Shown here: positions 1-64,000 of the stretch, piece by piece
Layout of the letters: the number at the start of each line of letters is the position of its first letter
Position numbering within the stretch: the stretch's first letter is position 1
From: Alicyclobacillus mali NBRC 102425
Lineage (GTDB): Bacteria > Bacillota > Bacilli > Alicyclobacillales > Alicyclobacillaceae
DNA length: 64,000 bases
Assembly (NCBI RefSeq): GCF_001570745.1
Contig: NZ_BCSG01000006.1
Location: 1 to 64,000, forward strand
Reading direction: 5' to 3'
Notes under the pieces: generated by a model
The model's database searches: none
The model's input: only the letters and a program-made list of their open reading frames with translations
What the model was told of the DNA's origin: nothing
Position numbers and translations under genes: made by a program

Positions 1-20
1 GGGGGGGGGGGGGGGGGGGG
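1..20. repeat. Poly-G tract at contig edge
   Basis: Twenty consecutive G bases open the window directly against coding sequence. Read in the frame of the downstream EAL gene they would encode only glycines. A homopolymer exactly at the start of a sequence is typical of dark-cycle artefacts of two-colour sequencing, so this is probably not genomic, although a phase-variable tract cannot be excluded. Confidence 0.7.
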
Positions 21-938
21 TATAAATATCCTCTAACTCCAGATGATGAATTCTCTTATCTGGCTGAAGCGATCGACCAAGCGCTTCACAACCATGTTCT
101 CGAGTTTGTCTATCAACCGATTGTGAACCACGTTCGTGGAGAGGTTTGTGCCCACGAGGCCTTGAGTCGTCCTCAGATTGACGGCCACGCAATTGCGCCA
201 GATGTGTGGTTTCGTGCGGCGGTCGCGTGTAATCGGGCCCGAGAAGTGGACCAACTTGTTGTGACCCTCAGTATGCAATCTTTCGCCCTAGCGTGGTCCG
301 AAACACCCCCTACTCCCTTATTTGTAAACGTAACTCCGAGCAGCTTGACGGAGAAGCTGTTTCTCGAGCACTTGGAATTTTTGTTTGAAAAAGGTATATG
401 TTACCCTGAACAGTTGGTTATCGAAGTCGTCGAGTACATTCCCTATGATGTCGCTCATTTGTCTGCGGTTATTCAAACAGTTCGCTCACGAGGTGTGCGA
501 ATTGCGTTGGATGATGTGGGGATGGGTTCAAATACTTTCTCTTCGGTCGCCGTATTAGAACCAGACTGGGTCAAAGTAGACCGGACATTGATTCGCGGAA
601 TTTCAGGAACGCCAGCTAAGCAAGAGTTTTTATCACGACTCGTTCAAATCATGGGGTCAGGTGAACGGATTATTGCGGAGGGTATAGAGACGCATGAGGA
701 TTTAGAAACGATTAGATCTATGGGTATCTTCAAGAGTCAAGGATACTATTGGTCCGCGCCCTTGTCGGTACCGCAGATTCAGTCTTTGCTTCAAACCATC
801 GAACAAAAAAGACATGAGTTACTTAAACTCGTGGAAACCACTGTATGGACCGATCCGACGGTACTAGCAAAGAGTGAGGAAGTCGACCGGTTGGTGACGT
901 TATACTACCGGCTATGGAACAAGGCAAAGACAATATAA
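21..938 (+). CDS. EAL-domain cyclic-di-GMP phosphodiesterase, 5' truncated
   Basis: The frame is open from the poly-G edge, so the N-terminus is missing; codons upstream of the first GTG (123) read on as a typical pre-EAL helix ending in LEFVYQPIV. EAL domains hydrolyse cyclic di-GMP to pGpG. Family signatures are visible: HEAL, FVNVTP, the IEVVE helix, DDVGMG in place of DDFGTG, KVDR, AEGIET and QGYYWSAP. The metal- and substrate-binding acidic residues look intact, so activity is likely. About 45 residues follow the EAL core and are unassigned. The missing upstream part could be a GGDEF, PAS or response-regulator domain. It lies just ahead of chemotaxis genes, which suggests a role in the switch between motility and the sessile state. 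Confidence 0.85.
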   Translation, partial: YKYPLTPDDEFSYLAEAIDQALHNHVLEFVYQPIVNHVRGEVCAHEALSRPQIDGHAIAPDVWFRAAVACNRAREVDQLVVTLSMQSFALAWSETPPTPLFVNVTPSSLTEKLFLEHLEFLFEKGICYPEQLVIEVVEYIPYDVAHLSAVIQTVRSRGVRIALDDVGMGSNTFSSVAVLEPDWVKVDRTLIRGISGTPAKQEFLSRLVQIMGSGERIIAEGIETHEDLETIRSMGIFKSQGYYWSAPLSVPQIQSLLQTIEQKRHELLKLVETTVWTDPTVLAKSEEVDRLVTLYYRLWNKAKTI

Positions 939-1004
939 GGTGGATCTAAGGGTGTAGTATTGCTTGTTTCGGATTGAATACAGCATTCCGAGTTGGGGGC
1001 TATC

Positions 1005-2771
1005 ATGTCGATGATGGATTCTGCAAAAGAGTTGATCGATCGCACGTTTCATTCGATGACGCAAAAAATGATGAACATGTTTCCTTCGATGCGCATTCGC
1101 CAAAAATTCCTCATGAATACTGGACTCGTGACGGTCCTTCTTATCGCAATGGGGGTTCTCAATGCGATCCTCATCACTCAAATACATCAATCGGTGAATC
1201 AATTAGAACAAGCTGCGAAAGTATTAAACCTTGTCCGCAAGTTTGACTATGATATCGTCACATCCGATAACGATGCAGCTCTGTATCTGCTGTCACCAAA
1301 CGGACAAAACGCACAATACAACCTTCAAGATTACCAGAATGATTTAACTCAGGTAAAACAAGATTTATCTCTATTGGGATCTTATCCGATGGATGTTACA
1401 GATAAAGCCATTCTAAATTTATTTAGTTCGCAGTGGCAGCAAATCCTTGACCAGAACGAGAGTGCGTTTCGATTGGCCTCAACCAGTCTGTCGAATGCAC
1501 AAGCAATGTTCACCAACAACACGTTACAACCGTTGATTCAAAGTCTTGCACAGTTAACGAGCGATGAAGACAGCGTGAAAAATGCCGCGGTTTCAAACGT
1601 CAACCATTTGCTTGCGCAAACTTTGATTTGGGATATGATCATCGCCTTCGTTGCCATCATGATGGGCCTCATAGGGAGTACGACACTCTCCGTGTCCATA
1701 TCTCGGCCTATCATGCGCTTAAGACGGGTCGCGGATGAGATTGCACGCGGGAATTTGCGTGTCGATTCGGTCGAGGTACATACCCGGGATGAACTGGAGG
1801 ATTTGGCGCGCGTCTTCAACGAGTTGGTCGCGAATCTGCGTTCACTGATTAAGGCGATTGCAGATGCATCGGAACACGTAGCTGCCAGCGCAGAAGAGTT
1901 GTCGGCGAGTACGGACGAACTTATGAAGGCGTCCGAGGAGATTACGCATTCTATCGAGCAAGTAGCCGCGGGCGCCGACCAGCAAACGAGGCAAATTCAC
2001 GATACGTCTGAAGCTGCAAGAAATGTACGAGATGAGATCAGTCAGGTTTCCGAGTTGGCCGATGCGCTGAACAACACGGCAAGGCGAACAGAACAAGAAG
2101 CTGAAAATGGCATGAAGGTTATGGAAGACATGGAGTCCCAAATGATGACGATCCGAAGTCGAACGACGGAAGCTGTAGACGTGATGAGCCGTATGGAAAG
2201 AGAGTCGGAGAACATACGTCAAATTGCATCGACTATCATGCGAATCGCAGACGAGACCAATTTGCTCGCGCTCAACGCAGCCATTGAAGCCGCGCGAGCG
2301 GGTGAGCACGGCCGCGGGTTTGGCGTTGTAGCAGATGAAGTTCGCAGTCTCGCCAATGCTTCATCTGATGCTGCACGTGAGGTTCAAGAAATTGTACGCA
2401 AGGTGATGCAATCGGTATCCAACGTGTCTCAATCCATCGAAGCGGTCACGACGGAAGTTCAAGAGGGGGCGTCAGTAGCAGATGAAACGAAACGAACCTT
2501 CTCAAGCATTCGCCACGCGATGGGAGACGTGACGTTACGTATCAAGGATGTGGTTGATGTCACACGAAATATCGTCACGCAAGCCGAGCATATGACACAT
2601 GATATGGCGGTTGTCGTGGAATTGGCGGGGCAAGCGGCGCGTGAATCCGAAAGTGTGGTGGCATCTGCACAACAACAGGCCGGATCCATGCAAGAAATCG
2701 CGTCGACCGCTGCGTCGCTAAGTCAACGTGCGCAGGAATTACAGATGATGATTGGGCAGTTCCGAGTGTAG
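1005..2771 (+). CDS. Transmembrane methyl-accepting chemotaxis protein
   Basis: Chemoreceptor of 588 residues. After a cytoplasmic N-tail there is a membrane helix at about 40-60, a helical extracellular sensor of about 140 residues that looks like a four-helix bundle, a second membrane helix at about 205-228, a HAMP domain, and a long signalling coiled coil. The hairpin tip is the highly conserved [19 protein letters not shown] near residue 419, which contacts CheA and CheW. ATG 1005 is preferred over TTG 993 because GGGGG at 995-999 gives proper spacing. The ligand is unknown. It heads a run of chemotaxis genes on the same strand and shares their A+T-rich codon usage. Confidence 0.9.
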
Positions 2772-2909
2772 GGGCTGTGTTGTTCGAGGTCGTCGACAAG
2801 AGTGTTATACAAAAAACAGAGTCACGAGCAGGATTCCGAACGAGCCAAGGATATATCAGATTTATTTTGCTATTATTTATATAAATTCTATTAGATAGGG
2901 TGAAGGTTC

Positions 2910-3269
2910 ATGGCGCGTATTTTGGTTGCCGATGATGCTGCATTTATGAGGATGATGATTAAGGATATCCTCGTGAAACATGGACACGAAGTGGTTGGAG
3001 AAGCCTCTGACGGGGAACAAGCAGCGACGTTATACCAAGAATTGCATCCCGATTTGGTCACCATGGATATCACCATGCCGAATGTGGATGGAATTGAAGC
3101 AGTCAGGAGAATACGAGCAATGGATCCGCAAGCTCGCATCATCATGTGTTCAGCTATGGGGCAACAAGCGATGGTACTGGACGCAATTCGGGCCGGAGCG
3201 AAGGACTTTGTGGTGAAACCCTTCCAAGCAGATCGGGTGATAAACGCTGTCGAAAAGGCCTTACAATAA
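2910..3269 (+). CDS. cheY: Chemotaxis response regulator CheY
   Basis: Single receiver domain of 119 residues with no output domain. Expected residues are present: acidic pair D8 D9, phosphoacceptor D53 in the segment VTMDITMP, S81, and K103 in the segment VVKPF. Phosphorylated CheY binds the flagellar switch (FliM/FliY). Its place between an MCP and a CheX-like phosphatase, with CheA downstream, supports the chemotaxis assignment over a generic receiver. The 138-bp gap upstream is A+T-rich and may hold its own promoter. Confidence 0.93.
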   Translation: MARILVADDAAFMRMMIKDILVKHGHEVVGEASDGEQAATLYQELHPDLVTMDITMPNVDGIEAVRRIRAMDPQARIIMCSAMGQQAMVLDAIRAGAKDFVVKPFQADRVINAVEKALQ

Positions 3270-3407
3270 GGCCCACAGAAACACTCTGATATCTCTTGCG
3301 CTCAGAGGAGCGGCAAAAACGATAGTGAAACGAAGACCGTTTGGCGGCAGGCTGCGCAACGTTGGCCATGTAGGGATTCACGTTCATACATCAAGGAGGT
3401 TTCGTAG

Positions 3408-3863
3408 GTGCCACAAGCTGTGTTACCTGAGGTATTGAACACGTCGTTTGAAGCTGCGAAAGTGGTCTTTCCTGTACCTTTTGTTAGAGAGAAATTGGAG
3501 ATCGTCAATCAATATATCCATAGCGAAGAACTTGGGGTGCTGATTGGCCTCACGCACGATCTGCAGGGTCGGCTGATTATCGAAGGTCGTGCACCCGTGT
3601 TTCAAGCGCTAGGTGTCGCGATGTATGGGATGGAATTAGCGGAAGCCATGTTGGAATCTTTTGTTGGCGAGATTGGGAATATGGTGGCGGGTAATATGTC
3701 AACGCGTCTTGCCGAGAATGGGATTCATGTGGAAATTAGCCCACCAACGGTCATCGTGGGTTCCACCAAGCTGACGGGTTTCGTTACGGCAGCGAAGGTT
3801 CCGCTACATCTGGAGAACATCGGGGTCATTTATGTGATTCTCATATTGGACGAATCAGAGTAA
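3408..3863 (+). CDS. cheX: CheX/CheC-family CheY-P phosphatase
   Basis: Protein of 151 residues with the CheC/CheX/FliY phosphatase signature: E88 and N91 within SFVGEIGNMVAGN (the ExxN motif). Members dephosphorylate CheY-P and so end the motility signal. Only one clear ExxN motif is visible, as in CheX, which acts as a dimer; CheC carries two. The GTG start follows a strong AAGGAGG about ten bases upstream. No cheD, the usual CheC partner, is in the window, which also favours CheX. A general CheX-like domain protein cannot be excluded. Confidence 0.8.
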   Translation: MPQAVLPEVLNTSFEAAKVVFPVPFVREKLEIVNQYIHSEELGVLIGLTHDLQGRLIIEGRAPVFQALGVAMYGMELAEAMLESFVGEIGNMVAGNMSTRLAENGIHVEISPPTVIVGSTKLTGFVTAAKVPLHLENIGVIYVILILDESE

Positions 3864-3910
3864 ATGGACAGGCTATTCGTTGAACAGAGGACCGAGAGGA
3901 GATCACGCGG

Positions 3911-5653
3911 GTGTTTCTCAAGCAAAAGACGAATGTTGTTTTCGCTACGGAAAACAAAGATGACTATGTACATACAGACTTAGAGGCATTGAATGAAAAG
4001 CTGTCTTTTCTACAAGTCACGCAAGAGGATCTTGCCCGAGTTCGAGATGTTTCTTCATGGATAGAGCCTTATCTTGAACAGATCGTAAAGCGACAATACG
4101 ACATCATTGAGAAGTTCCCCAACCTGAACAAGATCATCGTAGAACATAGTCACAGGGATCGCCTGGAACGTACCTTTGTCGATTATTTCAGAAGGCTATT
4201 TCGTGCGGATGTCGCGGACGGCGTATTTTGGCAAGAGAGAAAACGAATAGGTCGTGTTCATAGCCGTATTCACGTGACCGCGGACTGGTACATTGGTTCC
4301 TACATGCGGTTGTTTGAATATCTCATTCCGGCAGTCGTGAATCAATGGCACGGGAAACCGCGAGAACTGTCGGATACCTTGCTTGCGTGTTTGAAGATGG
4401 TATTCCTTGATATGCAGGTCATCATGGAAGCGTATGAAGAGGAAGAACTACAAGTTGGATATATAGAAAATGTATCAAACGTGTTAGAGCTCATTTTAGG
4501 AATCGAGGACATTCCCCCAACAAAAAATGCGATTGAAAAAGCCGTTTCGGATTCTGAAAATATCTCGGCTGCAACAGAACAACTATCTGCTTCTGTTCGC
4601 GAAGTGGCAGATTACGCTGTGAAGGCCGCGGAACACGGAGACCGCGTGATGCGGGACGCGCAAGCGGGCGGTGAAGTCGCGCGTACCGCTTTGGAAGGGA
4701 TTGTTGCACTACGTCAAACGTTCGACCAGTTGCAACATCAATCGACTGCAGTGGTTTCGGCAGCTGAACGCATTTCAAGCGTCTTGGAGTTGATTCAAGA
4801 AATCGCAGAACAAACGCATGTCCTTTCGTTGAATGCCGGAATTGAAGCCGCAAGAGCAGGTGAACACGGCCGTGGCTTTCAGGTCATTGCCTCAGAAGTA
4901 CGGGCCCTTGCGAATCAAACGAGAGACTCGATTCAGGAAACGATGGATGTCATTCAGAACGTCCAAGACGCAGCTCGAACGATGAACCAGGTCACCCAAA
5001 CGGTCTCCTTGGAGCTGGCCGATAAAGTGGGTACAGCCCAACAGGCAATGGGAGTGATTGAGAGCATCGTTTCTGAAATCCACCACATCGTCGAATACAT
5101 GGGGAATATTGCGGCGAGTGCCGAAGAACAAGCTGCAGCCACGGAAGATATAGCTACACGCGTGGTCGATATCATGGACGGTGTGACAGATGTCAAGCGA
5201 AGGATAGATGCTTTAGGGCAAGACATGTATCGAACCGGTGTGCAAGTCAACGATCTGCGCAATGCGATGGTCGAACGCATCGCGAGTGCCCGTCACGATC
5301 GGATGCTCCTTCGGATCGCCAAGACAGACCATCTTTTGTGGAAGTGGTGGTTGTACAACCATATGATGGGCTACCACGCCATGGAGGAGGAGCAGCTGAA
5401 AGACCACCACGAATGTCGTTTAGGAAAATGGTACGATGCCGCGAAGGGATATTCGAGTTTCGCAGCCAACCCGTTATTCCAGCGTCTTGACGAACCACAC
5501 CAGAGGGTGCACCGACTGGCGTCCGAAATCTATCACGCGCTTCAGCAGGATATTCGCTCAGACGTCAGCGCAAAGATGCACGACTTGGAGGAAGCCTCGC
5601 AAGAAGTTGTACGACTTTTGGATGCCCTGTATGAAGAACTAGAGAGGCAATGA
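3911..5653 (+). CDS. hemAT: Globin-coupled aerotaxis receptor (HemAT-like) with C-terminal CZB domain
   Basis: Soluble receptor of 580 residues with three parts. Residues about 25-180 are a globin-coupled sensor; H117 in IGRVHSRI matches the proximal haem histidine of HemAT, and the following segment has the family's WYIGSYMRL pattern. Residues about 200-460 are an MCP signalling coiled coil with tip [18 protein letters not shown]. Residues about 464-580 match the chemoreceptor zinc-binding (CZB) domain: H474 in TDHLLWK, C502 in HECRLGKW, and H530 and H534 in PHQRVH. No membrane helix is present. HemAT senses oxygen through haem; CZB domains bind zinc and respond to zinc or reactive chlorine. 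The fusion could integrate oxygen with metal or redox state. GTG start after a GAGGAG site. Confidence 0.88.
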
Positions 5654-5737
5654 TGATCATGATAGATACAGTCGTCAAACTCGGAGGTTTTATCGTTACT
5701 CGACTGCTGCTCCATCTCAAAGAAAGGGGGGAGCCAT

Positions 5738-7735
5738 GTGAATCGTGAATACCTGGACGCGTTCTTGGCCGAGTCGACGGAAAATGTCGAGAAACTAGAA
5801 GATGGGTGCCTGGAGCTTGAACGCCAAGGTCCGGAGGCTAACCTTGTTGCTGAGCTTTTTCGCGCGGCGCACACACTAAAAGGCATGAGTGCCACGATGG
5901 GATTTTCTCGCCTGGCGGAGCTCACACATCGAGTCGAGGATGTGTTCGGTCTGTGGAGAGATCATCCTGAGAGCTTTCAGCCAGAGCAAGTGGATATCCT
6001 GTTCCAGGCGATTGACCGAATGCGGGTTCACCTCGAGGCCATTTCGACGTCTGGGAGTGAGCCCGATCTCAAAGACGACGATGTGATGGCTTCTCTACAA
6101 ACTGCTTTTCAAGCGAGAGAACCATTGCACCCGAGTCAAAAAAACGGGTTAGAAGAGGACAGAGCGCGGTATGCAACGGAAGCCGAACGACAAGGCAAGG
6201 TCGCCTATCGGCTTCACATTCAACTCACCTCTGATTGCATGATGCCTGCCGTTCGGCTTGCGATGGTGTATCAGACGTTGAAGGATGCCGCGGACATTGC
6301 GGCAGCGGAACCGACGGAAGATGCGGTCTGGGCAGGAGATGTGCAAACGACAGAAGCGTATGTCGTCGTCTATTTAGAACGCGACGAGATCGAACGGATT
6401 CAGGAAAAGGTGCTCGACATTACGGATGTCGCTCGCTGCGATGCTGAAAGATGGGTTGCATCAAGAGGAAGCGCAAGTCAGCAGGATTCACGTGGGAAGT
6501 TCGCTTCTCAAGAAACCCGGTCGCAATCTATGTCAACCACTCCCGCAGAATCCGCGGCACGTCCCGGAAGCAACGATAGTCGACCCGACAGGTCGATCCG
6601 CGTTTCCGTGCGCCGAATGGACGCGCTTCTGAACACCATGAGTGAGATGGTCATCGCAAAAACTCGCCTGGATACGATTGCGGCTGCTTCGAACGATCCG
6701 GCGTTACGGGAGGCCGTGGAACGCTTGGATCGATTGACGAAGGACCTCCAGGATGAGGTGATGCAGCTGCGGATGGCTCCGGTTGAGTCGGTATTTCATC
6801 GTTATCCGCGAATGATGCGAGACCTGGAGCGGAAACTGAATCGGGAGTTCGACTTTGTCATGACGGGGCTCGAGACGGAAATGGACCGCATCGTGCTTGA
6901 AGAGATGGGCGAGGTCATTGTCCATTTGCTGCGCAACGCGGTTGACCACGGTCTTGAGCCTCCGGAGGTGCGTGAACAGCAGGGAAAGTCGCGTCGTGGA
7001 ACCATTCGTTTGTCGGCCTATGCGTCTGGCGGACACATCTACATCGAGGTAGCGGATGACGGCGCGGGCATCGATCGAGCGCGCGTTCTTCAGTCCGCGA
7101 TAACAAAAGGTGTGATCACACCCGAGGCAGGCGCGTCCATGTCCGACGAGGCCGTGTATGAACTGCTGTTTCAATCCGGGTTCAGTACAGCGAAAGAGGT
7201 GTCGGACATTTCCGGTCGGGGCGTTGGTCTTGATGCGGTGCGCGATAAAGTGGAGTCGCTCGGTGGGAAAATCCGCATCGATACGGAACTCGGTCGCGGC
7301 ACGACGTTTGTGATCGAATTGCCACTTACACTCGCGATTCTTCCGGCGCTTCTCGTCTCCGTGCGAGGGCAGACGTTTGCGATTCCCACGGCGAATGTGG
7401 ACGAGGTAGTGCGACTCCGAGAAGCAGACGTGCGGTATGTGCAAAACGAGTCTGTATATCCAAGCGGGGACAGGATTGTGCCGATTATCGACGTGGCGGA
7501 GTGGCTTGGACTTGGCGTGAGACGGTGGGTGTTTCCGCAGACTGCGGTGGTATGTCGGAATGGGGAGCAGAAGTTCGTGATGGTCGTCGATAGGGTTCTG
7601 GATGAATTGGAGATTGTGAACAAGCCTCTTGGTCGTTACCTGGAGGGTGTCCGTGGTTTTTCGGGAGCGACCATTCTCGGCGACGGCAAAGTGTCGCTCA
7701 TTCTCGACGTGCGGTCCATTGGGCAATCCGCATGA
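5738..7735 (+). CDS. cheA: Chemotaxis histidine kinase CheA
   Basis: Kinase of 665 residues, in family range, with domains in the standard order. P1 phosphotransfer carries H45 in AAHTLKGM. A P2-like response-regulator docking segment lies near 145-230. A linker rich in Ser, Gln and Asp leads to the P3 dimerisation helices, which contain MDALLNTMSEMVIAKTRL. The P4 ATPase shows the N box HLLRNAVDHGLE and the G boxes VADDGAGI and ISGRGVGLD. A CheW-like P5 domain closes the protein. It phosphorylates the nearby CheY. GTG start after AAAGGGGGGA. The stop nearly abuts the cheW region, so the two are probably co-transcribed. Confidence 0.96.
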   Translation: MNREYLDAFLAESTENVEKLEDGCLELERQGPEANLVAELFRAAHTLKGMSATMGFSRLAELTHRVEDVFGLWRDHPESFQPEQVDILFQAIDRMRVHLEAISTSGSEPDLKDDDVMASLQTAFQAREPLHPSQKNGLEEDRARYATEAERQGKVAYRLHIQLTSDCMMPAVRLAMVYQTLKDAADIAAAEPTEDAVWAGDVQTTEAYVVVYLERDEIERIQEKVLDITDVARCDAERWVASRGSASQQDSRGKFASQETRSQSMSTTPAESAARPGSNDSRPDRSIRVSVRRMDALLNTMSEMVIAKTRLDTIAAASNDPALREAVERLDRLTKDLQDEVMQLRMAPVESVFHRYPRMMRDLERKLNREFDFVMTGLETEMDRIVLEEMGEVIVHLLRNAVDHGLEPPEVREQQGKSRRGTIRLSAYASGGHIYIEVADDGAGIDRARVLQSAITKGVITPEAGASMSDEAVYELLFQSGFSTAKEVSDISGRGVGLDAVRDKVESLGGKIRIDTELGRGTTFVIELPLTLAILPALLVSVRGQTFAIPTANVDEVVRLREADVRYVQNESVYPSGDRIVPIIDVAEWLGLGVRRWVFPQTAVVCRNGEQKFVMVVDRVLDELEIVNKPLGRYLEGVRGFSGATILGDGKVSLILDVRSIGQSA

Positions 7736-7764
7736 GGGAAATCGAATGGATCAAGGAGGGATGC

Positions 7765-8232
7765 ATGGTGGAGTCCTATGTGATCATGCGGGTGGGTGAC
7801 CAGCGCTATGGCGCGCATGTATCACAGGTCCAATCGGTGGAACGGCTCGGGGAGATCACGCCTGTCCCGCGCACGTTGAGCTTCATCAAAGGCGTAATAC
7901 ACCTACGCGGTGCGGTCGTGCCAGTGATCGACCTCGCAGAACGCGTGGGATTGACGCACCGAGCGCAGGACGCCGACGAAATGCGTGTTGTGATCGCAGA
8001 AGTCGAAGATAGAGTTGTTGGCATGATTGTTGATGGCGTGGAAGACGTCGTTCAGATTCCACCAGAGACCATTGAACCTCCACCGGCCGTGGTAGGTGGT
8101 TTACAAGCGGTGTATCTCAAAGGCGTAGCTCGCGTAGGAGGTGGCCTGCTGGTTCTGCTCAACTTGAATCGCGTCTTTTCTGCGGCCGAATCGGAACAGC
8201 TGCAGCAGATTGAACAGTTCATCACGAGTTAA
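7765..8232 (+). CDS. cheW: Chemotaxis coupling protein CheW
   Basis: Scaffold protein of 155 residues that links receptors to CheA. CheW-like features are ESYVIMRVGDQRYG at the N-terminus, PRTLSFIKGVIHLRGAVVPV in the middle and a LLVLLNLNRVF strand near the end. ATG 7765 is chosen because AAGGAGGG (7753-7760) sits just upstream; an in-frame ATG at 7732 overlaps the end of cheA but lacks a ribosome site. Adjacent to and co-directional with cheA. Confidence 0.95.
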   Translation: MVESYVIMRVGDQRYGAHVSQVQSVERLGEITPVPRTLSFIKGVIHLRGAVVPVIDLAERVGLTHRAQDADEMRVVIAEVEDRVVGMIVDGVEDVVQIPPETIEPPPAVVGGLQAVYLKGVARVGGGLLVLLNLNRVFSAAESEQLQQIEQFITS

Positions 8233-8283
8233 ACCGGATCACATGTTTCGCAACAGATGGAAATACATAGTATGGGGGTTAAC

Positions 8284-9903
8284 ATGGCTCAACATCCATT
8301 CTCAAGACGCCAACTGCATCAGCAATGGCAGTCCGTTGAACGGGCCGCTCGAGAGGTCGAACGACTTATCACACACTACGGGGGACTGACGGACCAAGCC
8401 AAGCACGATATCCGAGCGAAACTAGATGAACTCTTAGGCGAACTCGAGTATTTCTTCCTCATTCGGAGAGATGGATATGCGGAAGTGCATACGAATCGAC
8501 TGCGAGAAGGCGTCTATTTTACGGACGAAGTTGGGTTGAAGTGTGCCTCCATCACGGAGACGACCGCATTTGATTATCCTCGTAACACCGGAGAACGGAT
8601 TATCGATATCTCCACACCGGTTTATGTCAATGGACAATCACCTTATGTCCTTCGTTCCGGACGTGTATTTCCAACTTTGAGTCGACGATTCAAAGGGCCT
8701 ATCCCTTTTTTCTTAGCCCAATTAGCCGGCATTACATGCGCTCTTGTTGATCCCTCCATGCGTGCCGTATCTGTCGGGCTGTTTGGTGTTGCGACGGTTT
8801 TTGCGCTCATAGAGTTTGCTCGATTCGAAGTTCATTACAACAGCTGGCTCAAGTTCATGCGTGAAATCAGTCATGGTCGCCTCGGCAAACGTATGCATCC
8901 CAAGACACGTGATGAGTACGGACAATTGGCCTTTGAACTGAATAAGCTGGCGATCGGATTCGAAGATATGCTCCATAGGATGATGAATGCCTCAAGTCAA
9001 TTGATGGATAGTGCTCAAGAACTCGAAAGCAGTGCGCAGCAAAGTACTGCTGCTCTGCAAAGCATTGCCGCTTCCATGCAAACCACCAGCGTCAGCGCTG
9101 AAGAACAAACGCAGCATATGCGAGACACGATGACCGAGGTGAACCATGTTCAGAAACAAATTCAGGAGCTCAACGATTTTATACAAGCTGTAGCGTCTAC
9201 GGCAAAAGATGCAATGCAGCGAGCCGAAGAAGGAAATGCTTCGTCCGCACGTTGGGTAGAACGTTTGCAAGCCATTGTGGACCAAGCTACGAGCCTTTCG
9301 CAATCCATTGACTCGCTCGATCACATTATGTCCGTGATGGTGGATGCTCTCTCGACGATTCAGAAGATCACGCGGGACACGCATCTATTGGCCCTCAATG
9401 CATCCATTGAAGCCGCTCGAGCCGGCGAACATGGGAAAGGCTTCGCAGTTGTCGCAACGGAAGTGCGTAGGTTAGCCAATCTGTCCTCGGAGCATACCAA
9501 GCAAATCGAGACACAGGTTGCTCAAATACCCAACATTCTTGAGCAGGTACGCAATAACATGAGTCAAACAGCGACGTCTATCCAAGAGGGTATGACTGCC
9601 GCCACCGAAACAGGTAGTGTCCTGACAAATATTCATCACGCGATCTCAGATGTTGCAGAGGATACAGCGCATCTTCGCTCAGTGATTCACGATATATTCC
9701 AAAGCGGAAAAAATATGATCGAGATCTTAGAAAGCACTCATGCACTCTCGAACGTCGTACGAGAGCAAACCGAGTCAGTCAGTGCATCAACCGAAGAACA
9801 GTATGCGATTACGGAGGAAGTCGCACGAGCGGCATCGGTGGTATTCCAGTCAACGCGAGATCTACGCGCTATCATTGAACGTTTTGAGTTTCAATCGCCA
9901 TAA
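8284..9903 (+). CDS. Methyl-accepting chemotaxis protein with a membrane hairpin
   Basis: Chemoreceptor of 539 residues with unusual topology. About 140 soluble residues come first, then two closely spaced hydrophobic helices (about 142-157 and 163-181), a HAMP-like segment, and the signalling coiled coil with tip [19 protein letters not shown]. Because the two helices form a hairpin, the N-terminal region is predicted to stay in the cytoplasm. That region ([18 protein letters not shown] and what follows) looks Cache- or PAS-like, but I cannot assign it. ATG 8284 follows GGGGG at 8274-8278 and is preferred over the in-frame ATG at 8257. The ligand is unknown. Confidence 0.85.
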
Positions 9904-9917
9904 TGCATCGTTTACAG

Positions 9918-9945
9918 GCCGCTAGCACTAGGCAGGGCTAGCGGC
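9918..9945 (+). terminator. Hairpin after the chemotaxis block, no U-run
   Basis: Perfect 9-bp inverted repeat (GCCGCTAGC with GCTAGCGGC) just after the second MCP gene. It lacks a downstream T-run, so it may be a processing or stability element instead of a true intrinsic terminator. Confidence 0.4.
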
Positions 9946-9997
9946 ACAGCACTACCCAGTGAATCGATGAATCGATGGATGGAACGGAGGGATAGGA

Positions 9998-10393
9998 GTG
10001 GCACTTGCCAACTGCCGCCGATGTGGGCGACTCTTCAATAAGACGGGCCACGATGTATGTCCGAGTTGTATCCATGAAGAGGAAAACAAAATTGCCGAGA
10101 TCCGCGACTACCTGAGGCAACACCCTCTAGCCAACATCTACGAGGTCTCACAAGGCACTCGTGCGACATATGAAGAGATCGTCGATCTCATCCGTAGGGG
10201 CAAGCTTTTGCTACGTCAATATCCGAACATGACGTACCCATGTGAAAGATGTGGTGCACCAACGCAGTCTGGGCAGTTGTGTATGAATTGCGCACAAGAA
10301 TTAAGCGCAGAGATTCAAATGGGCGAGAGAAAATATTCCGCCAAAAAACCATATAAAGAGAACCGTAACACGGGATTCTATAGTAAGGAATAA
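9998..10393 (+). CDS. yvyF: Flagellar-regulon protein YvyF
   Basis: Protein of 131 residues matching the YvyF family, found next to flgM/flgN in Bacilli. It has two zinc-ribbon-like Cys clusters, CRRC followed by CPSC near the N-terminus and CERC followed by CMNC near residues 84-100. Between them is a helical segment (YLRQHPLANIYEVSQGT and following) resembling a small winged helix. The family is regulated with flagellar genes and its exact role is uncertain. GTG start after GGAGGGATAGGA. Here it lies downstream of chemotaxis genes, not beside flgM, which suggests a rearranged motility locus. Confidence 0.8.
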   Translation: MALANCRRCGRLFNKTGHDVCPSCIHEEENKIAEIRDYLRQHPLANIYEVSQGTRATYEEIVDLIRRGKLLLRQYPNMTYPCERCGAPTQSGQLCMNCAQELSAEIQMGERKYSAKKPYKENRNTGFYSKE

Positions 10394-10490
10394 ACTCTTT
10401 TGTTGGAAATTAGGGATTGTTCATGAACTGGAGATACACTGAGGAATCCGATGGTCGGCATCCGTACCACTGGTGTCTGTTAGACAACAT

Positions 10491-10937
10491 TTAACCTACG
10501 CTCTGGCGTTCTACATGTGTGCGTAAAATCTCCTCGAGTGCTTGGGAGGATACCTGAAACGTGATGTTTCGCCTACGCAAGTGACGTATGAACTGAATCT
10601 TGCTATCTCCAAGCAAAAAAGCAGTGAGGGAAAATGTGTGATTTCCTTCCTTGATGTGTATGATTATAGGGGTATAATTTGATTCTGTAAATGATGTGTG
10701 TTCAGTGATATAGATAGCTTGATTCCAAGCTTGAATGAACTGCAGGCGTTCATCAGAAGACAGTTCTGCGCCATTCAAAGACACAGACTGAGTTTTGGAT
10801 GATTCCAAGGTCGGATAAATTGACACGGACGATAGCCATCGATTGACCCATGCATTCGCTGGATTGATTAGAAGCACCAGCACAGGGATTACCACTGCAG
10901 CTAAGTATGCTGTCCAGGCTGGAATCGCCAAGTTCAT
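10491..10937 (-). CDS. Membrane-anchored hypothetical protein
   Basis: Protein of 148 residues that I do not recognise. ATG 10937 follows AAAGGAGTT; upstream in-frame Met codons lack a site. One hydrophobic helix near residues 6-26 (the segment WTAYLAAVVIPVLVLLI) should anchor a soluble domain of mixed strand and helix outside the membrane. A+T-rich codon usage matches the chemotaxis block. It lies opposite in strand to its neighbours, and its upstream region was the target of the adjacent insertion sequence, about 140 bp before its start, so its promoter may have been affected. Confidence 0.6.
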   Translation of the reverse strand: MNLAIPAWTAYLAAVVIPVLVLLINPANAWVNRWLSSVSIYPTLESSKTQSVSLNGAELSSDERLQFIQAWNQAIYITEHTSFTESNYTPIIIHIKEGNHTFSLTAFLLGDSKIQFIRHLRRRNITFQVSSQALEEILRTHVERQSVG

Positions 10938-11073
10938 AACTCCTTTCGGTACATACATGAGTCTTTAAGACGTAAAATGCCCCTTTCGCCCGGCTACGAG
11001 CAAGGTAAATAAAGGTATGAGCAGAAAACGCGTTCAAGATGAGAGGCTCCGTGTCAAGCATTGTAAAGGTAGC

Positions 11074-11078
11074 GCATG
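11074..11078. repeat. Left target-site duplication of the IS
   Basis: GCATG immediately outside the left inverted repeat; the identical pentamer lies outside the right end at 13018-13022. Confidence 0.8.
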
Positions 11079-11155
11079 CCCGACTTCGACAGTTGGACAT
11101 AGCACGTAGACTCATGGATGGATGTGGGATCCTATTGCGGCGCGGCTTGTCGGAC

Positions 11156-11164
11156 TTATCCACA
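11156..11164 (+). other. Perfect DnaA-box 9-mer inside IS, left copy 1
   Basis: TTATCCACA, the consensus DnaA box, in the left non-coding part of the insertion sequence. Two more perfect copies occur at 11212-11220 (minus strand) and 12941-12949. Whether DnaA binds here is untested. Confidence 0.6.
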
Positions 11165-11211
11165 GGCATGCGCCGTGTTTTCATTTGTATTTTTGTAGGC
11201 ATGCGTTTTGT

Positions 11212-11220
11212 TGTGGATAA
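11212..11220 (-). other. Perfect DnaA-box 9-mer inside IS, left copy 2
   Basis: TGTGGATAA on the plus strand, the complement of TTATCCACA, lying 32 bp before the transposase start. Confidence 0.6.
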
Positions 11221-11251
11221 CTTTATTTTGTCGTTTACAAGTTCGTAGTAC

Positions 11252-12928
11252 ATGCCGTATCATGTGGGCATGTATATCCGAGTCATTCGCCGAAAAAACA
11301 AGAACGGTTCTGTCACCGGTTACGTTCAGTTGGCCCATAACTATCGCGATCCCAACACCGGCCAGCCCAAGGCCAAGGTCCTCTACACCTTCGGCCGCGA
11401 AGACGAAATCGACCTCGAGGCCCTCCGGCGCCTTGCCCAGAGCATCCATCGCTTCGTTGGCGACGAGTTTACCGCCGGACGTGGTCAGTCGGAGGGCATC
11501 CAAACCACGCTGCTGGATAGCCGTCCTATGGGAGGGGCGTATCTGCTAGACGAGCTGTGGCGACAGCTTGGATTGGATGAGGTCCTGCGAGAGCGGCTTG
11601 CCGACCGGAAGTTTAAGGCGGCTGTCGAGCGTGTCATCTTCGCCATGGTCGCCAATCGCGCGTTGGCGCCAAGCAGCAAGCTGGCCATGGAAGAATGGGT
11701 CGACCGTGAAGTGGCTCTCCCCGGGATGACCGAGTTGGACGTGTGGCAGGCATATCGGGCTATGGACTTTCTCCATGATGTGGCGGAAGACCTGCAATAC
11801 GAGGTCTTCCGGCGAGTGAGCGATCTCTTGAACCTGGACGTGGACCTTCTGTTCTTTGACACGACCTCCACGTACTTCGAGACGGAGGACGAGTCGGACG
11901 ACAGTCTGCGACGCAAGGGGTATTCCAAAGACCACCGGCCCGACTTGCCTCAGGTGGTGATCGGGCTTGCGGTGACGCGGGACGGCATCCCCGTCCGCTG
12001 CTGGACGTGGCCTGGCAACACAGCGGACATGAGCGTGGTCGAGGAGGTCAAACAGGACCTCATCGGTTGGCGGCTTGGTCGCGTGATCACGGTCGTGGAT
12101 CGAGGTTTCGTCTCAGAGAGCAATTTGCGGATCCTGCAACGCGCCGGGGGTCACTACATCGCTGGGGAGAAGATGACCTCCGGGAAACCAGCGGTGGAAG
12201 CGGCGTTGGCGCGCCCTGGACGTTTTCGTGAGCTTCGTCCCAACCTGAAAGTGAAGGAGGTCGTGGTGGGAGACGGAGAGGCCCGGGTCCGTTACGTGTT
12301 GGCGTTCAATCCCGAGGAAGCCAAACGCGATGAGGCGCGGCGGGAGGCCATGTTGCGCGAGCTTCGGATGGAGTTGGAACGCCTCAAAGAGCTTCAGGGC
12401 GAAGCGCACACGAAGGCCCACTGTCGGCTTGCGAGCCATCCCACGTTCAAGCGTTATCTGAAACAGGACCGATGGGGGAACCTGCGAATTGACCCGGAGG
12501 CCGTGCGGCAAGCGGCTCATCTGGACGGGAAGTACCTGATCCGCACCTCCGACGACACGCTGTCGACGGAAGATGTCGCGCTGGGATACAAGCAGCTCCT
12601 GATGGTGGAGTCCGCGTTTCGGACGCTGAAGACGACGTTGGACATCCGTCCCATGTATCACCGGAAGGACGAGCGGATTCGTTCGCATGTGCTGCTTTGC
12701 TGGCTGGCCTTGTTGTTGGTGCGCATCGCGGAGGTCCAAACGGGGCGCACATGGTCTGACATCCGCTCTCACATGCAAGCGATGCATCAGGTGACGAAGA
12801 GCACGCCGGACGGGATGGTCGTGCAGCGCACGGAGACGACCGAGGCGCAGCGGGAGATCCTGCGAGCCTTGAGGATCAAAGAACCACCGAGGATCCTGAA
12901 GGTAGAACCTCGGGCACGAGGGCTGTAG
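11252..12928 (+). CDS. IS1634-family transposase
   Basis: Full-length transposase of 558 residues. It resembles IS1634/IS4-group DDE enzymes. Likely catalytic regions are the first Asp in LLFFDTTSTYFET, the second in VVDRGFVSE, and the Glu in a C-terminal LLMVESAFRTLKTTLDIRP segment, where Arg and Lys follow with family-like spacing. The N-terminus (IRRKNKNGSVTGYVQL) is typical of the group. No frameshift is seen. ATG 11252 lacks a clear ribosome site, which is common for transposases; Met at 11270 is an alternative start. G+C content is higher than in the chemotaxis block it borders. Confidence 0.92.
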   Translation: MPYHVGMYIRVIRRKNKNGSVTGYVQLAHNYRDPNTGQPKAKVLYTFGREDEIDLEALRRLAQSIHRFVGDEFTAGRGQSEGIQTTLLDSRPMGGAYLLDELWRQLGLDEVLRERLADRKFKAAVERVIFAMVANRALAPSSKLAMEEWVDREVALPGMTELDVWQAYRAMDFLHDVAEDLQYEVFRRVSDLLNLDVDLLFFDTTSTYFETEDESDDSLRRKGYSKDHRPDLPQVVIGLAVTRDGIPVRCWTWPGNTADMSVVEEVKQDLIGWRLGRVITVVDRGFVSESNLRILQRAGGHYIAGEKMTSGKPAVEAALARPGRFRELRPNLKVKEVVVGDGEARVRYVLAFNPEEAKRDEARREAMLRELRMELERLKELQGEAHTKAHCRLASHPTFKRYLKQDRWGNLRIDPEAVRQAAHLDGKYLIRTSDDTLSTEDVALGYKQLLMVESAFRTLKTTLDIRPMYHRKDERIRSHVLLCWLALLLVRIAEVQTGRTWSDIRSHMQAMHQVTKSTPDGMVVQRTETTEAQREILRALRIKEPPRILKVEPRARGL

Positions 12929-12940
12929 ACACTACACGAG

Positions 12941-12949
12941 TTATCCACA
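12941..12949 (+). other. Perfect DnaA-box 9-mer inside IS, right copy
   Basis: TTATCCACA, 12 bp after the transposase stop and directly before the terminator-like hairpin at 12951-12987. Confidence 0.6.
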
Positions 12950-12950
12950 G

Positions 12951-12990
12951 GTCCCACGAACCTGCATGGGCAAAGGGTTCGTGGGACTTT
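12951..12990 (+). terminator. Transposase terminator
   Basis: Perfect 12-bp stem, GTCCCACGAACC with GGTTCGTGGGAC, 12-13 base loop, followed by TTTG. Lies inside the insertion sequence between the transposase and the right end. Confidence 0.75.
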
Positions 12991-13017
12991 GTATGACTAC
13001 GAAGTGTCGAAGTCGGG

Positions 13018-13022
13018 GCATG
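13018..13022. repeat. Right target-site duplication of the IS
   Basis: GCATG immediately outside the right inverted repeat, matching the left copy at 11074-11078. The match shows that the two flanks were contiguous before insertion. Confidence 0.8.
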
Positions 13023-13377
13023 AGTCGGGTTTTGTGTAAATTATAGTATTAGATGTGTCTATCTTCCCATTCACATCCAGCCCGCAGCAACGTTCATGTA
13101 CGACTTTCATTCCAAGGGCATTTCCACCGAGCGAACAATCGCAACCGCGTGGCGACCGATGATCCGAATTCTACTGTGCGTGCATCCCATAGGGGAGCGA
13201 CAAACCGTGGCTCTCACGGTCGCCGGCTCCGTCTGACGATTGGGGTTTAGGCACCACCGTCAAGCGAGCTCTGGCGGATGCTGACGCGATCGTATCGCAA
13301 TATCTCCTCATTTTCGTGCTCCCGTGGCGTCGAAGTTCGATATGGATGTCTTGCGATTGCGCCTTGGGCCGCTCGCG
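13023..13377. other. Gene-free interval right of the IS
   Basis: The 355 bases between the insertion sequence and the hemerythrin gene hold no convincing gene. The first 50 or so are A+T-rich like the left side; base composition then rises to that of the rest of the window. A plus-strand stretch at about 13094-13237 is open in one frame, lacks a ribosome site and resembles nothing I know; it may be a decayed gene remnant. Confidence 0.5.
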
Positions 13378-13851
13378 TCATGAGCGCGCCGTGGGCTCGT
13401 CGGGGTGTGCATAGGGCGATGACGCCCGGTGCTCTTCAAAGAACGGCGCCAGGCGCGTCAAGTCCGGTTCTTGAAGCGTCTCTTCGATGAGCGGAAAGAT
13501 GACCTGCTCCTCGAGATGGACGTGCGCCCGCAGGGCTGTCCCCAATTCCACCAGCACGGATGCGTCTCCGTCTTCGAGCGCGCGGCTCACCAGGCTCCTT
13601 ATCTTGACGTGATCGAGGAGCATCTGCGCGATCTCGTCGCGATCGAGCGGACCATATTTGGCGTAGGAGGGAAGCAGGACCTCTTCCTCTTCCCGGAAGT
13701 GCGCTTGTCCCCCCTGTTCCCAGAACTGGCGAAGCTCCCGAAGGAGCGCCTCGGTGGACTGTTCCTGGCGGGTGAGGTGCATGGCGACGACGAGCGCGTA
13801 GTGGTGATGGCGAGACAGCGGCTGCAGCGCCTCGTGGCGGCGTTTCCCCAT
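13378..13851 (-). CDS. Hemerythrin-like HHE-domain protein
   Basis: Protein of 157 residues, an all-helical cation-binding fold. Histidines and acidic residues occur in the hemerythrin spacing: SRHHHYAL near 13-20, then HFREEEEVLLP near 51-61, then LLDHVKIRSL near 78-87, and HVHLEEQVIFP near 110-120. These would hold a di-iron site that binds oxygen or nitric oxide, or repairs or stores iron. ATG 13851 follows GGAGGACTGGAC. It follows the multicopper oxidase on the same strand with a 36-bp gap, so both are probably one transcript. A role in oxygen, nitric oxide or metal stress is inferred. Confidence 0.85.
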   Translation of the reverse strand: MGKRRHEALQPLSRHHHYALVVAMHLTRQEQSTEALLRELRQFWEQGGQAHFREEEEVLLPSYAKYGPLDRDEIAQMLLDHVKIRSLVSRALEDGDASVLVELGTALRAHVHLEEQVIFPLIEETLQEPDLTRLAPFFEEHRASSPYAHPDEPTARS

Positions 13852-13887
13852 GTCCAGTCCTCCCTCGTGTGGCTTGCGGGACTTCCG

Positions 13888-15615
13888 TTATTCCGACATT
13901 TCGTTCATCGGATAGGGATCCGTCACGCCCGCATACTGGACCATGACGTCCATGCCGGATGCGGCGTGTTCGAGATCGTGACAATGGAACATCCAAAGCC
14001 CCGGGTTGTCGGCGCGAAATGCGATATCGTAGGATTCGCCGGGAAAGACGTTCAGCGTGTCGAGAAAGATGGGGCTCCCTTGGACCGGCCGTCCATCCCG
14101 GGTCAGCACCTGAAAGTCGTGCCCGTGCAGGTGCATTGGGTGGATGTAGGGGCTGTCGTTCACGATGTGCACGAGAACCGCGTCGCCCTTGTGCACGATG
14201 ATGGGCGGGATGTTCGGGAACACGCGCCCGTTGATGGCGTAGACCATGCCGGTCTGCGACATGCCGACCGTGAGTTTCATGTTGTACCGGACCTGATACG
14301 CCTGATGGAGGCGGAACACGTTCTCGCCGGGTACGCGACCGCGCCCGTAGTCGGTGAAGTCGAACCAAGGTTCGTGCTCGATCGCGGCCGCCGAAATGCC
14401 TTGGAACGAAGCCCATGCGCCGGGACCGCCGATGGCCGCGCGCAGTTCCTGGCGCGCGGTGGCGTCGGGATCGGCCGATACGAGGTACGCGGCGCCGGAC
14501 GGTGGAACGCGAAATTCCACGTCGTAGCGCTCGGCCGCGCCGATGGGCAGCAGGACGCCTTTCAGCCAGCCGGGGTTGGCGATGTCGTGCCCATCGAGCG
14601 CCACGACGCGAAAGGGCGCGCCGACGAGGGTTAACAGGTGCGTCATGTTGCCACTGTTCACGATGCGAAGCCGGACGAGATCGCCCGGTTTGGCGGGCAG
14701 GACGGTGTTCCCGTCCGCATTCTGGTTCACCGTGAAGGCGCCGTACATGCCCGCCATTTCGTCGAGCGCCGCAACGTCGTCGGCGGTCGGCGCGAATGTG
14801 CCCGTTCGGAGGAGAGGCCCTGGCAGCACGTGCAGCATGGAGGTGCTCGCCTTGTTCCCTGCGGCGGATCCCATCATGCCCATGCCGCCCGTCGAGCCTG
14901 TACCGCTCATCATGCCCTGGCTCATCATGCCACCGGCGGAGCCCGCATCCCGCGCACCGGAGTCGAGATTTTCCATCATGGCCTTGGCGGTGGACGCGTT
15001 CGGCCATTCGTGCAGGACCAGCGTGTAGTCTCGCTGAGCCGGATACAGCGGGTGCTTGGGCAGGACGACGATGGCGCCGTAGAGTCCCAGTCCCACCTCT
15101 TCGAAACTGTCGTCGTGCGAATGGTACCAGTACGTTCCGGGCTCGGTCGCCACAAACTCGTACGTGTACGATCCGCCTGGCGGGATGGGGTTCTGCGTGA
15201 CACCCGGCACACCGTCTTCGGCGGCTGGGACCGGGATGCCGTGCCAATGCACCGTCAAAGGCACCGACAGGCGATTGTGCACTGTGACCTCCACCACGTC
15301 GCCTTGGTGCGCCATGAGCAGCGGGCCAGGCGCCGTGCCGTTGAAGGTCATCGCCCGCAGGGTTTCGCCACCGAACGTCAGGGTCCGGTACTCGGCGGTC
15401 AGCGTGAAGTGGTCGACCCGCGCGCCTTGGGGAACCCGCGGCTCAAACGCGCTGACCGGCGTATACGTTCCGCCGGGCCCGGGCACGCGGGCGAGCGGGG
15501 CATCGATGGCCTGGGTCGCCGTCCCGCGATGTGCTTCGTAAACGCCCATCACGCCGACCGCCACCGCGAGCGCCGCCGCTCCTGCAGCAATGCTGAGCTT
15601 CGCTCTGCGCCGCAC
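13888..15615 (-). CDS. Multicopper oxidase with Met-rich insert
   Basis: Enzyme of 575 residues with an N-terminal signal or anchor (about 6-26), so it acts outside the cytoplasm. Copper-ligand motifs are present: HWHG at 123-126, HSH at 165-167, HPMHLHGH and HCHDLEH near the C-terminus, the latter giving type-1 and trinuclear ligands, with Met in the axial position (AASGM). An insert at about 213-260 carries ten methionines in MMSQGMM- and GMGMMG-like clusters, as in CueO-type cuprous oxidases. It probably oxidises Cu(I) or another metal ion using oxygen. GTG start after AGGAGGTG. Co-directional with the hemerythrin gene; divergent from the sulfocyanin-like gene. Confidence 0.92.
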   Translation of the reverse strand: MRRRAKLSIAAGAAALAVAVGVMGVYEAHRGTATQAIDAPLARVPGPGGTYTPVSAFEPRVPQGARVDHFTLTAEYRTLTFGGETLRAMTFNGTAPGPLLMAHQGDVVEVTVHNRLSVPLTVHWHGIPVPAAEDGVPGVTQNPIPPGGSYTYEFVATEPGTYWYHSHDDSFEEVGLGLYGAIVVLPKHPLYPAQRDYTLVLHEWPNASTAKAMMENLDSGARDAGSAGGMMSQGMMSGTGSTGGMGMMGSAAGNKASTSMLHVLPGPLLRTGTFAPTADDVAALDEMAGMYGAFTVNQNADGNTVLPAKPGDLVRLRIVNSGNMTHLLTLVGAPFRVVALDGHDIANPGWLKGVLLPIGAAERYDVEFRVPPSGAAYLVSADPDATARQELRAAIGGPGAWASFQGISAAAIEHEPWFDFTDYGRGRVPGENVFRLHQAYQVRYNMKLTVGMSQTGMVYAINGRVFPNIPPIIVHKGDAVLVHIVNDSPYIHPMHLHGHDFQVLTRDGRPVQGSPIFLDTLNVFPGESYDIAFRADNPGLWMFHCHDLEHAASGMDVMVQYAGVTDPYPMNEMSE

Positions 15616-15915
15616 CTTCGCACCTCCTGTCTTCCCTTTCTCGTCTGCCGTCGTGCGTCATCTTAAGCCCAGGTCTGGCGCGGATCAACGCGTACGGGTC
15701 GAGGGCGCCTGGTTCATGGCAACGAATTCGCCGATTTGTAAAGCTTGATATGTCTATCTGTTCGATCTCTTCTTGCGGGAGCATCGATGGATCATCGACA
15801 GTGGCTCGAGCACCATCGCTCTCCGAACGTGCTCCGCTCTGGGCGGGCGGTGGGATGCGCGGAACATCGCCCCGTGCTACCATGGACGTGAAGGGCGCTC
15901 CATTCGAAAGGGCGG
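15616..15915. promoter_or_regulatory. Divergent intergenic region, copper cluster
   Basis: 300 bases between the divergent oxidase and sulfocyanin genes must hold both promoters. The only element I can support is the oxidase ribosome site (AGGAGGTG near 15629). A TACCAT near 15878 could be a -10 for the sulfocyanin gene. The inverted segment around 15781-15800 (ATCGATGGATCATCGAC) could be an operator, but no known metal-regulator motif is recognised. Confidence 0.35.
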
Positions 15916-16455
15916 ATGAAAAGAATGCGCACGCGGACTGTTTTGGCTGTGGCCGCTGTGGCGATGGCCTGCGCGGGATGCGGGGCGACACCGCAGCCTT
16001 CAAAACCGCAGGCTCCGCTCATCACCTGGAACGCCGCGCATCGCCTCGTCGAGTGGACGGTGGTCGCTGGCGACGGCGGTGAAAATGGCGGCATGAATTT
16101 CGACGGCTACGCGAACGGCGAGATGACGCTCGTGGTGCCTGTGGGCTGGCGCGTCGAGATCCATTTCCAGAATGCGAGTTTCACGCCCCACAGCGCCATG
16201 GTGGTACCTGAATCCGTTCGCAATCGGTCCAGTTTTGACGCAAGTTTGATGGCCTTCCCGGGTGCCGAAACGCCGAATCCATCGGAAGGGAGCTCGAAGG
16301 GTGCGGCGGCAAACGTGGCGTTCACCGTTTCTCGGGCGGGGGACTATGCGCTCGTGTGCGCCGTTCCCGGTCATGCGCTCGCGGGCATGTGGGACAAGCT
16401 CGTGGTCTCGAGCCAAGCGAAGCAGCCGTCGCTGCTCGTGAACCGTTCGCCGTGA
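15916..16455 (+). CDS. Sulfocyanin-like blue copper lipoprotein
   Basis: Protein of 179 residues with a Lys/Arg-rich N-terminus, hydrophobic core and Cys at 19 and 22 (ACAGC), so it is probably a membrane-anchored lipoprotein. The rest is a cupredoxin: one copper His in FTPHSAMVVP near 96, and the Cys-His-Met loop ALVCAVPGHALAGMW near 152-165. This long loop and the insert resemble sulfocyanins, acid-stable high-potential electron carriers of acidophile respiratory chains. It probably passes electrons to or from a membrane oxidase, or to the divergent multicopper oxidase. Sulfocyanin is the best match; a generic plastocyanin-like protein is the alternative. Confidence 0.82.
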   Translation: MKRMRTRTVLAVAAVAMACAGCGATPQPSKPQAPLITWNAAHRLVEWTVVAGDGGENGGMNFDGYANGEMTLVVPVGWRVEIHFQNASFTPHSAMVVPESVRNRSSFDASLMAFPGAETPNPSEGSSKGAAANVAFTVSRAGDYALVCAVPGHALAGMWDKLVVSSQAKQPSLLVNRSP

Positions 16456-16627
16456 ACGGCTCGACGGAGACGGGATGCCTGAACCGCGCCGAGTCTAAAA
16501 TTTGGCCCCCCGCGCTGGCGAAAGGCTTGCGCTGCACGATTCGATCCGCCCGCCCCAACGCCTGGTCATCCGAGCGCCGTTTTGCTACACTGTCTTTGGT
16601 ACGTCACAGCAGTGAAGGATGAAACAC

Positions 16628-16948
16628 ATGGCGCTCGAGAGGTTGAACGAATCCGAGGTGCGCGAACTGTTCCGCGCCATTCTGGCGCTTCAGAACGAGG
16701 ACGAGTGTTACCGCTTCTTCGAGGATCTTTGCACGGTGGGGGAAGTGGAGTCGCTGGCGCAGCGGTTTGCGGTGGCGCGGATGCTTCGCGCGGGCGCCAC
16801 GTATCACGCCATCGAGGAGGCGACGGGCGCGAGCACCGCGACCATCAGCCGAGTCAAGCGCTGTTTACATTACGGAGCGGACGGGTACCGCATCATCTTG
16901 GATCGGCTGTACGGGAAGCCCGCCGAAAGCGGATCCGGGAAATCGTAA
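16628..16948 (+). CDS. yerC: YerC/YecD-type TrpR-like regulator
   Basis: Protein of 106 residues from ATG 16628 (AAGG nine bases upstream); ATG 16619 is an alternative. It matches the YerC/YecD family: FFEDLCTVGEVESLAQRFAV, then a helix-turn-helix reading TYHAIEEATGASTATISRVK, the TrpR-like DNA-binding segment. Its regulon is not certain from sequence. It stands alone, in front of a strong hairpin and codY. Confidence 0.9.
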   Translation: MALERLNESEVRELFRAILALQNEDECYRFFEDLCTVGEVESLAQRFAVARMLRAGATYHAIEEATGASTATISRVKRCLHYGADGYRIILDRLYGKPAESGSGKS

Positions 16949-17254
16949 AGGTGTGTTGGTTCCACTTGCATAATGACCAGTGTTTGGTGCAAACTGGTCC
17001 TAGCGGGCGATGAGCTGCGGCAGACATCCGCGTAGGCGCGGAGTGTTTGTCGCAGTTTGTTCATTTGACAAGTGGACAAAGGTCTAGTAAGCTCATTACG
17101 CGTGGATAAATTGTCTGTGTTATGGGGATAATTTGAACATCAGAGACAATTCTGCGAATGCGGAGTGCGCGGGAAACCCCGCCGCCCGAGTGGTCGGCGG
17201 TCAGGGAAGGTACAACACCGGCCGATGCCGGGGGAAGGACAAGGTGACGAGATC
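16949..17254. promoter_or_regulatory. yerC-codY intergenic region
   Basis: Contains, in order: an imperfect inverted repeat 16976-17000 (GACCAG...CTGGTC); a long hairpin at 17015-17055; a candidate promoter TTGACA (17065-17070), 17-bp spacer, TAAGCT (17088-17093); and an inverted pair AATTGTCT (17109-17116) with AGACAATT (17144-17151). The last could be an operator or leader stem for codY; it does not clearly match the CodY box. Confidence 0.5.
17015..17060 (+). terminator. Long hairpin, probable yerC terminator
   Basis: CTGCGGCAGACATCCGCG pairs through about 18 positions (including G-T pairs and one bulge) with CGCGGAGTGTTTGTCGCAG around a TAGG loop, followed by TTTGTTCATTT. Stability suggests termination or a protective 3' end. 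Confidence 0.6.
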
Positions 17255-18043
17255 GTGAGTTTGTTGGAACAAGTGCAGGAACTTGGGCAACTGCTCCATC
17301 GCTCCAATGAGCAGGTGGAATTTCAAGAAGTCGCGGAATTTTTGAGCCGCCTGATGGAGTCCAACGTGTACATCGTTGGGCGCAAAGGCAAGATCCTCGG
17401 TTATGGTGTCGCCGAGCACGAGCTGACCGAGGAGTGGCTTCACATCATGACGCGGGACCAGCGGTTTCCTGGTGACTTCAACAAACACCTGCTGCGCGTC
17501 GAGCAGACGATTGCAAATCTGACGGACGAGCAGAAAAAGCCGCTCTACGTGTTCTCGCCTGAAGAAAACGAGTCGTTCCGCTCCAAGCATCTGATGATCA
17601 CGCCCATCATCGGGGCGCGCGAGCGGCAGGGCACGCTTCTGTTCGCGAGATCGCAGCGGCCCTTCAACGAAGATGATCAGATCCTCGGCGAGTACGCGGC
17701 GACGGTTGTGGCGCTCGAGATTGTGCACTCCCGGCAACAGCAGAAGGAAGAGGAGAGCCGGCAGCGCGCGCTCACCCATCTGGCGGTGGAATCGCTCAGC
17801 TTCTCCGAGCTGCAGGCCGCCAAGTACCTGTTGGACGCGGTCCGCAACTCGCCAGAGGGCATCGTGGTGAGCAGCCAGATTGCAGATCAGCACGGTGTGA
17901 CGCGCTCCGTGATTGTCAACAGCATTCGGAAGCTGGAGAGCGCGGGCACCATCGAAAGCCGCTCGCTCGGCATGAAGGGCACGCACCTGCGCATCCTGAA
18001 CCCTTACGTGGAAGAGGAGATCAACCGCCAATTCGAGCGATGA
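17255..18043 (+). CDS. codY: GTP/branched-chain amino acid-sensing repressor CodY
   Basis: Protein of 262 residues; family members have about 259. Start GTG 17255 is chosen because the product then begins MSLLEQVQELGQLL, aligning with the family N-terminus; the frame is open further upstream without similarity. The N-terminal GAF ligand domain contains SNVYIVGRKGKILGYGV, and the C-terminal winged helix has IVVSSQIADQHGVTRSVIVN followed by SIRKLESAG. CodY represses stationary-phase and amino acid genes when isoleucine/valine and GTP are plentiful. In many Bacilli codY follows xerC-hslVU; here it is monocistronic. Confidence 0.95.
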   Translation: MSLLEQVQELGQLLHRSNEQVEFQEVAEFLSRLMESNVYIVGRKGKILGYGVAEHELTEEWLHIMTRDQRFPGDFNKHLLRVEQTIANLTDEQKKPLYVFSPEENESFRSKHLMITPIIGARERQGTLLFARSQRPFNEDDQILGEYAATVVALEIVHSRQQQKEEESRQRALTHLAVESLSFSELQAAKYLLDAVRNSPEGIVVSSQIADQHGVTRSVIVNSIRKLESAGTIESRSLGMKGTHLRILNPYVEEEINRQFER

Positions 18044-18056
18044 GGCGGATGAGATC

Positions 18057-18098
18057 AGGCGGCCGAACCCCGCGACGGGATCGGCCGCCTGTTTGTGT
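18057..18098 (+). terminator. codY terminator
   Basis: Perfect 10-bp stem AGGCGGCCGA (18057-18066) with TCGGCCGCCT (18081-18090), followed by GTTTGTGT. It sits between the convergent codY and dipeptidase genes. Confidence 0.75.
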
Positions 18099-18106
18099 AC
18101 GCCGGT

Positions 18107-19495
18107 TTATTGACCGCGCATGACCGCGGGAAGCTGGTGGTAGTAATACGTCAGCGTCCGCAGGCCCTTGTCGAAGTTGTCGAGCGAGAAGTGCTCGTTG
18201 GGCGCGTGGAAGTTCTCGTCGTTCAGGCTGAAGCCCATCATCACGATGGGGATGTGCAGAAGCGTCGAGAACGTCTCCACCACGGGGATGGAGCCACCCA
18301 TGCGCGTGAATACGGCCTTTTGGCCGTACGCGTGTTCGTAGGCGGAAGCGGCGAGCTGAAGCGCCGGGTGATCGTAGGGCGCGACGTACGGCTTGCCGCC
18401 GTCCTGGCGCACGAACGTGACGCGCGCACCCTTCGGCGCGTGCGCTTGCACGTGCCGCTCAACGAGGTCCAGGATCTCCTGCGGGTCCTGATCCGGCACG
18501 AGCCTGCACGTGATCTTGGCGTGTGCCTCGCAGGGGATGACGGTCTTCGTGCCTTCGCCCTGGAAGCCGCCCCAGATGCCGTTCAATTCCAGCGTCGGTC
18601 GGGCGCACATGCGCTCGAGCGCGGTATAGCCGGGCTCGCCCCAGACATCCGCGAGCTGCAGGGAACGCTTGAGTTCCTCTTCGTCGTGTCCCAGCTTGGC
18701 GAACTCCTCCCGCTCGGCTGCGGTGAGTGGGCGGACGCGATCGTAAAAGCCCTCCACGGCCACGCTGCCGTCCGGCCGGTGGAAGGTCGCGACCAGCTCG
18801 GCCACGGCTCGGGCGGCATTCGGCACGGCGCCGCCGTAGAGACCCGAGTGGAGGTCGGATGCGGCTGTGCGGACGTCAATTTGCGCCGCGGCAAGGCCGC
18901 GCAGGCCGTACACGACGGCGGGTTGGTTGGGCCCCACCAGGGTGGTGTCGGAGATGAGGACGAGATCGGCCTGAAACCGATCCCGCGTCCGCTCGAGGAA
19001 GCTGTGCAGGTGGGCCGAACCCACCTCCTCCTCGCCTTCGATGCAGAACTTCACGTTCACGGGCAGGCGCCCATGTACCTTCAGTATGGCGGAAAGGACG
19101 GCGATGTGCAGAAACGTGGGGCCCTTGTCGTCGCTCGCACCGCGCGCGTACAGCTGATTGTCCCGCACGGTCGGCGTGAAGGGCGGCGACTCCCACAGCT
19201 CGACGGGATCCACGGGCTGCACGTCGTAGTGGCCGTAGACGAGCACGGTGGGCTGGCCCTCCGCGTGGAGCCAGTCGGCGTATACGAGTGGGTGGCCGCC
19301 CGTCTCCATGAGTTGCACGTGTTCGAAGCCGGCGGACTTCAGCCGCTCGGCAATCCACTCCGCCGCGCGCCTGACGTCGCCGCGGTGTTCACTCAGGGCG
19401 CTCACGCTCGGGATGGACAGGAGTTCTTTCAGTTCCTCAAGTAGCGCGTCGCGCTCTCGCGCCAGATAGCTCTCGACCTCGCGAATGGCATCCAA
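18107..19495 (-). CDS. M20-family dipeptidase
   Basis: Metallopeptidase of 462 residues, the usual length for CNDP-type M20 dipeptidases. Zinc-site motifs are visible: YGHYDVQPVDP (first His and Asp), ASDDKGP (bridging Asp), EGEEEVGS (general base Glu and ligand Glu), and a late GFSLNDENFHAPNE with the final His. A lid/dimerisation domain lies in between (about 190-320). It hydrolyses dipeptides or other small N-acyl amino acid substrates in the cytoplasm; the substrate is not predictable. Convergent with codY, so a CodY-type nutritional link is possible but unsupported. Confidence 0.9.
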   Translation of the reverse strand: MDAIREVESYLARERDALLEELKELLSIPSVSALSEHRGDVRRAAEWIAERLKSAGFEHVQLMETGGHPLVYADWLHAEGQPTVLVYGHYDVQPVDPVELWESPPFTPTVRDNQLYARGASDDKGPTFLHIAVLSAILKVHGRLPVNVKFCIEGEEEVGSAHLHSFLERTRDRFQADLVLISDTTLVGPNQPAVVYGLRGLAAAQIDVRTAASDLHSGLYGGAVPNAARAVAELVATFHRPDGSVAVEGFYDRVRPLTAAEREEFAKLGHDEEELKRSLQLADVWGEPGYTALERMCARPTLELNGIWGGFQGEGTKTVIPCEAHAKITCRLVPDQDPQEILDLVERHVQAHAPKGARVTFVRQDGGKPYVAPYDHPALQLAASAYEHAYGQKAVFTRMGGSIPVVETFSTLLHIPIVMMGFSLNDENFHAPNEHFSLDNFDKGLRTLTYYYHQLPAVMRGQ

Positions 19496-19696
19496 CGTGT
19501 CACGACTCCTCTCTCTGTCCTGCGTTCCAGTTCGAGCATAGCGTAATCTGCGGCGGATGGGAATCGACGTCGCAACGCATCCCTGGCCAGGGAAATTCTC
19601 ATTACACCTTAAGGTTTACAGAGTTTTTTGCGATCCGGCCCGGGTGTATACTGTCTTTCGAAGCGAGAGCCGCTGGCGAGGGGAGACGAGATCGGC

Positions 19697-20560
19697 ATGG
19701 ACACCCAAGCAATTGCGAGTCATCTGCTGCAGCAGAGCGTCTGCATGTTCAAGGGGCGCATCTGCCATCCTGAGCCGCGGGCCATCCGAGAGATCATCGA
19801 GTGGACGCGCGCGGCCATTCTTCCGAACTATTTCGATGCTGAAGGTGGAAAGCACCTTTCCCATACCCTGGACCGCCTGCGCGCCGAGCTCGCCGAACAG
19901 GTGCACCGGGCGACGTATCAGTCCTGTTTGTCCTCCGGCACGCCAGACACGCAAAAGCGGGCCTGGGAGACGGCGGACGTGTACATCGAGTATCTCCCTC
20001 AGCTTCAGAGCCTCGTGTACGAGGACATCACCGAGACCGTGAATGGCGATCCGGCCGCGACGGGGTGCGACGAGGTCATCCTCACCTATCCCGGCATCTT
20101 CGCGCTCCTCGTGTATCGCGCGGCCAACGTGCTCTACCGCCACGGCGTGCCCCTCTTGCCCCGCATGATGACGGAATACGCGCACCGCGTGACCGGCGTG
20201 GATCTGCATCCGGGCGCCACCATCGGGCGGAGTATCATGATCGATCACGCCACGGGCATTGTCGTCGGCGAGACCGCCGTGGTGGGCAATCACGTGAAAA
20301 TCTACCAGGGCGTCACGCTCGGCGCGCTGTACTTTCCAAAGGACGAGGAAGGCGAGTATCAGCGGCATGTCAAGCGCCACCCGACGGTGGAGGACTACGT
20401 GGTTTTGTACGCCAACTGCACCGTGCTCGGCGGCGAGACGGTCATCGGGCATCACAGCGTGATTGGTTCGAACGCGTGGGTGACGCAATCCGTGCTCCCA
20501 TACAGCAAGGTGATCTACGAAGCGGAGAGCGTTGTGCGCACGCGCAATGCACATTCCTGA
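19697..20560 (+). CDS. cysE: Serine O-acetyltransferase, EpsC-like
   Basis: Protein of 287 residues from ATG 19697 after GAGGGGAG. It makes O-acetylserine from serine and acetyl-CoA, the first step of cysteine synthesis. After a long helical N-terminal region (about 170 residues) comes a left-handed beta helix of hexapeptide repeats, with IDHATGIVVGETAVVGNHVKI and an active-site-like loop. This longer form resembles plant-like and EpsC-type enzymes more than short E. coli CysE. The partner CysK lies 12 kb away. A possible -10 TATACT lies at 19647-19652. Confidence 0.88.
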   Translation: MDTQAIASHLLQQSVCMFKGRICHPEPRAIREIIEWTRAAILPNYFDAEGGKHLSHTLDRLRAELAEQVHRATYQSCLSSGTPDTQKRAWETADVYIEYLPQLQSLVYEDITETVNGDPAATGCDEVILTYPGIFALLVYRAANVLYRHGVPLLPRMMTEYAHRVTGVDLHPGATIGRSIMIDHATGIVVGETAVVGNHVKIYQGVTLGALYFPKDEEGEYQRHVKRHPTVEDYVVLYANCTVLGGETVIGHHSVIGSNAWVTQSVLPYSKVIYEAESVVRTRNAHS

Positions 20561-20646
20561 GCGCTTGTGCCCGTTTCCTTCGCCAAATGTGTGGCACTTC
20601 GACTGGACATGTGTTACAGTTGAAGTACCCCTTTACCCCTATATTG

Positions 20647-20677
20647 GGCCACCCAGGTGTGGGTGTGCCTTTTTTTG
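20647..20677 (+). terminator. Terminator after serine acetyltransferase
   Basis: Stem CACCCA / TGGGTG with flanking GGC / GCC (one bulged T), tetraloop GGTG, followed by seven T. Confidence 0.75.
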
Positions 20678-20702
20678 TGTGCTCATGCAGGGAGGTTGAG
20701 CC

Positions 20703-21527
20703 ATGCCGTTTGCGGAACGATTCGACGCGCGCCTCTATTACGAGGTCCGCGGCGAAGGGCATCCTCTGCTTTTGATCATGGGCGTCGGCGGGAACATCCG
20801 CTGGTGGGGCTCCGGATTTGTGCGGCGACTGGCGGAGAAACACGCCGTGATCGCCTTCGACAACCGCGGCGCGGGCCAGTCGGAGGCCGATCCGGCGAAA
20901 CCGTGGACGCTTGAGCAGATGGCGGACGACGCCCGCGCGGTGCTCGATGCTGCAGGCGTGGAGCGCGCGCACGTGCTGGGCTATTCGATGGGCGGGATGA
21001 TTGCGCAGGAACTCGCGCTTCGCCATCCGAAGGCGGTCTCAAGCCTCGTGCTTGGCGCCACTTCGTGCGGAGGACCGCAGATGGTCCAGCCTGACGAAAT
21101 CCAGCGCGAGATGCGATCCCGTCCGGCCAGCGTCGCCGAGCGCGCGGAGTGGTACATGCGTCTTTTCTTTCCGGAGGCGTTTCGCGCGAAGAACGAGGCG
21201 TACCTGCAAAGCGCCTTTCGACTGCTGCTTCGGGCGGACATGCCGGAGGAGGTGTATCAGGCGCAGCTCGACGCCGTGGATCGCTGGCGGGGGAGTTGGG
21301 ACAGGCTGCCGGGCTTGACGTGCCCGGTGCTCGTGATGCACGGGTTAGAGGATCGCGTATTGCCGTACATCAACGGAGAGCGCCTCGCGTATCGCATCCC
21401 GGCCGCCAAGCTGAAGCTGTACGCGGGCTGCGGCCACGGCTTTGCCATGCAGGCGGGTGGCGCCGTCCTCCGCGACGTGCTGGCATTTTTGGACGGCGGT
21501 GGGGATGGTGTCGGGCGCGACGGCTAG
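20703..21527 (+). CDS. Alpha/beta hydrolase
   Basis: Protein of 274 residues with the fold's signatures: the oxyanion segment near LLLIMGVGGN, the strand-turn motif DNRGAGQS, nucleophile elbow GYSMGG with Ser about 98, acidic residue in GLEDRVLP, and catalytic His in CGHGFAM. ATG follows GGAGGTTGAGCC. It resembles 3-oxoadipate enol-lactonase-like and other small-substrate hydrolases, but the substrate is not predictable. No neighbouring catabolic genes give a hint. Confidence 0.85.
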   Translation: MPFAERFDARLYYEVRGEGHPLLLIMGVGGNIRWWGSGFVRRLAEKHAVIAFDNRGAGQSEADPAKPWTLEQMADDARAVLDAAGVERAHVLGYSMGGMIAQELALRHPKAVSSLVLGATSCGGPQMVQPDEIQREMRSRPASVAERAEWYMRLFFPEAFRAKNEAYLQSAFRLLLRADMPEEVYQAQLDAVDRWRGSWDRLPGLTCPVLVMHGLEDRVLPYINGERLAYRIPAAKLKLYAGCGHGFAMQAGGAVLRDVLAFLDGGGDGVGRDG

Positions 21528-21663
21528 GCCGTTCATGGTTCCCGCGCCTCGAGATGCTGGAGCAGCACGCGCTTCAACGCAAAGGGCATGAACATCTTCC
21601 TCCTCGCGAACGTGCCTATCCAACCAAAACGGGCGAGGACATCACTGCCCTCGCCCTTCTCTC

Positions 21664-24600
21664 TCAGCGCGCCACCGACAGCGTGAGCTTCTTGCCGTTC
21701 ACGTCCCACTCCTTCGTCAGATCCGCGTCGGCGAGCGGCGCGTCGCTCCACTCGCGCACGAGCACCGTCTCGTCGATGCGCGCCCGATTCCTCGCGATGA
21801 TATCGAGGAGTTCCGGCTCCCCTTCCGCGTGAAACCGCACGTGGTGCGTGACGCCGTAGTCGACCTCCTTGCGCATCATCTGCATCTTCGAGATGACCTC
21901 GCGCACGTAGCCCTCCTCAATGAGTTCCGGCGTGAGCCGCGTCTCGAGGCCGACAAACAGCCGGTTGTCCACCGTGACCAACCCCTCGAACTTGGCCTCA
22001 AAGCGTATCTCGGCGTGCTCCTGCGTCAGGGTCTCGCCTTCGAGCACCACCGCGCCTGTCTCCCGGAACGCGCGGATCTGCGCCTCGTCCGCGTTCTTCG
22101 CCGCCTCGTTCAACACAGGCGTCTTTCGGCCGAACGCCTTGCCCACCGCGTTCAGATTCAAATACAACGTCGGGCGCGCGATCTCGTCGAGATCGACGAA
22201 GCGGATCTCCTTCACATTCAACTCGTCCTGGATGACGTCCGCGAACTTGGCGATCACGTCCTGCTGCGCCTTCGGCACATACAGCGCCGCGAGCGGCTGG
22301 CGCGTCTTCAGCTTGCTCTCGTTGCGCAGATGCCGCCCCATCTCGACGACGCGCAGCACGAGCGCCATTTCGCGGATGAGCCCTTCGTCGATGAGGGACG
22401 CATCCGCCACAGGGAAGTCGCACAGGTGCACGCTCTCCGGCACGTCCGCCGCGTCGCCGCCCAGGCGCACGACGTTCTGGTAGATGTCCTCGGCCAAAAA
22501 CGGCGTGATGGGCGCCGTGAGAAGCGCCACCGTCTTCAGCGCGTCGAACAGCGTGAGATAGGCCGCCACCTTGTCCTTCTCCATGCCGTCCGCCCAGAAG
22601 CGGTCGCGGTTGCGCCGCACGTACCACGTGGAGAGCTCGTCCACGAACGCCTGCAAGAGCCGCGCCGCCTGCGTGGCGTCGTAGCGTTCATACGCCTCGT
22701 CCACGCCCTGGATGGTCTGATGGAGGCGCGCCATGAGCCACCGGTCCATCAGCGGCCGCTCGGCCACCGGCACCTGCTCCACCTGATACGGGTTGAATCC
22801 GTCGATCCCGGCGTACAGCGCGTAGAACTGATGGATGTTCTGCAGCAGGTCGATGAATTTCGCCTTGGCCTCGGTCACCGCGCGGTGGTAGAAGAGCTGC
22901 GAATTCCACGGCTGCGTGTTCGACACGAAGTAGAAGCGCACCGCGTCAGCGCCGTGCTTGTCGAACGCCTCGAACGGATCGATCACGTTCCCCTTGGACT
23001 TCGACATCTTCTTGCCGTGCTCGTCGAGCACGTGGCCGAGCACCAGCACGTTCTTGTACGGCGCCTTGCCCGTGACCGCCGTGGAGATGGCCAGCAGGCT
23101 GTAGAACCAGCCGCGCGTCTGGTCGATGGCCTCGCAGACGAAGTCCGCCGGGTACAGGCGCTCGAACAGCTCGCGGTTCTCAAACGGATAGTGAAGCTGC
23201 GCAAACGGCATGGAGCCGGAGTCGAACCAGACGTCGATGACCTCCGGCACGCGCACCATGGTGCCGCGGCCGCAGCGGCAGGGCCACACCAGTTCGTCGA
23301 TGTACGGCTTGTGCAGCTCCTGCGGCAGGCGCCCCGCCTTCGCCTCAAGCTCCGCGCGCGATCCGATGCACTCGATCTCCCCGCACGCGTCGCAGCGCCA
23401 GATGGGGAGCGGCGTGCCCCAGTAGCGCGATCTCGACAGGTTCCAGTCGATCACGTTCTCCAGGAAGTTGCCCATGCGCCCGTCGCGGATGTGCGGCGGG
23501 ATCCAGTTGACCGACTGCGAGTTGGCGATGAGCGCATCCTTGAACTCCGTCGTGCGGATGAACCAGGAGTGAATCGCGTAGTAGATAAGCGGCGTGTCGC
23601 ATCGCCAGCAGTGCGGGTAGCTGTGCTCATGCTTGTGCTTCTCGTACACCAGGTCGCGCGACGCGAGATCCTTGACGAGATCGACGTTCAAATCCTCGTC
23701 CTTGACAAACCGCCCCTCATAGTCGGACACGTCCTTTGTGAATCGGCCCGATTCGTCGACGAAGTTCACGAAGATGAGCCCCGCCGCCTGGCACGCCTTG
23801 TAGTCCTCTTCGCCGTGCGCGGGTGACATGTGGACGATGCCCGTGCCGGATTCGTCCGTCACGTGCGGCGACGCGATGACGATGTGCTTCTTGCCCTCCT
23901 GCACGACGTACGGGAAGACGGGCGTGTAGGCCGACCCGACGAGTTCGCGCCCGGACTTCTGCGCGATGATCCGGTCGCCATCCTCGAGATACTGACCTTG
24001 TAGCCCCTCGGCCACCCAGACGTTTTCATCGGTTTTCGCCTTGTGGATGAGGACGTAGGTCAGATCCTCGTTCACCGCGAGGCCCACGTTGGATGGCAAC
24101 GTCCAGGGCGTCGTGGTCCAGGCGAGGAAGTAGGTCGGGCGGCTGTCCACGTCGTCCTTCGCGCGGAACTTGGCCGTGACGGAGAGATCCTTCACGTCCT
24201 TATAGCCCTGCGCCACCTCGTGGCTGGAGAGCGTCGTCTCGCAGTGCGGGCAGTACGGGCTCACGCGGTGGCCCTCCACGAGCCAGCCCTTGTCGTAAAT
24301 GGTCTTCAGGAGATGCCAGACGGACTCGATGTAGTCGTCCGTCAGCGTCATGTAGGGGTGGTCGAGATCGATCCAGTAGCCGAGCCGCTCCGTGAGCTCG
24401 CGCCACACCTCCTCGTACTTGAACACGCTCTCCCGGCACGCCTGGACGAAGCGCTCGATGCCGAACGCCTGAATGTCCTTCTTGCCGCTCATGCCGAATT
24501 TCTTCTCAATTTCGATCTCGACGGGCAAACCGTGGGTATCCCATCCCGCCTTGCGCATGACGTGGTACCCCTTCATGGTGCGGTACCGGGGATATAGGTC

Positions 24601-24804
24601 CTTGAATACGCGCGTGAGCACGTGCCCGGGGTGCGGCAGACCGTTGGCCGTCGGGGGGCCCTCGTAAAACACCCACTCTGGCCGCCCTTCGCGCGCTTTC
24701 TCGCTCTTTTGGAAGATGTCCTCCCGCTTCCAGAATTCGAGGACGCGCTGTTCGCGCGACGTGGCCGGTTCCTTGGCGTCGACCTTCCGCATCGCCATCT
24801 GCAT
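21664..24804 (-). CDS. ileS: Isoleucyl-tRNA synthetase, type 2
   Basis: Class I synthetase of 1046 residues that charges tRNA-Ile. Motifs: HPGH (58-61) as the HIGH signature, KMSKSKGNV as the KMSKS loop, the WTTTPWTLPSN editing-domain entry, a CP1 editing domain, and Cys pairs (CPHC, CDAC, CRCG). Length, editing entry and C-terminal region match the eukaryote-like IleS2 group, which is often mupirocin-tolerant. ATG after AAGGAGTG. No T-box was found upstream, although Bacillota ileS genes usually have one; instead the leader carries tandem 23-24 bp repeats. It converges on the hydrolase gene. Confidence 0.95.
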   Translation of the reverse strand: MQMAMRKVDAKEPATSREQRVLEFWKREDIFQKSEKAREGRPEWVFYEGPPTANGLPHPGHVLTRVFKDLYPRYRTMKGYHVMRKAGWDTHGLPVEIEIEKKFGMSGKKDIQAFGIERFVQACRESVFKYEEVWRELTERLGYWIDLDHPYMTLTDDYIESVWHLLKTIYDKGWLVEGHRVSPYCPHCETTLSSHEVAQGYKDVKDLSVTAKFRAKDDVDSRPTYFLAWTTTPWTLPSNVGLAVNEDLTYVLIHKAKTDENVWVAEGLQGQYLEDGDRIIAQKSGRELVGSAYTPVFPYVVQEGKKHIVIASPHVTDESGTGIVHMSPAHGEEDYKACQAAGLIFVNFVDESGRFTKDVSDYEGRFVKDEDLNVDLVKDLASRDLVYEKHKHEHSYPHCWRCDTPLIYYAIHSWFIRTTEFKDALIANSQSVNWIPPHIRDGRMGNFLENVIDWNLSRSRYWGTPLPIWRCDACGEIECIGSRAELEAKAGRLPQELHKPYIDELVWPCRCGRGTMVRVPEVIDVWFDSGSMPFAQLHYPFENRELFERLYPADFVCEAIDQTRGWFYSLLAISTAVTGKAPYKNVLVLGHVLDEHGKKMSKSKGNVIDPFEAFDKHGADAVRFYFVSNTQPWNSQLFYHRAVTEAKAKFIDLLQNIHQFYALYAGIDGFNPYQVEQVPVAERPLMDRWLMARLHQTIQGVDEAYERYDATQAARLLQAFVDELSTWYVRRNRDRFWADGMEKDKVAAYLTLFDALKTVALLTAPITPFLAEDIYQNVVRLGGDAADVPESVHLCDFPVADASLIDEGLIREMALVLRVVEMGRHLRNESKLKTRQPLAALYVPKAQQDVIAKFADVIQDELNVKEIRFVDLDEIARPTLYLNLNAVGKAFGRKTPVLNEAAKNADEAQIRAFRETGAVVLEGETLTQEHAEIRFEAKFEGLVTVDNRLFVGLETRLTPELIEEGYVREVISKMQMMRKEVDYGVTHHVRFHAEGEPELLDIIARNRARIDETVLVREWSDAPLADADLTKEWDVNGKKLTLSVAR

Positions 24805-24845
24805 GGTTCACTCCTTGTTGGGATTTCGCCGGGGTTTTGCTTTTC

Positions 24846-24915
24846 ACCGGACCTCACTCTAAAGAAAAGACAGGACTTCACTTAAAGAATAGGCAGGACT
24901 TCACTTACAATGAAG
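24846..24915 (-). repeat. Three tandem imperfect repeats in the ileS leader
   Basis: Units begin near 24846, 24870 and 24893 on the plus strand and share the pattern A(C/G)(C/A)GGAC(T/C)TCACT followed by A/T-rich sequence; spacing is 23-24 bp. In ileS sense each unit reads AAGTGAAGTCCTG(C/T)C or a variant. The same AAGTGAA core recurs in the palindrome at 24930-24944. Confidence 0.65.
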
Positions 24916-24929
24916 TTTCGAAACAAAAA

Positions 24930-24944
24930 TTCACTTAAAGTGAA
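24930..24944. promoter_or_regulatory. 15-bp palindrome upstream of ileS
   Basis: TTCACTT-A-AAGTGAA, perfect around a central A. It shares its half-site with the adjacent tandem repeats, so it may be an operator of a dimeric regulator. No known regulator is assigned. Confidence 0.45.
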
Positions 24945-24970
24945 GTTCAAAACAAAAATAAAGATGCAAC

Positions 24971-25003
24971 ACAAAAACACTCGTCCGCCGGGGACGAGTG
25001 TTT
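24971..25003 (-). terminator. Terminator-like hairpin reading toward ileS
   Basis: Perfect 11-bp stem AACACTCGTCC (24976-24986) with GGACGAGTGTT (24992-25002). On the minus strand it is followed by TTTTTGT, the arrangement of an intrinsic terminator, well before the ileS start. It could attenuate an ileS leader transcript or end a short divergent RNA. Confidence 0.55.
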
Positions 25004-25104
25004 GGGCAGCCGTATCCGGGCCTGCCGCTTTCGTCCGTTTCCTATTTTCGACGTATAGTATACTGTGGAGTGCAAAGATTGTACAGGGAAGCGGGGGACT
25101 TCGC

Positions 25105-25395
25105 GTGCAGGTGAGCGAGCGGGCGGTTCAAGAGCTGTCACGCCTTGCGCGGGAAGAGCTGGCGCGGGGCGAATTTCTTCGGATTGATCGCGCCTTTCGG
25201 TGCGGCGGGCCGCGGTTTCAGGTCGTGATCGACGACAGGACCGCGCCGCTCGATTCGGTCATCCGCCTGAGCAGCCCGGACGGGGACGTCGAGGTGACGG
25301 TGGGGCATGCGCTCGTCCAGTTGCTGGAGGGCATCACGCTGGATTACAGTGAGGAAGGCTTTGTGTTCGGGGAGTCGTCGCCGGTGGGCTGCTGA
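25105..25395 (+). CDS. HesB/IscA-like (Fe-S biogenesis domain) protein
   Basis: Protein of 96 residues from GTG 25105 (a GGGGGA site lies about 6 bases upstream; GTG 25111 is an alternative). Its pattern fits the HesB-like fold: an N-terminal ERAVQELSRLAREE helix, GEFLRIDRAFRCGGPRFQV, strands, and a final SSPVGC. Only Cys 33 and the terminal Cys 96 remain of the three usual cluster ligands, so iron-sulfur carrying is uncertain. This is a divergent HesB-like family found in Bacilli. The longer open frame upstream of GTG has no similarity and no ribosome site. Confidence 0.7.
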   Translation: MQVSERAVQELSRLAREELARGEFLRIDRAFRCGGPRFQVVIDDRTAPLDSVIRLSSPDGDVEVTVGHALVQLLEGITLDYSEEGFVFGESSPVGC

Positions 25396-25455
25396 CGCCC
25401 GGGTGCGGCGGACAAGCCGAGCACAGGAACTCATTCGCGACAAGGGCGTGTGGGC

Positions 25456-26139
25456 ATGGCAAAGGCTGTGGTAATTCTGAGCGGGGGGCTCGACAGCGCG
25501 ACGTGCATGGGCATCGCGCGCGCCGCGGGCTATGAGCTTTGTCCCGTCACGTTTGACTACGGGCAACGGCATCGGGTTGAACTGGAGTCGGCGAAAAAGG
25601 TCGCGGCGTTCTACGGCGTCAAGGACCACCGCATCGTGTCCATCGACTTTCTGCGCCAGATCGGCGGGAGCGCGCTGACCGATGAATCCATCGACGTGCC
25701 GACGGAGGGCGTGTCCCGCGAAATTCCGGTGACATACGTGCCCGGCAGAAACCTGCTCTTTCTCGCCATCGCGGCGTCGTACGCGGAAGTCATCGGCGCG
25801 GAAGCCATTTACATCGGCGTGAACGCGCTCGATTACAGCGGCTACCCGGACTGTCGGCCGGAGTTCATCGAAGGCGTGGAACATGTGTTGAGAATCGGCA
25901 CGAAGGCGGGCGTCGAGGGGCGGCCCATTCGCATCGAGACGCCGCTTCTGCACTGGACGAAGGGCGAGATTGTGCGCAAGGGGCTGGAACTTGGGGTGCC
26001 ATACGAGCTCACCACGTCGTGCTACCAGGGCGGCGAGGTGGCGTGTGGAGAGTGCGACAGCTGCCGGCTGCGCCTGAAGGGGTTTGCGGAGGCGGGCGCG
26101 AAGGATCCCATCCCGTATCGCCCCGGCTTCAACGACTAG
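25456..26139 (+). CDS. queC: 7-cyano-7-deazaguanine synthase QueC
   Basis: ATP-dependent enzyme of 227 residues that converts carboxy-deazaguanine to preQ0 for queuosine synthesis. Features: PP-loop SGGLDSAT near residues 9-16, YGQRHRVELE, and a zinc-binding Cys cluster near the end (SCYQGG, ACGECDSC). ATG 25456 is preferred over GTG 25450. The other preQ0 genes (queD, queE, queF) are not in the window, so it is separated from the common operon. Confidence 0.95.
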   Translation: MAKAVVILSGGLDSATCMGIARAAGYELCPVTFDYGQRHRVELESAKKVAAFYGVKDHRIVSIDFLRQIGGSALTDESIDVPTEGVSREIPVTYVPGRNLLFLAIAASYAEVIGAEAIYIGVNALDYSGYPDCRPEFIEGVEHVLRIGTKAGVEGRPIRIETPLLHWTKGEIVRKGLELGVPYELTTSCYQGGEVACGECDSCRLRLKGFAEAGAKDPIPYRPGFND

Positions 26140-26636
26140 CCCTGGAACGCCTGGATGAGTCGCCACGCCCGCTCGAGCTGGCGGCGCTTGTCGGGATCGG
26201 CCGTCACGTACGACTGGAGAAACGGCATGGCGTCGGGATGCATGCGGACGAAGAGGATGAGCCGCGCCTCGTCCTTGGTGAGGACAAGCTGCGTCACGCC
26301 GGGCGCGTCGCTCATTTCCTGTTCCGTCGGGCTCGGTTCCCAAGACGCCGGCCTGTCGCTGCCAGGCTGGCTCTCGCTCGGCGACGGCGTGGTCCGATGC
26401 GTCCCAGCGGCCTTTGCGGCAAGGTGCGGCGCAATCTGCGCCATCTCCACGCCGAGCGCCTCGGCAATTTGCGCGAGGGTGCGTTCGTCCGGTTGCCGCC
26501 GGTTGGTCTCGTACATGGCGATGGCGCTCGTCGAAAGGCGGGCGCGCTCGGCGAGCTTGGCCTGTGTCAGGCCGCGCTCCTTCCGCAGATGCGCGATGCG
26601 CTCGCCAACCGGGGGCGTGGGCGAGGACTGCGTCAT
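26136..26636 (-). CDS. XRE-family helix-turn-helix regulator
   Basis: Protein of 166 residues from ATG 26636 after GAGAGGAGG. Residues about 10-65 form an HTH_3 domain: ERIAHLRKERGLTQAKLAER, then LSTSAIAMYETNRRQPD and TLAQIAEALGV. A Pro/Ser/Thr-rich linker follows, then a C-terminal domain rich in Leu and Arg (TKDEARLILFVRMHPD and following) resembling an all-helical sensor. The start overlaps the truncated haemoglobin stop by four bases (ATGA), so both are one translationally coupled unit; it may regulate that globin or other oxygen/NO-related genes. Convergent with queC; the ends overlap slightly. Confidence 0.85.
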   Translation of the reverse strand: MTQSSPTPPVGERIAHLRKERGLTQAKLAERARLSTSAIAMYETNRRQPDERTLAQIAEALGVEMAQIAPHLAAKAAGTHRTTPSPSESQPGSDRPASWEPSPTEQEMSDAPGVTQLVLTKDEARLILFVRMHPDAMPFLQSYVTADPDKRRQLERAWRLIQAFQG

Positions 26637-27025
26637 GCCTGTTCCTCCTCTCCGGGTGTGTTGACCATGTGCAGCGCGATCCCGCCGAGCCGCTCGAGCA
26701 TCGCGGCGCGCGCCGCCGGAGGAATGCCAGCCTCCTCGAGAGCTTGGGACATGCATCGGAGCCAGTGCTCCGCGTGGCGCACGGTGATGGGAAACGGCAG
26801 GTGCCGAGCCCGAAGCATCGGGTGACCGCGGCGTTCGGTGTAGAGCCTCGGCCCGCCGAACAGTTGCGTCAAAAACCAGTACTGCCGCTCTTTGACCTCG
26901 TCAAACGTCGGCGGAAACAGCGGCCTCAGGAGTTCGTCTTGTGCGACGCGATCGTAGAAGGCCTCGACGAGCCTGCGAAAGGTGCTCGCGCCGCCCACGG
27001 CGTCGTAAAGCGTTGTGGTTTCCAC
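26633..27025 (-). CDS. Group II truncated haemoglobin
   Basis: Protein of 130 residues from GTG 27025. It matches the trHbO/YjbI type: B10 Tyr in AFYDRV (about 24), QLFGGP, and the signature HPMLRARHLPFPI with proximal His near 75, then a Trp in AEHWLRCM as in the group II G8 position. Such globins bind oxygen and react with nitric oxide or peroxide. Together with hemerythrin, nitric oxide synthase and the globin-coupled chemoreceptor, this makes several oxygen/NO-binding proteins in one window. Translationally coupled to the HTH regulator downstream. Confidence 0.9.
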   Translation of the reverse strand: METTTLYDAVGGASTFRRLVEAFYDRVAQDELLRPLFPPTFDEVKERQYWFLTQLFGGPRLYTERRGHPMLRARHLPFPITVRHAEHWLRCMSQALEEAGIPPAARAAMLERLGGIALHMVNTPGEEEQA

Positions 27026-27141
27026 AGAGGTCCACCCTCCTCTTCCGAACAGTATACCGAAAGCGAAGATGTTGCGCAGCGAAGGGCTTCTTCCGAAGAA
27101 CCTCATGTCCCCGAGCTTTTTCCCATGACTACTTCGGGCGG

Positions 27142-27147
27142 TATAAT
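27142..27147 (+). promoter_or_regulatory. -10 element of ylbF
   Basis: Consensus TATAAT, 29 bases before the ylbF start; the -35 (near 27119-27124) is poor, so activator help or an extended -10 is possible. Confidence 0.55.
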
Positions 27148-27175
27148 AGACCTGTACTGCAAGGAGGGACGGCGC

Positions 27176-27553
27176 GTGAACCCGTATGATCATGCGCATG
27201 CCCTGGCGAGGGCCATTCGCGAGTGGGAGCCGTATCAGCGCGCGAAGCGGGCCAAGGAGGCCATCGAGCGGGACGAGCCGACGAAGCAGATGGTGATCGA
27301 CTTCTATCGGCGCCAGTACCAGCTCGAGGTGAAGCGGCTCCGCGGCGAAGAGCCTGCGCAGGAGGAGCTTGAGACGCTGCACAAGCTGTTCGAGATCGTG
27401 CAGTTGAATCAGGACGCGCGGGCGTACCTGGAGGCCGATCTCGAGCTTCAGCGCCTGTGGATGGACGTCCAGCGCATCGTCTCCGAGCCGCTGGAGGACG
27501 TCCGCCTTACGTCGCTGGACGAAATCATGAGGGAAGTGGGGCGAGAGTCGTGA
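27176..27553 (+). CDS. YlbF/YmcA-family protein
   Basis: Protein of 125 residues from GTG 27176 after AAGGAGGG. Predominantly helical, with the family pattern HALARAIREWEPYQRAKRA and a central QYQLEVKRLRGEEPAQEE helix. In Bacillus YlbF and YmcA form a complex with YaaT that binds RNase Y and affects competence, biofilm and sporulation. A frame open far upstream (from 26414) is antisense to the globin and not part of the gene. It overlaps the downstream hydrolase by GTGA. Confidence 0.85.
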   Translation: MNPYDHAHALARAIREWEPYQRAKRAKEAIERDEPTKQMVIDFYRRQYQLEVKRLRGEEPAQEELETLHKLFEIVQLNQDARAYLEADLELQRLWMDVQRIVSEPLEDVRLTSLDEIMREVGRES

Positions 27554-28233
27554 AACTGACGTACCATGGTCAGTCCTGTTTCGTGATCGAAAGCGGAGAA
27601 CATCGCCTGGTCATCGATCCGTTTTTGAGCGGCAACCCGAACGCGGTGGCGAAACCGGAGGACATCAAGGTGCAGTGGGTGGTCCTCACGCATGGCCATG
27701 CCGATCACGTCCTCGACGCGGAGACCATCGCGCGCAACAACAACGCGACCATCATCGCGGCGAACGAGCTGGCTGTTTACTACGCGAGCAAGGGGCTGAA
27801 CGTCCATCCGATGGGCATCGGCGGCAAGCGGGACTTCCCGTTCGGCCGCGTGAAGGTCACGCTCGCGTTCCACGGTTCCGGCGTGGAGACGGAGAACGGC
27901 TTGGTGTACGTCGGCCCGCCGGTCGGCTTCCTGCTGACCCTGGAGGGCAAGACCATCTACCACGCCGGGGACACCGGGCTGTTTGGCGACATGAAGATCC
28001 TCGGCGAATTGAACACCATCGATCTCGCGCTGCTCCCCATCGGCGACAACTTCACCATGGGCCCGGACGACGCGCTGATTGCCGCGGAGTGGCTCAAGGC
28101 GAAAAAGGTCATTCCGATGCACTACAACACGTTCCCGCTCATCGCGCAGGACGGTGCAAAGTTTGTCGCGGACTGCAAGGCGCGCGGGATCGACGCGCTG
28201 GAGCTCAAAATCGGCGAGACGTTCGAGTTGTAA
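27550..28233 (+). CDS. UPF0173 metal-dependent hydrolase (metallo-beta-lactamase fold)
   Basis: Protein of 227 residues, in the YtkL/UPF0173 group. Zinc-ligand motifs are THGHADHVLD (HxHxDH), AGDT and HYNT near the end. The active site is hydrolytic, but the substrate is unknown. The start codon GTG overlaps the ylbF stop (GTGA), which indicates translational coupling. Confidence 0.9.
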   Translation: MKLTYHGQSCFVIESGEHRLVIDPFLSGNPNAVAKPEDIKVQWVVLTHGHADHVLDAETIARNNNATIIAANELAVYYASKGLNVHPMGIGGKRDFPFGRVKVTLAFHGSGVETENGLVYVGPPVGFLLTLEGKTIYHAGDTGLFGDMKILGELNTIDLALLPIGDNFTMGPDDALIAAEWLKAKKVIPMHYNTFPLIAQDGAKFVADCKARGIDALELKIGETFEL

Positions 28234-28246
28234 TACGTGGAAATGG

Positions 28247-28283
28247 ACGGCAGGTTCCGCGAAGGCGGCGCCTGCCGTTTTTG
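28247..28283 (+). terminator. Terminator after UPF0173 gene
   Basis: ACGGCAGG (28247-28254) pairs with CCTGCCGT (28271-28278) and is followed by TTTTT. Confidence 0.8.
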
Positions 28284-28458
28284 ACGTTGCCTCCTCCGTT
28301 TTCTCGCCCCGGTCCTATCCCTCGAACCGCCCCTCATTCCAATCTTGGATATTCTTGTTGATCTACGAGATTCCATCGCGTAGAATGGGATCCAACAACA
28401 ACCGATGATGCGCGCGGCGAGAGAGGTCCACGCGCATCGGAAGAGAGGAGCGTGGCGA

Positions 28459-29619
28459 ATGGCGCGTTGGGTTCGCTGGGTCGCCGCAGGGCTGTTCGGC
28501 GTGGCGGTGGCAGATGTGGCGTGGTTCACGTACGCCGCGCCGCGGCACGCAAAGCTGACGCCGGTCATGAGCGAAAGGCAGGCCGTGGATGAACTGCACA
28601 TCGAGCGCATCACGTTCCGGCCAGCGTCCGCCCCGTACGGTACGGTGCATCATCTGTCACTGCCGGGCTGCCAGGTCTGGTCCATCGACGGGCACGCGCT
28701 CTGCGTCGTGCAGTATCCGTCCATGAAGGCGGACGGATCGTTCACCGGCGCCTCGCGCATCGACGTGGTCGACGCCGATACGGGTCATGTCGAAGAGGCC
28801 ATCTCGATGCCGCGGGGGCTGCAGGCGAACGCCGCATACCTCACCGATCGTTGGCTGGTGTGGCAAACGGGACCCGACGGCGGCAGTGGGATGCGGCAGC
28901 TGTGGGCGGAGGCGCGAGCGACCGGCACGCGCTTTGTGATTCGGTCCGCCGAGCGCGGAGTGCAGGAAGGCGATGTCGTGGGCCTCAAGGTGGTGGGGGA
29001 TACGGCCTATTGGCTGAGCGTGCAACAGGACAAGCGCGACGTTCAGACCACCGTCTGGGCGTACAATCTCACCACTCGCACAGGGCACCAGATTGTCACA
29101 GAGGACAGCGAGCGGGACGGGCGGGCCGTGCTATCGATGGCCGTGGGAGAGCGGGCGCTGTGGTTGGTGGAGGCAATATCGAAGCATCCGTTCGATCCGT
29201 CCACCTCTGCGCGACTGGTGCGCATTAGCCTTTCGTCGTCAGGCCCTGTGAACCGGACGGCCGTCCCCCTCTGGCACCCGGGCACGCTCTACGCGGCGAC
29301 CGACGAGACCGCCATCTTGCAGTTGAACGCGAATCCAAAGCTGAACTCACCTGAGAACCCCGCGCCCTATCCCTTGTTCGCGTACAGGTTGGGCGCATCC
29401 GTCTTGGAGCAGTGGACGGATGGAGAGGCGGGGACGGCAAGCGGCGACGCCACCTGGCTCGCCGTCGATCAGAGCGACGCAGGCGGAGGGCGCGCGCTTT
29501 TGCTCCACCGGCCGTCGCAAACCGAGACCGCGCTTCCGGCACCCTTTTCCTACACGGACGGACATTGGGTCGCCTGGTGGGACGGGGCCGGGCATCTCGC
29601 GTGGGCCGCGCTCACCTGA
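28459..29619 (+). CDS. Membrane-anchored hypothetical with beta-propeller-like domain
   Basis: Protein of 386 residues from ATG 28459 after GAGAGG. An uncleaved-looking signal anchor (about 5-25) precedes an extracellular region of repeated short strands: WSIDGHALCVV, TDRWLVWQTG, VVGDTAYWLSV, GERALWLVEA, TDGHWVAWWDG. Such repeated W/D-rich strand pairs suggest a beta-propeller, as in YncE- or TolB-like proteins. No enzyme motif is seen. It is a single gene between two terminators. I do not recognise a specific family. Confidence 0.65.
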   Translation: MARWVRWVAAGLFGVAVADVAWFTYAAPRHAKLTPVMSERQAVDELHIERITFRPASAPYGTVHHLSLPGCQVWSIDGHALCVVQYPSMKADGSFTGASRIDVVDADTGHVEEAISMPRGLQANAAYLTDRWLVWQTGPDGGSGMRQLWAEARATGTRFVIRSAERGVQEGDVVGLKVVGDTAYWLSVQQDKRDVQTTVWAYNLTTRTGHQIVTEDSERDGRAVLSMAVGERALWLVEAISKHPFDPSTSARLVRISLSSSGPVNRTAVPLWHPGTLYAATDETAILQLNANPKLNSPENPAPYPLFAYRLGASVLEQWTDGEAGTASGDATWLAVDQSDAGGGRALLLHRPSQTETALPAPFSYTDGHWVAWWDGAGHLAWAALT

Positions 29620-29624
29620 CGCGA

Positions 29625-29672
29625 ACGAAAAGGCGCCGCCTCGGGCCAACGGCCCGGACGGCGCCTTTTCGT
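29625..29672. terminator. Bidirectional terminator
   Basis: ACGAAAAGGCGCCG (29625-29638) pairs with CGGCGCCTTTTCGT (29659-29672). A second internal stem CGGGCC/GGCCCG sits inside. It serves both the gene on the left and the DUF3243 gene on the right, whose stop is at its edge. Confidence 0.85.
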
Positions 29673-29923
29673 CAGTGCGCGCGATCCGCCATCTTCACCA
29701 TAATGCTCGCGATGGAGCGGCGCTCTTCATCGTCCGCCACGTTCCACATTTCCTTCAGCAGCTGTTGCTCGGGGTTTTTGGGATCCACCTTGCTCGCCAA
29801 AAACTCGCCCACCTTCGTGGCGATGTTCGCGAGCTGATCCTGATTTAGACCGGCTTCCTTGGCGCGATCGACGTGTTCTCCGAGAAATTGCTTCCAGTTC
29901 TCGAAGGTCTCCATGACGCCCAT
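29672..29923 (-). CDS. DUF3243 family protein (YmfJ-like)
   Basis: Small cytoplasmic protein of 83 residues with the family pattern WKQFLGEHVDRAKE, VGEFLASKVDPKNPEQQLL, and NVADDEERRSIASIMVKM. The biochemical role is unknown. Start ATG; an ATG at 29914 is an alternative. It stands alone. Confidence 0.85.
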   Translation of the reverse strand: MGVMETFENWKQFLGEHVDRAKEAGLNQDQLANIATKVGEFLASKVDPKNPEQQLLKEMWNVADDEERRSIASIMVKMADRAH

Positions 29924-30056
29924 GGCTCATCCTCCTCCAGGTGCATTGGTTTCGTGCTCAATGTTCCCCGATGGCGCGCGGGTCATGCGGTGTGGCGCTG
30001 TGCATGTTTTGAAAGCGCAGCGCATATATGTCGGACAGGCAAAGGAGGAGGACGGT

Positions 30057-30350
30057 ATGCGGAGAAAAGTGGGCGTGCCGAGACAGGTGCGGACGTACTC
30101 GGCCATCTATGGGCTTGCGGCGCTCGCGCTGGCGGCGTACGGCGTGCCGCGCCTGCCGAAGCTCGAGCACGGCGTCGCGGGCACCTTTTCGGCGCTTTGG
30201 CTGCTTCTGCTGGCGCTCTACATCGCGGCGAATCTGTACTTCTGGCTCGGGGCGGATCGCGAACGGGCGCGGCAGCTTGAAGAGGCGGCGGTTCAGAGCC
30301 CCGATCGGGACGAGCGCCCGGGGCGCACGCGGCTTCGCGCGCGGGGATGA
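30057..30350 (+). CDS. Two-helix membrane protein
   Basis: Protein of 97 residues from ATG 30057 after AGGAGGAGG. Two hydrophobic helices (about 14-32 and 42-64) are followed by a charged tail rich in Arg and Glu. No family is recognised. It could be a small integral protein of the cell envelope. The gene ends against the hairpin at 30351-30380. Confidence 0.65.
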   Translation: MRRKVGVPRQVRTYSAIYGLAALALAAYGVPRLPKLEHGVAGTFSALWLLLLALYIAANLYFWLGADRERARQLEEAAVQSPDRDERPGRTRLRARG

Positions 30351-30380
30351 GAGCAGGCGGCTCGTCACGACCGCCTGCTC
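30351..30380. terminator. Hairpin between convergent genes
   Basis: Perfect 10-bp stem GAGCAGGCGG (30351-30360) with CCGCCTGCTC (30371-30380). No strong T-run. It contains the end of the small dinB-linked gene. Confidence 0.5.
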
Positions 30381-30466
30381 GTCCACGCCACCAGGCCAAT
30401 GGCCAGGGCGAGGCACGCCAGAATCGTCACAATCGGGTCAAGGTTGCCGTGCAAAGGATCCGTCAC
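30365..30466 (-). CDS. 33-residue membrane peptide coupled to dinB
   Basis: Short open frame with GTG start at 30466, overlapping the dinB stop by GTGA, with GAGGAGGAA just upstream inside the end of dinB. The product has an acidic/polar N-terminus, one hydrophobic helix (IVTILACLALAIGLVAW) and an Arg-rich end. Length, ribosome site and coupling support real translation. The family is unknown. It may be a small single-pass membrane protein; that it is made from the SOS polymerase message is inference. Confidence 0.6.
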   Translation of the reverse strand: MTDPLHGNLDPIVTILACLALAIGLVAWTSRRS

Positions 30467-31722
30467 GGTGTTTCCTCCTCATCATCCAAACGTTCGAGCG
30501 ACGTGCCGCGGGCGTGCACGTCGTCCCTCTGCCCGGAAAGCGAGCGGCCCAGGCGGATGGCGCTCGGGCCGAACTTGGCCCGCACTTCGTCGATGGCGCG
30601 CTCGAGCTTCTCCAGTCGCTCGTCCCTCGGCTCGGTCGCGATGGGCACGGCGTCCCACAGGTGAAGCTGCACGCCCTGCCCGTCGCGCGGCACCAGGCCC
30701 TCCACCGAGACCCCGAGCAGTCGAACCGGCTCGACCGGCCAAATCCGTTCAAACAGTGCCCTCGCGGCTTGAAAAAGTTCACCGGTGTGGCGCACGTAGG
30801 TCGCCAGGGTGTCCTGGTGGCGCGAGGTGCGCATCCGGCGATCCCGCACGGCCACGGCGACCACGCGGCCCATCAGGCCGTAGCCCCGCATGCGCGACGC
30901 GACGCGATCGCACAAGTCCATCACGACGCCCTCCACCTCGGCAAACGACCGCGCGTCCTTGGCCAAGGTCATCGAGTGGCCCACGCTCTTCGGCGGCTGA
31001 GGCTCCGTCTCGAGCGGGCGCGGATCGATGCCATTGGCGCGCGCCTTCAGCTCGGCAGCCCGCGGCCCGAGCGTGCGGGCGAGGACATCAAGCGACTGCA
31101 CGGCGAGATCGCCAATGGTGACGATGCCGAGGCGCTTAAGCCTCTTCGCAGTGCTCGGGCCGACGCCGTGCATATGCTCGATGGCGAGCGGCCACAGTAA
31201 GCTGCGAATGTGGTCGGTGCGAAGCTCCGTGATGCCCATCGGCTTTTTCATGTCGCTCGCCATCTTGGCCAGGAACTTGTTGGACGCCACGCCGATGCTT
31301 GACGGAAGCCCAAGCGAGTCGAGCAGGCGGGCCTGAATGGCGCGGGCGAGACGGACCGGCCTGTCCCCGCCCGGCACGCGCGTGACGTCCGCGTAACACT
31401 CGTCAATGCTGACGATCTCGACATCCGGCGTGAACTCGCGCACGATGGCGAACACCTTGCGCGCATAAGCGCGGTACAGCCGAAAGTCGGGCCGCACAAG
31501 GATAAGCTCCGGGCAGCGCGCCAGAGCCTGGTGGACCGGCATGGGCGGCTTGACCCCTCGGGCTCGGGCCTCGTAGCTCGCGGTGACGACGATGCCGTGG
31601 CGCGTGGCCGGATTGCCCGCGACAGCGATGGCCTTGCCCGCATAGCGCGCTGGATCGACGGCGGCGTGACACGAAGCATAAAAGGCGTTCATGTCGATGT
31701 GAAGGATTTGCCGCTGCGAAAT
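30463..31722 (-). CDS. dinB: DNA polymerase IV (DinB), apparent ATT start
   Basis: Y-family lesion-bypass polymerase, 419 residues from the proposed start. The first ATG (31692) gives a product beginning MNAFYAS, which would lack the first metal-binding Asp of the HIDM motif. The upstream codons read ISQRQILHIDM, exactly the family N-terminus, but between the in-frame TGA (31729-31731) and this ATG no ATG, GTG or TTG exists. ATT at 31720-31722 sits 6 bases after AGAGGTGA, an ideal ribosome site. The other catalytic pair is in SIDECYAD. The polymerase does error-prone translesion synthesis; it typically has SOS or stationary-phase control. Confidence 0.9.
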   Translation of the reverse strand: MSQRQILHIDMNAFYASCHAAVDPARYAGKAIAVAGNPATRHGIVVTASYEARARGVKPPMPVHQALARCPELILVRPDFRLYRAYARKVFAIVREFTPDVEIVSIDECYADVTRVPGGDRPVRLARAIQARLLDSLGLPSSIGVASNKFLAKMASDMKKPMGITELRTDHIRSLLWPLAIEHMHGVGPSTAKRLKRLGIVTIGDLAVQSLDVLARTLGPRAAELKARANGIDPRPLETEPQPPKSVGHSMTLAKDARSFAEVEGVVMDLCDRVASRMRGYGLMGRVVAVAVRDRRMRTSRHQDTLATYVRHTGELFQAARALFERIWPVEPVRLLGVSVEGLVPRDGQGVQLHLWDAVPIATEPRDERLEKLERAIDEVRAKFGPSAIRLGRSLSGQRDDVHARGTSLERLDDEEETP

Positions 31723-31913
31723 GCGAAATCACCTCTAGGCATCAGTGTACCGCAAGCCAGGGATATTCGCGTACGAACTTCGCGCAAGCTTTCACGGCCT
31801 CCGCGACAGATGTTCGGCTCCCATGCGGACGCATGCGGTACAATGCGTGTTGGACAACCTGATTTGAGCGACAAATTGAGCGATAAGTCGCACGTATGAA
31901 AAGGAGACTGTGT

Positions 31914-32366
31914 GTGCAGAGCAAGGAACAGCGCTTGATGCGCATTCGCGAGATTGTGAGCCAGAACGAGATTGAGACCCAGGAGGACCTGGTGCACGCG
32001 CTCGAGGAGGCGGGATTCCCCGTCACGCAGGCCACCATCTCGCGGGATATCAAGGAACTGCAACTCGTGAAGGTGGTGGGTTCAAACGGCAAGTACAAGT
32101 ACGCCCTGCCCACCGCGGTGAACAAGGTCTCGGTGGATGCGCTGCAGCGTCGCTTGGCAGAGGTGTTCATCTCGCACGCGCGCGCCAACAATCTCATCGT
32201 CATCAAAGTGGCGCCCGGGAATGCGCACGCCATTGGCGCGCTGATGGACGCGCTGGATCCGCCTGGGCTGCTCGGCACCATTTGCGGGGACGACACCATG
32301 CTGCTCGTGTGCCAGGACGAGGAGGCCGCCGTCCGGCTGCTCCACGAGACGTTGAACATCGGGTGA
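31914..32366 (+). CDS. argR: Arginine repressor ArgR/AhrC
   Basis: Protein of 150 residues. GTG 31914 follows AAAAGGAGACT; the upstream ATG at 31896 overlaps that ribosome site and is less likely. The N-terminal winged helix contains QATISRDIKELQLVKV; the C-terminal arginine-binding and hexamerisation domain contains GNAHAIGALMDALD, GTICGDDT. It represses arginine synthesis and activates catabolism. ARG boxes were not identified in the window. A TACAAT near 31838 could be its -10. Confidence 0.95.
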   Translation: MQSKEQRLMRIREIVSQNEIETQEDLVHALEEAGFPVTQATISRDIKELQLVKVVGSNGKYKYALPTAVNKVSVDALQRRLAEVFISHARANNLIVIKVAPGNAHAIGALMDALDPPGLLGTICGDDTMLLVCQDEEAAVRLLHETLNIG

Positions 32367-32454
32367 CGCTGGCGTTTCGCGTTTTCCGAGTTATACTATA
32401 GAAGTTGGCATATTTCTGCTGCGGCCTCGGCTGCGGTGCGTGAGGAGATTGGCC

Positions 32455-33378
32455 ATGCCATTGTACAACTCGATTCTCGATCTCGTCGGTCACACGCCGG
32501 TCGTTCGCCTGAACCGCCTGCCGGACCCGAACGGCGCGAGCGTCTACGTGAAGCTCGAAGGCAAGAATCCGGCCGGCAGCGTGAAGGATCGGCCGGCCTT
32601 GAACATGATTTTGGAGGCGGAGCGGCAGGGCAAGCTCATCCCGGGCAAGAGCACCGTCATCGAGGCGACGTCCGGCAACACGGGCATCGGACTCGCCATG
32701 GTCTGCGCCGCCAAGGGGTATCGCTGCATCATCACGATGCCCGAGAACGCCACAGAGGAGCGCGTCAAATTGCTCAAGGCGTACGGTGCCGAGGTGCACC
32801 TGACGCCGGAGTCGAAGCGGATGAAGGGGGCCATCGATCTCGCCGAGGAACTCGCTGCGCGCATTCCGCACAGCTTCATTCCGGCCCAGTTTGACAATCC
32901 GTCAAATCCCGATGCACACCGCAAGACGACGGCGCTCGAAATCATCGAGGACTTCGAGGGCAAGCTGGACGCGCTTGTGTTGACCGCCGGCACGGGCGGC
33001 ACGGTGACGGGCACGGGCGAAGTGCTGAAGCAGCGCATTCCGGGAATCAAAATTTACGTCGTGGAGCCGAAGGGCTCGCCCGTCCTTTCGGGCGGTCAGC
33101 CGGGTCCGCACAAGATCCCCGGAACCGGTCCGGGTTTTGTGCCGCGCATCCTGAACCGCGAGGCGTTTGACGAGATTCTGCTGATTGAAGATCACGACGC
33201 GCAGATGATGGCGCGCCGCGTCGCCGCCGAAGAGGGAATTCTGCTCGGAGCTTCCGGGGCCGCGTCGGTTTTTCACGGACTTCGCGTCGCGGCGGAACTG
33301 CCGAAGGAGGCGCGCGTGCTCTGCATGGCGCCAGATACCGGGGAGAGGTATCTTTCGTCCGATTTGTACCAGAGTTGA
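32455..33378 (+). CDS. cysK: Cysteine synthase A
   Basis: PLP enzyme of 307 residues that makes cysteine from O-acetylserine and sulfide. Motifs: PAGSVKDR with the PLP lysine near 44, the TSGNTGIGLA substrate loop, and GTGGTVTG for cofactor phosphate. ATG follows GAGGAGA. A TATACT lies at 32392-32397. The serine acetyltransferase supplying its substrate lies at 19.7 kb. In many bacteria the two form a complex through the SAT C-terminal Ile, which is not present here, as the SAT ends in HS. Confidence 0.95.
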   Translation: MPLYNSILDLVGHTPVVRLNRLPDPNGASVYVKLEGKNPAGSVKDRPALNMILEAERQGKLIPGKSTVIEATSGNTGIGLAMVCAAKGYRCIITMPENATEERVKLLKAYGAEVHLTPESKRMKGAIDLAEELAARIPHSFIPAQFDNPSNPDAHRKTTALEIIEDFEGKLDALVLTAGTGGTVTGTGEVLKQRIPGIKIYVVEPKGSPVLSGGQPGPHKIPGTGPGFVPRILNREAFDEILLIEDHDAQMMARRVAAEEGILLGASGAASVFHGLRVAAELPKEARVLCMAPDTGERYLSSDLYQS

Positions 33379-33465
33379 CGCGCCTTGCATCGAAATTTCC
33401 GCGCTACAAGCGCAAAGATAGGTCTCAAGACTCATGTGACAACCGGGCGGACCGGATATACTGTC

Positions 33466-33560
33466 GGTGTGGTGTAGTTGACCTTGTTCTACACTGTACC
33501 TATCCCTGACTGCCCGGTCGTGCGGGAAACCCCGTCTCAAGCGAGAGACGGGGTTTTTGC
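33466..33560 (+). ncRNA. Candidate small RNA
   Basis: A TATACT at 33457-33462 (weak -35 near 33435) is followed after about 70 bases by a strong intrinsic terminator. The interval has a 6-bp stem (GTGTAG/CTACAC), another small stem (CCCG/CGGG), and no plausible open frame. This predicts a roughly 95-nt transcript. It does not match a family that I can recognise. It could also be just the 3' end of the cysK message. Confidence 0.35.
33529..33558. terminator. Strong terminator
   Basis: ACCCCGTCTC (33529-33538) pairs with GAGACGGGGT (33545-33554), followed by TTTT. On the opposite strand the stem is followed by TTTCCCG, so it works mainly in the plus direction. Confidence 0.85.
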
Positions 33561-33677
33561 TGCTTTGAGGTTCGAGTGACAGGACGCGGAAGCCTGGCGT
33601 CGCATACCCCTACCCGGGTCTCCTGTCCCGGGGGCATGGCGCAGGAACGGAATTGCGAGATGGGCCCGCCGCACCTG

Positions 33678-33704
33678 AAAAGGGCGCCGCATGTAGCGGC
33701 GCCC
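33678..33704 (-). terminator. Terminator of secreted helical protein gene
   Basis: Perfect 9-bp stem GGGCGCCGC (33682-33690) with GCGGCGCCC (33696-33704); on the minus strand it is followed by TTTTCAGG. Confidence 0.8.
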
Positions 33705-33709
33705 GCATC

Positions 33710-34399
33710 CTAGCTCGACAGTCCAGCCTGGAGCGTGCCGGTCATCTTCGCCAGGATCTTTGTGGCCGTCTTCAGGTCCGACACCTTCTGTTGTTCGAGT
33801 TGCGTCATATCGAGCAGTGCGGCGAGAAGTTCGCTGTTATCGCCGGCGGCGTGGGCCTGCTGAAGGAGCTGGAAATCGGCAGAGACCTGCGCCTGTGTGT
33901 ACAGCGCATCCTCGAGGTACGAGACGACGGCGGTGGAATCCGGCGTCTGCTGCGTCAAAATGTCGAGATCGCCCACCTGGACGAACAGTTGAAGCGCGTC
34001 GATGTACGCGTTGACGGCGGCTTGCAGTTGAGCCTGCGCCTGCTTGTCGCTCTGCGTGGCCTGCTTGTAGGACTGGAGCGTCTGCTGAAGCGCCTGGTCA
34101 ATGGCCTCGGGCGACGTGGGAAGCGACTGCGTCGGCAGCGGCGGATGCGAGATCTGCGTCGGATGAATGTTTTCATACGGCGCTATGGCCTGCTCAAACT
34201 GCGTGATGATCTGGTGGATGTTCGGCCGAGTGCCATTGCCCGCGGGCGCACCGTCGGTTCCGTTTCCTGTGGTGTTGGCGACGGCCAAAAGCACGGCGCC
34301 TGGCGTGGTGTACGCTTGGGCGACAGGCGCTCCGGTGAAAGACAGGAGACTGACGGATGCCGCGATGGCAAGAAAAAGACCCCGATTCACAGAAGTCAC
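33710..34399 (-). CDS. Secreted helical protein of unknown function
   Basis: Protein of 229 residues with a clear signal peptide (NRGLFLAIAASVSLLSFTGA, cleavage near AQA-Y at residue 29). The mature part is low-complexity at first (Asn/Gly/Thr/Pro-rich), then strongly helical and rich in Gln, Ala and Leu, with repeats of short QALQQTLQSYKQATQ-type helices. No Cys and no catalytic motif are visible. It might be a cell-surface or spore-envelope structural protein. I do not recognise the family. Confidence 0.65.
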   Translation of the reverse strand: MTSVNRGLFLAIAASVSLLSFTGAPVAQAYTTPGAVLLAVANTTGNGTDGAPAGNGTRPNIHQIITQFEQAIAPYENIHPTQISHPPLPTQSLPTSPEAIDQALQQTLQSYKQATQSDKQAQAQLQAAVNAYIDALQLFVQVGDLDILTQQTPDSTAVVSYLEDALYTQAQVSADFQLLQQAHAAGDNSELLAALLDMTQLEQQKVSDLKTATKILAKMTGTLQAGLSS

Positions 34400-34469
34400 C
34401 TCGATTGTGTGGTATCACATTCATTCGTCACATCGAGGTGAAACTGTGGGGGTCCGTCGCAGGACTCTG

Positions 34470-34661
34470 TCACTTTCCGGCGGACTGGCGCAGCCGCTCG
34501 ACGCCATACGCCGTCAGAAATGCGGCTGCCGTGATGGCGAGGTGCTGCGAGAAGTGGGCCACCGGCTGCGCGTCGTCGATCACGCCCGGCAAATACGTTG
34601 CAGCGAGCGCCGCTGCGCCGACGTAGGCTGCACCGGCGTGAAGCCAGGTTGAACGCTTCAT
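34470..34661 (-). CDS. Small membrane protein, second of a coupled pair
   Basis: Protein of 63 residues. ATG 34661 overlaps the stop of the upstream small gene (ATGA), so the two are translationally coupled. Two hydrophobic helices (about 8-24 and 42-54), with the intervening loop carrying His-rich AHFSQHLA, which might bind haem or metal. I do not recognise the family; a distant likeness to CtaG/DUF1404-type oxidase-assembly membrane proteins is a guess. Confidence 0.6.
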   Translation of the reverse strand: MKRSTWLHAGAAYVGAAALAATYLPGVIDDAQPVAHFSQHLAITAAAFLTAYGVERLRQSAGK

Positions 34662-34900
34662 GAGCGCGCCACCTCCTCCGCATCGGCGGCACTGTACTCG
34701 CGCTCTTCGGTCCGATGGCGCGCCGCGCTCTGCGCCGCATAGCGGGCGGCTTCGAAGCCCAGCAATCCGCCGGATACGAGGAACAGCACGTGCGCCAAGG
34801 CGTGATGAATGATGGATGCGTCCGCCCACGCGTCGACGCTGGGCCATACGCCTACCGCCCATGCTGCGAGGGCCGCGACGATGGTCAACGGGATCTTCAA
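34658..34900 (-). CDS. Small membrane protein, first of a coupled pair
   Basis: Protein of 80 residues. GGGAGGT precedes a TTG at 34900 with about 9 bases spacing; TTG 34906 and 34930 are alternatives. Two membrane helices, the second containing IIHHALAHVLFLVSGGLLGFE, in which three His residues line one helix face; a charged acidic tail follows. Coupled by ATGA overlap to the next small gene, which also has a His-bearing membrane helix. The pair could form one multi-helix haem or metal-binding unit. Function not recognised. Confidence 0.6.
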   Translation of the reverse strand: MKIPLTIVAALAAWAVGVWPSVDAWADASIIHHALAHVLFLVSGGLLGFEAARYAAQSAARHRTEEREYSAADAEEVARS

Positions 34901-34987
34901 AGGCAATCGACCTCCCTGCGAGTGTTTCAAGACTGACGCTCCTTACAAGTTTGCTCGCAGAGATGAAAAGTTAAACGTGGTGGCCGC

Positions 34988-35878
34988 TCACGGCGCGCTT
35001 TGTCGGAATCGCCCGATGACCTCCGTCGTGTCGAGGATGGTGATGAATGCGTCGGGATCGAGCGACTGGACGATCTCCTTGAGATCCGCAATTTCCAGGT
35101 GCGTCATGGCGCAGAGCAGCACGCCGCGCTCGCGCTGTGTGTACGCGCCGTACGCGCGCATGACCGTGGAGCCGCGCACGAGCCGCTGGCCGATGGCGCT
35201 CGCCACCTCGCTCGGCTTGGACGTCACAATGAGCGCCGTCTTCCGCTGCTGGAAGTGCATCAGGCCGGAAACGACGCGGGAGGCGGCGTACATGCTGACG
35301 AGCGTGTACAAGCCCGCTGGCACGCCGAACACCAGCATGGACAAAAGGACGATGGCGGCGTTCATCACGAAGCTCACAGAGCCGATGTTGCGCCCCGTCA
35401 GGCGGTGCACCACGAGGCTCACGATGTCCGTTCCGCCCATGGAACCGCCGACGCGGATGACGAGCCCGGACGAGAGCCCGGTGAGCACGCCGCCGTACAG
35501 GCCCATGAGCAGGGGATCCGTCGGCGTGGCAAAATGGAGCCGCACAAAATCGGCGAGCGCGGAGAAGCCGAGGATGGCAATGCCGGTCTGAAAGATGAAC
35601 CTGCGCCCGAGGTATCGATAGCCGAGGATGAAAAGCGGGATATTGAACACGAAGTACATGGTGCCCACGCCGAGCGCGGGAGCGTAGTGATGGAGGATCT
35701 GCGCCACGCCGGTCACGCCGCCGGCGAGGATGTGGGCGGGGGTGAGGAAGTTGTTGACCGCGACGGCGCCCACCAAGTCGGAAAAGAGGATGACCGCGAT
35801 GCGCCACGTCCAATCGAGCACAGGATGGGAGGCGCCGCGCATGCCGACCATTCGGCGCATGTCTTCATATACGCGCAT
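34988..35878 (-). CDS. YitT-family membrane protein (DUF161/DUF2179)
   Basis: Protein of 296 residues with five or so membrane helices followed by a soluble C-terminal domain. Family signatures: NNFLTPAHILAGGVTGVAQI near the start, GGSMGGTDI near 145, and a C-terminal DUF2179 segment (AYGAYTQRERGVLLCAMTHL). YitT proteins are proposed transporters; the substrate is unknown. A single gene on the minus strand. Confidence 0.92.
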   Translation of the reverse strand: MRVYEDMRRMVGMRGASHPVLDWTWRIAVILFSDLVGAVAVNNFLTPAHILAGGVTGVAQILHHYAPALGVGTMYFVFNIPLFILGYRYLGRRFIFQTGIAILGFSALADFVRLHFATPTDPLLMGLYGGVLTGLSSGLVIRVGGSMGGTDIVSLVVHRLTGRNIGSVSFVMNAAIVLLSMLVFGVPAGLYTLVSMYAASRVVSGLMHFQQRKTALIVTSKPSEVASAIGQRLVRGSTVMRAYGAYTQRERGVLLCAMTHLEIADLKEIVQSLDPDAFITILDTTEVIGRFRQSAP

Positions 35879-36016
35879 GACTCATGTCTCCTCGTCGCTC
35901 ATGCTTTGCCACCATTCTACACGGATTTTGAAGGCAATTGACGACAGGTTCGTGAAAGCTATGATCAAGCTAGATTCTAAGCCGCGAGGGACCGCGTGGC
36001 GGTCCGAGGAGGATCC

Positions 36017-37324
36017 GTGACGACCAAACATCAGCAAATCCTGGAGTACATCCGATCGCTGCCGGTTGGATCCCAGATTTCCGTCCGCAAGATCGCGCGC
36101 GTGTTGAACGTGTCCGAGGGGACGGCCTACCGCGCCATCAAGGAGGCTGAGGCGGAAGGCTTCGTGTCCACCCTGGACCGGATTGGCACGGTGCGCGTGG
36201 AAAAGAAGGAGAAGGAGCAAATTGAGCGCCTGACCTTTGCCGAGGTGGTGCGCATCGTGGAAGGAACGGTGCTCGGCGGCAAGGAAGGGCTGCATAAGAC
36301 TCTCAGTCGCTTCGTCATTGGCGCCATGCGCACCGAGTCCATCAGCCGGTACCTGAGCCCCGGATGTCTGATGATTGTCGGCAACCGGGAGCAGGTGCAG
36401 CGGATGTCGCTCAAGAGCGGCGCCGCGGTGCTCATCACGGGTGGTTTCACGGCCTCGCCCATGGTCGAGAAGCTCGCCAACGAGTACCAATTGCCGCTGA
36501 TCTCGTGTTCGTACGACACGTTCACGACCGCTTCGCTCATCAACCGAGCTCTTTACGATCGGCTGATCAAAAAAGACATCCTGTACGTGGAGGATGTGCT
36601 TCAAGATCAGCCGCTCGTCAGCCTGCGCCCCGACGACACCGTGCGCAAGTACTATCACCTTGTCGAGGAGTCCGGCCATTCGCGCATGCCGGTGGTGGAC
36701 GCCAACGGTCGGCTCGTCGGGATCATCAGTCCGCGCGACGTCGCCGAGGCGGAGCTCGACGCTCCGGTCTCCCGCTACATGACGCGCAACCCGGTGTCCG
36801 TCACGCCGAAGACCACCATCGCCTCTGCAGCGCACCGGATGGCGTTCGAGGGCTTCGAGATCATGCCCGTGGTGAAGGACAAGGACGTAATTGGCGTGAT
36901 CACGCGCCAGGACGTCATTCGGGCGCTCCAGATCATGAACCGACAGCCGCAGGTGGGGGAAACCGTCGAGGACGTTGTGGTGCGTGACTTCAGCGTGGCC
37001 CAGAGCCCAGACGGCTCCACGGTGTTGCGAGGCCAGGTCACGCCGCAGATGACGACTTCAGGCGGCACGCTCGCGACGGGATCGCTCACGACCATCATTC
37101 AGGAGGCGGCGCGCGTCTGCCTGCGCAGGGCGCGGCACGTCGATATGCTCATTGAGAACGTGACGTTGTACGTGCTTCGGCCCGTGCCGGTCGATACCAC
37201 CATCGACGCGCGGGCGCGCGTGCTGAACGATGGACGGCGCTACGCCAAGGTGGAGGTCGAGATCGCGGACAAGAGCGACGTGTTCGCGAAGGCGCTCGTC
37301 ACCGCGCAGTGGATCGAGAGGTGA
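36017..37324 (+). CDS. YtoI-like CBS/DRTGG/hot-dog protein
   Basis: Protein of 435 residues. Domains in order: an N-terminal winged helix (about 5-65), a DRTGG domain (about 70-185), two CBS motifs (about 190-315, including DDTVRKYYHLVEESGHSRMPVV and FEGFEIMPVVKDKDVIGV), and a hot-dog thioesterase-like fold (about 330-435). CBS domains usually bind adenosyl nucleotides, so it is probably a nucleotide-sensing regulator. GTG 36017 after GAGGAGGA. The stop lies just ahead of the dnaE start, so the two genes are probably co-transcribed, as in Bacillus. Confidence 0.9.
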   Translation: MTTKHQQILEYIRSLPVGSQISVRKIARVLNVSEGTAYRAIKEAEAEGFVSTLDRIGTVRVEKKEKEQIERLTFAEVVRIVEGTVLGGKEGLHKTLSRFVIGAMRTESISRYLSPGCLMIVGNREQVQRMSLKSGAAVLITGGFTASPMVEKLANEYQLPLISCSYDTFTTASLINRALYDRLIKKDILYVEDVLQDQPLVSLRPDDTVRKYYHLVEESGHSRMPVVDANGRLVGIISPRDVAEAELDAPVSRYMTRNPVSVTPKTTIASAAHRMAFEGFEIMPVVKDKDVIGVITRQDVIRALQIMNRQPQVGETVEDVVVRDFSVAQSPDGSTVLRGQVTPQMTTSGGTLATGSLTTIIQEAARVCLRRARHVDMLIENVTLYVLRPVPVDTTIDARARVLNDGRRYAKVEVEIADKSDVFAKALVTAQWIER

Positions 37325-37329
37325 GCACG

Positions 37330-40308
37330 GTGGACTTTGTGCACCTGCACGTGCATTCCGCGTTTTCGTTTCGCGAGAGCCTGTTGCGCGTGGAGGACGT
37401 CGTCCAGGCTGCCAAGGCCTGTGAGATGCCGGCTGTGGCCATCACGGACACCAACGCGATGTACGGGGCGCTTGGCTTCTATCGACGGGCGCGCGCGGAA
37501 GGACTTGCCCCCATTCTCGGCATGCAGATGTCGCTCGCAATCGGCGAGGAGGAAGTTGCGCCCGGGCGGGCGGCCGAATCGCTCGATACGGTGGTGGTGC
37601 TCGCCATGGGCACCTCGGGCTACCGCCGGCTCACGCGCCTTGCGACTCGCGCCCGCTGGAAGCGGCAGGTTCCGCACGTGACCATCCGCGAACTCGCGGA
37701 GTGTTCGGATGGGCTGGTGGTGCTCTGTGGTGGACCGGAATCGCGCCTGTTCGATCTCCTCGCCCGGGGCGAGACGGATGCGGCCGAGCGGCGACTTTTG
37801 CAGGTGGCCAATGCCGTGCCCGCCGGGCAGTTGTTCGTCGAAGTGCAGGATCACGGCCTTCGGCGGGAGCGCGAGGGACTGCCCGGGCTCATTCAGCTGG
37901 CCAAGCGCTATGATGTGCCGCTAGTCGCAACGCAAGACGTCCGCTATCTCGCGCGCGAGGACGCGCCGTGGCACCGCGCGTACGCGCAGCTCGCGCGGGC
38001 GGATGCGGCCGAGCGGTTCGCGACGGACGAGTTCCACTTTGCGACGAAGGCGGAGATGGCGGACCGGTTCGCCAACTTGCCGGAGGCCCTCGAGCGGACG
38101 GCCGAGATCGCCGAGATGTGCGCGCTCGACCTGCCGCTTCATCAGGTGCGGATGCCGCGCTACGCGACGAAGGACGGCCGGCCGGCGGACGAGGTGCTGC
38201 GCGAGGCCGCGCGCGCGGGCGCCGCGAGGCGGTACGGGGCCCTTGCGCCCGAGGTGGAGGCGCGGCTCGAGCGGGAACTGGATGTCATCTGCCGCATGGG
38301 CTACGCCGATTACTTTCTTGTGGTGGCGGACTTCATCCGACACGCGCACCAACAGGGCATCTCCACGGGGCCGGGCCGCGGATCGGCGGCGGGCAGCCTC
38401 GTCGCGTACGCGCTTCGCATTACGGACGTGGATCCCATTCGACACAAGCTTCTGTTCGAGCGGTTTCTGAATCCCGCGCGCGTGTCGCTGCCGGACATCG
38501 ACACGGACTTCGAGTTTGAGCGGCGCGGCGAGGTCATCCGCTACGTGATGGAGAAGTACGGGCGCGATCGCGTCGCTCAAATTGGCACCTTCGGCACGCT
38601 GCAGGCCCGGGCGGCCTTGCGGGATGCGGGCCGCATGACGGGGGCAGATACGGCGCTCGTCGATCGCCTGGCGAAGCTCGTGCCGGGTGTGGTGCACGCA
38701 TCGCTCGACGGGGCGTATCAGGAGTCCGCGGGGTTTCGGGAACTCGTCGACGGCAGCCCGGAAGCCAGGCGGCTGTTTGAGGCGGCAAAGCGGATTGAGG
38801 ATCTGCCGCACCACACGTCGGTTCACGCGGCCGGCGTCATCATCTCGCCCGAGCCCATCGCGGACTGGATTCCGCTCGATCTCGCCGCGGACGACACGCC
38901 CGTCACGGCGTATCCGATGGAGGACGTGGAGGCGCTCGGGTTCGTGAAGATGGACTTCCTCGGCCTCAAGACGCTGACGCTCATCGATCGCTGTCTCGAG
39001 TCGATTCGCAAGCGCACGGGCGTGACCATCGATTGGCGGCAGGTGGACGAGGGCGACAAGGCGACGTACGCCCTGCTTACCCGCGCGGATACCAACGGCG
39101 TCTTTCAGCTCGAGTCTGCCGGCATGCGGCGCGTGTTGCGGGAGCTTCGCCCCACCAGCCTGGACGACGTGATCGCCGTCATTTCGCTCAACCGCCCGGG
39201 GCCGATGGAGAACATTCCCGCCTTCTGCGACGCGAAACACGGGCGGCGCCCCGTCACGTATCCGCACCCGGATCTCGAGCCCATTCTCGCAGACACCTAC
39301 GGGGTCATCGTGTATCAGGAGCAGATCATGCAGATTGCGAGCCGGATGGCGGGGTTTTCCCTGGCGGAGGCGGATCTGTTGCGGCGGGCGGTGTCAAAAA
39401 AGAAGCGGGAGATTTTGGACGAGGAGCGCGCCCGCTTTGTCGATGGGTGCGTGCAGCGCGGGTACAGCGAGGATACGGCGCGCGAGGTGTACGATCTCAT
39501 CGTGCGCTTCGCGGATTACGGATTCAATCGCTCCCACGCGGCGGCGTACGCGGTGCTCGCGTTTCGAACCGCGTACCTGCGGGCGCACTTTCTGCCGGAT
39601 TTTCTGGCGGCGCTCCTCACGCTCTCGATGGGGGCGCCCGACAAGATCCGGCTTTACGAGCAGGACGCGAGGCGCCACGGCATCCAGGTGAGGCCCCCGT
39701 CGCTCCTGCGGAGCGGGCGCGGATACACCGTGGAAGAGGACGGGAGCCTGCGCGCCGGACTCATCTCCATTCGAAACGTCGGGGAGGCGGCGGTCGATCA
39801 CATTCTGTCTCTGCGGGCCGAGCAGCCATTTGCGTCGCTGATCGATTTCCTGCGGCGCATCGAGCCGCGCATCGTCAATCGCAAGGCGCTCGACAGCCTC
39901 TTTGCGGCGGGGGCGCTGGACGAGTTTTTCCCAGACGACGCTACGCGCGACGTGCGCCGCCAGATGTACGAGGAGGCGCTTCTGCGAGCGGAGGAGAGTC
40001 GGCAGTGGGCGGCGCTGGACCTGTTCGTCGAAGCGGAGGCAAAAAATGCTCCCGACGCGGGCGGGAGCGCGCGAGCCGCATCCGCCAAGCGACTGTACAT
40101 CCGGTACCGCAGCCGGGGCGGCGCGCAGGTGTTGCGGGAGATCCAGCGGCTGCTCGCGATGTCTCCCGGGGAGACGGAAGTCGCGCTCTACGACGCATCG
40201 ACGGGTCGCGCGCGGCTGCTCGGCCCGCGCTACCGCGTCGAGGTGACGCAGGACCTGGTGGCGGCGCTCGAAGAGCGCGTGGGGCTCGGCAATGTTCGCC
40301 TGAGATGA
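37330..40308 (+). CDS. dnaE: DNA polymerase III alpha subunit DnaE lacking the OB domain
   Basis: C-family polymerase of 992 residues; relatives have about 1100-1160. N-terminal PHP domain starts FVHLHVHSAFSF. Polymerase core: GPGRGSAAGSLV, catalytic PDIDTDFEF, and FVKMDFLGLKTL for the third Asp. A helix-hairpin-helix region follows (ISIRNVGEAAVDHI). After that about 110 residues that normally hold the LGLYLTGHP-type motif and OB fold are absent; the sequence jumps through an Ala/Gly-rich linker to a family-like C-terminus (VALYDASTGRARLLGPRYRV). GTG 37330 after AGGTGAG; GTG 37321 is an alternative. DnaE in Bacilli extends primers on the lagging strand. Confidence 0.92.
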   Translation: MDFVHLHVHSAFSFRESLLRVEDVVQAAKACEMPAVAITDTNAMYGALGFYRRARAEGLAPILGMQMSLAIGEEEVAPGRAAESLDTVVVLAMGTSGYRRLTRLATRARWKRQVPHVTIRELAECSDGLVVLCGGPESRLFDLLARGETDAAERRLLQVANAVPAGQLFVEVQDHGLRREREGLPGLIQLAKRYDVPLVATQDVRYLAREDAPWHRAYAQLARADAAERFATDEFHFATKAEMADRFANLPEALERTAEIAEMCALDLPLHQVRMPRYATKDGRPADEVLREAARAGAARRYGALAPEVEARLERELDVICRMGYADYFLVVADFIRHAHQQGISTGPGRGSAAGSLVAYALRITDVDPIRHKLLFERFLNPARVSLPDIDTDFEFERRGEVIRYVMEKYGRDRVAQIGTFGTLQARAALRDAGRMTGADTALVDRLAKLVPGVVHASLDGAYQESAGFRELVDGSPEARRLFEAAKRIEDLPHHTSVHAAGVIISPEPIADWIPLDLAADDTPVTAYPMEDVEALGFVKMDFLGLKTLTLIDRCLESIRKRTGVTIDWRQVDEGDKATYALLTRADTNGVFQLESAGMRRVLRELRPTSLDDVIAVISLNRPGPMENIPAFCDAKHGRRPVTYPHPDLEPILADTYGVIVYQEQIMQIASRMAGFSLAEADLLRRAVSKKKREILDEERARFVDGCVQRGYSEDTAREVYDLIVRFADYGFNRSHAAAYAVLAFRTAYLRAHFLPDFLAALLTLSMGAPDKIRLYEQDARRHGIQVRPPSLLRSGRGYTVEEDGSLRAGLISIRNVGEAAVDHILSLRAEQPFASLIDFLRRIEPRIVNRKALDSLFAAGALDEFFPDDATRDVRRQMYEEALLRAEESRQWAALDLFVEAEAKNAPDAGGSARAASAKRLYIRYRSRGGAQVLREIQRLLAMSPGETEVALYDASTGRARLLGPRYRVEVTQDLVAALEERVGLGNVRLR

Positions 40309-40409
40309 GTTCATCAGCTCGCGCCCTGGTTTCTGCGTGCCCCTGTTCGGACAGACATGGTATAATGCGGCCAAGAGTGATTACGATGCTTGCTAGGAGC
40401 GTAAGAGCC

Positions 40410-40607
40410 ATGTGGACGGTCATCTACATCGCACCGACACCTCAGCAGGCGGAGCGGATCCGCCTGAGGATGACGGAGGAAGGCTTCCTAGTCAAGGTGA
40501 AGAAGGCGCGCGGCGCGAAAGAGCAATACGAGATTCTGATTCCAGAGAGCGAGCTCGACGAGGCGCAGGACGTCCTGAGAGACATCCTGCACTCGTCGTT
40601 GTCGTGA
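40410..40607 (+). CDS. Small DUF2007-like protein
   Basis: Protein of 65 residues from ATG 40410. One small alpha/beta fold: IYIAPTPQQAERIRLRMTEE, a basic linker, YEILIPESELDEAQDVL. The pattern resembles DUF2007 putative signal-transducing proteins. Function unknown. It lies between dnaE and accD with a TATAAT near 40360. The longer in-frame reading from 39033 is antisense-frame noise inside dnaE. Confidence 0.7.
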   Translation: MWTVIYIAPTPQQAERIRLRMTEEGFLVKVKKARGAKEQYEILIPESELDEAQDVLRDILHSSLS

Positions 40608-40650
40608 CGGCGCGCTTCGGGCGCAACAGCGGGGTTAAAGAGGTGGGGTT

Positions 40651-41550
40651 GTGTTAAAAGATCTGTTCAACCGACGGCGTCAGTACGTCACGGTGGGGAC
40701 GGGCGAGGAGGCGCCTGAGGCGCGGCCGGCAAGGCCTGCGGTGGAGCGGGATGTGCCGAAGGGCCTCGTGCAAAAGTGCGATGGCTGCGGCGCGCTCATT
40801 TTGGCGAAGGAACTGCAGAAGCATCTGTACACTTGCCCGGAGTGCAATCACCACTTCCGAATCGGAGCGCGCACGCGCATCGAGATCACGGCCGACGAGG
40901 GGACGTTCCGCGAAATGGATGCGCGTTTGGCCTCGACGAATCCGCTTGGCTTCCCTCAGTACGAGGAGAAGCTGGAGGCGGCCATGCGCGCCACCGGGCT
41001 TCTCGAGGGCGTGGTGACGGGCGAGGCCGAGATCGACGGCGTGCCCATTGTCATCGGTGCGATGGATCCGGGCTTCATGATGGGCAGCATGGGATCCGCG
41101 GTAGGCGAGCGCATCGCGCGGGCGATGGAGCGAGCGGCGGAGAGCAAGCGCCCGCTTGTTTTGTTCACGGCCTCCGGCGGCGCGCGGATGCAGGAGGGCA
41201 TTCTGTCGCTCATGCAGATGGCCAAGACCAGCGTGGCACTCACGCGGATGGCCGAGGCGCGGGTGTTGTTCATCTCAGTCATCACGCATCCCACCACGGG
41301 CGGCGTGAGCGCGAGCTTCGCGAGCCTGGGTGACGTCATTGTGGCGGAGCCGGGCGCCATGTTTGGGTTCGCAGGCCGGCGCGTGGTGGAACAGACCATG
41401 CGGCAGAGCCTTCCTGACGATTTTCAGACCGCGGAGTTCAACCTGAAGCACGGGATGATCGACAAGGTCGTGCACCGAAAGCAGATGCGCCAGACGCTCG
41501 GAGCGCTGGTGCGTATTCACACCGCTCGGGGGTGGGCGCATGGCGAATGA
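40651..41550 (+). CDS. accD: Acetyl-CoA carboxylase carboxyltransferase beta subunit
   Basis: Protein of 299 residues with an N-terminal zinc ribbon (CDGCGALIL... CPECNHHF) and a crotonase-fold carboxyltransferase domain (ASGGARMQEG, THPTTGGVSASFASLGD). It joins AccA to transfer carboxyl from biotin to acetyl-CoA, giving malonyl-CoA for fatty acids. GTG start. It overlaps accA by 11 bases, ensuring coupled, equal synthesis. Confidence 0.96.
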   Translation: MLKDLFNRRRQYVTVGTGEEAPEARPARPAVERDVPKGLVQKCDGCGALILAKELQKHLYTCPECNHHFRIGARTRIEITADEGTFREMDARLASTNPLGFPQYEEKLEAAMRATGLLEGVVTGEAEIDGVPIVIGAMDPGFMMGSMGSAVGERIARAMERAAESKRPLVLFTASGGARMQEGILSLMQMAKTSVALTRMAEARVLFISVITHPTTGGVSASFASLGDVIVAEPGAMFGFAGRRVVEQTMRQSLPDDFQTAEFNLKHGMIDKVVHRKQMRQTLGALVRIHTARGWAHGE

Positions 41551-42499
41551 GCTGGATTTCGAGCGACCCATTGCCGAGCTGAAGGCGAAGATCGCCGAGC
41601 TCAAGTCGTTCATGGAGAAGAACGAGATCGACCTGCAAGGTGAAGTCGACAAGCTGGAGGAGCGGCTCAAGGAGCTTACGGAGAGCACGTACACGAATCT
41701 CACGCCGTGGCAGCGCGTGCAGCTCGCCCGCCAGATTGGCCGGCCCACCACGCTCGATTACATCCGCGGGCTGTGCGACGAGTTCGTCGAGCTGCACGGA
41801 GACCGCCACTTTGCGGATGACCTGACCATCGTTGGCGGCGTGGGGCTCATCGCGGGCCAGCCGGTGACCGTCATCGGCCCTCAGAAGGGGCGGGACACGA
41901 AGGAGAACATTCGCCGCAACTTCGGCATGGCCAATCCCGAGGGGTACCGGAAGGCGCTTCGACTCATGAAGCAGGCGGAGAAATTCGGCCGGCCGGTCAT
42001 CTTCTTCATCGACACGCCGGGCGCCTACGCGGGCATGTCGGCGGAAGAGCGCGGGCAGAGCGTGGCCATCGCCGAGAACCTCCTCGCCATGGCCGGCCTC
42101 CGCGTGCCCATGCTGTCCATTGTCACCGGCGAGGGCGGCAGCGGCGGTGCGCTCGGGCTCGGAATCACGGATCGGATTTACATGCTCGACTACGCGTGGT
42201 ACTGCGTCATCGCGCCGGAGTCGGCGGCCGCCATCCTGTGGAAGGACGCGAAGCTCGGGCCGAAGGCCGCCGAAGTGATGCGGCTCACGGCCAGGGATCT
42301 GCTCGATCTCGGCGTCATCGACCGCATCATCGAGGAGCCGATGGGCGGCGCCCAGAAGGATCCGGAGTGGATGGTGCGGAAGGTGCGGGAGGTCGTGATC
42401 GACGGGTTGCGGGAGCTTTTGTCCGTGCCTATTGATGAACTGCTTGAGGCGCGCTACCATAAGTATCGGCAAATGGGAACCTACGTCGAACGGCCGTGA
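41540..42499 (+). CDS. accA: Acetyl-CoA carboxylase carboxyltransferase alpha subunit
   Basis: Protein of 319 residues, the standard length. It starts with a coiled helix (FERPIAELKAKIAELKSF) and continues with the carboxyltransferase core, including IDTPGAYAGMSAEERGQ and TGEGGSGGALGL (oxyanion region). Forms the alpha2-beta2 carboxyltransferase with AccD, encoded just upstream. Start ATG lies inside the accD end. Confidence 0.97.
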   Translation: MANELDFERPIAELKAKIAELKSFMEKNEIDLQGEVDKLEERLKELTESTYTNLTPWQRVQLARQIGRPTTLDYIRGLCDEFVELHGDRHFADDLTIVGGVGLIAGQPVTVIGPQKGRDTKENIRRNFGMANPEGYRKALRLMKQAEKFGRPVIFFIDTPGAYAGMSAEERGQSVAIAENLLAMAGLRVPMLSIVTGEGGSGGALGLGITDRIYMLDYAWYCVIAPESAAAILWKDAKLGPKAAEVMRLTARDLLDLGVIDRIIEEPMGGAQKDPEWMVRKVREVVIDGLRELLSVPIDELLEARYHKYRQMGTYVERP

Positions 42500-42539
42500 A
42501 GCGGTGTCCGGCGCCGCCGGACTTTCCGCTTCTTCCTTT
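42498..42539 (+). terminator. Terminator after accA
   Basis: GAAGCGG (42498-42504) pairs with CCGCTTC (42526-42532), enclosing a second stem GTCCGGC/GCCGGAC, followed by TTCCTTTG. It separates accDA from pyk. Confidence 0.65.
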
Positions 42540-42592
42540 GTGTGCGTGCGCACGGAGGCGAGGTCGAAAGTTTCGCGAAGAGAGGGTTAGCC

Positions 42593-44011
42593 ATGCGAAA
42601 GACGAAGATTGTCGCCACCATTGGCCCTGCGAGCGAATCGCTCGACATGTTGACCAAGCTGATTGAGGCCGGTTTGGATGTCGCCCGACTCAACTTCTCT
42701 CACGGTACATACGAAGAGCACGCCGAGCGCATCCGGCGCATTCGCGAGGCGTCGGCCCGCGTGGGCAAGCACGTCGGCATCATGCTCGACATCAAGGGAC
42801 CGAAAATTCGCACGGGCAAGATCCAAGGCGGCCAGGTGGAGCTGAAGGACGGGGACGAAATCGTCCTCACCATCGATCCGGTCGAGTACGGCACGAACGA
42901 GCGCGTGTGGATTTCCTACGAAGGACTCGTGGAAGATGTGTATCCAGGCGCGCCGATTCGAATTGACGATGGGCTCATTGGACTCGAGGTCACCCAGGTC
43001 AAGGGCCACGACATTCACTGTCGCGTGACGAACGGCGGCGTGCTGAAGGACAACAAGGGCATCAACGTCCCCGGCGTGACGCTCAGGATCCCGGGCGTCA
43101 CGGAGAAGGACAAGGCGGACATCCGCTTCGGCATCGAGCACGGCGTCGACATGATCGCGGCGTCGTTCGTGCGAAAGGCGGCGGACGTGCTCGAGGTGCG
43201 CCGAATTCTCGAGGAACACAACTATCAGGCCGACATCATCTCCAAGATTGAGACGCGCGAGGGGCTGGATCGGCTCGACGAGATCGCCCAGGTGTCGGAC
43301 GGCATGATGGTGGCCCGCGGTGACCTCGGTGTGGAAATTCCGACGGAAGAGGTGCCGCTCGCGCAGAAGCGGATCATCGCCATCTGCAACCGGTACGGCA
43401 AGCCGGTCATCACGGCGACGCAGATGCTCGATTCGATGCAGCGCAATCCTCGGCCCACGCGCGCCGAGGCGAGCGATGTGGCGAACGCCATCTTCGACGG
43501 CACGGACGCCATCATGCTCTCGGGCGAAACTGCCGCCGGGCGCTATCCACTGGAATCCGTGCGCACCATGGCGCAGATCGCGGAGCGGGCCGAGGCCGCC
43601 ATCGCGCACGACGAGGTGGCCTATCGGCACCGCACGGAGGTCACGCACACCGTGTCCGACTCGCTCGCGCACGCCGTGCGCACCCTTGCGGCCGATCTCG
43701 ACGTGATCTCCATCATCACGGCGACGACGTCCGGTCATACCGCCCGCTGCGTGTCCAAGCACCGGCCCATGACGCCCGTCATCGCGGTCACGCCGTTCGA
43801 TCACGTCGCGCGGCGCCTGACGCTCTACTGGGGCGTTCTCCCCGTGGTCGTGCCGGACATCGCGGGGACGACCGACGAGTTGCTCGCGAGTTCCGTTCAG
43901 GGAGCGCTCTCGACGGGCCACGTGCACAAGGGCGATCGCGTCATCATCATGGGCGGCATTCCCGCAGGCACCGCGGGCACGACGAACTTCATGAAGGTGC
44001 ACACGGTTTAA
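42593..44011 (+). CDS. pyk: Pyruvate kinase
   Basis: Enzyme of 472 residues; makes pyruvate and ATP from phosphoenolpyruvate and ADP. Motifs: ATIGPAS at the start, ARLNFSHG, IGLEV, the signature IISKIETREGLDRLDEIAQ with active Lys, MVARGDLGVEIP, and ATQMLDSM. It lacks the extra C-terminal PEP-utilising domain of many Bacillus enzymes (about 585 residues). ATG after GAGAGGG. pfkA, usual between accA and pyk in Bacilli, is absent here. Confidence 0.97.
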   Translation: MRKTKIVATIGPASESLDMLTKLIEAGLDVARLNFSHGTYEEHAERIRRIREASARVGKHVGIMLDIKGPKIRTGKIQGGQVELKDGDEIVLTIDPVEYGTNERVWISYEGLVEDVYPGAPIRIDDGLIGLEVTQVKGHDIHCRVTNGGVLKDNKGINVPGVTLRIPGVTEKDKADIRFGIEHGVDMIAASFVRKAADVLEVRRILEEHNYQADIISKIETREGLDRLDEIAQVSDGMMVARGDLGVEIPTEEVPLAQKRIIAICNRYGKPVITATQMLDSMQRNPRPTRAEASDVANAIFDGTDAIMLSGETAAGRYPLESVRTMAQIAERAEAAIAHDEVAYRHRTEVTHTVSDSLAHAVRTLAADLDVISIITATTSGHTARCVSKHRPMTPVIAVTPFDHVARRLTLYWGVLPVVVPDIAGTTDELLASSVQGALSTGHVHKGDRVIIMGGIPAGTAGTTNFMKVHTV

Positions 44012-44046
44012 GAGCTTCGCCTCGAGACCGGATACAGGTGCATGGC

Positions 44047-44084
44047 GCGGAATTCCCTGCTTTGAAGGGGAATTCCGCTTTCGT
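44047..44084 (+). terminator. pyk terminator
   Basis: GCGGAATTCCC (44047-44057) pairs perfectly with GGGAATTCCGC (44068-44078), followed by TTTCGTTT. Confidence 0.8.
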
Positions 44085-44160
44085 TTATGATGAAGAGCGA
44101 ATGGCGCTGGCCAGGCGTCAGCCAGGCTTGGGGAACAGACCGCATTTGAACCGAATTTGA

Positions 44161-45165
<1,005 letters not shown>

Positions 45166-45210
45166 GCCGCGCCGGGCGACCCGCAGCGCGGGCGCAAGGA
45201 GGGATGCGGA

Positions 45211-45891
45211 ATGCGGCTTTTGGTGGTGGAGGACGAGGCGGCGCTGCAGCGGGAGCTCGTGAAGCTGTTTCAGCAGCGCGGCTACACTGTGGACGCCGTC
45301 GACACGGTGTTCGCGGCGGTGGAGCACGGGATGAGCGGCGCGTACGACTGCATCGTGCTCGATTACATGCTGCCGGACGGGGACGGTATTGAGGCGCTCA
45401 CGCAATTGCGCGAGGCGGGGTGCACCACCCCCATCCTCATGCTCACGGTGAAGAATGATCCAAAGGATCGCGTGCTGGGGCTCAACAAGGGCGCGGACGA
45501 CTATCTGGGCAAGCCGTTCCATCCTGACGAACTTCTGGCCCGAGTGGGGGCGCTCGTCCGCCGCTCGCCCGCGCTTACCGACGACGAGGTGCTCGAGCAC
45601 GGGCGCGCGAAACTGCACACGCGGTCGCGCAGCCTCGAGTACGAAGGGCGCACGCTCGAGCTCACGAGCAAGGAGTTCGCACTGATGGAGGCGCTCTTTC
45701 GCCACAAGCACCAGGTCATGACGCGAGACCAGCTCATTGCCAAGGTCTGGGGACCGGACGCGGAGGTGGCGGACAGCGCCCTTGACACCTATATCTACTT
45801 TCTGCGCAGGAAGTGTTCCAACATCGGCTGGAAAAACGCCATTGTCACCGTGCGCGGCCGGGGCTATGCGCTGCAGCCGGAGGGCGAGTGA
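45211..45891 (+). CDS. OmpR-family response regulator
   Basis: Protein of 226 residues. Receiver domain: VVEDEAALQ, phosphoacceptor in CIVLDYMLPDGDG (about D51), LTVKND, and KPFHPDEL with the conserved Lys. C-terminal OmpR/PhoB winged helix, with LELTSKEFALMEALF and YIYFLRRKC. ATG after AAGGAGGGATGCGGA. The stop and the kinase start are three bases apart, so the pair is a single unit. Regulon unknown. Confidence 0.93.
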   Translation: MRLLVVEDEAALQRELVKLFQQRGYTVDAVDTVFAAVEHGMSGAYDCIVLDYMLPDGDGIEALTQLREAGCTTPILMLTVKNDPKDRVLGLNKGADDYLGKPFHPDELLARVGALVRRSPALTDDEVLEHGRAKLHTRSRSLEYEGRTLELTSKEFALMEALFRHKHQVMTRDQLIAKVWGPDAEVADSALDTYIYFLRRKCSNIGWKNAIVTVRGRGYALQPEGE

Positions 45892-45894
45892 CCC

Positions 45895-47196
45895 ATGTTC
45901 CGCCGCATGTATGTCACCGTGGCGAGCCTGCTCATCGTGAGCACGGGGCTTCTCCTCGTCCTCGTCGGTCTCGCGGTGTATCGAGAGCTCACGAACGACG
46001 TGGCGCGCGACGCGGAACAGGCGATGGCGGACGCCGTTCCCGCCGTGGAGCGGGCGCTCACCGAGAGCGTGTACCGGGACGGACTCGGGCCCCCCGTCCG
46101 GGACGATCTCGGCAACACCATCTTCTACTACGCCGTGGGCCCAGCGGCCGTCGCCCATTCGCCGCACGCGCCGGTGCCGTTCTCCGTCGTGCACGGCGAG
46201 GCGGTGCTCAAGCACTTCGTGACGTTCACGTACGACAACGAGCCGTATCGGCTGTACACCGTGGTCGTGCCGGATCCCACCGTCGAGCCCGACCTGATTC
46301 AGACCGCCGTCGGCCGAACGGGGGGGACCTCACCTGAGGGACTTCTCGCCACCAGCGCATTGAAATCCGCTGTGCGGGCGATAGGGGATGGAAATGCAGC
46401 CGCCCTTGCGCCGACGCGATCGACCGTTGTGCTCTACATGTACTGTCTCATCACGCAGGAAAGGTCCATGCTCACGCACACGCTCCACCTGATGGAATTC
46501 ATCGGCGGCGCGGGATTCCTGCTCGCTCTCGCGGGCGATCTCGTCCTGGCCCGGCGGCTCGTCCAGCCCGCTTTCCAGACGTGGGCCGCTTACCAGGAGG
46601 CGGTGCTGGAGCTGTCGCACGAGCTCCAGACGCCCATCGCCACCGCGAGCGCGATGCTCGCCAACCGCGAGGTGCCCGAGGACGCTGCCAACGAAATCAG
46701 GCGCGAGCTGGACCGCGCGTCCAAGATGATCTCGGACATGCTTTACCTCTCGAAGCTGCGCTCAGGCTTGGTTGACGATCCGCCGGAACCGGTGGCGGTG
46801 TCGGATCTCACGCCGGAAATTGCCGAGCGGTATCAGCCTGTCGCGCGCGCGGAGGGCATCGAGCTTCGAGGACAGGCCGAAGAGGGGCTCTTCGTCTACA
46901 CCAACCAGGCTGAGTGGGAGCGGCTGGTGAGCACGCTGCTGAAAAACGTGATCGACCACGCCAGGCGCCCGTCGACCGCCGTCTGGTCCCTGTATCGGCA
47001 AGGGCAGTGGGCGGTGCTTGCGGTCGAGAACGACGTGGCAGAGCGTGCGGGAGAAAGACCTCGCGCGCCGGAGCGCGGTGTGGGACTGCAGATTGTCGAG
47101 CGGCTCGTCCACCGGATGCGCGGGCGTTTGCGCATCGACTCGGACGAAGATCGATTTTTTGTCGAGTTGCACGTGCCGCTGTTGCGCCCGCATTGA
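45895..47196 (+). CDS. Sensor histidine kinase with altered ATP-binding motifs
   Basis: Protein of 433 residues. TM1 about 7-27, extracellular sensor of about 150 residues, TM2 about 197-219, then the dimerisation/phosphoacceptor motif LELSHELQTPIATA (His near 242). The ATPase domain has an N-box variant (LLKNVIDHARRP) but the usual DxGxG is replaced by VENDVAERAGER, and the F box is missing; the last G box is GVGLQIVERL. It probably phosphorylates the adjacent response regulator. The signal is unknown. Reduced catalytic rate or altered nucleotide binding is possible. Confidence 0.85.
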   Translation: MFRRMYVTVASLLIVSTGLLLVLVGLAVYRELTNDVARDAEQAMADAVPAVERALTESVYRDGLGPPVRDDLGNTIFYYAVGPAAVAHSPHAPVPFSVVHGEAVLKHFVTFTYDNEPYRLYTVVVPDPTVEPDLIQTAVGRTGGTSPEGLLATSALKSAVRAIGDGNAAALAPTRSTVVLYMYCLITQERSMLTHTLHLMEFIGGAGFLLALAGDLVLARRLVQPAFQTWAAYQEAVLELSHELQTPIATASAMLANREVPEDAANEIRRELDRASKMISDMLYLSKLRSGLVDDPPEPVAVSDLTPEIAERYQPVARAEGIELRGQAEEGLFVYTNQAEWERLVSTLLKNVIDHARRPSTAVWSLYRQGQWAVLAVENDVAERAGERPRAPERGVGLQIVERLVHRMRGRLRIDSDEDRFFVELHVPLLRPH

Positions 47197-47337
47197 GAGC
47201 GATTGCATGAGCGGGCCGGCGTGCTATATGATGGGTGAGGATGCACTGCGAGACAAGGGCGGGCGGCGGCAAGCTGCGCCGCTTCTTGTTGCGCACGGTC
47301 ATCGAGAGAGAACGCATCGAGATTGGGAGGGCCTGCC

Positions 47338-48636
47338 ATGCCGACGTTTGAGAGGTATCAACTGCCAACGGAGGGCGAACCCATTGCGTTGGTGGACGGG
47401 AAATTGAACGTGCCGGATCACCCAATTATTCCGTTTATCGAAGGAGACGGCACAGGGCCGGATATCTGGCGGGCGTCGCAGCGCGTGTTCGACGCCGCCG
47501 TCGAGAAGGCGTATGGCGGTAAGCGCAAGATCGCCTGGTACGAGGTGTACGCTGGCGAGAAGGCATACAACATGTTTGGCGAATGGCTGCCGCAGGATAC
47601 GTTGACCGCGCTGTCGGAATATATCGTCAGCATCAAGGGGCCCTTGACCACGCCGGTGGGCGGCGGCATCCGTTCGCTGAACGTGGCGGTCCGCCAGGAG
47701 CTGGACCTGTACGTCTGCCAGCGCCCAGTGCGTTACTTCCAAGGCGTTCCTTCGCCCGTGAAACATCCTGAACTCGTGGACATGGTGATTTTCCGCGAAA
47801 ACTCGGAGGACATTTACGCCGGGATCGAGTGGCAGGCGGGCACGCCTGAGGTGCAGAAGGTCATCGAGTTCCTCCAGAAGGAGATGGGTGTCAAGAAGAT
47901 CCGCTTCCCGGAGACGTCCGGCATCGGCGTGAAGCCCGTCTCCCGCGAGGGCACGGACCGCCTCGTTCGGGCTGCCATCGAATACGCCCTGCGCCACAAG
48001 CGCAAGAGCGTCACGCTCGTCCACAAGGGCAACATCATGAAGTTCACCGAGGGCGCGTTCAAGAACTGGGGCTACGAGCTCGCCGAGCGCGAATTCTCGG
48101 ACAAGGTGTTCACGTGGGCGCAGTATGACCGCATCAAGGCCGACAAGGGCCAGGAGGCCGCGGACGCCGCCCAGAAGGAGGCCGTGGAGGCCGGGAAGAT
48201 CATCGTGAAGGACGTGATCGCCGACGCCTTCCTGCAGCAGATCCTTACGCGTCCGGCCGAGTACGACGTCATCGCCACCCTCAACCTGAATGGCGACTAT
48301 ATCTCGGACGCGCTCGCCGCGCAGGTCGGCGGCATTGGCATTGCGCCGGGCGCCAACATTAACTATGAAACGGGGCACGCGGTCTTCGAGGCGACGCACG
48401 GTACGGCGCCGAAGTACGCGGGGCTCGACAAGGTGAACCCGGGCTCGGTGATTCTCTCGGGCGTCATGATGTTCGAGTACATGGGCTGGCAAGAGGCTGC
48501 TGATCTCATCACCCGCGCGATGGAGAAGACCATTGCGCAGAAGACCGTCACGTACGACTTTGCCCGCCTGATGGAGGGCGCGACCGAGGTGAAGTGCTCC
48601 GAGTTCGGCGATCACATCATCAAAAATATGGACTGA
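47338..48636 (+). CDS. icd: Isocitrate dehydrogenase (NADP+)
   Basis: TCA-cycle enzyme of 432 residues; isocitrate to 2-oxoglutarate with NADPH. Motifs: [32 protein letters not shown] (substrate Ser and Arg), [11 protein letters not shown], and NLNGDYISD (metal Asp). The cofactor pocket residues HGTAPKYAG and following fit NADP. Forms a unit with mdh, 12 bases downstream. ATG after GGGAGGG. Confidence 0.96.
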
Positions 48637-48648
48637 GGAGCGGTTCGC

Positions 48649-49584
48649 ATGTTGGAGAGGAAGAAAATCTCGGTGATCGGCGCCGGATTCACGGGCGCCA
48701 CCACGGCGTTTTTGCTGGCGGCCAAGGAACTTGGTGACGTGGTCCTCGTGGACATCCCGTCGCTCGAAAATCCCACCAAAGGCAAGGCGCTCGACATGCT
48801 CGAGGCCATGCCCGTGCTCGGGAGCGATGCCCACGTCGTGGGGACGTCCGATTACGAGGACACGGCCGGATCGGACCTCGTCATCATCACGGCGGGATTG
48901 CCCCGCAAACCCGGGATGAGCCGGGACGATCTCGTCAACACCAACGCGAACATCGTGAAGTCGGTCACCGAGCAGGTGGTGCGGTACTCGCCGGACGCCT
49001 GTCTCATCGTCCTCTCCAACCCCGTGGACGCCATGACGTACGTGGCGTACAAGACGAGCGGATTTCCGAAGCAGCGCGTCATCGGGCAGGCAGGCGTGCT
49101 CGACACGGCCCGCTTCAACACGTTTGTGGCGATGGAGCTCGGCGTGTCCGTGGAGGACGTGCGCGGCTTTGTCCTCGGCGTGCATGGCGACCACATGGTG
49201 CCGCTCGTCCGCTACGCGAACGTCGGCGGCGTGCCGCTTGAAAAGCTGCTCCCGAAGGAGCGGATTGACGCCATCGTCGAGCGCACCCGGAACGGGGGCG
49301 GCGAAATTGTCAGCCTGATGGGCAACGCGAGCGCGTATTACGCCCCGGCCGCATCGCTGCTGCAGATGGCGGAGTCCATTCTGAAGGATAAGCGGCGTGT
49401 GTTGCCCGCCATCGCGTATCTCGAAGGAGAATACGGCTATCGGGATCTCACGCTCGGCGTTCCGACGGTGCTCGGCAAAGGCGGGATTGAACGCATCCTG
49501 GAACTCGATCTTCTGCCGGAGGAAAAGGCGGCGCTCGACAAGTCCGCCGAGTCCGTGCGCAGGCTGATCTCCGTGATCTCCTGA
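48649..49584 (+). CDS. mdh: Malate dehydrogenase
   Basis: NAD-dependent LDH-like malate dehydrogenase of 311 residues. It has [10 protein letters not shown] for dinucleotide binding (near 11-20), [14 protein letters not shown] with substrate Arg, SNPVDAM, and the catalytic GVHGDHMVP with His about 183. Oxidises malate to oxaloacetate. Co-transcribed with icd; citrate synthase, often upstream in Bacillus, is not in the window. Confidence 0.96.
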
Positions 49585-49598
49585 TCTGAAGCAGACGG

Positions 49599-49638
49599 GC
49601 GAAAGCCAAGGGGCCTGTGTCCCTTGGCTTTCGCTTTT
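49599..49638 (+). terminator. icd-mdh terminator
   Basis: Perfect 14-bp stem GCGAAAGCCAAGGG (49599-49612) with CCCTTGGCTTTCGC (49621-49634), followed by TTTT. The convergent chorismate mutase gene ends at this point. Confidence 0.88.
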
Positions 49639-49951
49639 AGACGGTGCGGGTCGAGCGCTCGAACGCCCTCAGACGTTCGCCTTGCCGACGGCAGGACTCC
49701 TCGTGCACGAGTGTCCAGAGCGCCGAGAGGAAGGGCGGGTTCAGCCCAAGCGCGGCACCCGCTTCAAGGTAGCGAGCCCGCACCTCCTGGGCGCGATCGG
49801 GTTGTACCACCGCTTGACGCCGGAGTGCCTTGTGTTCGGCAATTTCGTCGGCGATGGCGAAGCGCCGGGCCAAGAATGTAAGAATTTGTTCGTCGATGGC
49901 ATCAATGGCGCGGCGCAGGTCGCGAAGTTCTTCGTCCAGTGGGCGCTGCAC
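49637..49951 (-). CDS. Chorismate mutase (AroQ class)
   Basis: Protein of 104 residues from GTG 49951 with AAAGGAG 10 bases upstream. Helical AroQ-fold pattern: LRDLRRAIDAIDEQILTFLA, then RRFAIADEIAEHK with conserved Arg and Lys of the active site, RAQEVRARYLEAG. It converts chorismate to prephenate for phenylalanine and tyrosine. It is a stand-alone mutase, not fused to DAHP synthase or prephenate dehydratase. A T-box leader with a Phe-type specifier precedes it. Confidence 0.88.
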   Translation of the reverse strand: MQRPLDEELRDLRRAIDAIDEQILTFLARRFAIADEIAEHKALRRQAVVQPDRAQEVRARYLEAGAALGLNPPFLSALWTLVHEESCRRQGERLRAFERSTRTV

Positions 49952-50002
49952 GCAGGCTCGCTCCTTTCCTGTGTTGTGGCGGGCAGGTGTGTGCATCAAC
50001 GC

Positions 50003-50277
50003 AAAAACGCCCGCCCCCATAGGGGCGAGCGTTGCTCGCGGTACCACCCTGCGACGGGTGTCTGCGCACCCGCCTTTCACTTCGTTGGGATAACGATGGG
50101 CGTTCGCCCACCGGCGCTGGCTACTTGCGGCGCGCGACCACCCATCGCGCGGTTCACCAGGCGGCTCCAGAGTGAACTTCCATCCGCGGGCCGGACCAGT
50201 TCGCACCGAACACTGGCTCTCTGCACCGTCCCCGCGGATCTACTCTCTCCTTCATGGCCTTCGAACGATTGAATTTT
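50003..50277 (-). promoter_or_regulatory. T-box riboswitch (predicted Phe) of chorismate mutase
   Basis: Leader on the minus strand. The T-box motif AGGGTGGTACCGCG lies at 50037-50050. A terminator with T-run (about 50003-50033) follows; the T-box region would form the antiterminator. Stem I is visible: ATCCGCGGG / CCCGCGGAT (50231-50239 with 50182-50190), a basal AGAGT/ACTCT helix, and an AGTA S-turn. The predicted specifier in GGAAGTTCAC is TTC (Phe) at 50174-50176. Uncharged tRNA-Phe should increase chorismate mutase expression. Confidence 0.88.
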
Positions 50278-50283
50278 GTAAAC

Positions 50284-50312
50284 ATGGTAACCAATTCGGT
50301 GAAGTTTGTCAA
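50284..50312 (-). promoter_or_regulatory. Promoter of the T-box/chorismate mutase unit
   Basis: On the minus strand: TTGACA (-35, 50307-50312), 17-base spacer, TACCAT (-10, 50284-50289). The -35 hexamer lies inside the first copy of a tandem 26-bp duplication. Confidence 0.75.
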
Positions 50313-50352
50313 CGAGTTATCTGCCCGAAGTTTGTCAATGAGTTATCTGCCC
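50301..50352. repeat. 26-bp tandem duplication upstream of T-box promoter
   Basis: GAAGTTTGTCAA(C/T)GAGTTATCTGCCC twice in direct tandem, 50301-50326 and 50327-50352, with one mismatch. Each copy has the complement of TTGACA, so the -35 sequence is present twice, one copy correctly spaced from the -10. Confidence 0.85.
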
Positions 50353-50466
50353 AATGAGGCTTGAGTCCGCGTTTCCAGACATCAGACGACGCGGACCGAC
50401 CTTGGGAATGTGTTAGAATGGAGCGGGACAACAGAGCGCCCGACGGCGCGGAGTCTGGGGTGGGCT

Positions 50467-53121
50467 ATGCCATCGTCCAAACTGGTCTTGATTGATGGGA
50501 ACAGCATTCTCTATCGCGCGTTTTTCGCGCTGCCGCCGCTCACTGCGCGGGACGGTACGCCTACGAACGCCGTGTACGGATTCACGACGATGCTCCTGCG
50601 GCTTCTGTCGGACGAGAACCCGACACATCTTGCAGTCGCATTTGATAAATCCAAAGTCACGTTTCGTCATGCCGATTTCGCAGCCTACAAAGGGACGAGA
50701 CAGGAGACGCCGGATGAGCTGGTGCAGCAGTTTCCGCTCGCGCGCCGCACCCTCGAGGCGCTGTCCATCCCGATGATCGAGATCGACCAATACGAGGCGG
50801 ATGATGTCATCGGTACGCTCGCCAAGCGGGCGGCGGAGGCAGGCTTTGAAGTCCGCGTGGTCTCCGGAGACAAGGATCTCCTGCAACTGGTGGATTCCCA
50901 CGTGCATGTGCTTCTCACGCGCAAAGGCATCACCGAGATGGAGCACTTTGACGAGCAGGCGGTGGCCCAGCGCTATCCGGGCCTCAAACCCGCGCAGGTC
51001 ATCGATCTGAAGGGCTTGATGGGCGATCCGTCCGACAACATCCCGGGAGTCCCGGGAGTCGGAGAAAAGACGGCGCTCAAGTTGCTCGCGTCCTTTGGAA
51101 CGGTCGAGGGGGTCTACGAGCACCTCGAGGAGGTGCAGGGCCAGAAGCTGCGCGAGCGTCTCGAGCAGCATCGGGACGACGCGTTTCTGTCAAAGCGCCT
51201 CGCCACCATCGCATGTGATGCGCCTGTGGAGGTCGATCTCGACTCCCTGCGCTACGAAGGGCCGGATCCCGCCCGCGCACTTGCCTGGTTTCGAGAACTC
51301 GATTTTCGGTCCCTCGTCGACAAAATTTCCGAGGAAATGAGCCACGATTCGACGTCACCTCAGCCGTCTGCAGAGCCAGGCCGCCCGTCCACCGCGTGGG
51401 ACGGCTTTGCTTACGACGTAATCGAGGACGTGCAGGCGTGGCGGGAGGCCGTCTCTGCGTTCAATGAGCCGGTGGGTGTCATGATGGACTTCGCACATCC
51501 AGACTATCACGTGGCGGAAATCCGCGGGATGGCGGTGGCGGCGCCGAAGCGAGCATACTACATCCGTTTCGGCGAGCGACTAGAGTTGAGCGACGTCCGG
51601 CCGTGGCTGGTGTCCGAACGGCCCAAGGTGGCGTTTGACCTAAAGTCGATGGCGTTTGCGCTGGATGCGCACGGCATCGGGCTGACGCCCGAGTGCGGCT
51701 GGCAGGACGTGAAGCTCGCCGCATATCTGCTCAATCCCCAGGATGGCGACGTGGAGCTGTCCGAGGTGTTCGCACGCGAGCGGGGTCAGGAACTGCCTCC
51801 GCGGGAGGATGCAACACGGGAAAAGTGGCTCGCCTACACCGCATCCCATCTGCCGCCGCTGTTTGAGTCCCTTGCGTATACCATCCGTATGCAGGAGATG
51901 GAACGCCTGTATCAGGAAGTCGAGCTTCCATTGGCGTTCGTCCTGGCCAAGATGGAGATCACGGGATTCTATGTGAACCGCGAGAAACTGCAGGCGTTCG
52001 GCGAGGGACTGACTGAACGGATTGAGCGGATCACGCAGGAGATTTACGAGCTCGCGGGCACGTCGTTTAATCTGAACTCTCCCAAGCAGCTCGGCGAAAT
52101 TCTGTTTGACAAACTTGGCCTGCCTGCACTGAAGAAGACGAAGACAGGATATTCGACGAGCGCCGACGTGCTGGAGAAGCTCGCGCCGATGCACGAGATC
52201 GTCCAAAAGATCTTGGATTACCGCATGCTGGCCAAATTGCAGTCGACGTACGTCGAGGGACTGTTGAAGGTGATCCGCAGAGAGACCGGACGAGTGCACA
52301 CGCGGTTTCATCAGACGCTCACCGCCACCGGCAGGCTCTCGAGCAGCGAGCCGAATTTGCAGAATATCCCCATTCGGCTCGAGGAGGGTCGCCGGCTGCG
52401 CCAAGTGTTCGAGCCGACCTATAAGGATTGGGTGATCTTTGCCGCCGACTATTCGCAGATTGAGCTGCGCATTCTGGCTCATCTGTCTGGGGACGAGGCC
52501 CTCATTGACGCGTTTCGCCACGACATGGACATCCACACGCGCACGGCGGCGGACGTGTTTGAGGTTCCGCCGGAGCAGGTGACGAGCCTGATGCGCCGTC
52601 AGGCGAAGGCTGTAAATTTTGGGATTGTGTACGGGATCAGCGATTTCGGGCTCTCGCAGAACCTGAACATCCCGCAAAAAGAGGCGAAGCGGTTCATCGA
52701 GAATTATTTCGAGAAGTTTCCCGGCGTGAAGCGGTACATGGACGAGATCGTCAGGCAAGCGCGCGAACGCGGCTACGTCACGACGCTGATGAATCGCAGG
52801 CGATATCTGCCTGACATTCACAGCCGCAATTATCAGATGCGAAGCTTCGCGGAGCGCACCGCGATGAACACGCCCATTCAGGGCAGCGCCGCGGATCTGA
52901 TCAAGCTCGCGATGGTGCGAATCGATCGCGCGATGCGCGACGCCCAGATGGACGCGCGCATGTTGCTCCAGGTGCACGACGAGCTCATTTTCGAGTGCCC
53001 CAAGGACGAATTGCCTGCGCTGGAGGTTCTCGTGCGCGACAACATGGAGAACGCCATGACGCTGTCCGTGCCGCTGAAGGTGGATACCGCGCATGGCCCG
53101 ACGTGGTACGACGCCAAGTGA
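50467..53121 (+). CDS. polA: DNA polymerase I
   Basis: A-family repair polymerase of 884 residues. 5'-3' exonuclease domain at the start (LIDGNSILYRAFFA, VSGDKDLLQLV, GLMGDPSDNIPGVPGVGEKTA). The middle 3'-5' exonuclease-like domain lacks the usual Asp/Glu ligands, as in Bacillus enzymes, so proofreading is unlikely. The polymerase domain has motif A AADYSQIELRILAHLSGD, motif B RRQAKAVNFGIVYG and motif C QVHDELIFE. ATG 50467 is preceded by GGGGTGGG. It leads a repair operon with mutM 13 bases downstream. Confidence 0.97.
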   Translation: MPSSKLVLIDGNSILYRAFFALPPLTARDGTPTNAVYGFTTMLLRLLSDENPTHLAVAFDKSKVTFRHADFAAYKGTRQETPDELVQQFPLARRTLEALSIPMIEIDQYEADDVIGTLAKRAAEAGFEVRVVSGDKDLLQLVDSHVHVLLTRKGITEMEHFDEQAVAQRYPGLKPAQVIDLKGLMGDPSDNIPGVPGVGEKTALKLLASFGTVEGVYEHLEEVQGQKLRERLEQHRDDAFLSKRLATIACDAPVEVDLDSLRYEGPDPARALAWFRELDFRSLVDKISEEMSHDSTSPQPSAEPGRPSTAWDGFAYDVIEDVQAWREAVSAFNEPVGVMMDFAHPDYHVAEIRGMAVAAPKRAYYIRFGERLELSDVRPWLVSERPKVAFDLKSMAFALDAHGIGLTPECGWQDVKLAAYLLNPQDGDVELSEVFARERGQELPPREDATREKWLAYTASHLPPLFESLAYTIRMQEMERLYQEVELPLAFVLAKMEITGFYVNREKLQAFGEGLTERIERITQEIYELAGTSFNLNSPKQLGEILFDKLGLPALKKTKTGYSTSADVLEKLAPMHEIVQKILDYRMLAKLQSTYVEGLLKVIRRETGRVHTRFHQTLTATGRLSSSEPNLQNIPIRLEEGRRLRQVFEPTYKDWVIFAADYSQIELRILAHLSGDEALIDAFRHDMDIHTRTAADVFEVPPEQVTSLMRRQAKAVNFGIVYGISDFGLSQNLNIPQKEAKRFIENYFEKFPGVKRYMDEIVRQARERGYVTTLMNRRRYLPDIHSRNYQMRSFAERTAMNTPIQGSAADLIKLAMVRIDRAMRDAQMDARMLLQVHDELIFECPKDELPALEVLVRDNMENAMTLSVPLKVDTAHGPTWYDAK

Positions 53122-53134
53122 GGAGGGATGGAGC

Positions 53135-53992
53135 ATGCCGGAGTTGCCGGAGGTGGAGACCGTGCGGCGTCACCTCGCGGAGCGTATTGAGGGCGATGTC
53201 ATTCGCGGCGTGGAAGTCCGCCTTTCGCGCATCGTGCGTCATCCCGCGGTGGACGCCTTTGCCGATCGCCTGAGGGAGCGTGCCATTCGCCGCGTGGAAC
53301 GGCGAGGAAAGTATCTCCTCTTCCAAATGGATGGCGTCCTGCTCGTTTCTCATCTGCGCATGGAGGGGCGCTACGCCGTGGCGGATCCGTCGGAGCCGGA
53401 GGCTCCGCACACGCACGTGATCTTTCGCCTGGGGTCTGGCCGCGAGTTGCGCTACGCGGACGTGCGCCAGTTCGGCACGATGGATGCCGTGCTTGAAGGA
53501 GAGCCGCTTCCAAGAGGTCTCGCGGAGCTCGGACCGGAGCCGTTCGATCCGTCCCTCAATGGCGCTGCTTTGGGCAGGCTGTGGCGGGGGCGGCGCGCGC
53601 CCATCAAGAGCCTGTTGCTGGATCAGCGGCAGATTGCGGGGCTTGGCAACATCTACGTGGACGAAGCGCTGTTTGCCGCGGGCATTCACCCGTTGACGCC
53701 CGCCGGGTTGGTGGGGGCCGAAGCGCTGGATGAGCTCCTTCGCGAAATCCGCGATGTGCTTTCGCGCGCCATCCGCGAGGGCGGATCGTCGGTTCGGTCG
53801 TTTCGCGACGGCTACGGTCGGCATGGGGGCTTTCAGATTCAGCTGGCCGTCTACGGACGCACGGGTGAGCCCTGCCCGCGCTGCGGGGGGACGATTCAGA
53901 AGGTAAAAGTGGCCGGGCGAGGCACGCACGTGTGCCCCGCATGTCAACGCAATCCAATCGCCCGAACGGCGGAAACGGGGGTGAACGCGTGA
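53135..53992 (+). CDS. mutM: Formamidopyrimidine-DNA glycosylase
   Basis: Bifunctional glycosylase/lyase of 285 residues that removes 8-oxoguanine and related lesions. Begins PELPEVET with catalytic Pro2-Glu3 after Met removal; the Lys in RRGKYLLF; H2TH domain LLLDQRQIAGLGNIYVDEALF; and a C-terminal zinc finger (CPRC ... CPAC). ATG after GGAGGGATGGAG. Its stop overlaps the coaE start (GTGA). Confidence 0.97.
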   Translation: MPELPEVETVRRHLAERIEGDVIRGVEVRLSRIVRHPAVDAFADRLRERAIRRVERRGKYLLFQMDGVLLVSHLRMEGRYAVADPSEPEAPHTHVIFRLGSGRELRYADVRQFGTMDAVLEGEPLPRGLAELGPEPFDPSLNGAALGRLWRGRRAPIKSLLLDQRQIAGLGNIYVDEALFAAGIHPLTPAGLVGAEALDELLREIRDVLSRAIREGGSSVRSFRDGYGRHGGFQIQLAVYGRTGEPCPRCGGTIQKVKVAGRGTHVCPACQRNPIARTAETGVNA

Positions 53993-54621
53993 GAGGCAAG
54001 ATCATTGGTTTGACCGGAGGCATCGGTACTGGGAAGAGCACGGTGTCTCAGATGCTGCGCGATCTCGGCGCGTTCGTCGTGGACGCAGACGTGTGGGCGC
54101 GCAGGGTGGTGGAGCCCGGCAGCGATGGTCTGCGCGCGATTGTCGAGGCTTTCGGAGACGAGGTGCTGCAGCCGGACGGGACGCTTGACCGCAAGAGACT
54201 CGGGGCCATCGTCTTCCAGGACGAGGATATGAGATTGAAGCTCAATCAAATTGTGCATCCACGCGTACAGCAGGGAATGTGGCAGGAGACGGCGGATTAC
54301 TGGCAGCAGCACCCTGGCGAACCTGTGGTGTGGGACGTGCCGCTTCTCATCGAGGGGACGGCGAAGCGATTCGTGGACGAGATCGTCGTCGTGTATGCGA
54401 GCCCCACGACTCAGCTTCGGCGTGTGATGGAACGGGACGGCTTGAGCGAGGAGGAAGCCATGCGCCGAATTCGCGCCCAGATGCCGATCGACGAAAAGCG
54501 TGCCATTGCCACCCACATCATCGAAAACGACGGACCTCTGGAATTCACGCGAGAGCAGGTGCAGGCGCTATGGCAAAAACTTCGGACAGAAAACCGAAGC
54601 GGCCATTCTTCCTCTCGCTGA
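53989..54621 (+). CDS. coaE: Dephospho-CoA kinase
   Basis: Last enzyme of CoA synthesis, 210 residues. P-loop GLTGGIGTGKST near residues 7-18, ADVWAR with Asp for substrate, and a VVWDVPLLIEG strand. GTG 53989 overlaps the mutM stop. The end overlaps the next gene by 52 bases in another frame. The polA-mutM-coaE order is a conserved Bacillus arrangement. Confidence 0.95.
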   Translation: MRGKIIGLTGGIGTGKSTVSQMLRDLGAFVVDADVWARRVVEPGSDGLRAIVEAFGDEVLQPDGTLDRKRLGAIVFQDEDMRLKLNQIVHPRVQQGMWQETADYWQQHPGEPVVWDVPLLIEGTAKRFVDEIVVVYASPTTQLRRVMERDGLSEEEAMRRIRAQMPIDEKRAIATHIIENDGPLEFTREQVQALWQKLRTENRSGHSSSR

Positions 54622-55229
54622 GCCTCCGCCAGCTCATTGCGGGGGTCTTGCTCATCGCCGTCCTCGTGACCATTTCCACGAACGGTTTCTGGCGGGTCAT
54701 GTATCCCATTCAGTATCAGGCTCAGATTCAGCAATCGGCTCGGTTTGCGGACGTGGATCCGCTTCTCATCGCGAGCATCATCCGCGTGGAGAGCAAGTTT
54801 CGCACTGAGGACGTCTCGCACGCAGGCGCCGTGGGGCTGATGCAGCTGATGCCGCAGACGGCCGAGTGGATCGCGGAGATGCTGCGGAATCAGACGTCGG
54901 GATCGGGCGGCGCGCTTCGCAAGCTGCCGAAGGACGCGAAAAAGCTGGCGAGCCCCGAGTACAACATCCTGATAGGCAGTTGGTACGTGAAAAGCCTGAT
55001 CGACGACTTTCACGGCAACGTCGTGGCGGCGGTCGCGGCGTACAACGCGGGCCCGCGGCGCGTGTCACAGTGGCTATCGGACGGGGTGTGGAACGGCAAG
55101 CTCCAGGACATCGATCAGATCCCCGTGGGGGAGACGCGCCACTTCGTCGATCGCGTCTTCTACAACTACGATCTGTACAAGAAAATCTACGGGGGAGATC
55201 CCGCCTGGCGCTTGCCTGTGAACGAGTAG
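54570..55229 (+). CDS. Membrane-anchored lytic transglycosylase (SLT)
   Basis: Protein of 219 residues. N-terminal signal anchor (about 19-39), then a soluble lytic transglycosylase domain: ASIIRVESKFRTEDVSHAGAVGL with catalytic Glu near 75, LMQLMPQTAEWIAE, and AAVAAYNAGP. Cleaves murein glycan strands, leaving anhydro ends; a role in wall remodelling. The start lies within coaE (52-base overlap); a poor ribosome site suggests coupling. Confidence 0.92.
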   Translation: MAKTSDRKPKRPFFLSLSLRQLIAGVLLIAVLVTISTNGFWRVMYPIQYQAQIQQSARFADVDPLLIASIIRVESKFRTEDVSHAGAVGLMQLMPQTAEWIAEMLRNQTSGSGGALRKLPKDAKKLASPEYNILIGSWYVKSLIDDFHGNVVAAVAAYNAGPRRVSQWLSDGVWNGKLQDIDQIPVGETRHFVDRVFYNYDLYKKIYGGDPAWRLPVNE

Positions 55230-55241
55230 GAGGCGGTGAAG

Positions 55242-56510
55242 GTGGAGAGCCGGAACCGAGCGGTGGCCTGTCTGCAAGCGGCGCGGGCACTGCGCAGCGT
55301 GGGACAGGGCGTGGCCATCGTCGATATGGCGCTCCTGCTCAAGGCGCTGGGCTGGCGCGCCACGGCGATTGGAGGGGTCCTGTCCGCGGCCGGTGTGGTG
55401 GGGGCCGCGCTCATTTTGCTCTGTGGCCCCTTGTCGGACCGCATCGGGCGAAAACCGTTTCTGCTCGCCTATGAGTGCATGACGTGTGCGGCGGCGCTCG
55501 CGGTGGCCCTTTCTCGCAATCCGGCGCTGCTCACCGCGGCCATTGTGCTCACGGGCCTCGGCCGCGGGCAAAATGGCGCCGCGGGGCCGTTTACGCCCGT
55601 GGAACAGGCGTGGATGGCCGAGAACGTTCCGCGGGATCGGCGAAGCCGGGTGTTCAGCGCGAACACGGCCATTGGTTTCTTCGGGGTGGCTGCAGGTTGC
55701 CTGCTCGCGGGACTGGATCATGTCTGGCGGAACGCGTTGCCTGGAGCCCTTGCGTTTCGACCGCTCTTTTGCGGCATTGCCGGGCTGTCGCTCGCCTGCG
55801 CATTCATTGTGTGGCTCGCGCCAGGCGGCGGGATGGCTGGCCAACGGAGGGCCGCTTTGCGCGGGCAAGCCCCATCTTCCCGACAGGTGGAGCGGCCCGC
55901 TTCGGACCGAATGCGCTTTCGTCCCGATCCGCAGCGAAAGGCCGAAAACCGGAATATCGCCAGGCTTGCGTTTGTCAACGTGCTGAACGGGCTCGGCGTC
56001 GGCTTCGTGGGCCCGATGATGTCCTACTGGTTTGCGACGAAATTCGGGGCGACGAGCGGCGAGATCGGCGGGACCTTGGCCGCGTCCTTTGCTGTCACCG
56101 GAATCGCGGCGCTTGTCTCGGGATACCTGTCCGCCCGCTTCGGCATGGTGCGTGCGGTGGTCTGGCTTCGACTCGCGGGTGTGGGCCTGATGTGTGCGCT
56201 TCCGTTCATGCCCACGTTCGCGCTCGCCTCGGTCCTGTATGCCGCGCGATCCGCCCTGAGCCGGGGCACGCAGGGCGCTCGATCCGCGCTCGGCGCGAGC
56301 CTGACGGGCGACGATCGGCGGGGATTTTCACTGAGCATGAACTCGTTTTTCACGCGAGCGGCTTCGGCCGTGGGGCCCACGATATCGGGATGGCTCTTGG
56401 ACGAAGGCAGCCTGGCGCTTCCGTTTGTGTTTGCGGCTGGGTTGCAGCTCGTCTCCACCGTCCTGTACGGCGTTTTCTTCCGGGGCTACGATGTGGAGCG
56501 ACGGGCGTGA
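55242..56510 (+). CDS. MFS transporter
   Basis: Protein of 422 residues with about 12 membrane helices in two halves, separated by a basic loop rich in Arg, Pro and Gln (about 200-245). The loop-2 signature is LLCGPLSDRIGRKPFL, and the second half has a related segment LVSGYLSARFGMVRAV. GTG 55242 is preferred because AGGAGG (55228-55233) gives 8-base spacing; GTG 55236 is too close. Substrate unknown; drug or metabolite export is possible. Appears to be the last gene of the polA operon. Confidence 0.88.
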   Translation: MESRNRAVACLQAARALRSVGQGVAIVDMALLLKALGWRATAIGGVLSAAGVVGAALILLCGPLSDRIGRKPFLLAYECMTCAAALAVALSRNPALLTAAIVLTGLGRGQNGAAGPFTPVEQAWMAENVPRDRRSRVFSANTAIGFFGVAAGCLLAGLDHVWRNALPGALAFRPLFCGIAGLSLACAFIVWLAPGGGMAGQRRAALRGQAPSSRQVERPASDRMRFRPDPQRKAENRNIARLAFVNVLNGLGVGFVGPMMSYWFATKFGATSGEIGGTLAASFAVTGIAALVSGYLSARFGMVRAVVWLRLAGVGLMCALPFMPTFALASVLYAARSALSRGTQGARSALGASLTGDDRRGFSLSMNSFFTRAASAVGPTISGWLLDEGSLALPFVFAAGLQLVSTVLYGVFFRGYDVERRA

Positions 56511-56521
56511 CGAGCGAAGCG

Positions 56522-57055
56522 TCAGAGGACTTCCCCGGGTGAGGGATCTGTCATGACCTGAATTCCAACCCTCCGAAGCGCATCGCACGCTTCCACGAGT
56601 TGATCCTCTCGGTCAAACTGCACGCGGTGATAGTGGAAGCCGCCGGTCAGACTCGAGAGAAGCGCCGCCTTTTCCGCACGCACTTTCTCAAGGAACACGT
56701 CCACGTCGCGCCGCGAGGTGATGAGGAGATGCCCGACAATTTCACCGTAGATGACGTGTTCCACCCGCACGTCGAGCACGCGGACGCCGTGATCGACCAG
56801 GGTGTACAGTTCGTCCTTCGTCTGATCCGGCGTATGGGAGACGGCGATGACGGTTTCGCGGGCCGGCGAAGGGCGGTTCAGCCAGTACCCTTTGGGCGTG
56901 GCGTAGATGGGTTCGCCGGCGGCGCGCAGGAGCGCGATGTCGTGGACGACGACCTGGCGTGTGACGCCGAGCGCCTCGGCGAGCGCCTGTCCCGGCACGG
57001 GGGATTCGGCGCGCTGCAAGATGTCCAATAGACGCGACTGTCGCTCGGTCGGCAC
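56522..57055 (-). CDS. niaR: Niacin-responsive repressor NiaR
   Basis: Protein of 177 residues from GTG 57055 after GAGGGAT. N-terminal HTH_11 winged helix (SRLLDILQRAESPVPGQALA, GVTRQVVVHDIALLRAAG, IYATPKGY) and a C-terminal 3H domain named for three conserved His: VDHGVRVLDV, VEHVIYGEI, GGFHYHRV. It represses NAD synthesis and niacin uptake genes when nicotinate is bound. No target NAD genes are in this window. A perfect palindrome CCACGTACGTGG lies 35 bases upstream of its start. Confidence 0.92.
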   Translation of the reverse strand: MPTERQSRLLDILQRAESPVPGQALAEALGVTRQVVVHDIALLRAAGEPIYATPKGYWLNRPSPARETVIAVSHTPDQTKDELYTLVDHGVRVLDVRVEHVIYGEIVGHLLITSRRDVDVFLEKVRAEKAALLSSLTGGFHYHRVQFDREDQLVEACDALRRVGIQVMTDPSPGEVL

Positions 57056-57090
57056 GGTGGATCCCTCCCTCTTCTCGTCGTCACTCCGGT

Positions 57091-57102
57091 CCACGTACGT
57101 GG
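57091..57102. promoter_or_regulatory. 12-bp palindrome upstream of niaR
   Basis: CCACGTACGTGG is a perfect palindrome ahead of niaR. It might be an autoregulatory operator; a chance palindrome is equally possible. Confidence 0.3.
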
Positions 57103-57117
57103 GGGTGCTCACGCGAA

Positions 57118-57149
57118 GAAGGGGTCCGGAATATCTCCGAACCCCTTTT
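57118..57149 (-). terminator. tRNA-Leu terminator
   Basis: On the minus strand, GGGGTTCGGA pairs with TCCGGACCCC around GATAT (57121-57145; one G-T pair), followed by TTCTTC. Lies 18 bases after the tRNA 3' end. Confidence 0.75.
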
Positions 57150-57162
57150 CCCTATGCTCTTC

Positions 57163-57247
57163 TGGTGTCGAGAGCGGGACTTGAACCCGCACGGGTTACC
57201 CCACACGCCCCTCAAACGTGCGCGTCTGCCAATTCCGCCATCTCGAC
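57163..57247 (-). tRNA. tRNA-Leu, anticodon GAG, CCA encoded
   Basis: 85 bases on the minus strand. Acceptor GTCGAGA (57241-57247) with TCTCGAC, D arm GCGG...GGCAGACGC, anticodon stem CACGT/GCGTG around loop TTGAGGG (anticodon GAG, 57211-57213, reads CUC), long variable arm typical of Leu (TGGGGTAACCC), T arm GCGGGTTCAAGTCCCGC, discriminator A and encoded CCA (57163-57165). Preceded by a consensus promoter. Confidence 0.96.
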
Positions 57248-57275
57248 ATGGCTTCAAAAGCGAGTCACGATGACG

Positions 57276-57304
57276 ATTATAGTCGGCTGAGACGAGTGTG
57301 TCAA
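57276..57304 (-). promoter_or_regulatory. Consensus promoter of tRNA-Leu
   Basis: TTGACA (57299-57304), 17-bp spacer, TATAAT (57276-57281): both hexamers match the sigma-A consensus exactly. Confidence 0.92.
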
Positions 57305-57540
57305 GCGTGATGAGCGAATTTCCTTTCCGGTCTTCATGGCAAAGGTTGAGCTCTCGGGTGCACCCACGCGTCGAATCAGAAGCGCCGCCAGGGAACTTGC
57401 GCGCGTCACCACCCGTCCATGCGTGCGGGTGGCGTTCGCGAGATCTGGACACTCTGCGGAGGGAAGGGTACGATGATTTACAACCAGCGGCATGCAATAG
57501 CACAGAGATCGATCGACCTTCTAAGCGAGGAGCGTGTGGC

Positions 57541-58422
57541 ATGAGGGAGCGTCGAGAGGGGGCGCTCGCTGCGGTCGTGGTGGTGGTGTTGGTGGCCTTT
57601 GCCGTGGGTTCGTGGCTGTGGACGCGCCGGCTTGAGCCGAGAGCCCGCGAGGCCGAATGGTGGGCACAGGGAGGATGGCGGGTGAACGCGGTGGTCGATC
57701 CGGCCAAACCGCTGGTCCTCACGTACAACCTGTGGACGTCCGCGACGGCTGCGCCTGATACGATGGACCTTGAACCCGTGCCGGCAGGCGATTTTCAGGT
57801 GGTCCAGTCAAATCTTGCGCATGAGGTGGATGTCGAGGGCGGCAGGACGTACCAGCTGTGCCGATTGAACGTGTCGGTGCGCTTCTCAAAAAACTACCTG
57901 GATCATCGGATCGGCTTTCTGGTGAATGCGGGGCCGTGGAAGCGCATACTTCCGTACGGAAGAGTGACTTGTCGCGTCGTTCGCACATCGGTCAACTGGC
58001 TCGACGTCTCCTTTGTCTCTGGCGAAATTCAGGAGCCTTTTGTCATGCGAGATAATCTCATCGCTCTCACACTTCGCAACGACACGAAGGCGCCTGTGCG
58101 CATGCTTTCGCTCTGGCAGGCCGGGGATGACGGGATCTCGGGCGTGCGCGTCGTTCTCTCCGGGACTCGAACTGCCGCCCGACCTGCGCGGCTGCCGTTC
58201 ACGCTGAAGCCCGGGCAGACGGCGCTGCTCCAGTACGTGCTGCAGCCACATCCGGGAACGGTTCAGCAAGGGCTGATCTTTCAACCTGCACTCGTGCTTC
58301 GTTCCGGGCGCACAGAGGGATTCGAGGTGATGCCGCCCGTCGTGATCGAGCGAGCGTTCCAGCCATGGCAGAGGCGCGAGGCGCCTGGCGTTGTTCCGTT
58401 TGTCGAGGCTGTGCCTTCATGA
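57541..58422 (+). CDS. Membrane-anchored hypothetical protein, slipin partner
   Basis: Protein of 293 residues from ATG 57541; upstream open frame (to 57298) is not coding by composition. Signal anchor (about 8-25), then an extracellular beta-rich region with two likely Ig- or DUF4352-like modules: LVLTYNLWTS..., RLNVSVRFSKNYLD..., LIALTLRNDTKAPVRML..., LPFTLKPGQTALLQYVL. No enzyme motif. A 69-bp gap separates it from a slipin on the same strand; they may form one membrane unit. Family not recognised. Confidence 0.65.
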   Translation: MRERREGALAAVVVVVLVAFAVGSWLWTRRLEPRAREAEWWAQGGWRVNAVVDPAKPLVLTYNLWTSATAAPDTMDLEPVPAGDFQVVQSNLAHEVDVEGGRTYQLCRLNVSVRFSKNYLDHRIGFLVNAGPWKRILPYGRVTCRVVRTSVNWLDVSFVSGEIQEPFVMRDNLIALTLRNDTKAPVRMLSLWQAGDDGISGVRVVLSGTRTAARPARLPFTLKPGQTALLQYVLQPHPGTVQQGLIFQPALVLRSGRTEGFEVMPPVVIERAFQPWQRREAPGVVPFVEAVPS

Positions 58423-58491
58423 TCTCGCGTTTGGAGGGAGACCGGCGGGGCCACTGCCGCCAGGCTCCCGACAGAGAAGGAGGAGATGCGC

Positions 58492-59388
58492 ATGCGGCGC
58501 GTGGCCGGTGTGCAGCGGTTGATCTTCGTCGTGTTTGTGCTCGGCGCCATCGCGACGGCGGCAGGGCTCTTCCGCACGGATCGCGTGCTTGGCATCGCGC
58601 TCGGTTTGGTCATTCTTTTGCTGGGATGGGCCATCTCGGCATCGATACACGTCGCGAATCAGTGGGAAAAGGCGGTTGTGCTTCGACTCGGCAAGTTCCG
58701 CCAACTCGCGGGACCAGGGACGTTCTTTCTGCTCCCCATTGTGGATACGGTTGCAGACTGGATTGATCTGCGGGTGCGATCGACGACGTTCACCGCCGAA
58801 CAGACGCTGACCAAGGACACGGTTCCCGTCAACATCGACGCTGTGCTGTTCTGGGTGGTGGTGGACGCAGAAAAGGCCGCGTTGCAGGTGGCGGATTATG
58901 AATACTCCCTCTCATGGGCGGCTCAGACGGCTCTTCGGGATCTGATTGGTCGGATGATGCTCGAAGACATGCTGTCGAGCCGCGAGGCAATGGATGCCGA
59001 ATTGAAGCGCCTTCTGGACGAGCGCACGGGACCGTGGGGCATCTCGATTCAGAGCGTGCAGATCCGCGACATCAAAATTCCCGGTACCTTGCAGGACGCG
59101 ATGTCTCGCGCGGCGCAGGCGGAACGAGAGCGAAACGCCCGCGTCATCCTGGGCCAGGCCGAGGTGCAGGTGGCGGAATCGTTTCTCGAAGCGGCGCGCC
59201 TGTATCACAGCGATCCCGTCGCGCTGCAGTTGCGCGCCATGAATATCCTCTACGAGGGCCTGAAGGAGAAGGCGTCCATGATTGTCGTGCCGAGTGCGCT
59301 GTCGGACGCGATGAACCTCGGCACGTGGCTCGGCGTCGCCAACGCCGAGCGCGTGGAGGACGTGCGGCGGGGCGGCGATCGCGGCTAA
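58492..59388 (+). CDS. SPFH-domain slipin-like membrane protein
   Basis: Protein of 298 residues with two N-terminal hydrophobic helices (about 7-26, 32-50) and a band 7 domain: EKAVVLRLGKFRQLAGPGTFFLLP, DTVPVNIDAVLFWVVVDA, and the helical region RAAQAERERNARVILGQAEVQVAESFLEA. Closest to prokaryotic slipins. Members form membrane rings and help organise membrane domains or proteases; no NfeD partner is adjacent. ATG 58492 chosen for spacing from AAGGAGG. The stop overlaps that of the convergent nitric oxide synthase gene. Confidence 0.9.
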   Translation: MRRVAGVQRLIFVVFVLGAIATAAGLFRTDRVLGIALGLVILLLGWAISASIHVANQWEKAVVLRLGKFRQLAGPGTFFLLPIVDTVADWIDLRVRSTTFTAEQTLTKDTVPVNIDAVLFWVVVDAEKAALQVADYEYSLSWAAQTALRDLIGRMMLEDMLSSREAMDAELKRLLDERTGPWGISIQSVQIRDIKIPGTLQDAMSRAAQAERERNARVILGQAEVQVAESFLEAARLYHSDPVALQLRAMNILYEGLKEKASMIVVPSALSDAMNLGTWLGVANAERVEDVRRGGDRG

Positions 59389-60509
59389 CGAAACATGGCC
59401 GGATCGGCGCGGAAGGGCTGTGTCTGGTAAGGGGGCGGTTGACGGACGAAGTTCGGCAGCACGAAATCGTCGTCGTATCCGCTGTGAAAGACGTGCGTCG
59501 CCGCTGGCGAAAGCGGCGGGATGAGCCAGGTCCAGTCTCCCGTGACGCGGCGGTTCGCGTCTCGCTCGAGTTGCTCGAAATAGGCGAACTGACGCGCCGC
59601 GGTGTGATGATCGACGATGGTGACGTTTCGCTTGCGATACGAGTGGAGCACGGCGGCGTTCAGTTCGACCAGCGCGCGATCACGCCACAGGGTCGCGTCG
59701 CTCGAACGGTCGAGGCCGAGCGCATTGGCGACGGCCGGAAGCATGTTGTAGCGAAAGGGATCCGCAAGGTTGCGGGCGCCAATCTCGGTCACCATATACC
59801 AGCCGTTGAAGGGCGCGGCGGTGTAGCGGATGCCGCCGATGATGAGTGCCATGTCGGACAACACCGGTACGGCGTACCAGCGCAGGCCGAGATCCGCGAT
59901 GCTTGGGTGCTCCGGGTGTTCAATGGGCACCTCGAGGACGAGGCCGGGAGGAAGATCAAACCATGCCACCTCGCCGCCGTCCGCGATAACCACGGGGAGC
60001 ATGTCCCACGAGGTTTCTGCTCCACGCCATCCGAGTTGTTGACAGACGCGGGTGAATGCGGCGGAGGCGGGATCGCCCACAATGCCCTCTGCCGTTTCGT
60101 AACCCGCGTAACGGATGATCTGGTGATTCCAAATGCGCACCTCGCGCTCGGGCGAGGCGGGCGCAAAGACTGTGATGGTGGGGCGGATTTTGCCGTCGTT
60201 TTGTGCGAAGTCCACGTGCTCACAGATGGCCTCGAACATGGCGTGCGTGCCGTTGAGGTGGCGCCTGTCGATGACGTGCAGCGTTTGCCAGAATAGCCGC
60301 CCAATGCAGCGATTGCTGTTCCGCCATGCCATGCGCGCGCCGTGCTCGAGTTCCTCAAAGGTGTGTTCATAGGTACCGTCGCGCGCAATCTGGCGCCGAA
60401 TTTCGCATATCCGGTGCTGGATCTCTTCCTCGCTTTTGCCGAGCTCCCGGTAGCAGGTTTCAATGAAGGCGCGCGCCTCGTCGAAGAGAGGACTCATCTT
60501 GGTGGTCAC
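59385..60509 (-). CDS. nos: Bacterial nitric oxide synthase, oxygenase domain
   Basis: Protein of 374 residues, the size of oxygenase-only bNOS. Haem thiolate Cys68 in WRNSNRCIGRLFW; substrate region WDMLPVVI...AWFDLPPGLVLEVPIEHPEHP; and FNGWYMVTEIGARNLAD with the arginine-binding Glu. Produces nitric oxide from arginine, using outside reductases. In Bacillus it protects from oxidative stress and antibiotics. GTG start. Its last bases overlap the slipin end (convergent). Confidence 0.96.
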   Translation of the reverse strand: MTTKMSPLFDEARAFIETCYRELGKSEEEIQHRICEIRRQIARDGTYEHTFEELEHGARMAWRNSNRCIGRLFWQTLHVIDRRHLNGTHAMFEAICEHVDFAQNDGKIRPTITVFAPASPEREVRIWNHQIIRYAGYETAEGIVGDPASAAFTRVCQQLGWRGAETSWDMLPVVIADGGEVAWFDLPPGLVLEVPIEHPEHPSIADLGLRWYAVPVLSDMALIIGGIRYTAAPFNGWYMVTEIGARNLADPFRYNMLPAVANALGLDRSSDATLWRDRALVELNAAVLHSYRKRNVTIVDHHTAARQFAYFEQLERDANRRVTGDWTWLIPPLSPAATHVFHSGYDDDFVLPNFVRQPPPYQTQPFRADPAMFR

Positions 60510-60681
60510 CGTCCCTCCACCATTCTAGCCAAGCGCGATGGCGAATCCCAAAGCGAAGGCCGCGGAGAGGAGCCGGTGTTGCGAATTTGTCACGTTTGGC
60601 AGTCTGGATGTGCAACGGTTGGAGGGCGGAATGAGAGCCAAAACGAAAGAGCGCGGCGAGACCATCGCCGCGCTCCGGAGT

Positions 60682-60942
60682 TCACTTCTTTTTCGACTTG
60701 GACTTGGATGCGCTCTTGCTCGCCGCCTTGTGTCCAGTCTGCTTCTTGGCGACCGTTTTCTTCGGAGCGGTCTTGGTGGACTTCTTCGTTGCAGTGGCCT
60801 TGTGCGTCGCGCTCTTCTTGGTCTTGTGAACGTGCACAACGGCATGAGCGGGATGCGCGGTCTTCTCCGTCCCCGCAAACGCGACGCTCGGCGCCGCGAA
60901 CAGCGTCAGCGCTGCGACGCTTGCCAGAATCGACTTTTTCAT
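60682..60942 (-). CDS. Secreted Lys-rich, histone-H1-like protein
   Basis: Protein of 86 residues from ATG 60942 after GGTGGGGG. Clear signal peptide (ILASVAALTLFAAPSVAFA, cleavage near residue 23-24). The mature protein is very basic and low-complexity: His-containing start (HPAHAVVHVHKT) then KK/KS/KA/KT repeats to the C-terminus. It resembles histone H1 tails. It may bind acidic wall polymers, DNA or spore components; function unknown. The same frame open upstream is not part of the gene. Confidence 0.7.
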   Translation of the reverse strand: MKKSILASVAALTLFAAPSVAFAGTEKTAHPAHAVVHVHKTKKSATHKATATKKSTKTAPKKTVAKKQTGHKAASKSASKSKSKKK

Positions 60943-61025
60943 GGTAACCCCCACCTTGATGACTAAGTTTGGCCAAGCCGGCCTACCAGCAATATAGTGG
61001 GGGCTCCTTAAAATGGTCTCAAAGT

Positions 61026-61748
61026 TCAGCCAATGTTGATGGCCCGCCCAGCGATGACCGAAACCACCGCAAGGGAGATGACGGACTGCGTCATCATCAG
61101 GACCTTCATTCTCCGGGACAAAACAGCCGTATCCGTTGGACTGAAGGCAGTGTTGGTGTTGAAGGCCAAGTACAGGTAGTCGATGAATGTCGGATGCCAG
61201 TCCTGCCACCCAGCAACATCCGCCATCATTTGAGGAAACAACAGGTCGGCGCGATCCGGCGTGCCGCGGTGCCGCTTCAAAGGCCCTCCGCGATCGATCT
61301 CCCAGTACCAGACGGCAAACACGAAGATGTTCGTCACCCAGAGCAAAAGTGCGTCGCGAAACAGTGCGACTGCCGATTCGTTTCTGTGAAACAGTGCATG
61401 TACCAGATAACACACGCTGACGACGAGAAACAGCGTCAGCACGCTGATGGTGGTGAGAGCCAGTCGGCGCGCCCACACGTCATGCGCTTGCCAGATGGCT
61501 GCGGCGAGCAGCGCGAGAAGAAGCGCGCAGATGCCCGCACTTGCCCACCACGGCGCGATGTGCAGCACAACCGAGATAAACGTCAACAACACGCCAATCA
61601 GAACAAGAGCAGCAAAAAACAGGCCTCGAGGCACGCGGTGCGCGTACCGCGCGAGTTCGGTCAGCTCAGCTTCGACACGAGCCTCTACCGAGGCGCGGCC
61701 CGACTCGTTCGACGGATGTTCTTCAGGCCTGGGACCGTCCGGCGCCAT
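61026..61748 (-). CDS. DUF1345-like integral membrane protein
   Basis: Protein of 240 residues from ATG 61748 after AGGAGGGCG. About four to five membrane helices (near 46-66, 73-93, 100-122, 135-155, 215-238). The C-terminal region (FIDYLYLAFNTNTAFSPTDT, then MKVLMMTQSVISLAVVSVIAGRAINI) matches DUF1345 proteins and resembles the pore and selectivity region of two-helix potassium channels (T-x-F-S-P-T-D). It might be a channel-like protein; that is an inference. Confidence 0.8.
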   Translation of the reverse strand: MAPDGPRPEEHPSNESGRASVEARVEAELTELARYAHRVPRGLFFAALVLIGVLLTFISVVLHIAPWWASAGICALLLALLAAAIWQAHDVWARRLALTTISVLTLFLVVSVCYLVHALFHRNESAVALFRDALLLWVTNIFVFAVWYWEIDRGGPLKRHRGTPDRADLLFPQMMADVAGWQDWHPTFIDYLYLAFNTNTAFSPTDTAVLSRRMKVLMMTQSVISLAVVSVIAGRAINIG

Positions 61749-61759
61749 CTTCGCCCTCC

Positions 61760-63013
61760 TCAACGCTCGCGAAGTTCATCCAAGCGAATGGCGCGCTTGT
61801 GCACCGTGTGATACCAAGTCCGGTTGCTGCGCGTGAAATAGGCCTGCATCGTCACCGGGCCCCATGTCCAGAGGAAGAAGGGGAGCAGGGGCAGTGCAAA
61901 GTAGGCCCGCCAGTTGACCCGTTCGAGCAGCATCGCGAGGGGAACTTCGAGAAACAGGATGACGTTGACCGCCACCCACAGGTTGGTGACCATCAGGGCC
62001 GCTGGATTGGACGCCGCATCGGTCGGATCGGGCGACAGATAGTGAAGCCCGAGCACAATCATGGCGCCAGCGAATAACAGCATCGAGCGCATGGGCTGGA
62101 AGAGATAAATGGCCATGTCGATCTTGGCCAGGTTGCGCTCGCGCACTCCCTCGAGAAACATGGGGACCATGTGCTCCCGGGCGCATTGGAAGTGCCCTTG
62201 TTGCCAGCGCAGGCGCTGGCGAAAAGACGCCGGGAAACTCGTCGGCTTCTCGTCGTACACGCGAGCGTCGTGCGCCCACACCGGGATGATGCCTCGGCGC
62301 ACGCAGCGGATCCCGAACTCCAGATCTTCCGTGAGACCCGTCGCCTTCCATCCCATCTCCTGCAGCAGCGGATAATCAATGCAAAGGCCGGTCCCGCCGA
62401 GCGTACACGGCAGATGCAGGCGCGCGCGCGCGTACTGCCAGAGCCGATTGTCGAACCAGTACGAGATGGCGAGCGACACGCTGATCCACGAATCAAACGG
62501 ATTCTTCGTGTCCAAATAACCCTGAATGACGCGATCGCCGCTGCAAAGGTGGTCGTTCATAATGGAAAGAAAGTCCGGATGAACCAAATTGTCGGCGTCG
62601 AACATGACGATCGCGTCATACCGCGCACCCATCTCCTTGAGGCGCGTAAGCATCCATTCGATGGCATAGCCTTTGCCCTGTTCGGCGCGGTTTTCGCGCA
62701 CGTGGACAATTGCGCCGTGCGCCCGGGCGCGCTCTGCGGTGCCGTCCGTGCAGTTGTCCGCGATAACGTGTACGTCGTACAGGACTGCCGGATAGGTCTG
62801 GCGCCTCAGGCTTTCGAGGAGCGGACCAATGACGCACTCCTCGTTGTGCGCAGGGATGATGATGGCGAAGCGCTTCTGTGGCGCATGCGTGATGGACCGC
62901 CTGCGGTGCCAAATGCCGTAGACCGACAGCACAATCTGGTACAACGCCACAAGGCCTGTGACCAACTTCAGCGCGTCATAAAACGTGTCCCAGAGCAGGT
63001 ACATCAGTGTCAT
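61760..63013 (-). CDS. Family 2 membrane glycosyltransferase
   Basis: Protein of 417 residues. N-terminal helix, then GT-A domain: IIIPAHNEECVIG, MFDADNLVHPDF (DxD-like), LTEDLEFGIR (catalytic Asp region), and SFRQRLRWQQGHFQ (the QxxRW motif), then about four membrane helices. This is the architecture of processive polysaccharide synthases such as those for cellulose or hyaluronan. Sugar unknown. The start overlaps the ligase gene stop by ATGA, so the two are coupled; it probably builds an exopolysaccharide. Confidence 0.92.
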   Translation of the reverse strand: MTLMYLLWDTFYDALKLVTGLVALYQIVLSVYGIWHRRRSITHAPQKRFAIIIPAHNEECVIGPLLESLRRQTYPAVLYDVHVIADNCTDGTAERARAHGAIVHVRENRAEQGKGYAIEWMLTRLKEMGARYDAIVMFDADNLVHPDFLSIMNDHLCSGDRVIQGYLDTKNPFDSWISVSLAISYWFDNRLWQYARARLHLPCTLGGTGLCIDYPLLQEMGWKATGLTEDLEFGIRCVRRGIIPVWAHDARVYDEKPTSFPASFRQRLRWQQGHFQCAREHMVPMFLEGVRERNLAKIDMAIYLFQPMRSMLLFAGAMIVLGLHYLSPDPTDAASNPAALMVTNLWVAVNVILFLEVPLAMLLERVNWRAYFALPLLPFFLWTWGPVTMQAYFTRSNRTWYHTVHKRAIRLDELRER

Positions 63014-64000
63014 TCGTCCGACATCCTCGCTTTCGGCCAGCGGCTGCGCATCCCGTCCGCCTCTGGCAAGCTGCGACCCCAGGTCAACAACAGCCCCACG
63101 AGCAGGTAGTACAAGCTTGCAGTGTAATTGTATTCAAACAGGTTCTCGACGAAACTGTGAATCAGTATGGCCGTGATTCCGGTCAGGCCTCCGAGCGCCA
63201 AAAGCCGCGAACCGCCGGACGCCTTCCTGACCAACCGGATCATATCGCGTACAATCGCGACGTGCATGCCCATAAACAGCACCAGTCCGAGGATACCGGT
63301 CTCTCCGAGCACCTTGGCGTAGTAATTGTCGGAGAACGCGGAAAAACTATGGGATGTCGCCACGTATCCCCCGTAGTATCCGAGGCCGGATCCGAAGAGC
63401 GGATTGCGCGACATCACGTCGAACGCCTGTTGCCAGAGTGCCATGCGCCCGCCCGCGGACGACTTGACGAAATAGACCGGGTTCAACAGGTCGAGCGCCC
63501 GGTGCCGAAGAGACGGCACACACAGACCCAACGCCGCGATGCCCCCCAGGATGGGCAGCAGGCGCCGTTCAAACGCCGCCGCGACCAGGACGGCGGCTAC
63601 GAATAGCCCCAGCCACGAGCCGCGATCGTACGTCATGAAAAGCGCGGCCAAGGCCACGATTGCGCCTGCCACATAAATGATTCTGCGCCGCTTGTCCGCA
63701 TCAAAGCCGAACAGGCCGAGCATCAGCGGGAGCGCGAGCTCGATGTTCGCCCCAAACTCCGCAGGCGACTTCATGACCGTGAACACGCGAGTCCTCACGT
63801 GTTCCCCCACGTCCAGCCACTGGCTCGGGATAGGCACTTTGATGAGAAATTGAAACCAACCGTCTACACCCATCAGCATAGACATGGCGATCACGCCATA
63901 GAACAGCTTGAGGGTGTCCTCCGCGTCGAGCGCGAGCGGCACAAGCAGTCCGACGAAAATATATTCCACGTCCACCGTCCACGCGTTCAGAGCGAGGACC
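63010..64000 (-). CDS. O-antigen ligase/polymerase-like protein, partial
   Basis: The minus-strand frame stays open to the window edge (the codons at 63976-64000 have no stop), so the 5' end is outside. At least 321 residues of a polytopic membrane protein with the Wzy_C/O-antigen ligase pattern: YDRGSWLGLF, RMALWQQAFDVMSRNPLFGSG, FSDNYYAKVLGETGILGLVLF. It would polymerise or ligate surface polysaccharide. Coupled to the glycosyltransferase gene downstream. Confidence 0.88.
   Translation of the reverse strand, partial: VLALNAWTVDVEYIFVGLLVPLALDAEDTLKLFYGVIAMSMLMGVDGWFQFLIKVPIPSQWLDVGEHVRTRVFTVMKSPAEFGANIELALPLMLGLFGFDADKRRRIIYVAGAIVALAALFMTYDRGSWLGLFVAAVLVAAAFERRLLPILGGIAALGLCVPSLRHRALDLLNPVYFVKSSAGGRMALWQQAFDVMSRNPLFGSGLGYYGGYVATSHSFSAFSDNYYAKVLGETGILGLVLFMGMHVAIVRDMIRLVRKASGGSRLLALGGLTGITAILIHSFVENLFEYNYTASLYYLLVGLLLTWGRSLPEADGMRSRWPKARMSDE

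Follow-up and report, generated by a model that had tools for sequence, protein, structure and literature searches.

A conserved ATT codon as the probable translation start of dinB in an Alicyclobacillus clade

The dinB gene and its start region

The window, by which we mean the whole 64,000-nucleotide stretch of the Alicyclobacillus mali NBRC 102425 genome that was analysed, carries on its minus strand a dinB gene for a DNA polymerase IV of the PolY1/YqjH type (30463–31722, 419 codons from an ATT codon, stop codon included). The gene is divergent from argR/ahrC (31896–32366; TIGR01529). The features of Y-family polymerases are present in the encoded protein, namely a palm domain with an early Asp and an S-I-D-E motif, an HhH thumb and a little finger, the early Asp being counted only if the codons upstream of the first in-frame ATG (31690–31692) are translated. 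Pfam domains IMS, IMS_HHH and IMS_C are found with or without these upstream codons. When they are included, DinB scores 405.8 bits against NCBIfam NF002492 (“DNA polymerase IV”, cut-off 399), a model which presumably covers YqjH, and 267.7 bits against NF002677 (“DNA polymerase IV”, cut-off 256), placing it above both cut-offs, whereas the version starting at ATG 31692 falls below both (389.2 and 248.8 bits).

Read on the minus strand in the dinB frame, the start region consists of the codons TGA (31731–31729), TTT, CGC, ATT (31722–31720), TCG, CAG, CGG, CAA, ATC, CTT, CAC, ATC, GAC (31695–31693) and ATG (31692–31690). Two in-frame stops close the frame upstream (31729–31737), TAG (31737–31735) and the TGA, and no ATG, GTG or TTG lies in frame between this TGA and ATG 31692. 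The GAC codon specifies the first metal-binding Asp, aligning with the Asp of the HVDMD/HVDLD motif in solved Pol IV chains, and in alignments to solved structures QRQILHID, encoded upstream of ATG 31692, matches the N-terminus with its Asp, e.g., KRKIIHVDMD in 7yll_A. In an 8-row alignment this Asp is invariant, as are the L and the H. The corresponding residue in E. coli Pol IV belongs to the set D8, D103 and E104, described as coordinating two Mg2+ ions (PMC4564189).

A Shine-Dalgarno (SD) sequence, GAGGTGAT (31728–31735, minus strand), forms eight contiguous pairs with the 16S rRNA 3′ end of the same genome, GGCTGGATCACCTCCTTTCT. The ATT lies 6 bases after AGGTGA and, counted from the base that aligns with the final G of GGAGG, at a distance of 9 nt, hence the codon has a strong SD at functional spacing (8-bp run, spacing 9). 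With a duplex energy of −14.0, the dinB SD is equalled or exceeded in 51 of 167 genes sampled from the same genome. Runs of at least 5 at an accepted spacing (4–13, the limit set in the script) were found in 112 of the 167, with 103 of these 112 at spacing 6–11, but the script had SD strength and spacing among its criteria when choosing the start codons of these genes, which builds part of the spacing result into the sample and makes it a rough yardstick. A first-pass annotation of this DNA had described the interval as lacking ATG, GTG and TTG, had put the ATT 6 nt after AGAGGTGA and had counted the first metal-binding Asp among the intervening codons; its coordinates proved right on re-reading, and the SD match was located at 31735–31728.

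Further upstream, TACACT (31744–31749, minus strand) is invariant in six genomes and is a putative −10 element, in which case the mRNA could possibly begin close to the SD. No sigma-70 promoter pair was detected upstream of dinB at the scan threshold, and no −35 was found. The larger block TGCG.TACACT (31744–31754) is likewise invariant in the six genomes, while much of the intergenic region diverges; searched in the window with up to 1 mismatch, TGCGNTACACT is not commoner than in shuffled sequence. We also searched the window for CGAACNNNNGTTCG, which we take to be the LexA box consensus. Allowing up to 2 mismatches, the window contained 46 sites where 53 were expected, with none at 30381–36498, a search in which degenerate boxes could be missed. 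A 3-mismatch half-like site seen by eye at 31816–31803 is not kept in the alignment of relatives. The only perfect site in the window, CGAACCAAGGTTCG (14361–14374), is inside the frame 13891–15657. Since this search of the window revealed no LexA-like site in the neighbourhood of dinB, SOS control of the gene was dropped, and the first-pass description of an SOS polymerase is left unsupported, B. subtilis PolY1 also being described as constitutive (PMC13335488).

Conservation of the start region and probable non-canonical starts in the genus

Fifteen genomes of the genus were compared, with a dinB protein match in all 15. In five of them, including that of the window (G000), we report no second Y-family gene because the dinB locus was the sole match to the query. 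Comparison of dinB 5′ ends among related Alicyclobacillus genomes, which the first-pass annotation had proposed as a check, showed the ATT context to be kept in six genomes of these thermoacidophilic bacteria, counted as six species: G000, G003, G002, G012, G009 and G014, the last five with DinB 95, 95, 93, 88 and 79% identical to that of the window. None of the six has an ATG, GTG or TTG in the interval that separates the upstream stop from the conserved N-terminus, and the ATT is identical in each, with no reversion to ATG. In the other nine genomes (dinB 46–53% identical) a canonical codon, ATG in seven and GTG in two, is found close to this position and is preceded by a purine-rich SD site. 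An 18-mer spanning SD, spacer and ATT, TAGAGGTGATTTCGCATT (31720–31737, minus strand), occurs exactly once, at dinB, in each of the six genomes and not at all in the other nine; its reversed-pattern control had no match in the 15 genomes. The codons following the ATT vary among relatives (TCG/CCG/CCC, then CAG/ACG), and the residues ILHID are invariant across the six. Among the best 80 of a larger number of named dinB loci, the open frame ahead of the Asp contains a canonical codon in 79, a test of the presence of such a codon and not of its use, and the sole exception, Alicyclobacillus fructus (L031), belongs to the ATT clade.

To set these counts against chance, we used 23 genes of the window for which six rows could be aligned; 27 had been selected, of which 4 were skipped for want of a match in all five relatives. 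Of 4329 fourfold-degenerate sites, 1499 (35%) were the same across the six genomes, and such sites differed from G000 by up to 40%, while the SD, spacer and ATT of dinB are all invariant. Ordinary ATT isoleucine codons stayed ATT in all six genomes in 26 of 129 cases (20%), hence conservation of the ATT codon by itself is weak evidence and could be luck. The invariant run of SD, spacer and ATT, with a chance of about 0.35^18 (an approximation assuming neutral, independent sites), is well beyond chance and is strong evidence. The dinB coding sequence from the ATT has a dN/dS of 0.10–0.20 (15 pairs, six genomes), by which measure the protein is under purifying selection. Judged from these sequences, the dinB of the ATT clade is intact and under selection and encodes a Y-family polymerase with predicted activity.

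A second gene with a comparable arrangement is infC, which encodes IF3, present in all 15 genomes and without ATG, GTG or TTG at its start in any of them. Its putative start, assigned from layout and precedent, reads GGAGGTGA-N6-ATA in the six genomes with the dinB ATT and GGAGGTGA-N6-ATT in the other nine (15/15 loci). The dinB start, AGAGGTGA-N6-ATT, has the same AGGTGA-N6 layout. It would appear, then, that these bacteria already use a non-canonical start preceded by a long SD. The rare start codon of infC differs (ATA vs ATT) in just the clade carrying the dinB ATT.

Comparing the window with close relatives was of no use for detecting other non-canonical starts, since frames that overlap genes or run antisense to them also remain open and can be aligned, and a more distant genome of the genus was used instead. 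A 789-codon frame (47302–49668, minus strand) runs antisense across the genes 47323–48636 and 48649–49584, which we presume to encode isocitrate and malate dehydrogenase; it aligns nearly full length with five close relatives and is probably an artefact that codon usage produces in a GC-rich genome. For the distant comparison 297 kb of G000, a portion containing the window, were set against 364 kb of G005, which gave 212 reciprocal pairs after overlap removal, some of them perhaps spurious frames. In twelve G000 rows, 6 or more residues encoded ahead of the first canonical codon could be aligned, and the last eight showed an identity of 60% or higher. Seven of these were at 60–75% and five at 75% or above, a limit chosen after the 12-row list had been seen: infC, dinB, a CotJC-like gene, C1:190155 and C1:191321. 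The last two were rejected as non-canonical starts; our explanation for them is a TTG preceded by AAGAGGAGG and an overlap with the gene before.

The CotJC-like gene (G000:C1:128605-129171, with orthologues L177–L191) belongs to the manganese-catalase family (Pfam Mn_catalase), the name CotJC being our assumption. ATC is found at its putative start in 9 of 15 genomes, with ATG (1), GTG (1) or TTG (4) in the same column in relatives. In five of these nine, a stop immediately upstream leaves the ATC as the apparent sole start; in L182–L185 an in-frame TTG or GTG occurs 3–6 codons upstream and the ATC start is less sure. Second copies in two genomes (G013:C236; G004:C1:697392-697954; L193, L194, L196) appear broken, with one TGA inside and the first part in a separate piece.

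Competing readings of the start

Taken together, the six-genome conservation, the SD and its spacing, the infC-like layout, the loss of the Asp under a downstream start and the canonical starts of nine relatives lead us to place high confidence in translation of dinB starting at ATT 31722–31720, and only marginally less in this ATT being a functional weak start. The same evidence strongly supports the ATT start proposed by the first-pass annotation.

One reading accepts initiation at the ATT and removes any regulation from it: a weak start fixed by drift in the clade ancestor and tolerated where little DinB is needed. As a sub-case of the functional weak start, its odds do not add to those of the other alternatives; we regard it as a serious possibility, albeit not the favoured one. 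No sign of a sensor was found, and a predicted helix with the AUU in its loop, although the minimum-energy fold of 60 nt in four of six genomes and of 40 nt in five of six (the latter count leaving out L031, an apparent duplicate of G009), did not stand out from dinucleotide-shuffled sequences (z −1.48 to +0.23). G012 and G014 prefer another 60-nt fold, no compensating changes were seen by eye in the alignment, and the hairpin was dropped as a candidate. The 20% baseline for ATT conservation, furthermore, is not negligible. Against drift stand the invariance of SD, spacer and ATT beside the fourfold divergence, the lack of any reversion to ATG in six genomes and the existence of precedents where such starts matter.

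It is improbable that translation starts at another non-canonical codon, for which CGC 31725, TTT 31728, ATC 31707, CTT 31704 and ATC 31698 come into question, all in open frame. CGC would use the same SD match as the ATT at spacing 6, a distance that does not in itself speak against it, and TTT has an SD run of 7 at spacing 3, but neither codon is a one-base neighbour of ATG, which would make them poorer starts. In infC, moreover, the ATT or ATA is located exactly six bases after AGGTGA, as is the dinB ATT, and this shared layout argues for ATT over CGC. For ATC 31707 and CTT there is virtually no SD (duplex −1.7, with 167 of 167 sampled genes as good or better), and ATC 31698 has a run of 4 (−5.3), making unlikely the CTT or ATC start which the first-pass annotation had held as an alternative.

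A start at ATG 31692, the first canonical codon and presumably the choice of gene callers limited to ATG, GTG and TTG, would imply either a truncated, catalytically dead DinB or a decaying gene. This ATG has no proper SD, its best run being 4 at spacing 17 (duplex −5.3; 157 of 167 sampled genes as good or better), and the conserved SD ends 35 nt upstream. The protein would lose the Asp aligned with solved Pol IV chains and fall short of the two NCBIfam cut-offs, and decay fits poorly with the invariant ILHID in six genomes, the invariant L, H and D in eight rows and the low dN/dS; we consider this start very improbable. Still less probable is initiation in another frame, at ATG 31742 or GTG 31732, followed by ribosomal frameshifting or coupling. 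The frame opened by ATG 31742 has 17 codons and a stop overlapping ATG 31692; ATG 31742 is, however, missing in G002 and G014 and has an SD duplex of −3.1, while GTG 31732 (−5.7) is itself within the SD, and no slippery run was seen by eye. A leader peptide from ATG 31742 was dropped as a candidate, the ATG being missing in two of six genomes. A sequencing or assembly error hiding an ATG, GTG or TTG would find some support in the window coming from a single draft assembly of 85 contigs. Named as a sequencing error by the first-pass annotation, this alternative is hardly credible and is refuted by the same 18-mer in six assemblies counted as six species, including the single-contig G003 and the four-contig G002.

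Proposed initiation at ATT and comparison with known systems

Under initiation at the ATT, the codon would be read as fMet, giving M-S-Q-R-Q-I-L-H-I-D-M, with the long SD GAGGTGAT at normal spacing bringing the 30S subunit to a weak start codon. AUU pairs imperfectly with initiator tRNA and such complexes are disfavoured and destabilised by IF3, so initiation would be slow and DinB kept at a low level. Low yield and dependence on IF3 are expectations from this scheme. IF3 throttling of dinB is plausible by analogy, infC being also non-canonical in the same genomes and sigR of Streptomyces offering a parallel, and we lean slightly towards IF3 discrimination setting the DinB level in vivo. A low ceiling on DinB makes sense because excess Pol IV is described as lethal in E. 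coli (PMC4564189); overproduced PolY1 is also reported to raise mutagenesis in B. subtilis (PMC13335488). The arrangement points to translation initiation, and not SOS-controlled transcription, as a step at which the amount of a mutagenic polymerase can be limited. More speculatively, and in our view doubtfully, infC (ATA), dinB (ATT) and the CotJC-like Mn catalase (ATC) might form a small set sharing IF3-discriminated starts, which would couple mutagenesis to initiation fidelity and not to SOS; if true, the supply of an error-prone polymerase would rise and fall with IF3 and with the state of the ribosome pool.

Conserved non-canonical starts are uncommon and escape gene callers; in this case the usual choice of the first ATG would yield a polymerase lacking its catalytic Asp. 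We found no report of an ATT start of dinB in the open literature on dinB, Pol IV or translesion synthesis and non-canonical starts, a scope with subscription papers mostly outside it. The dinB ATT would be an addition to the known genes with conserved non-canonical starts, and a moderately surprising one for the gene involved.

The window's DinB resembles B. subtilis PolY1 (YqjH), described as Pol IV-like (PMC13335488); the relatives read outside the ATT clade have canonical dinB starts. AUU is also the start codon of E. coli infC and pcnB, whose levels are described as limited at initiation, with infC autocontrolled by IF3 (PMC1780047, PMC5472188). They share the AUU with dinB but differ in gene and phylum, and for dinB the dependence on IF3 would hold by analogy. 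Streptomyces sigR is a stress gene with a clade-conserved non-canonical start, and has an extensive ribosome-binding site (PMC5472188). Its start is GTC and not ATT, however, and its repression by IF3 is reported as shown by experiment (PMC5472188). In Listeria, fixed non-canonical starts are given for 6 of 2265 conserved genes, and reporters rank ATG > ATA > ATT (PMC13068326).

Comparable genes are cvfC1 (AUU), ccpN (AUA) and infC (AUA) of S. aureus, reported to have conserved starts with extended SDs (PMC13009471); like dinB, they combine membership of the Bacillota, a conserved non-canonical start and a long start-proximal SD. The cvfC1 and ccpN starts differ from AUG in reporters and are described as limiting initiation (PMC13009471). 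These S. aureus starts were mapped by retapamulin ribosome profiling, with reporters for cvfC1 and ccpN, whereas that of dinB is predicted from sequence. An AUU start has also been inferred for lepA of Borrelia burgdorferi and Bacillus licheniformis, where the full-length protein needs it (PMC1780047), and the case for dinB is of the same kind, with its ATT conserved in six species.
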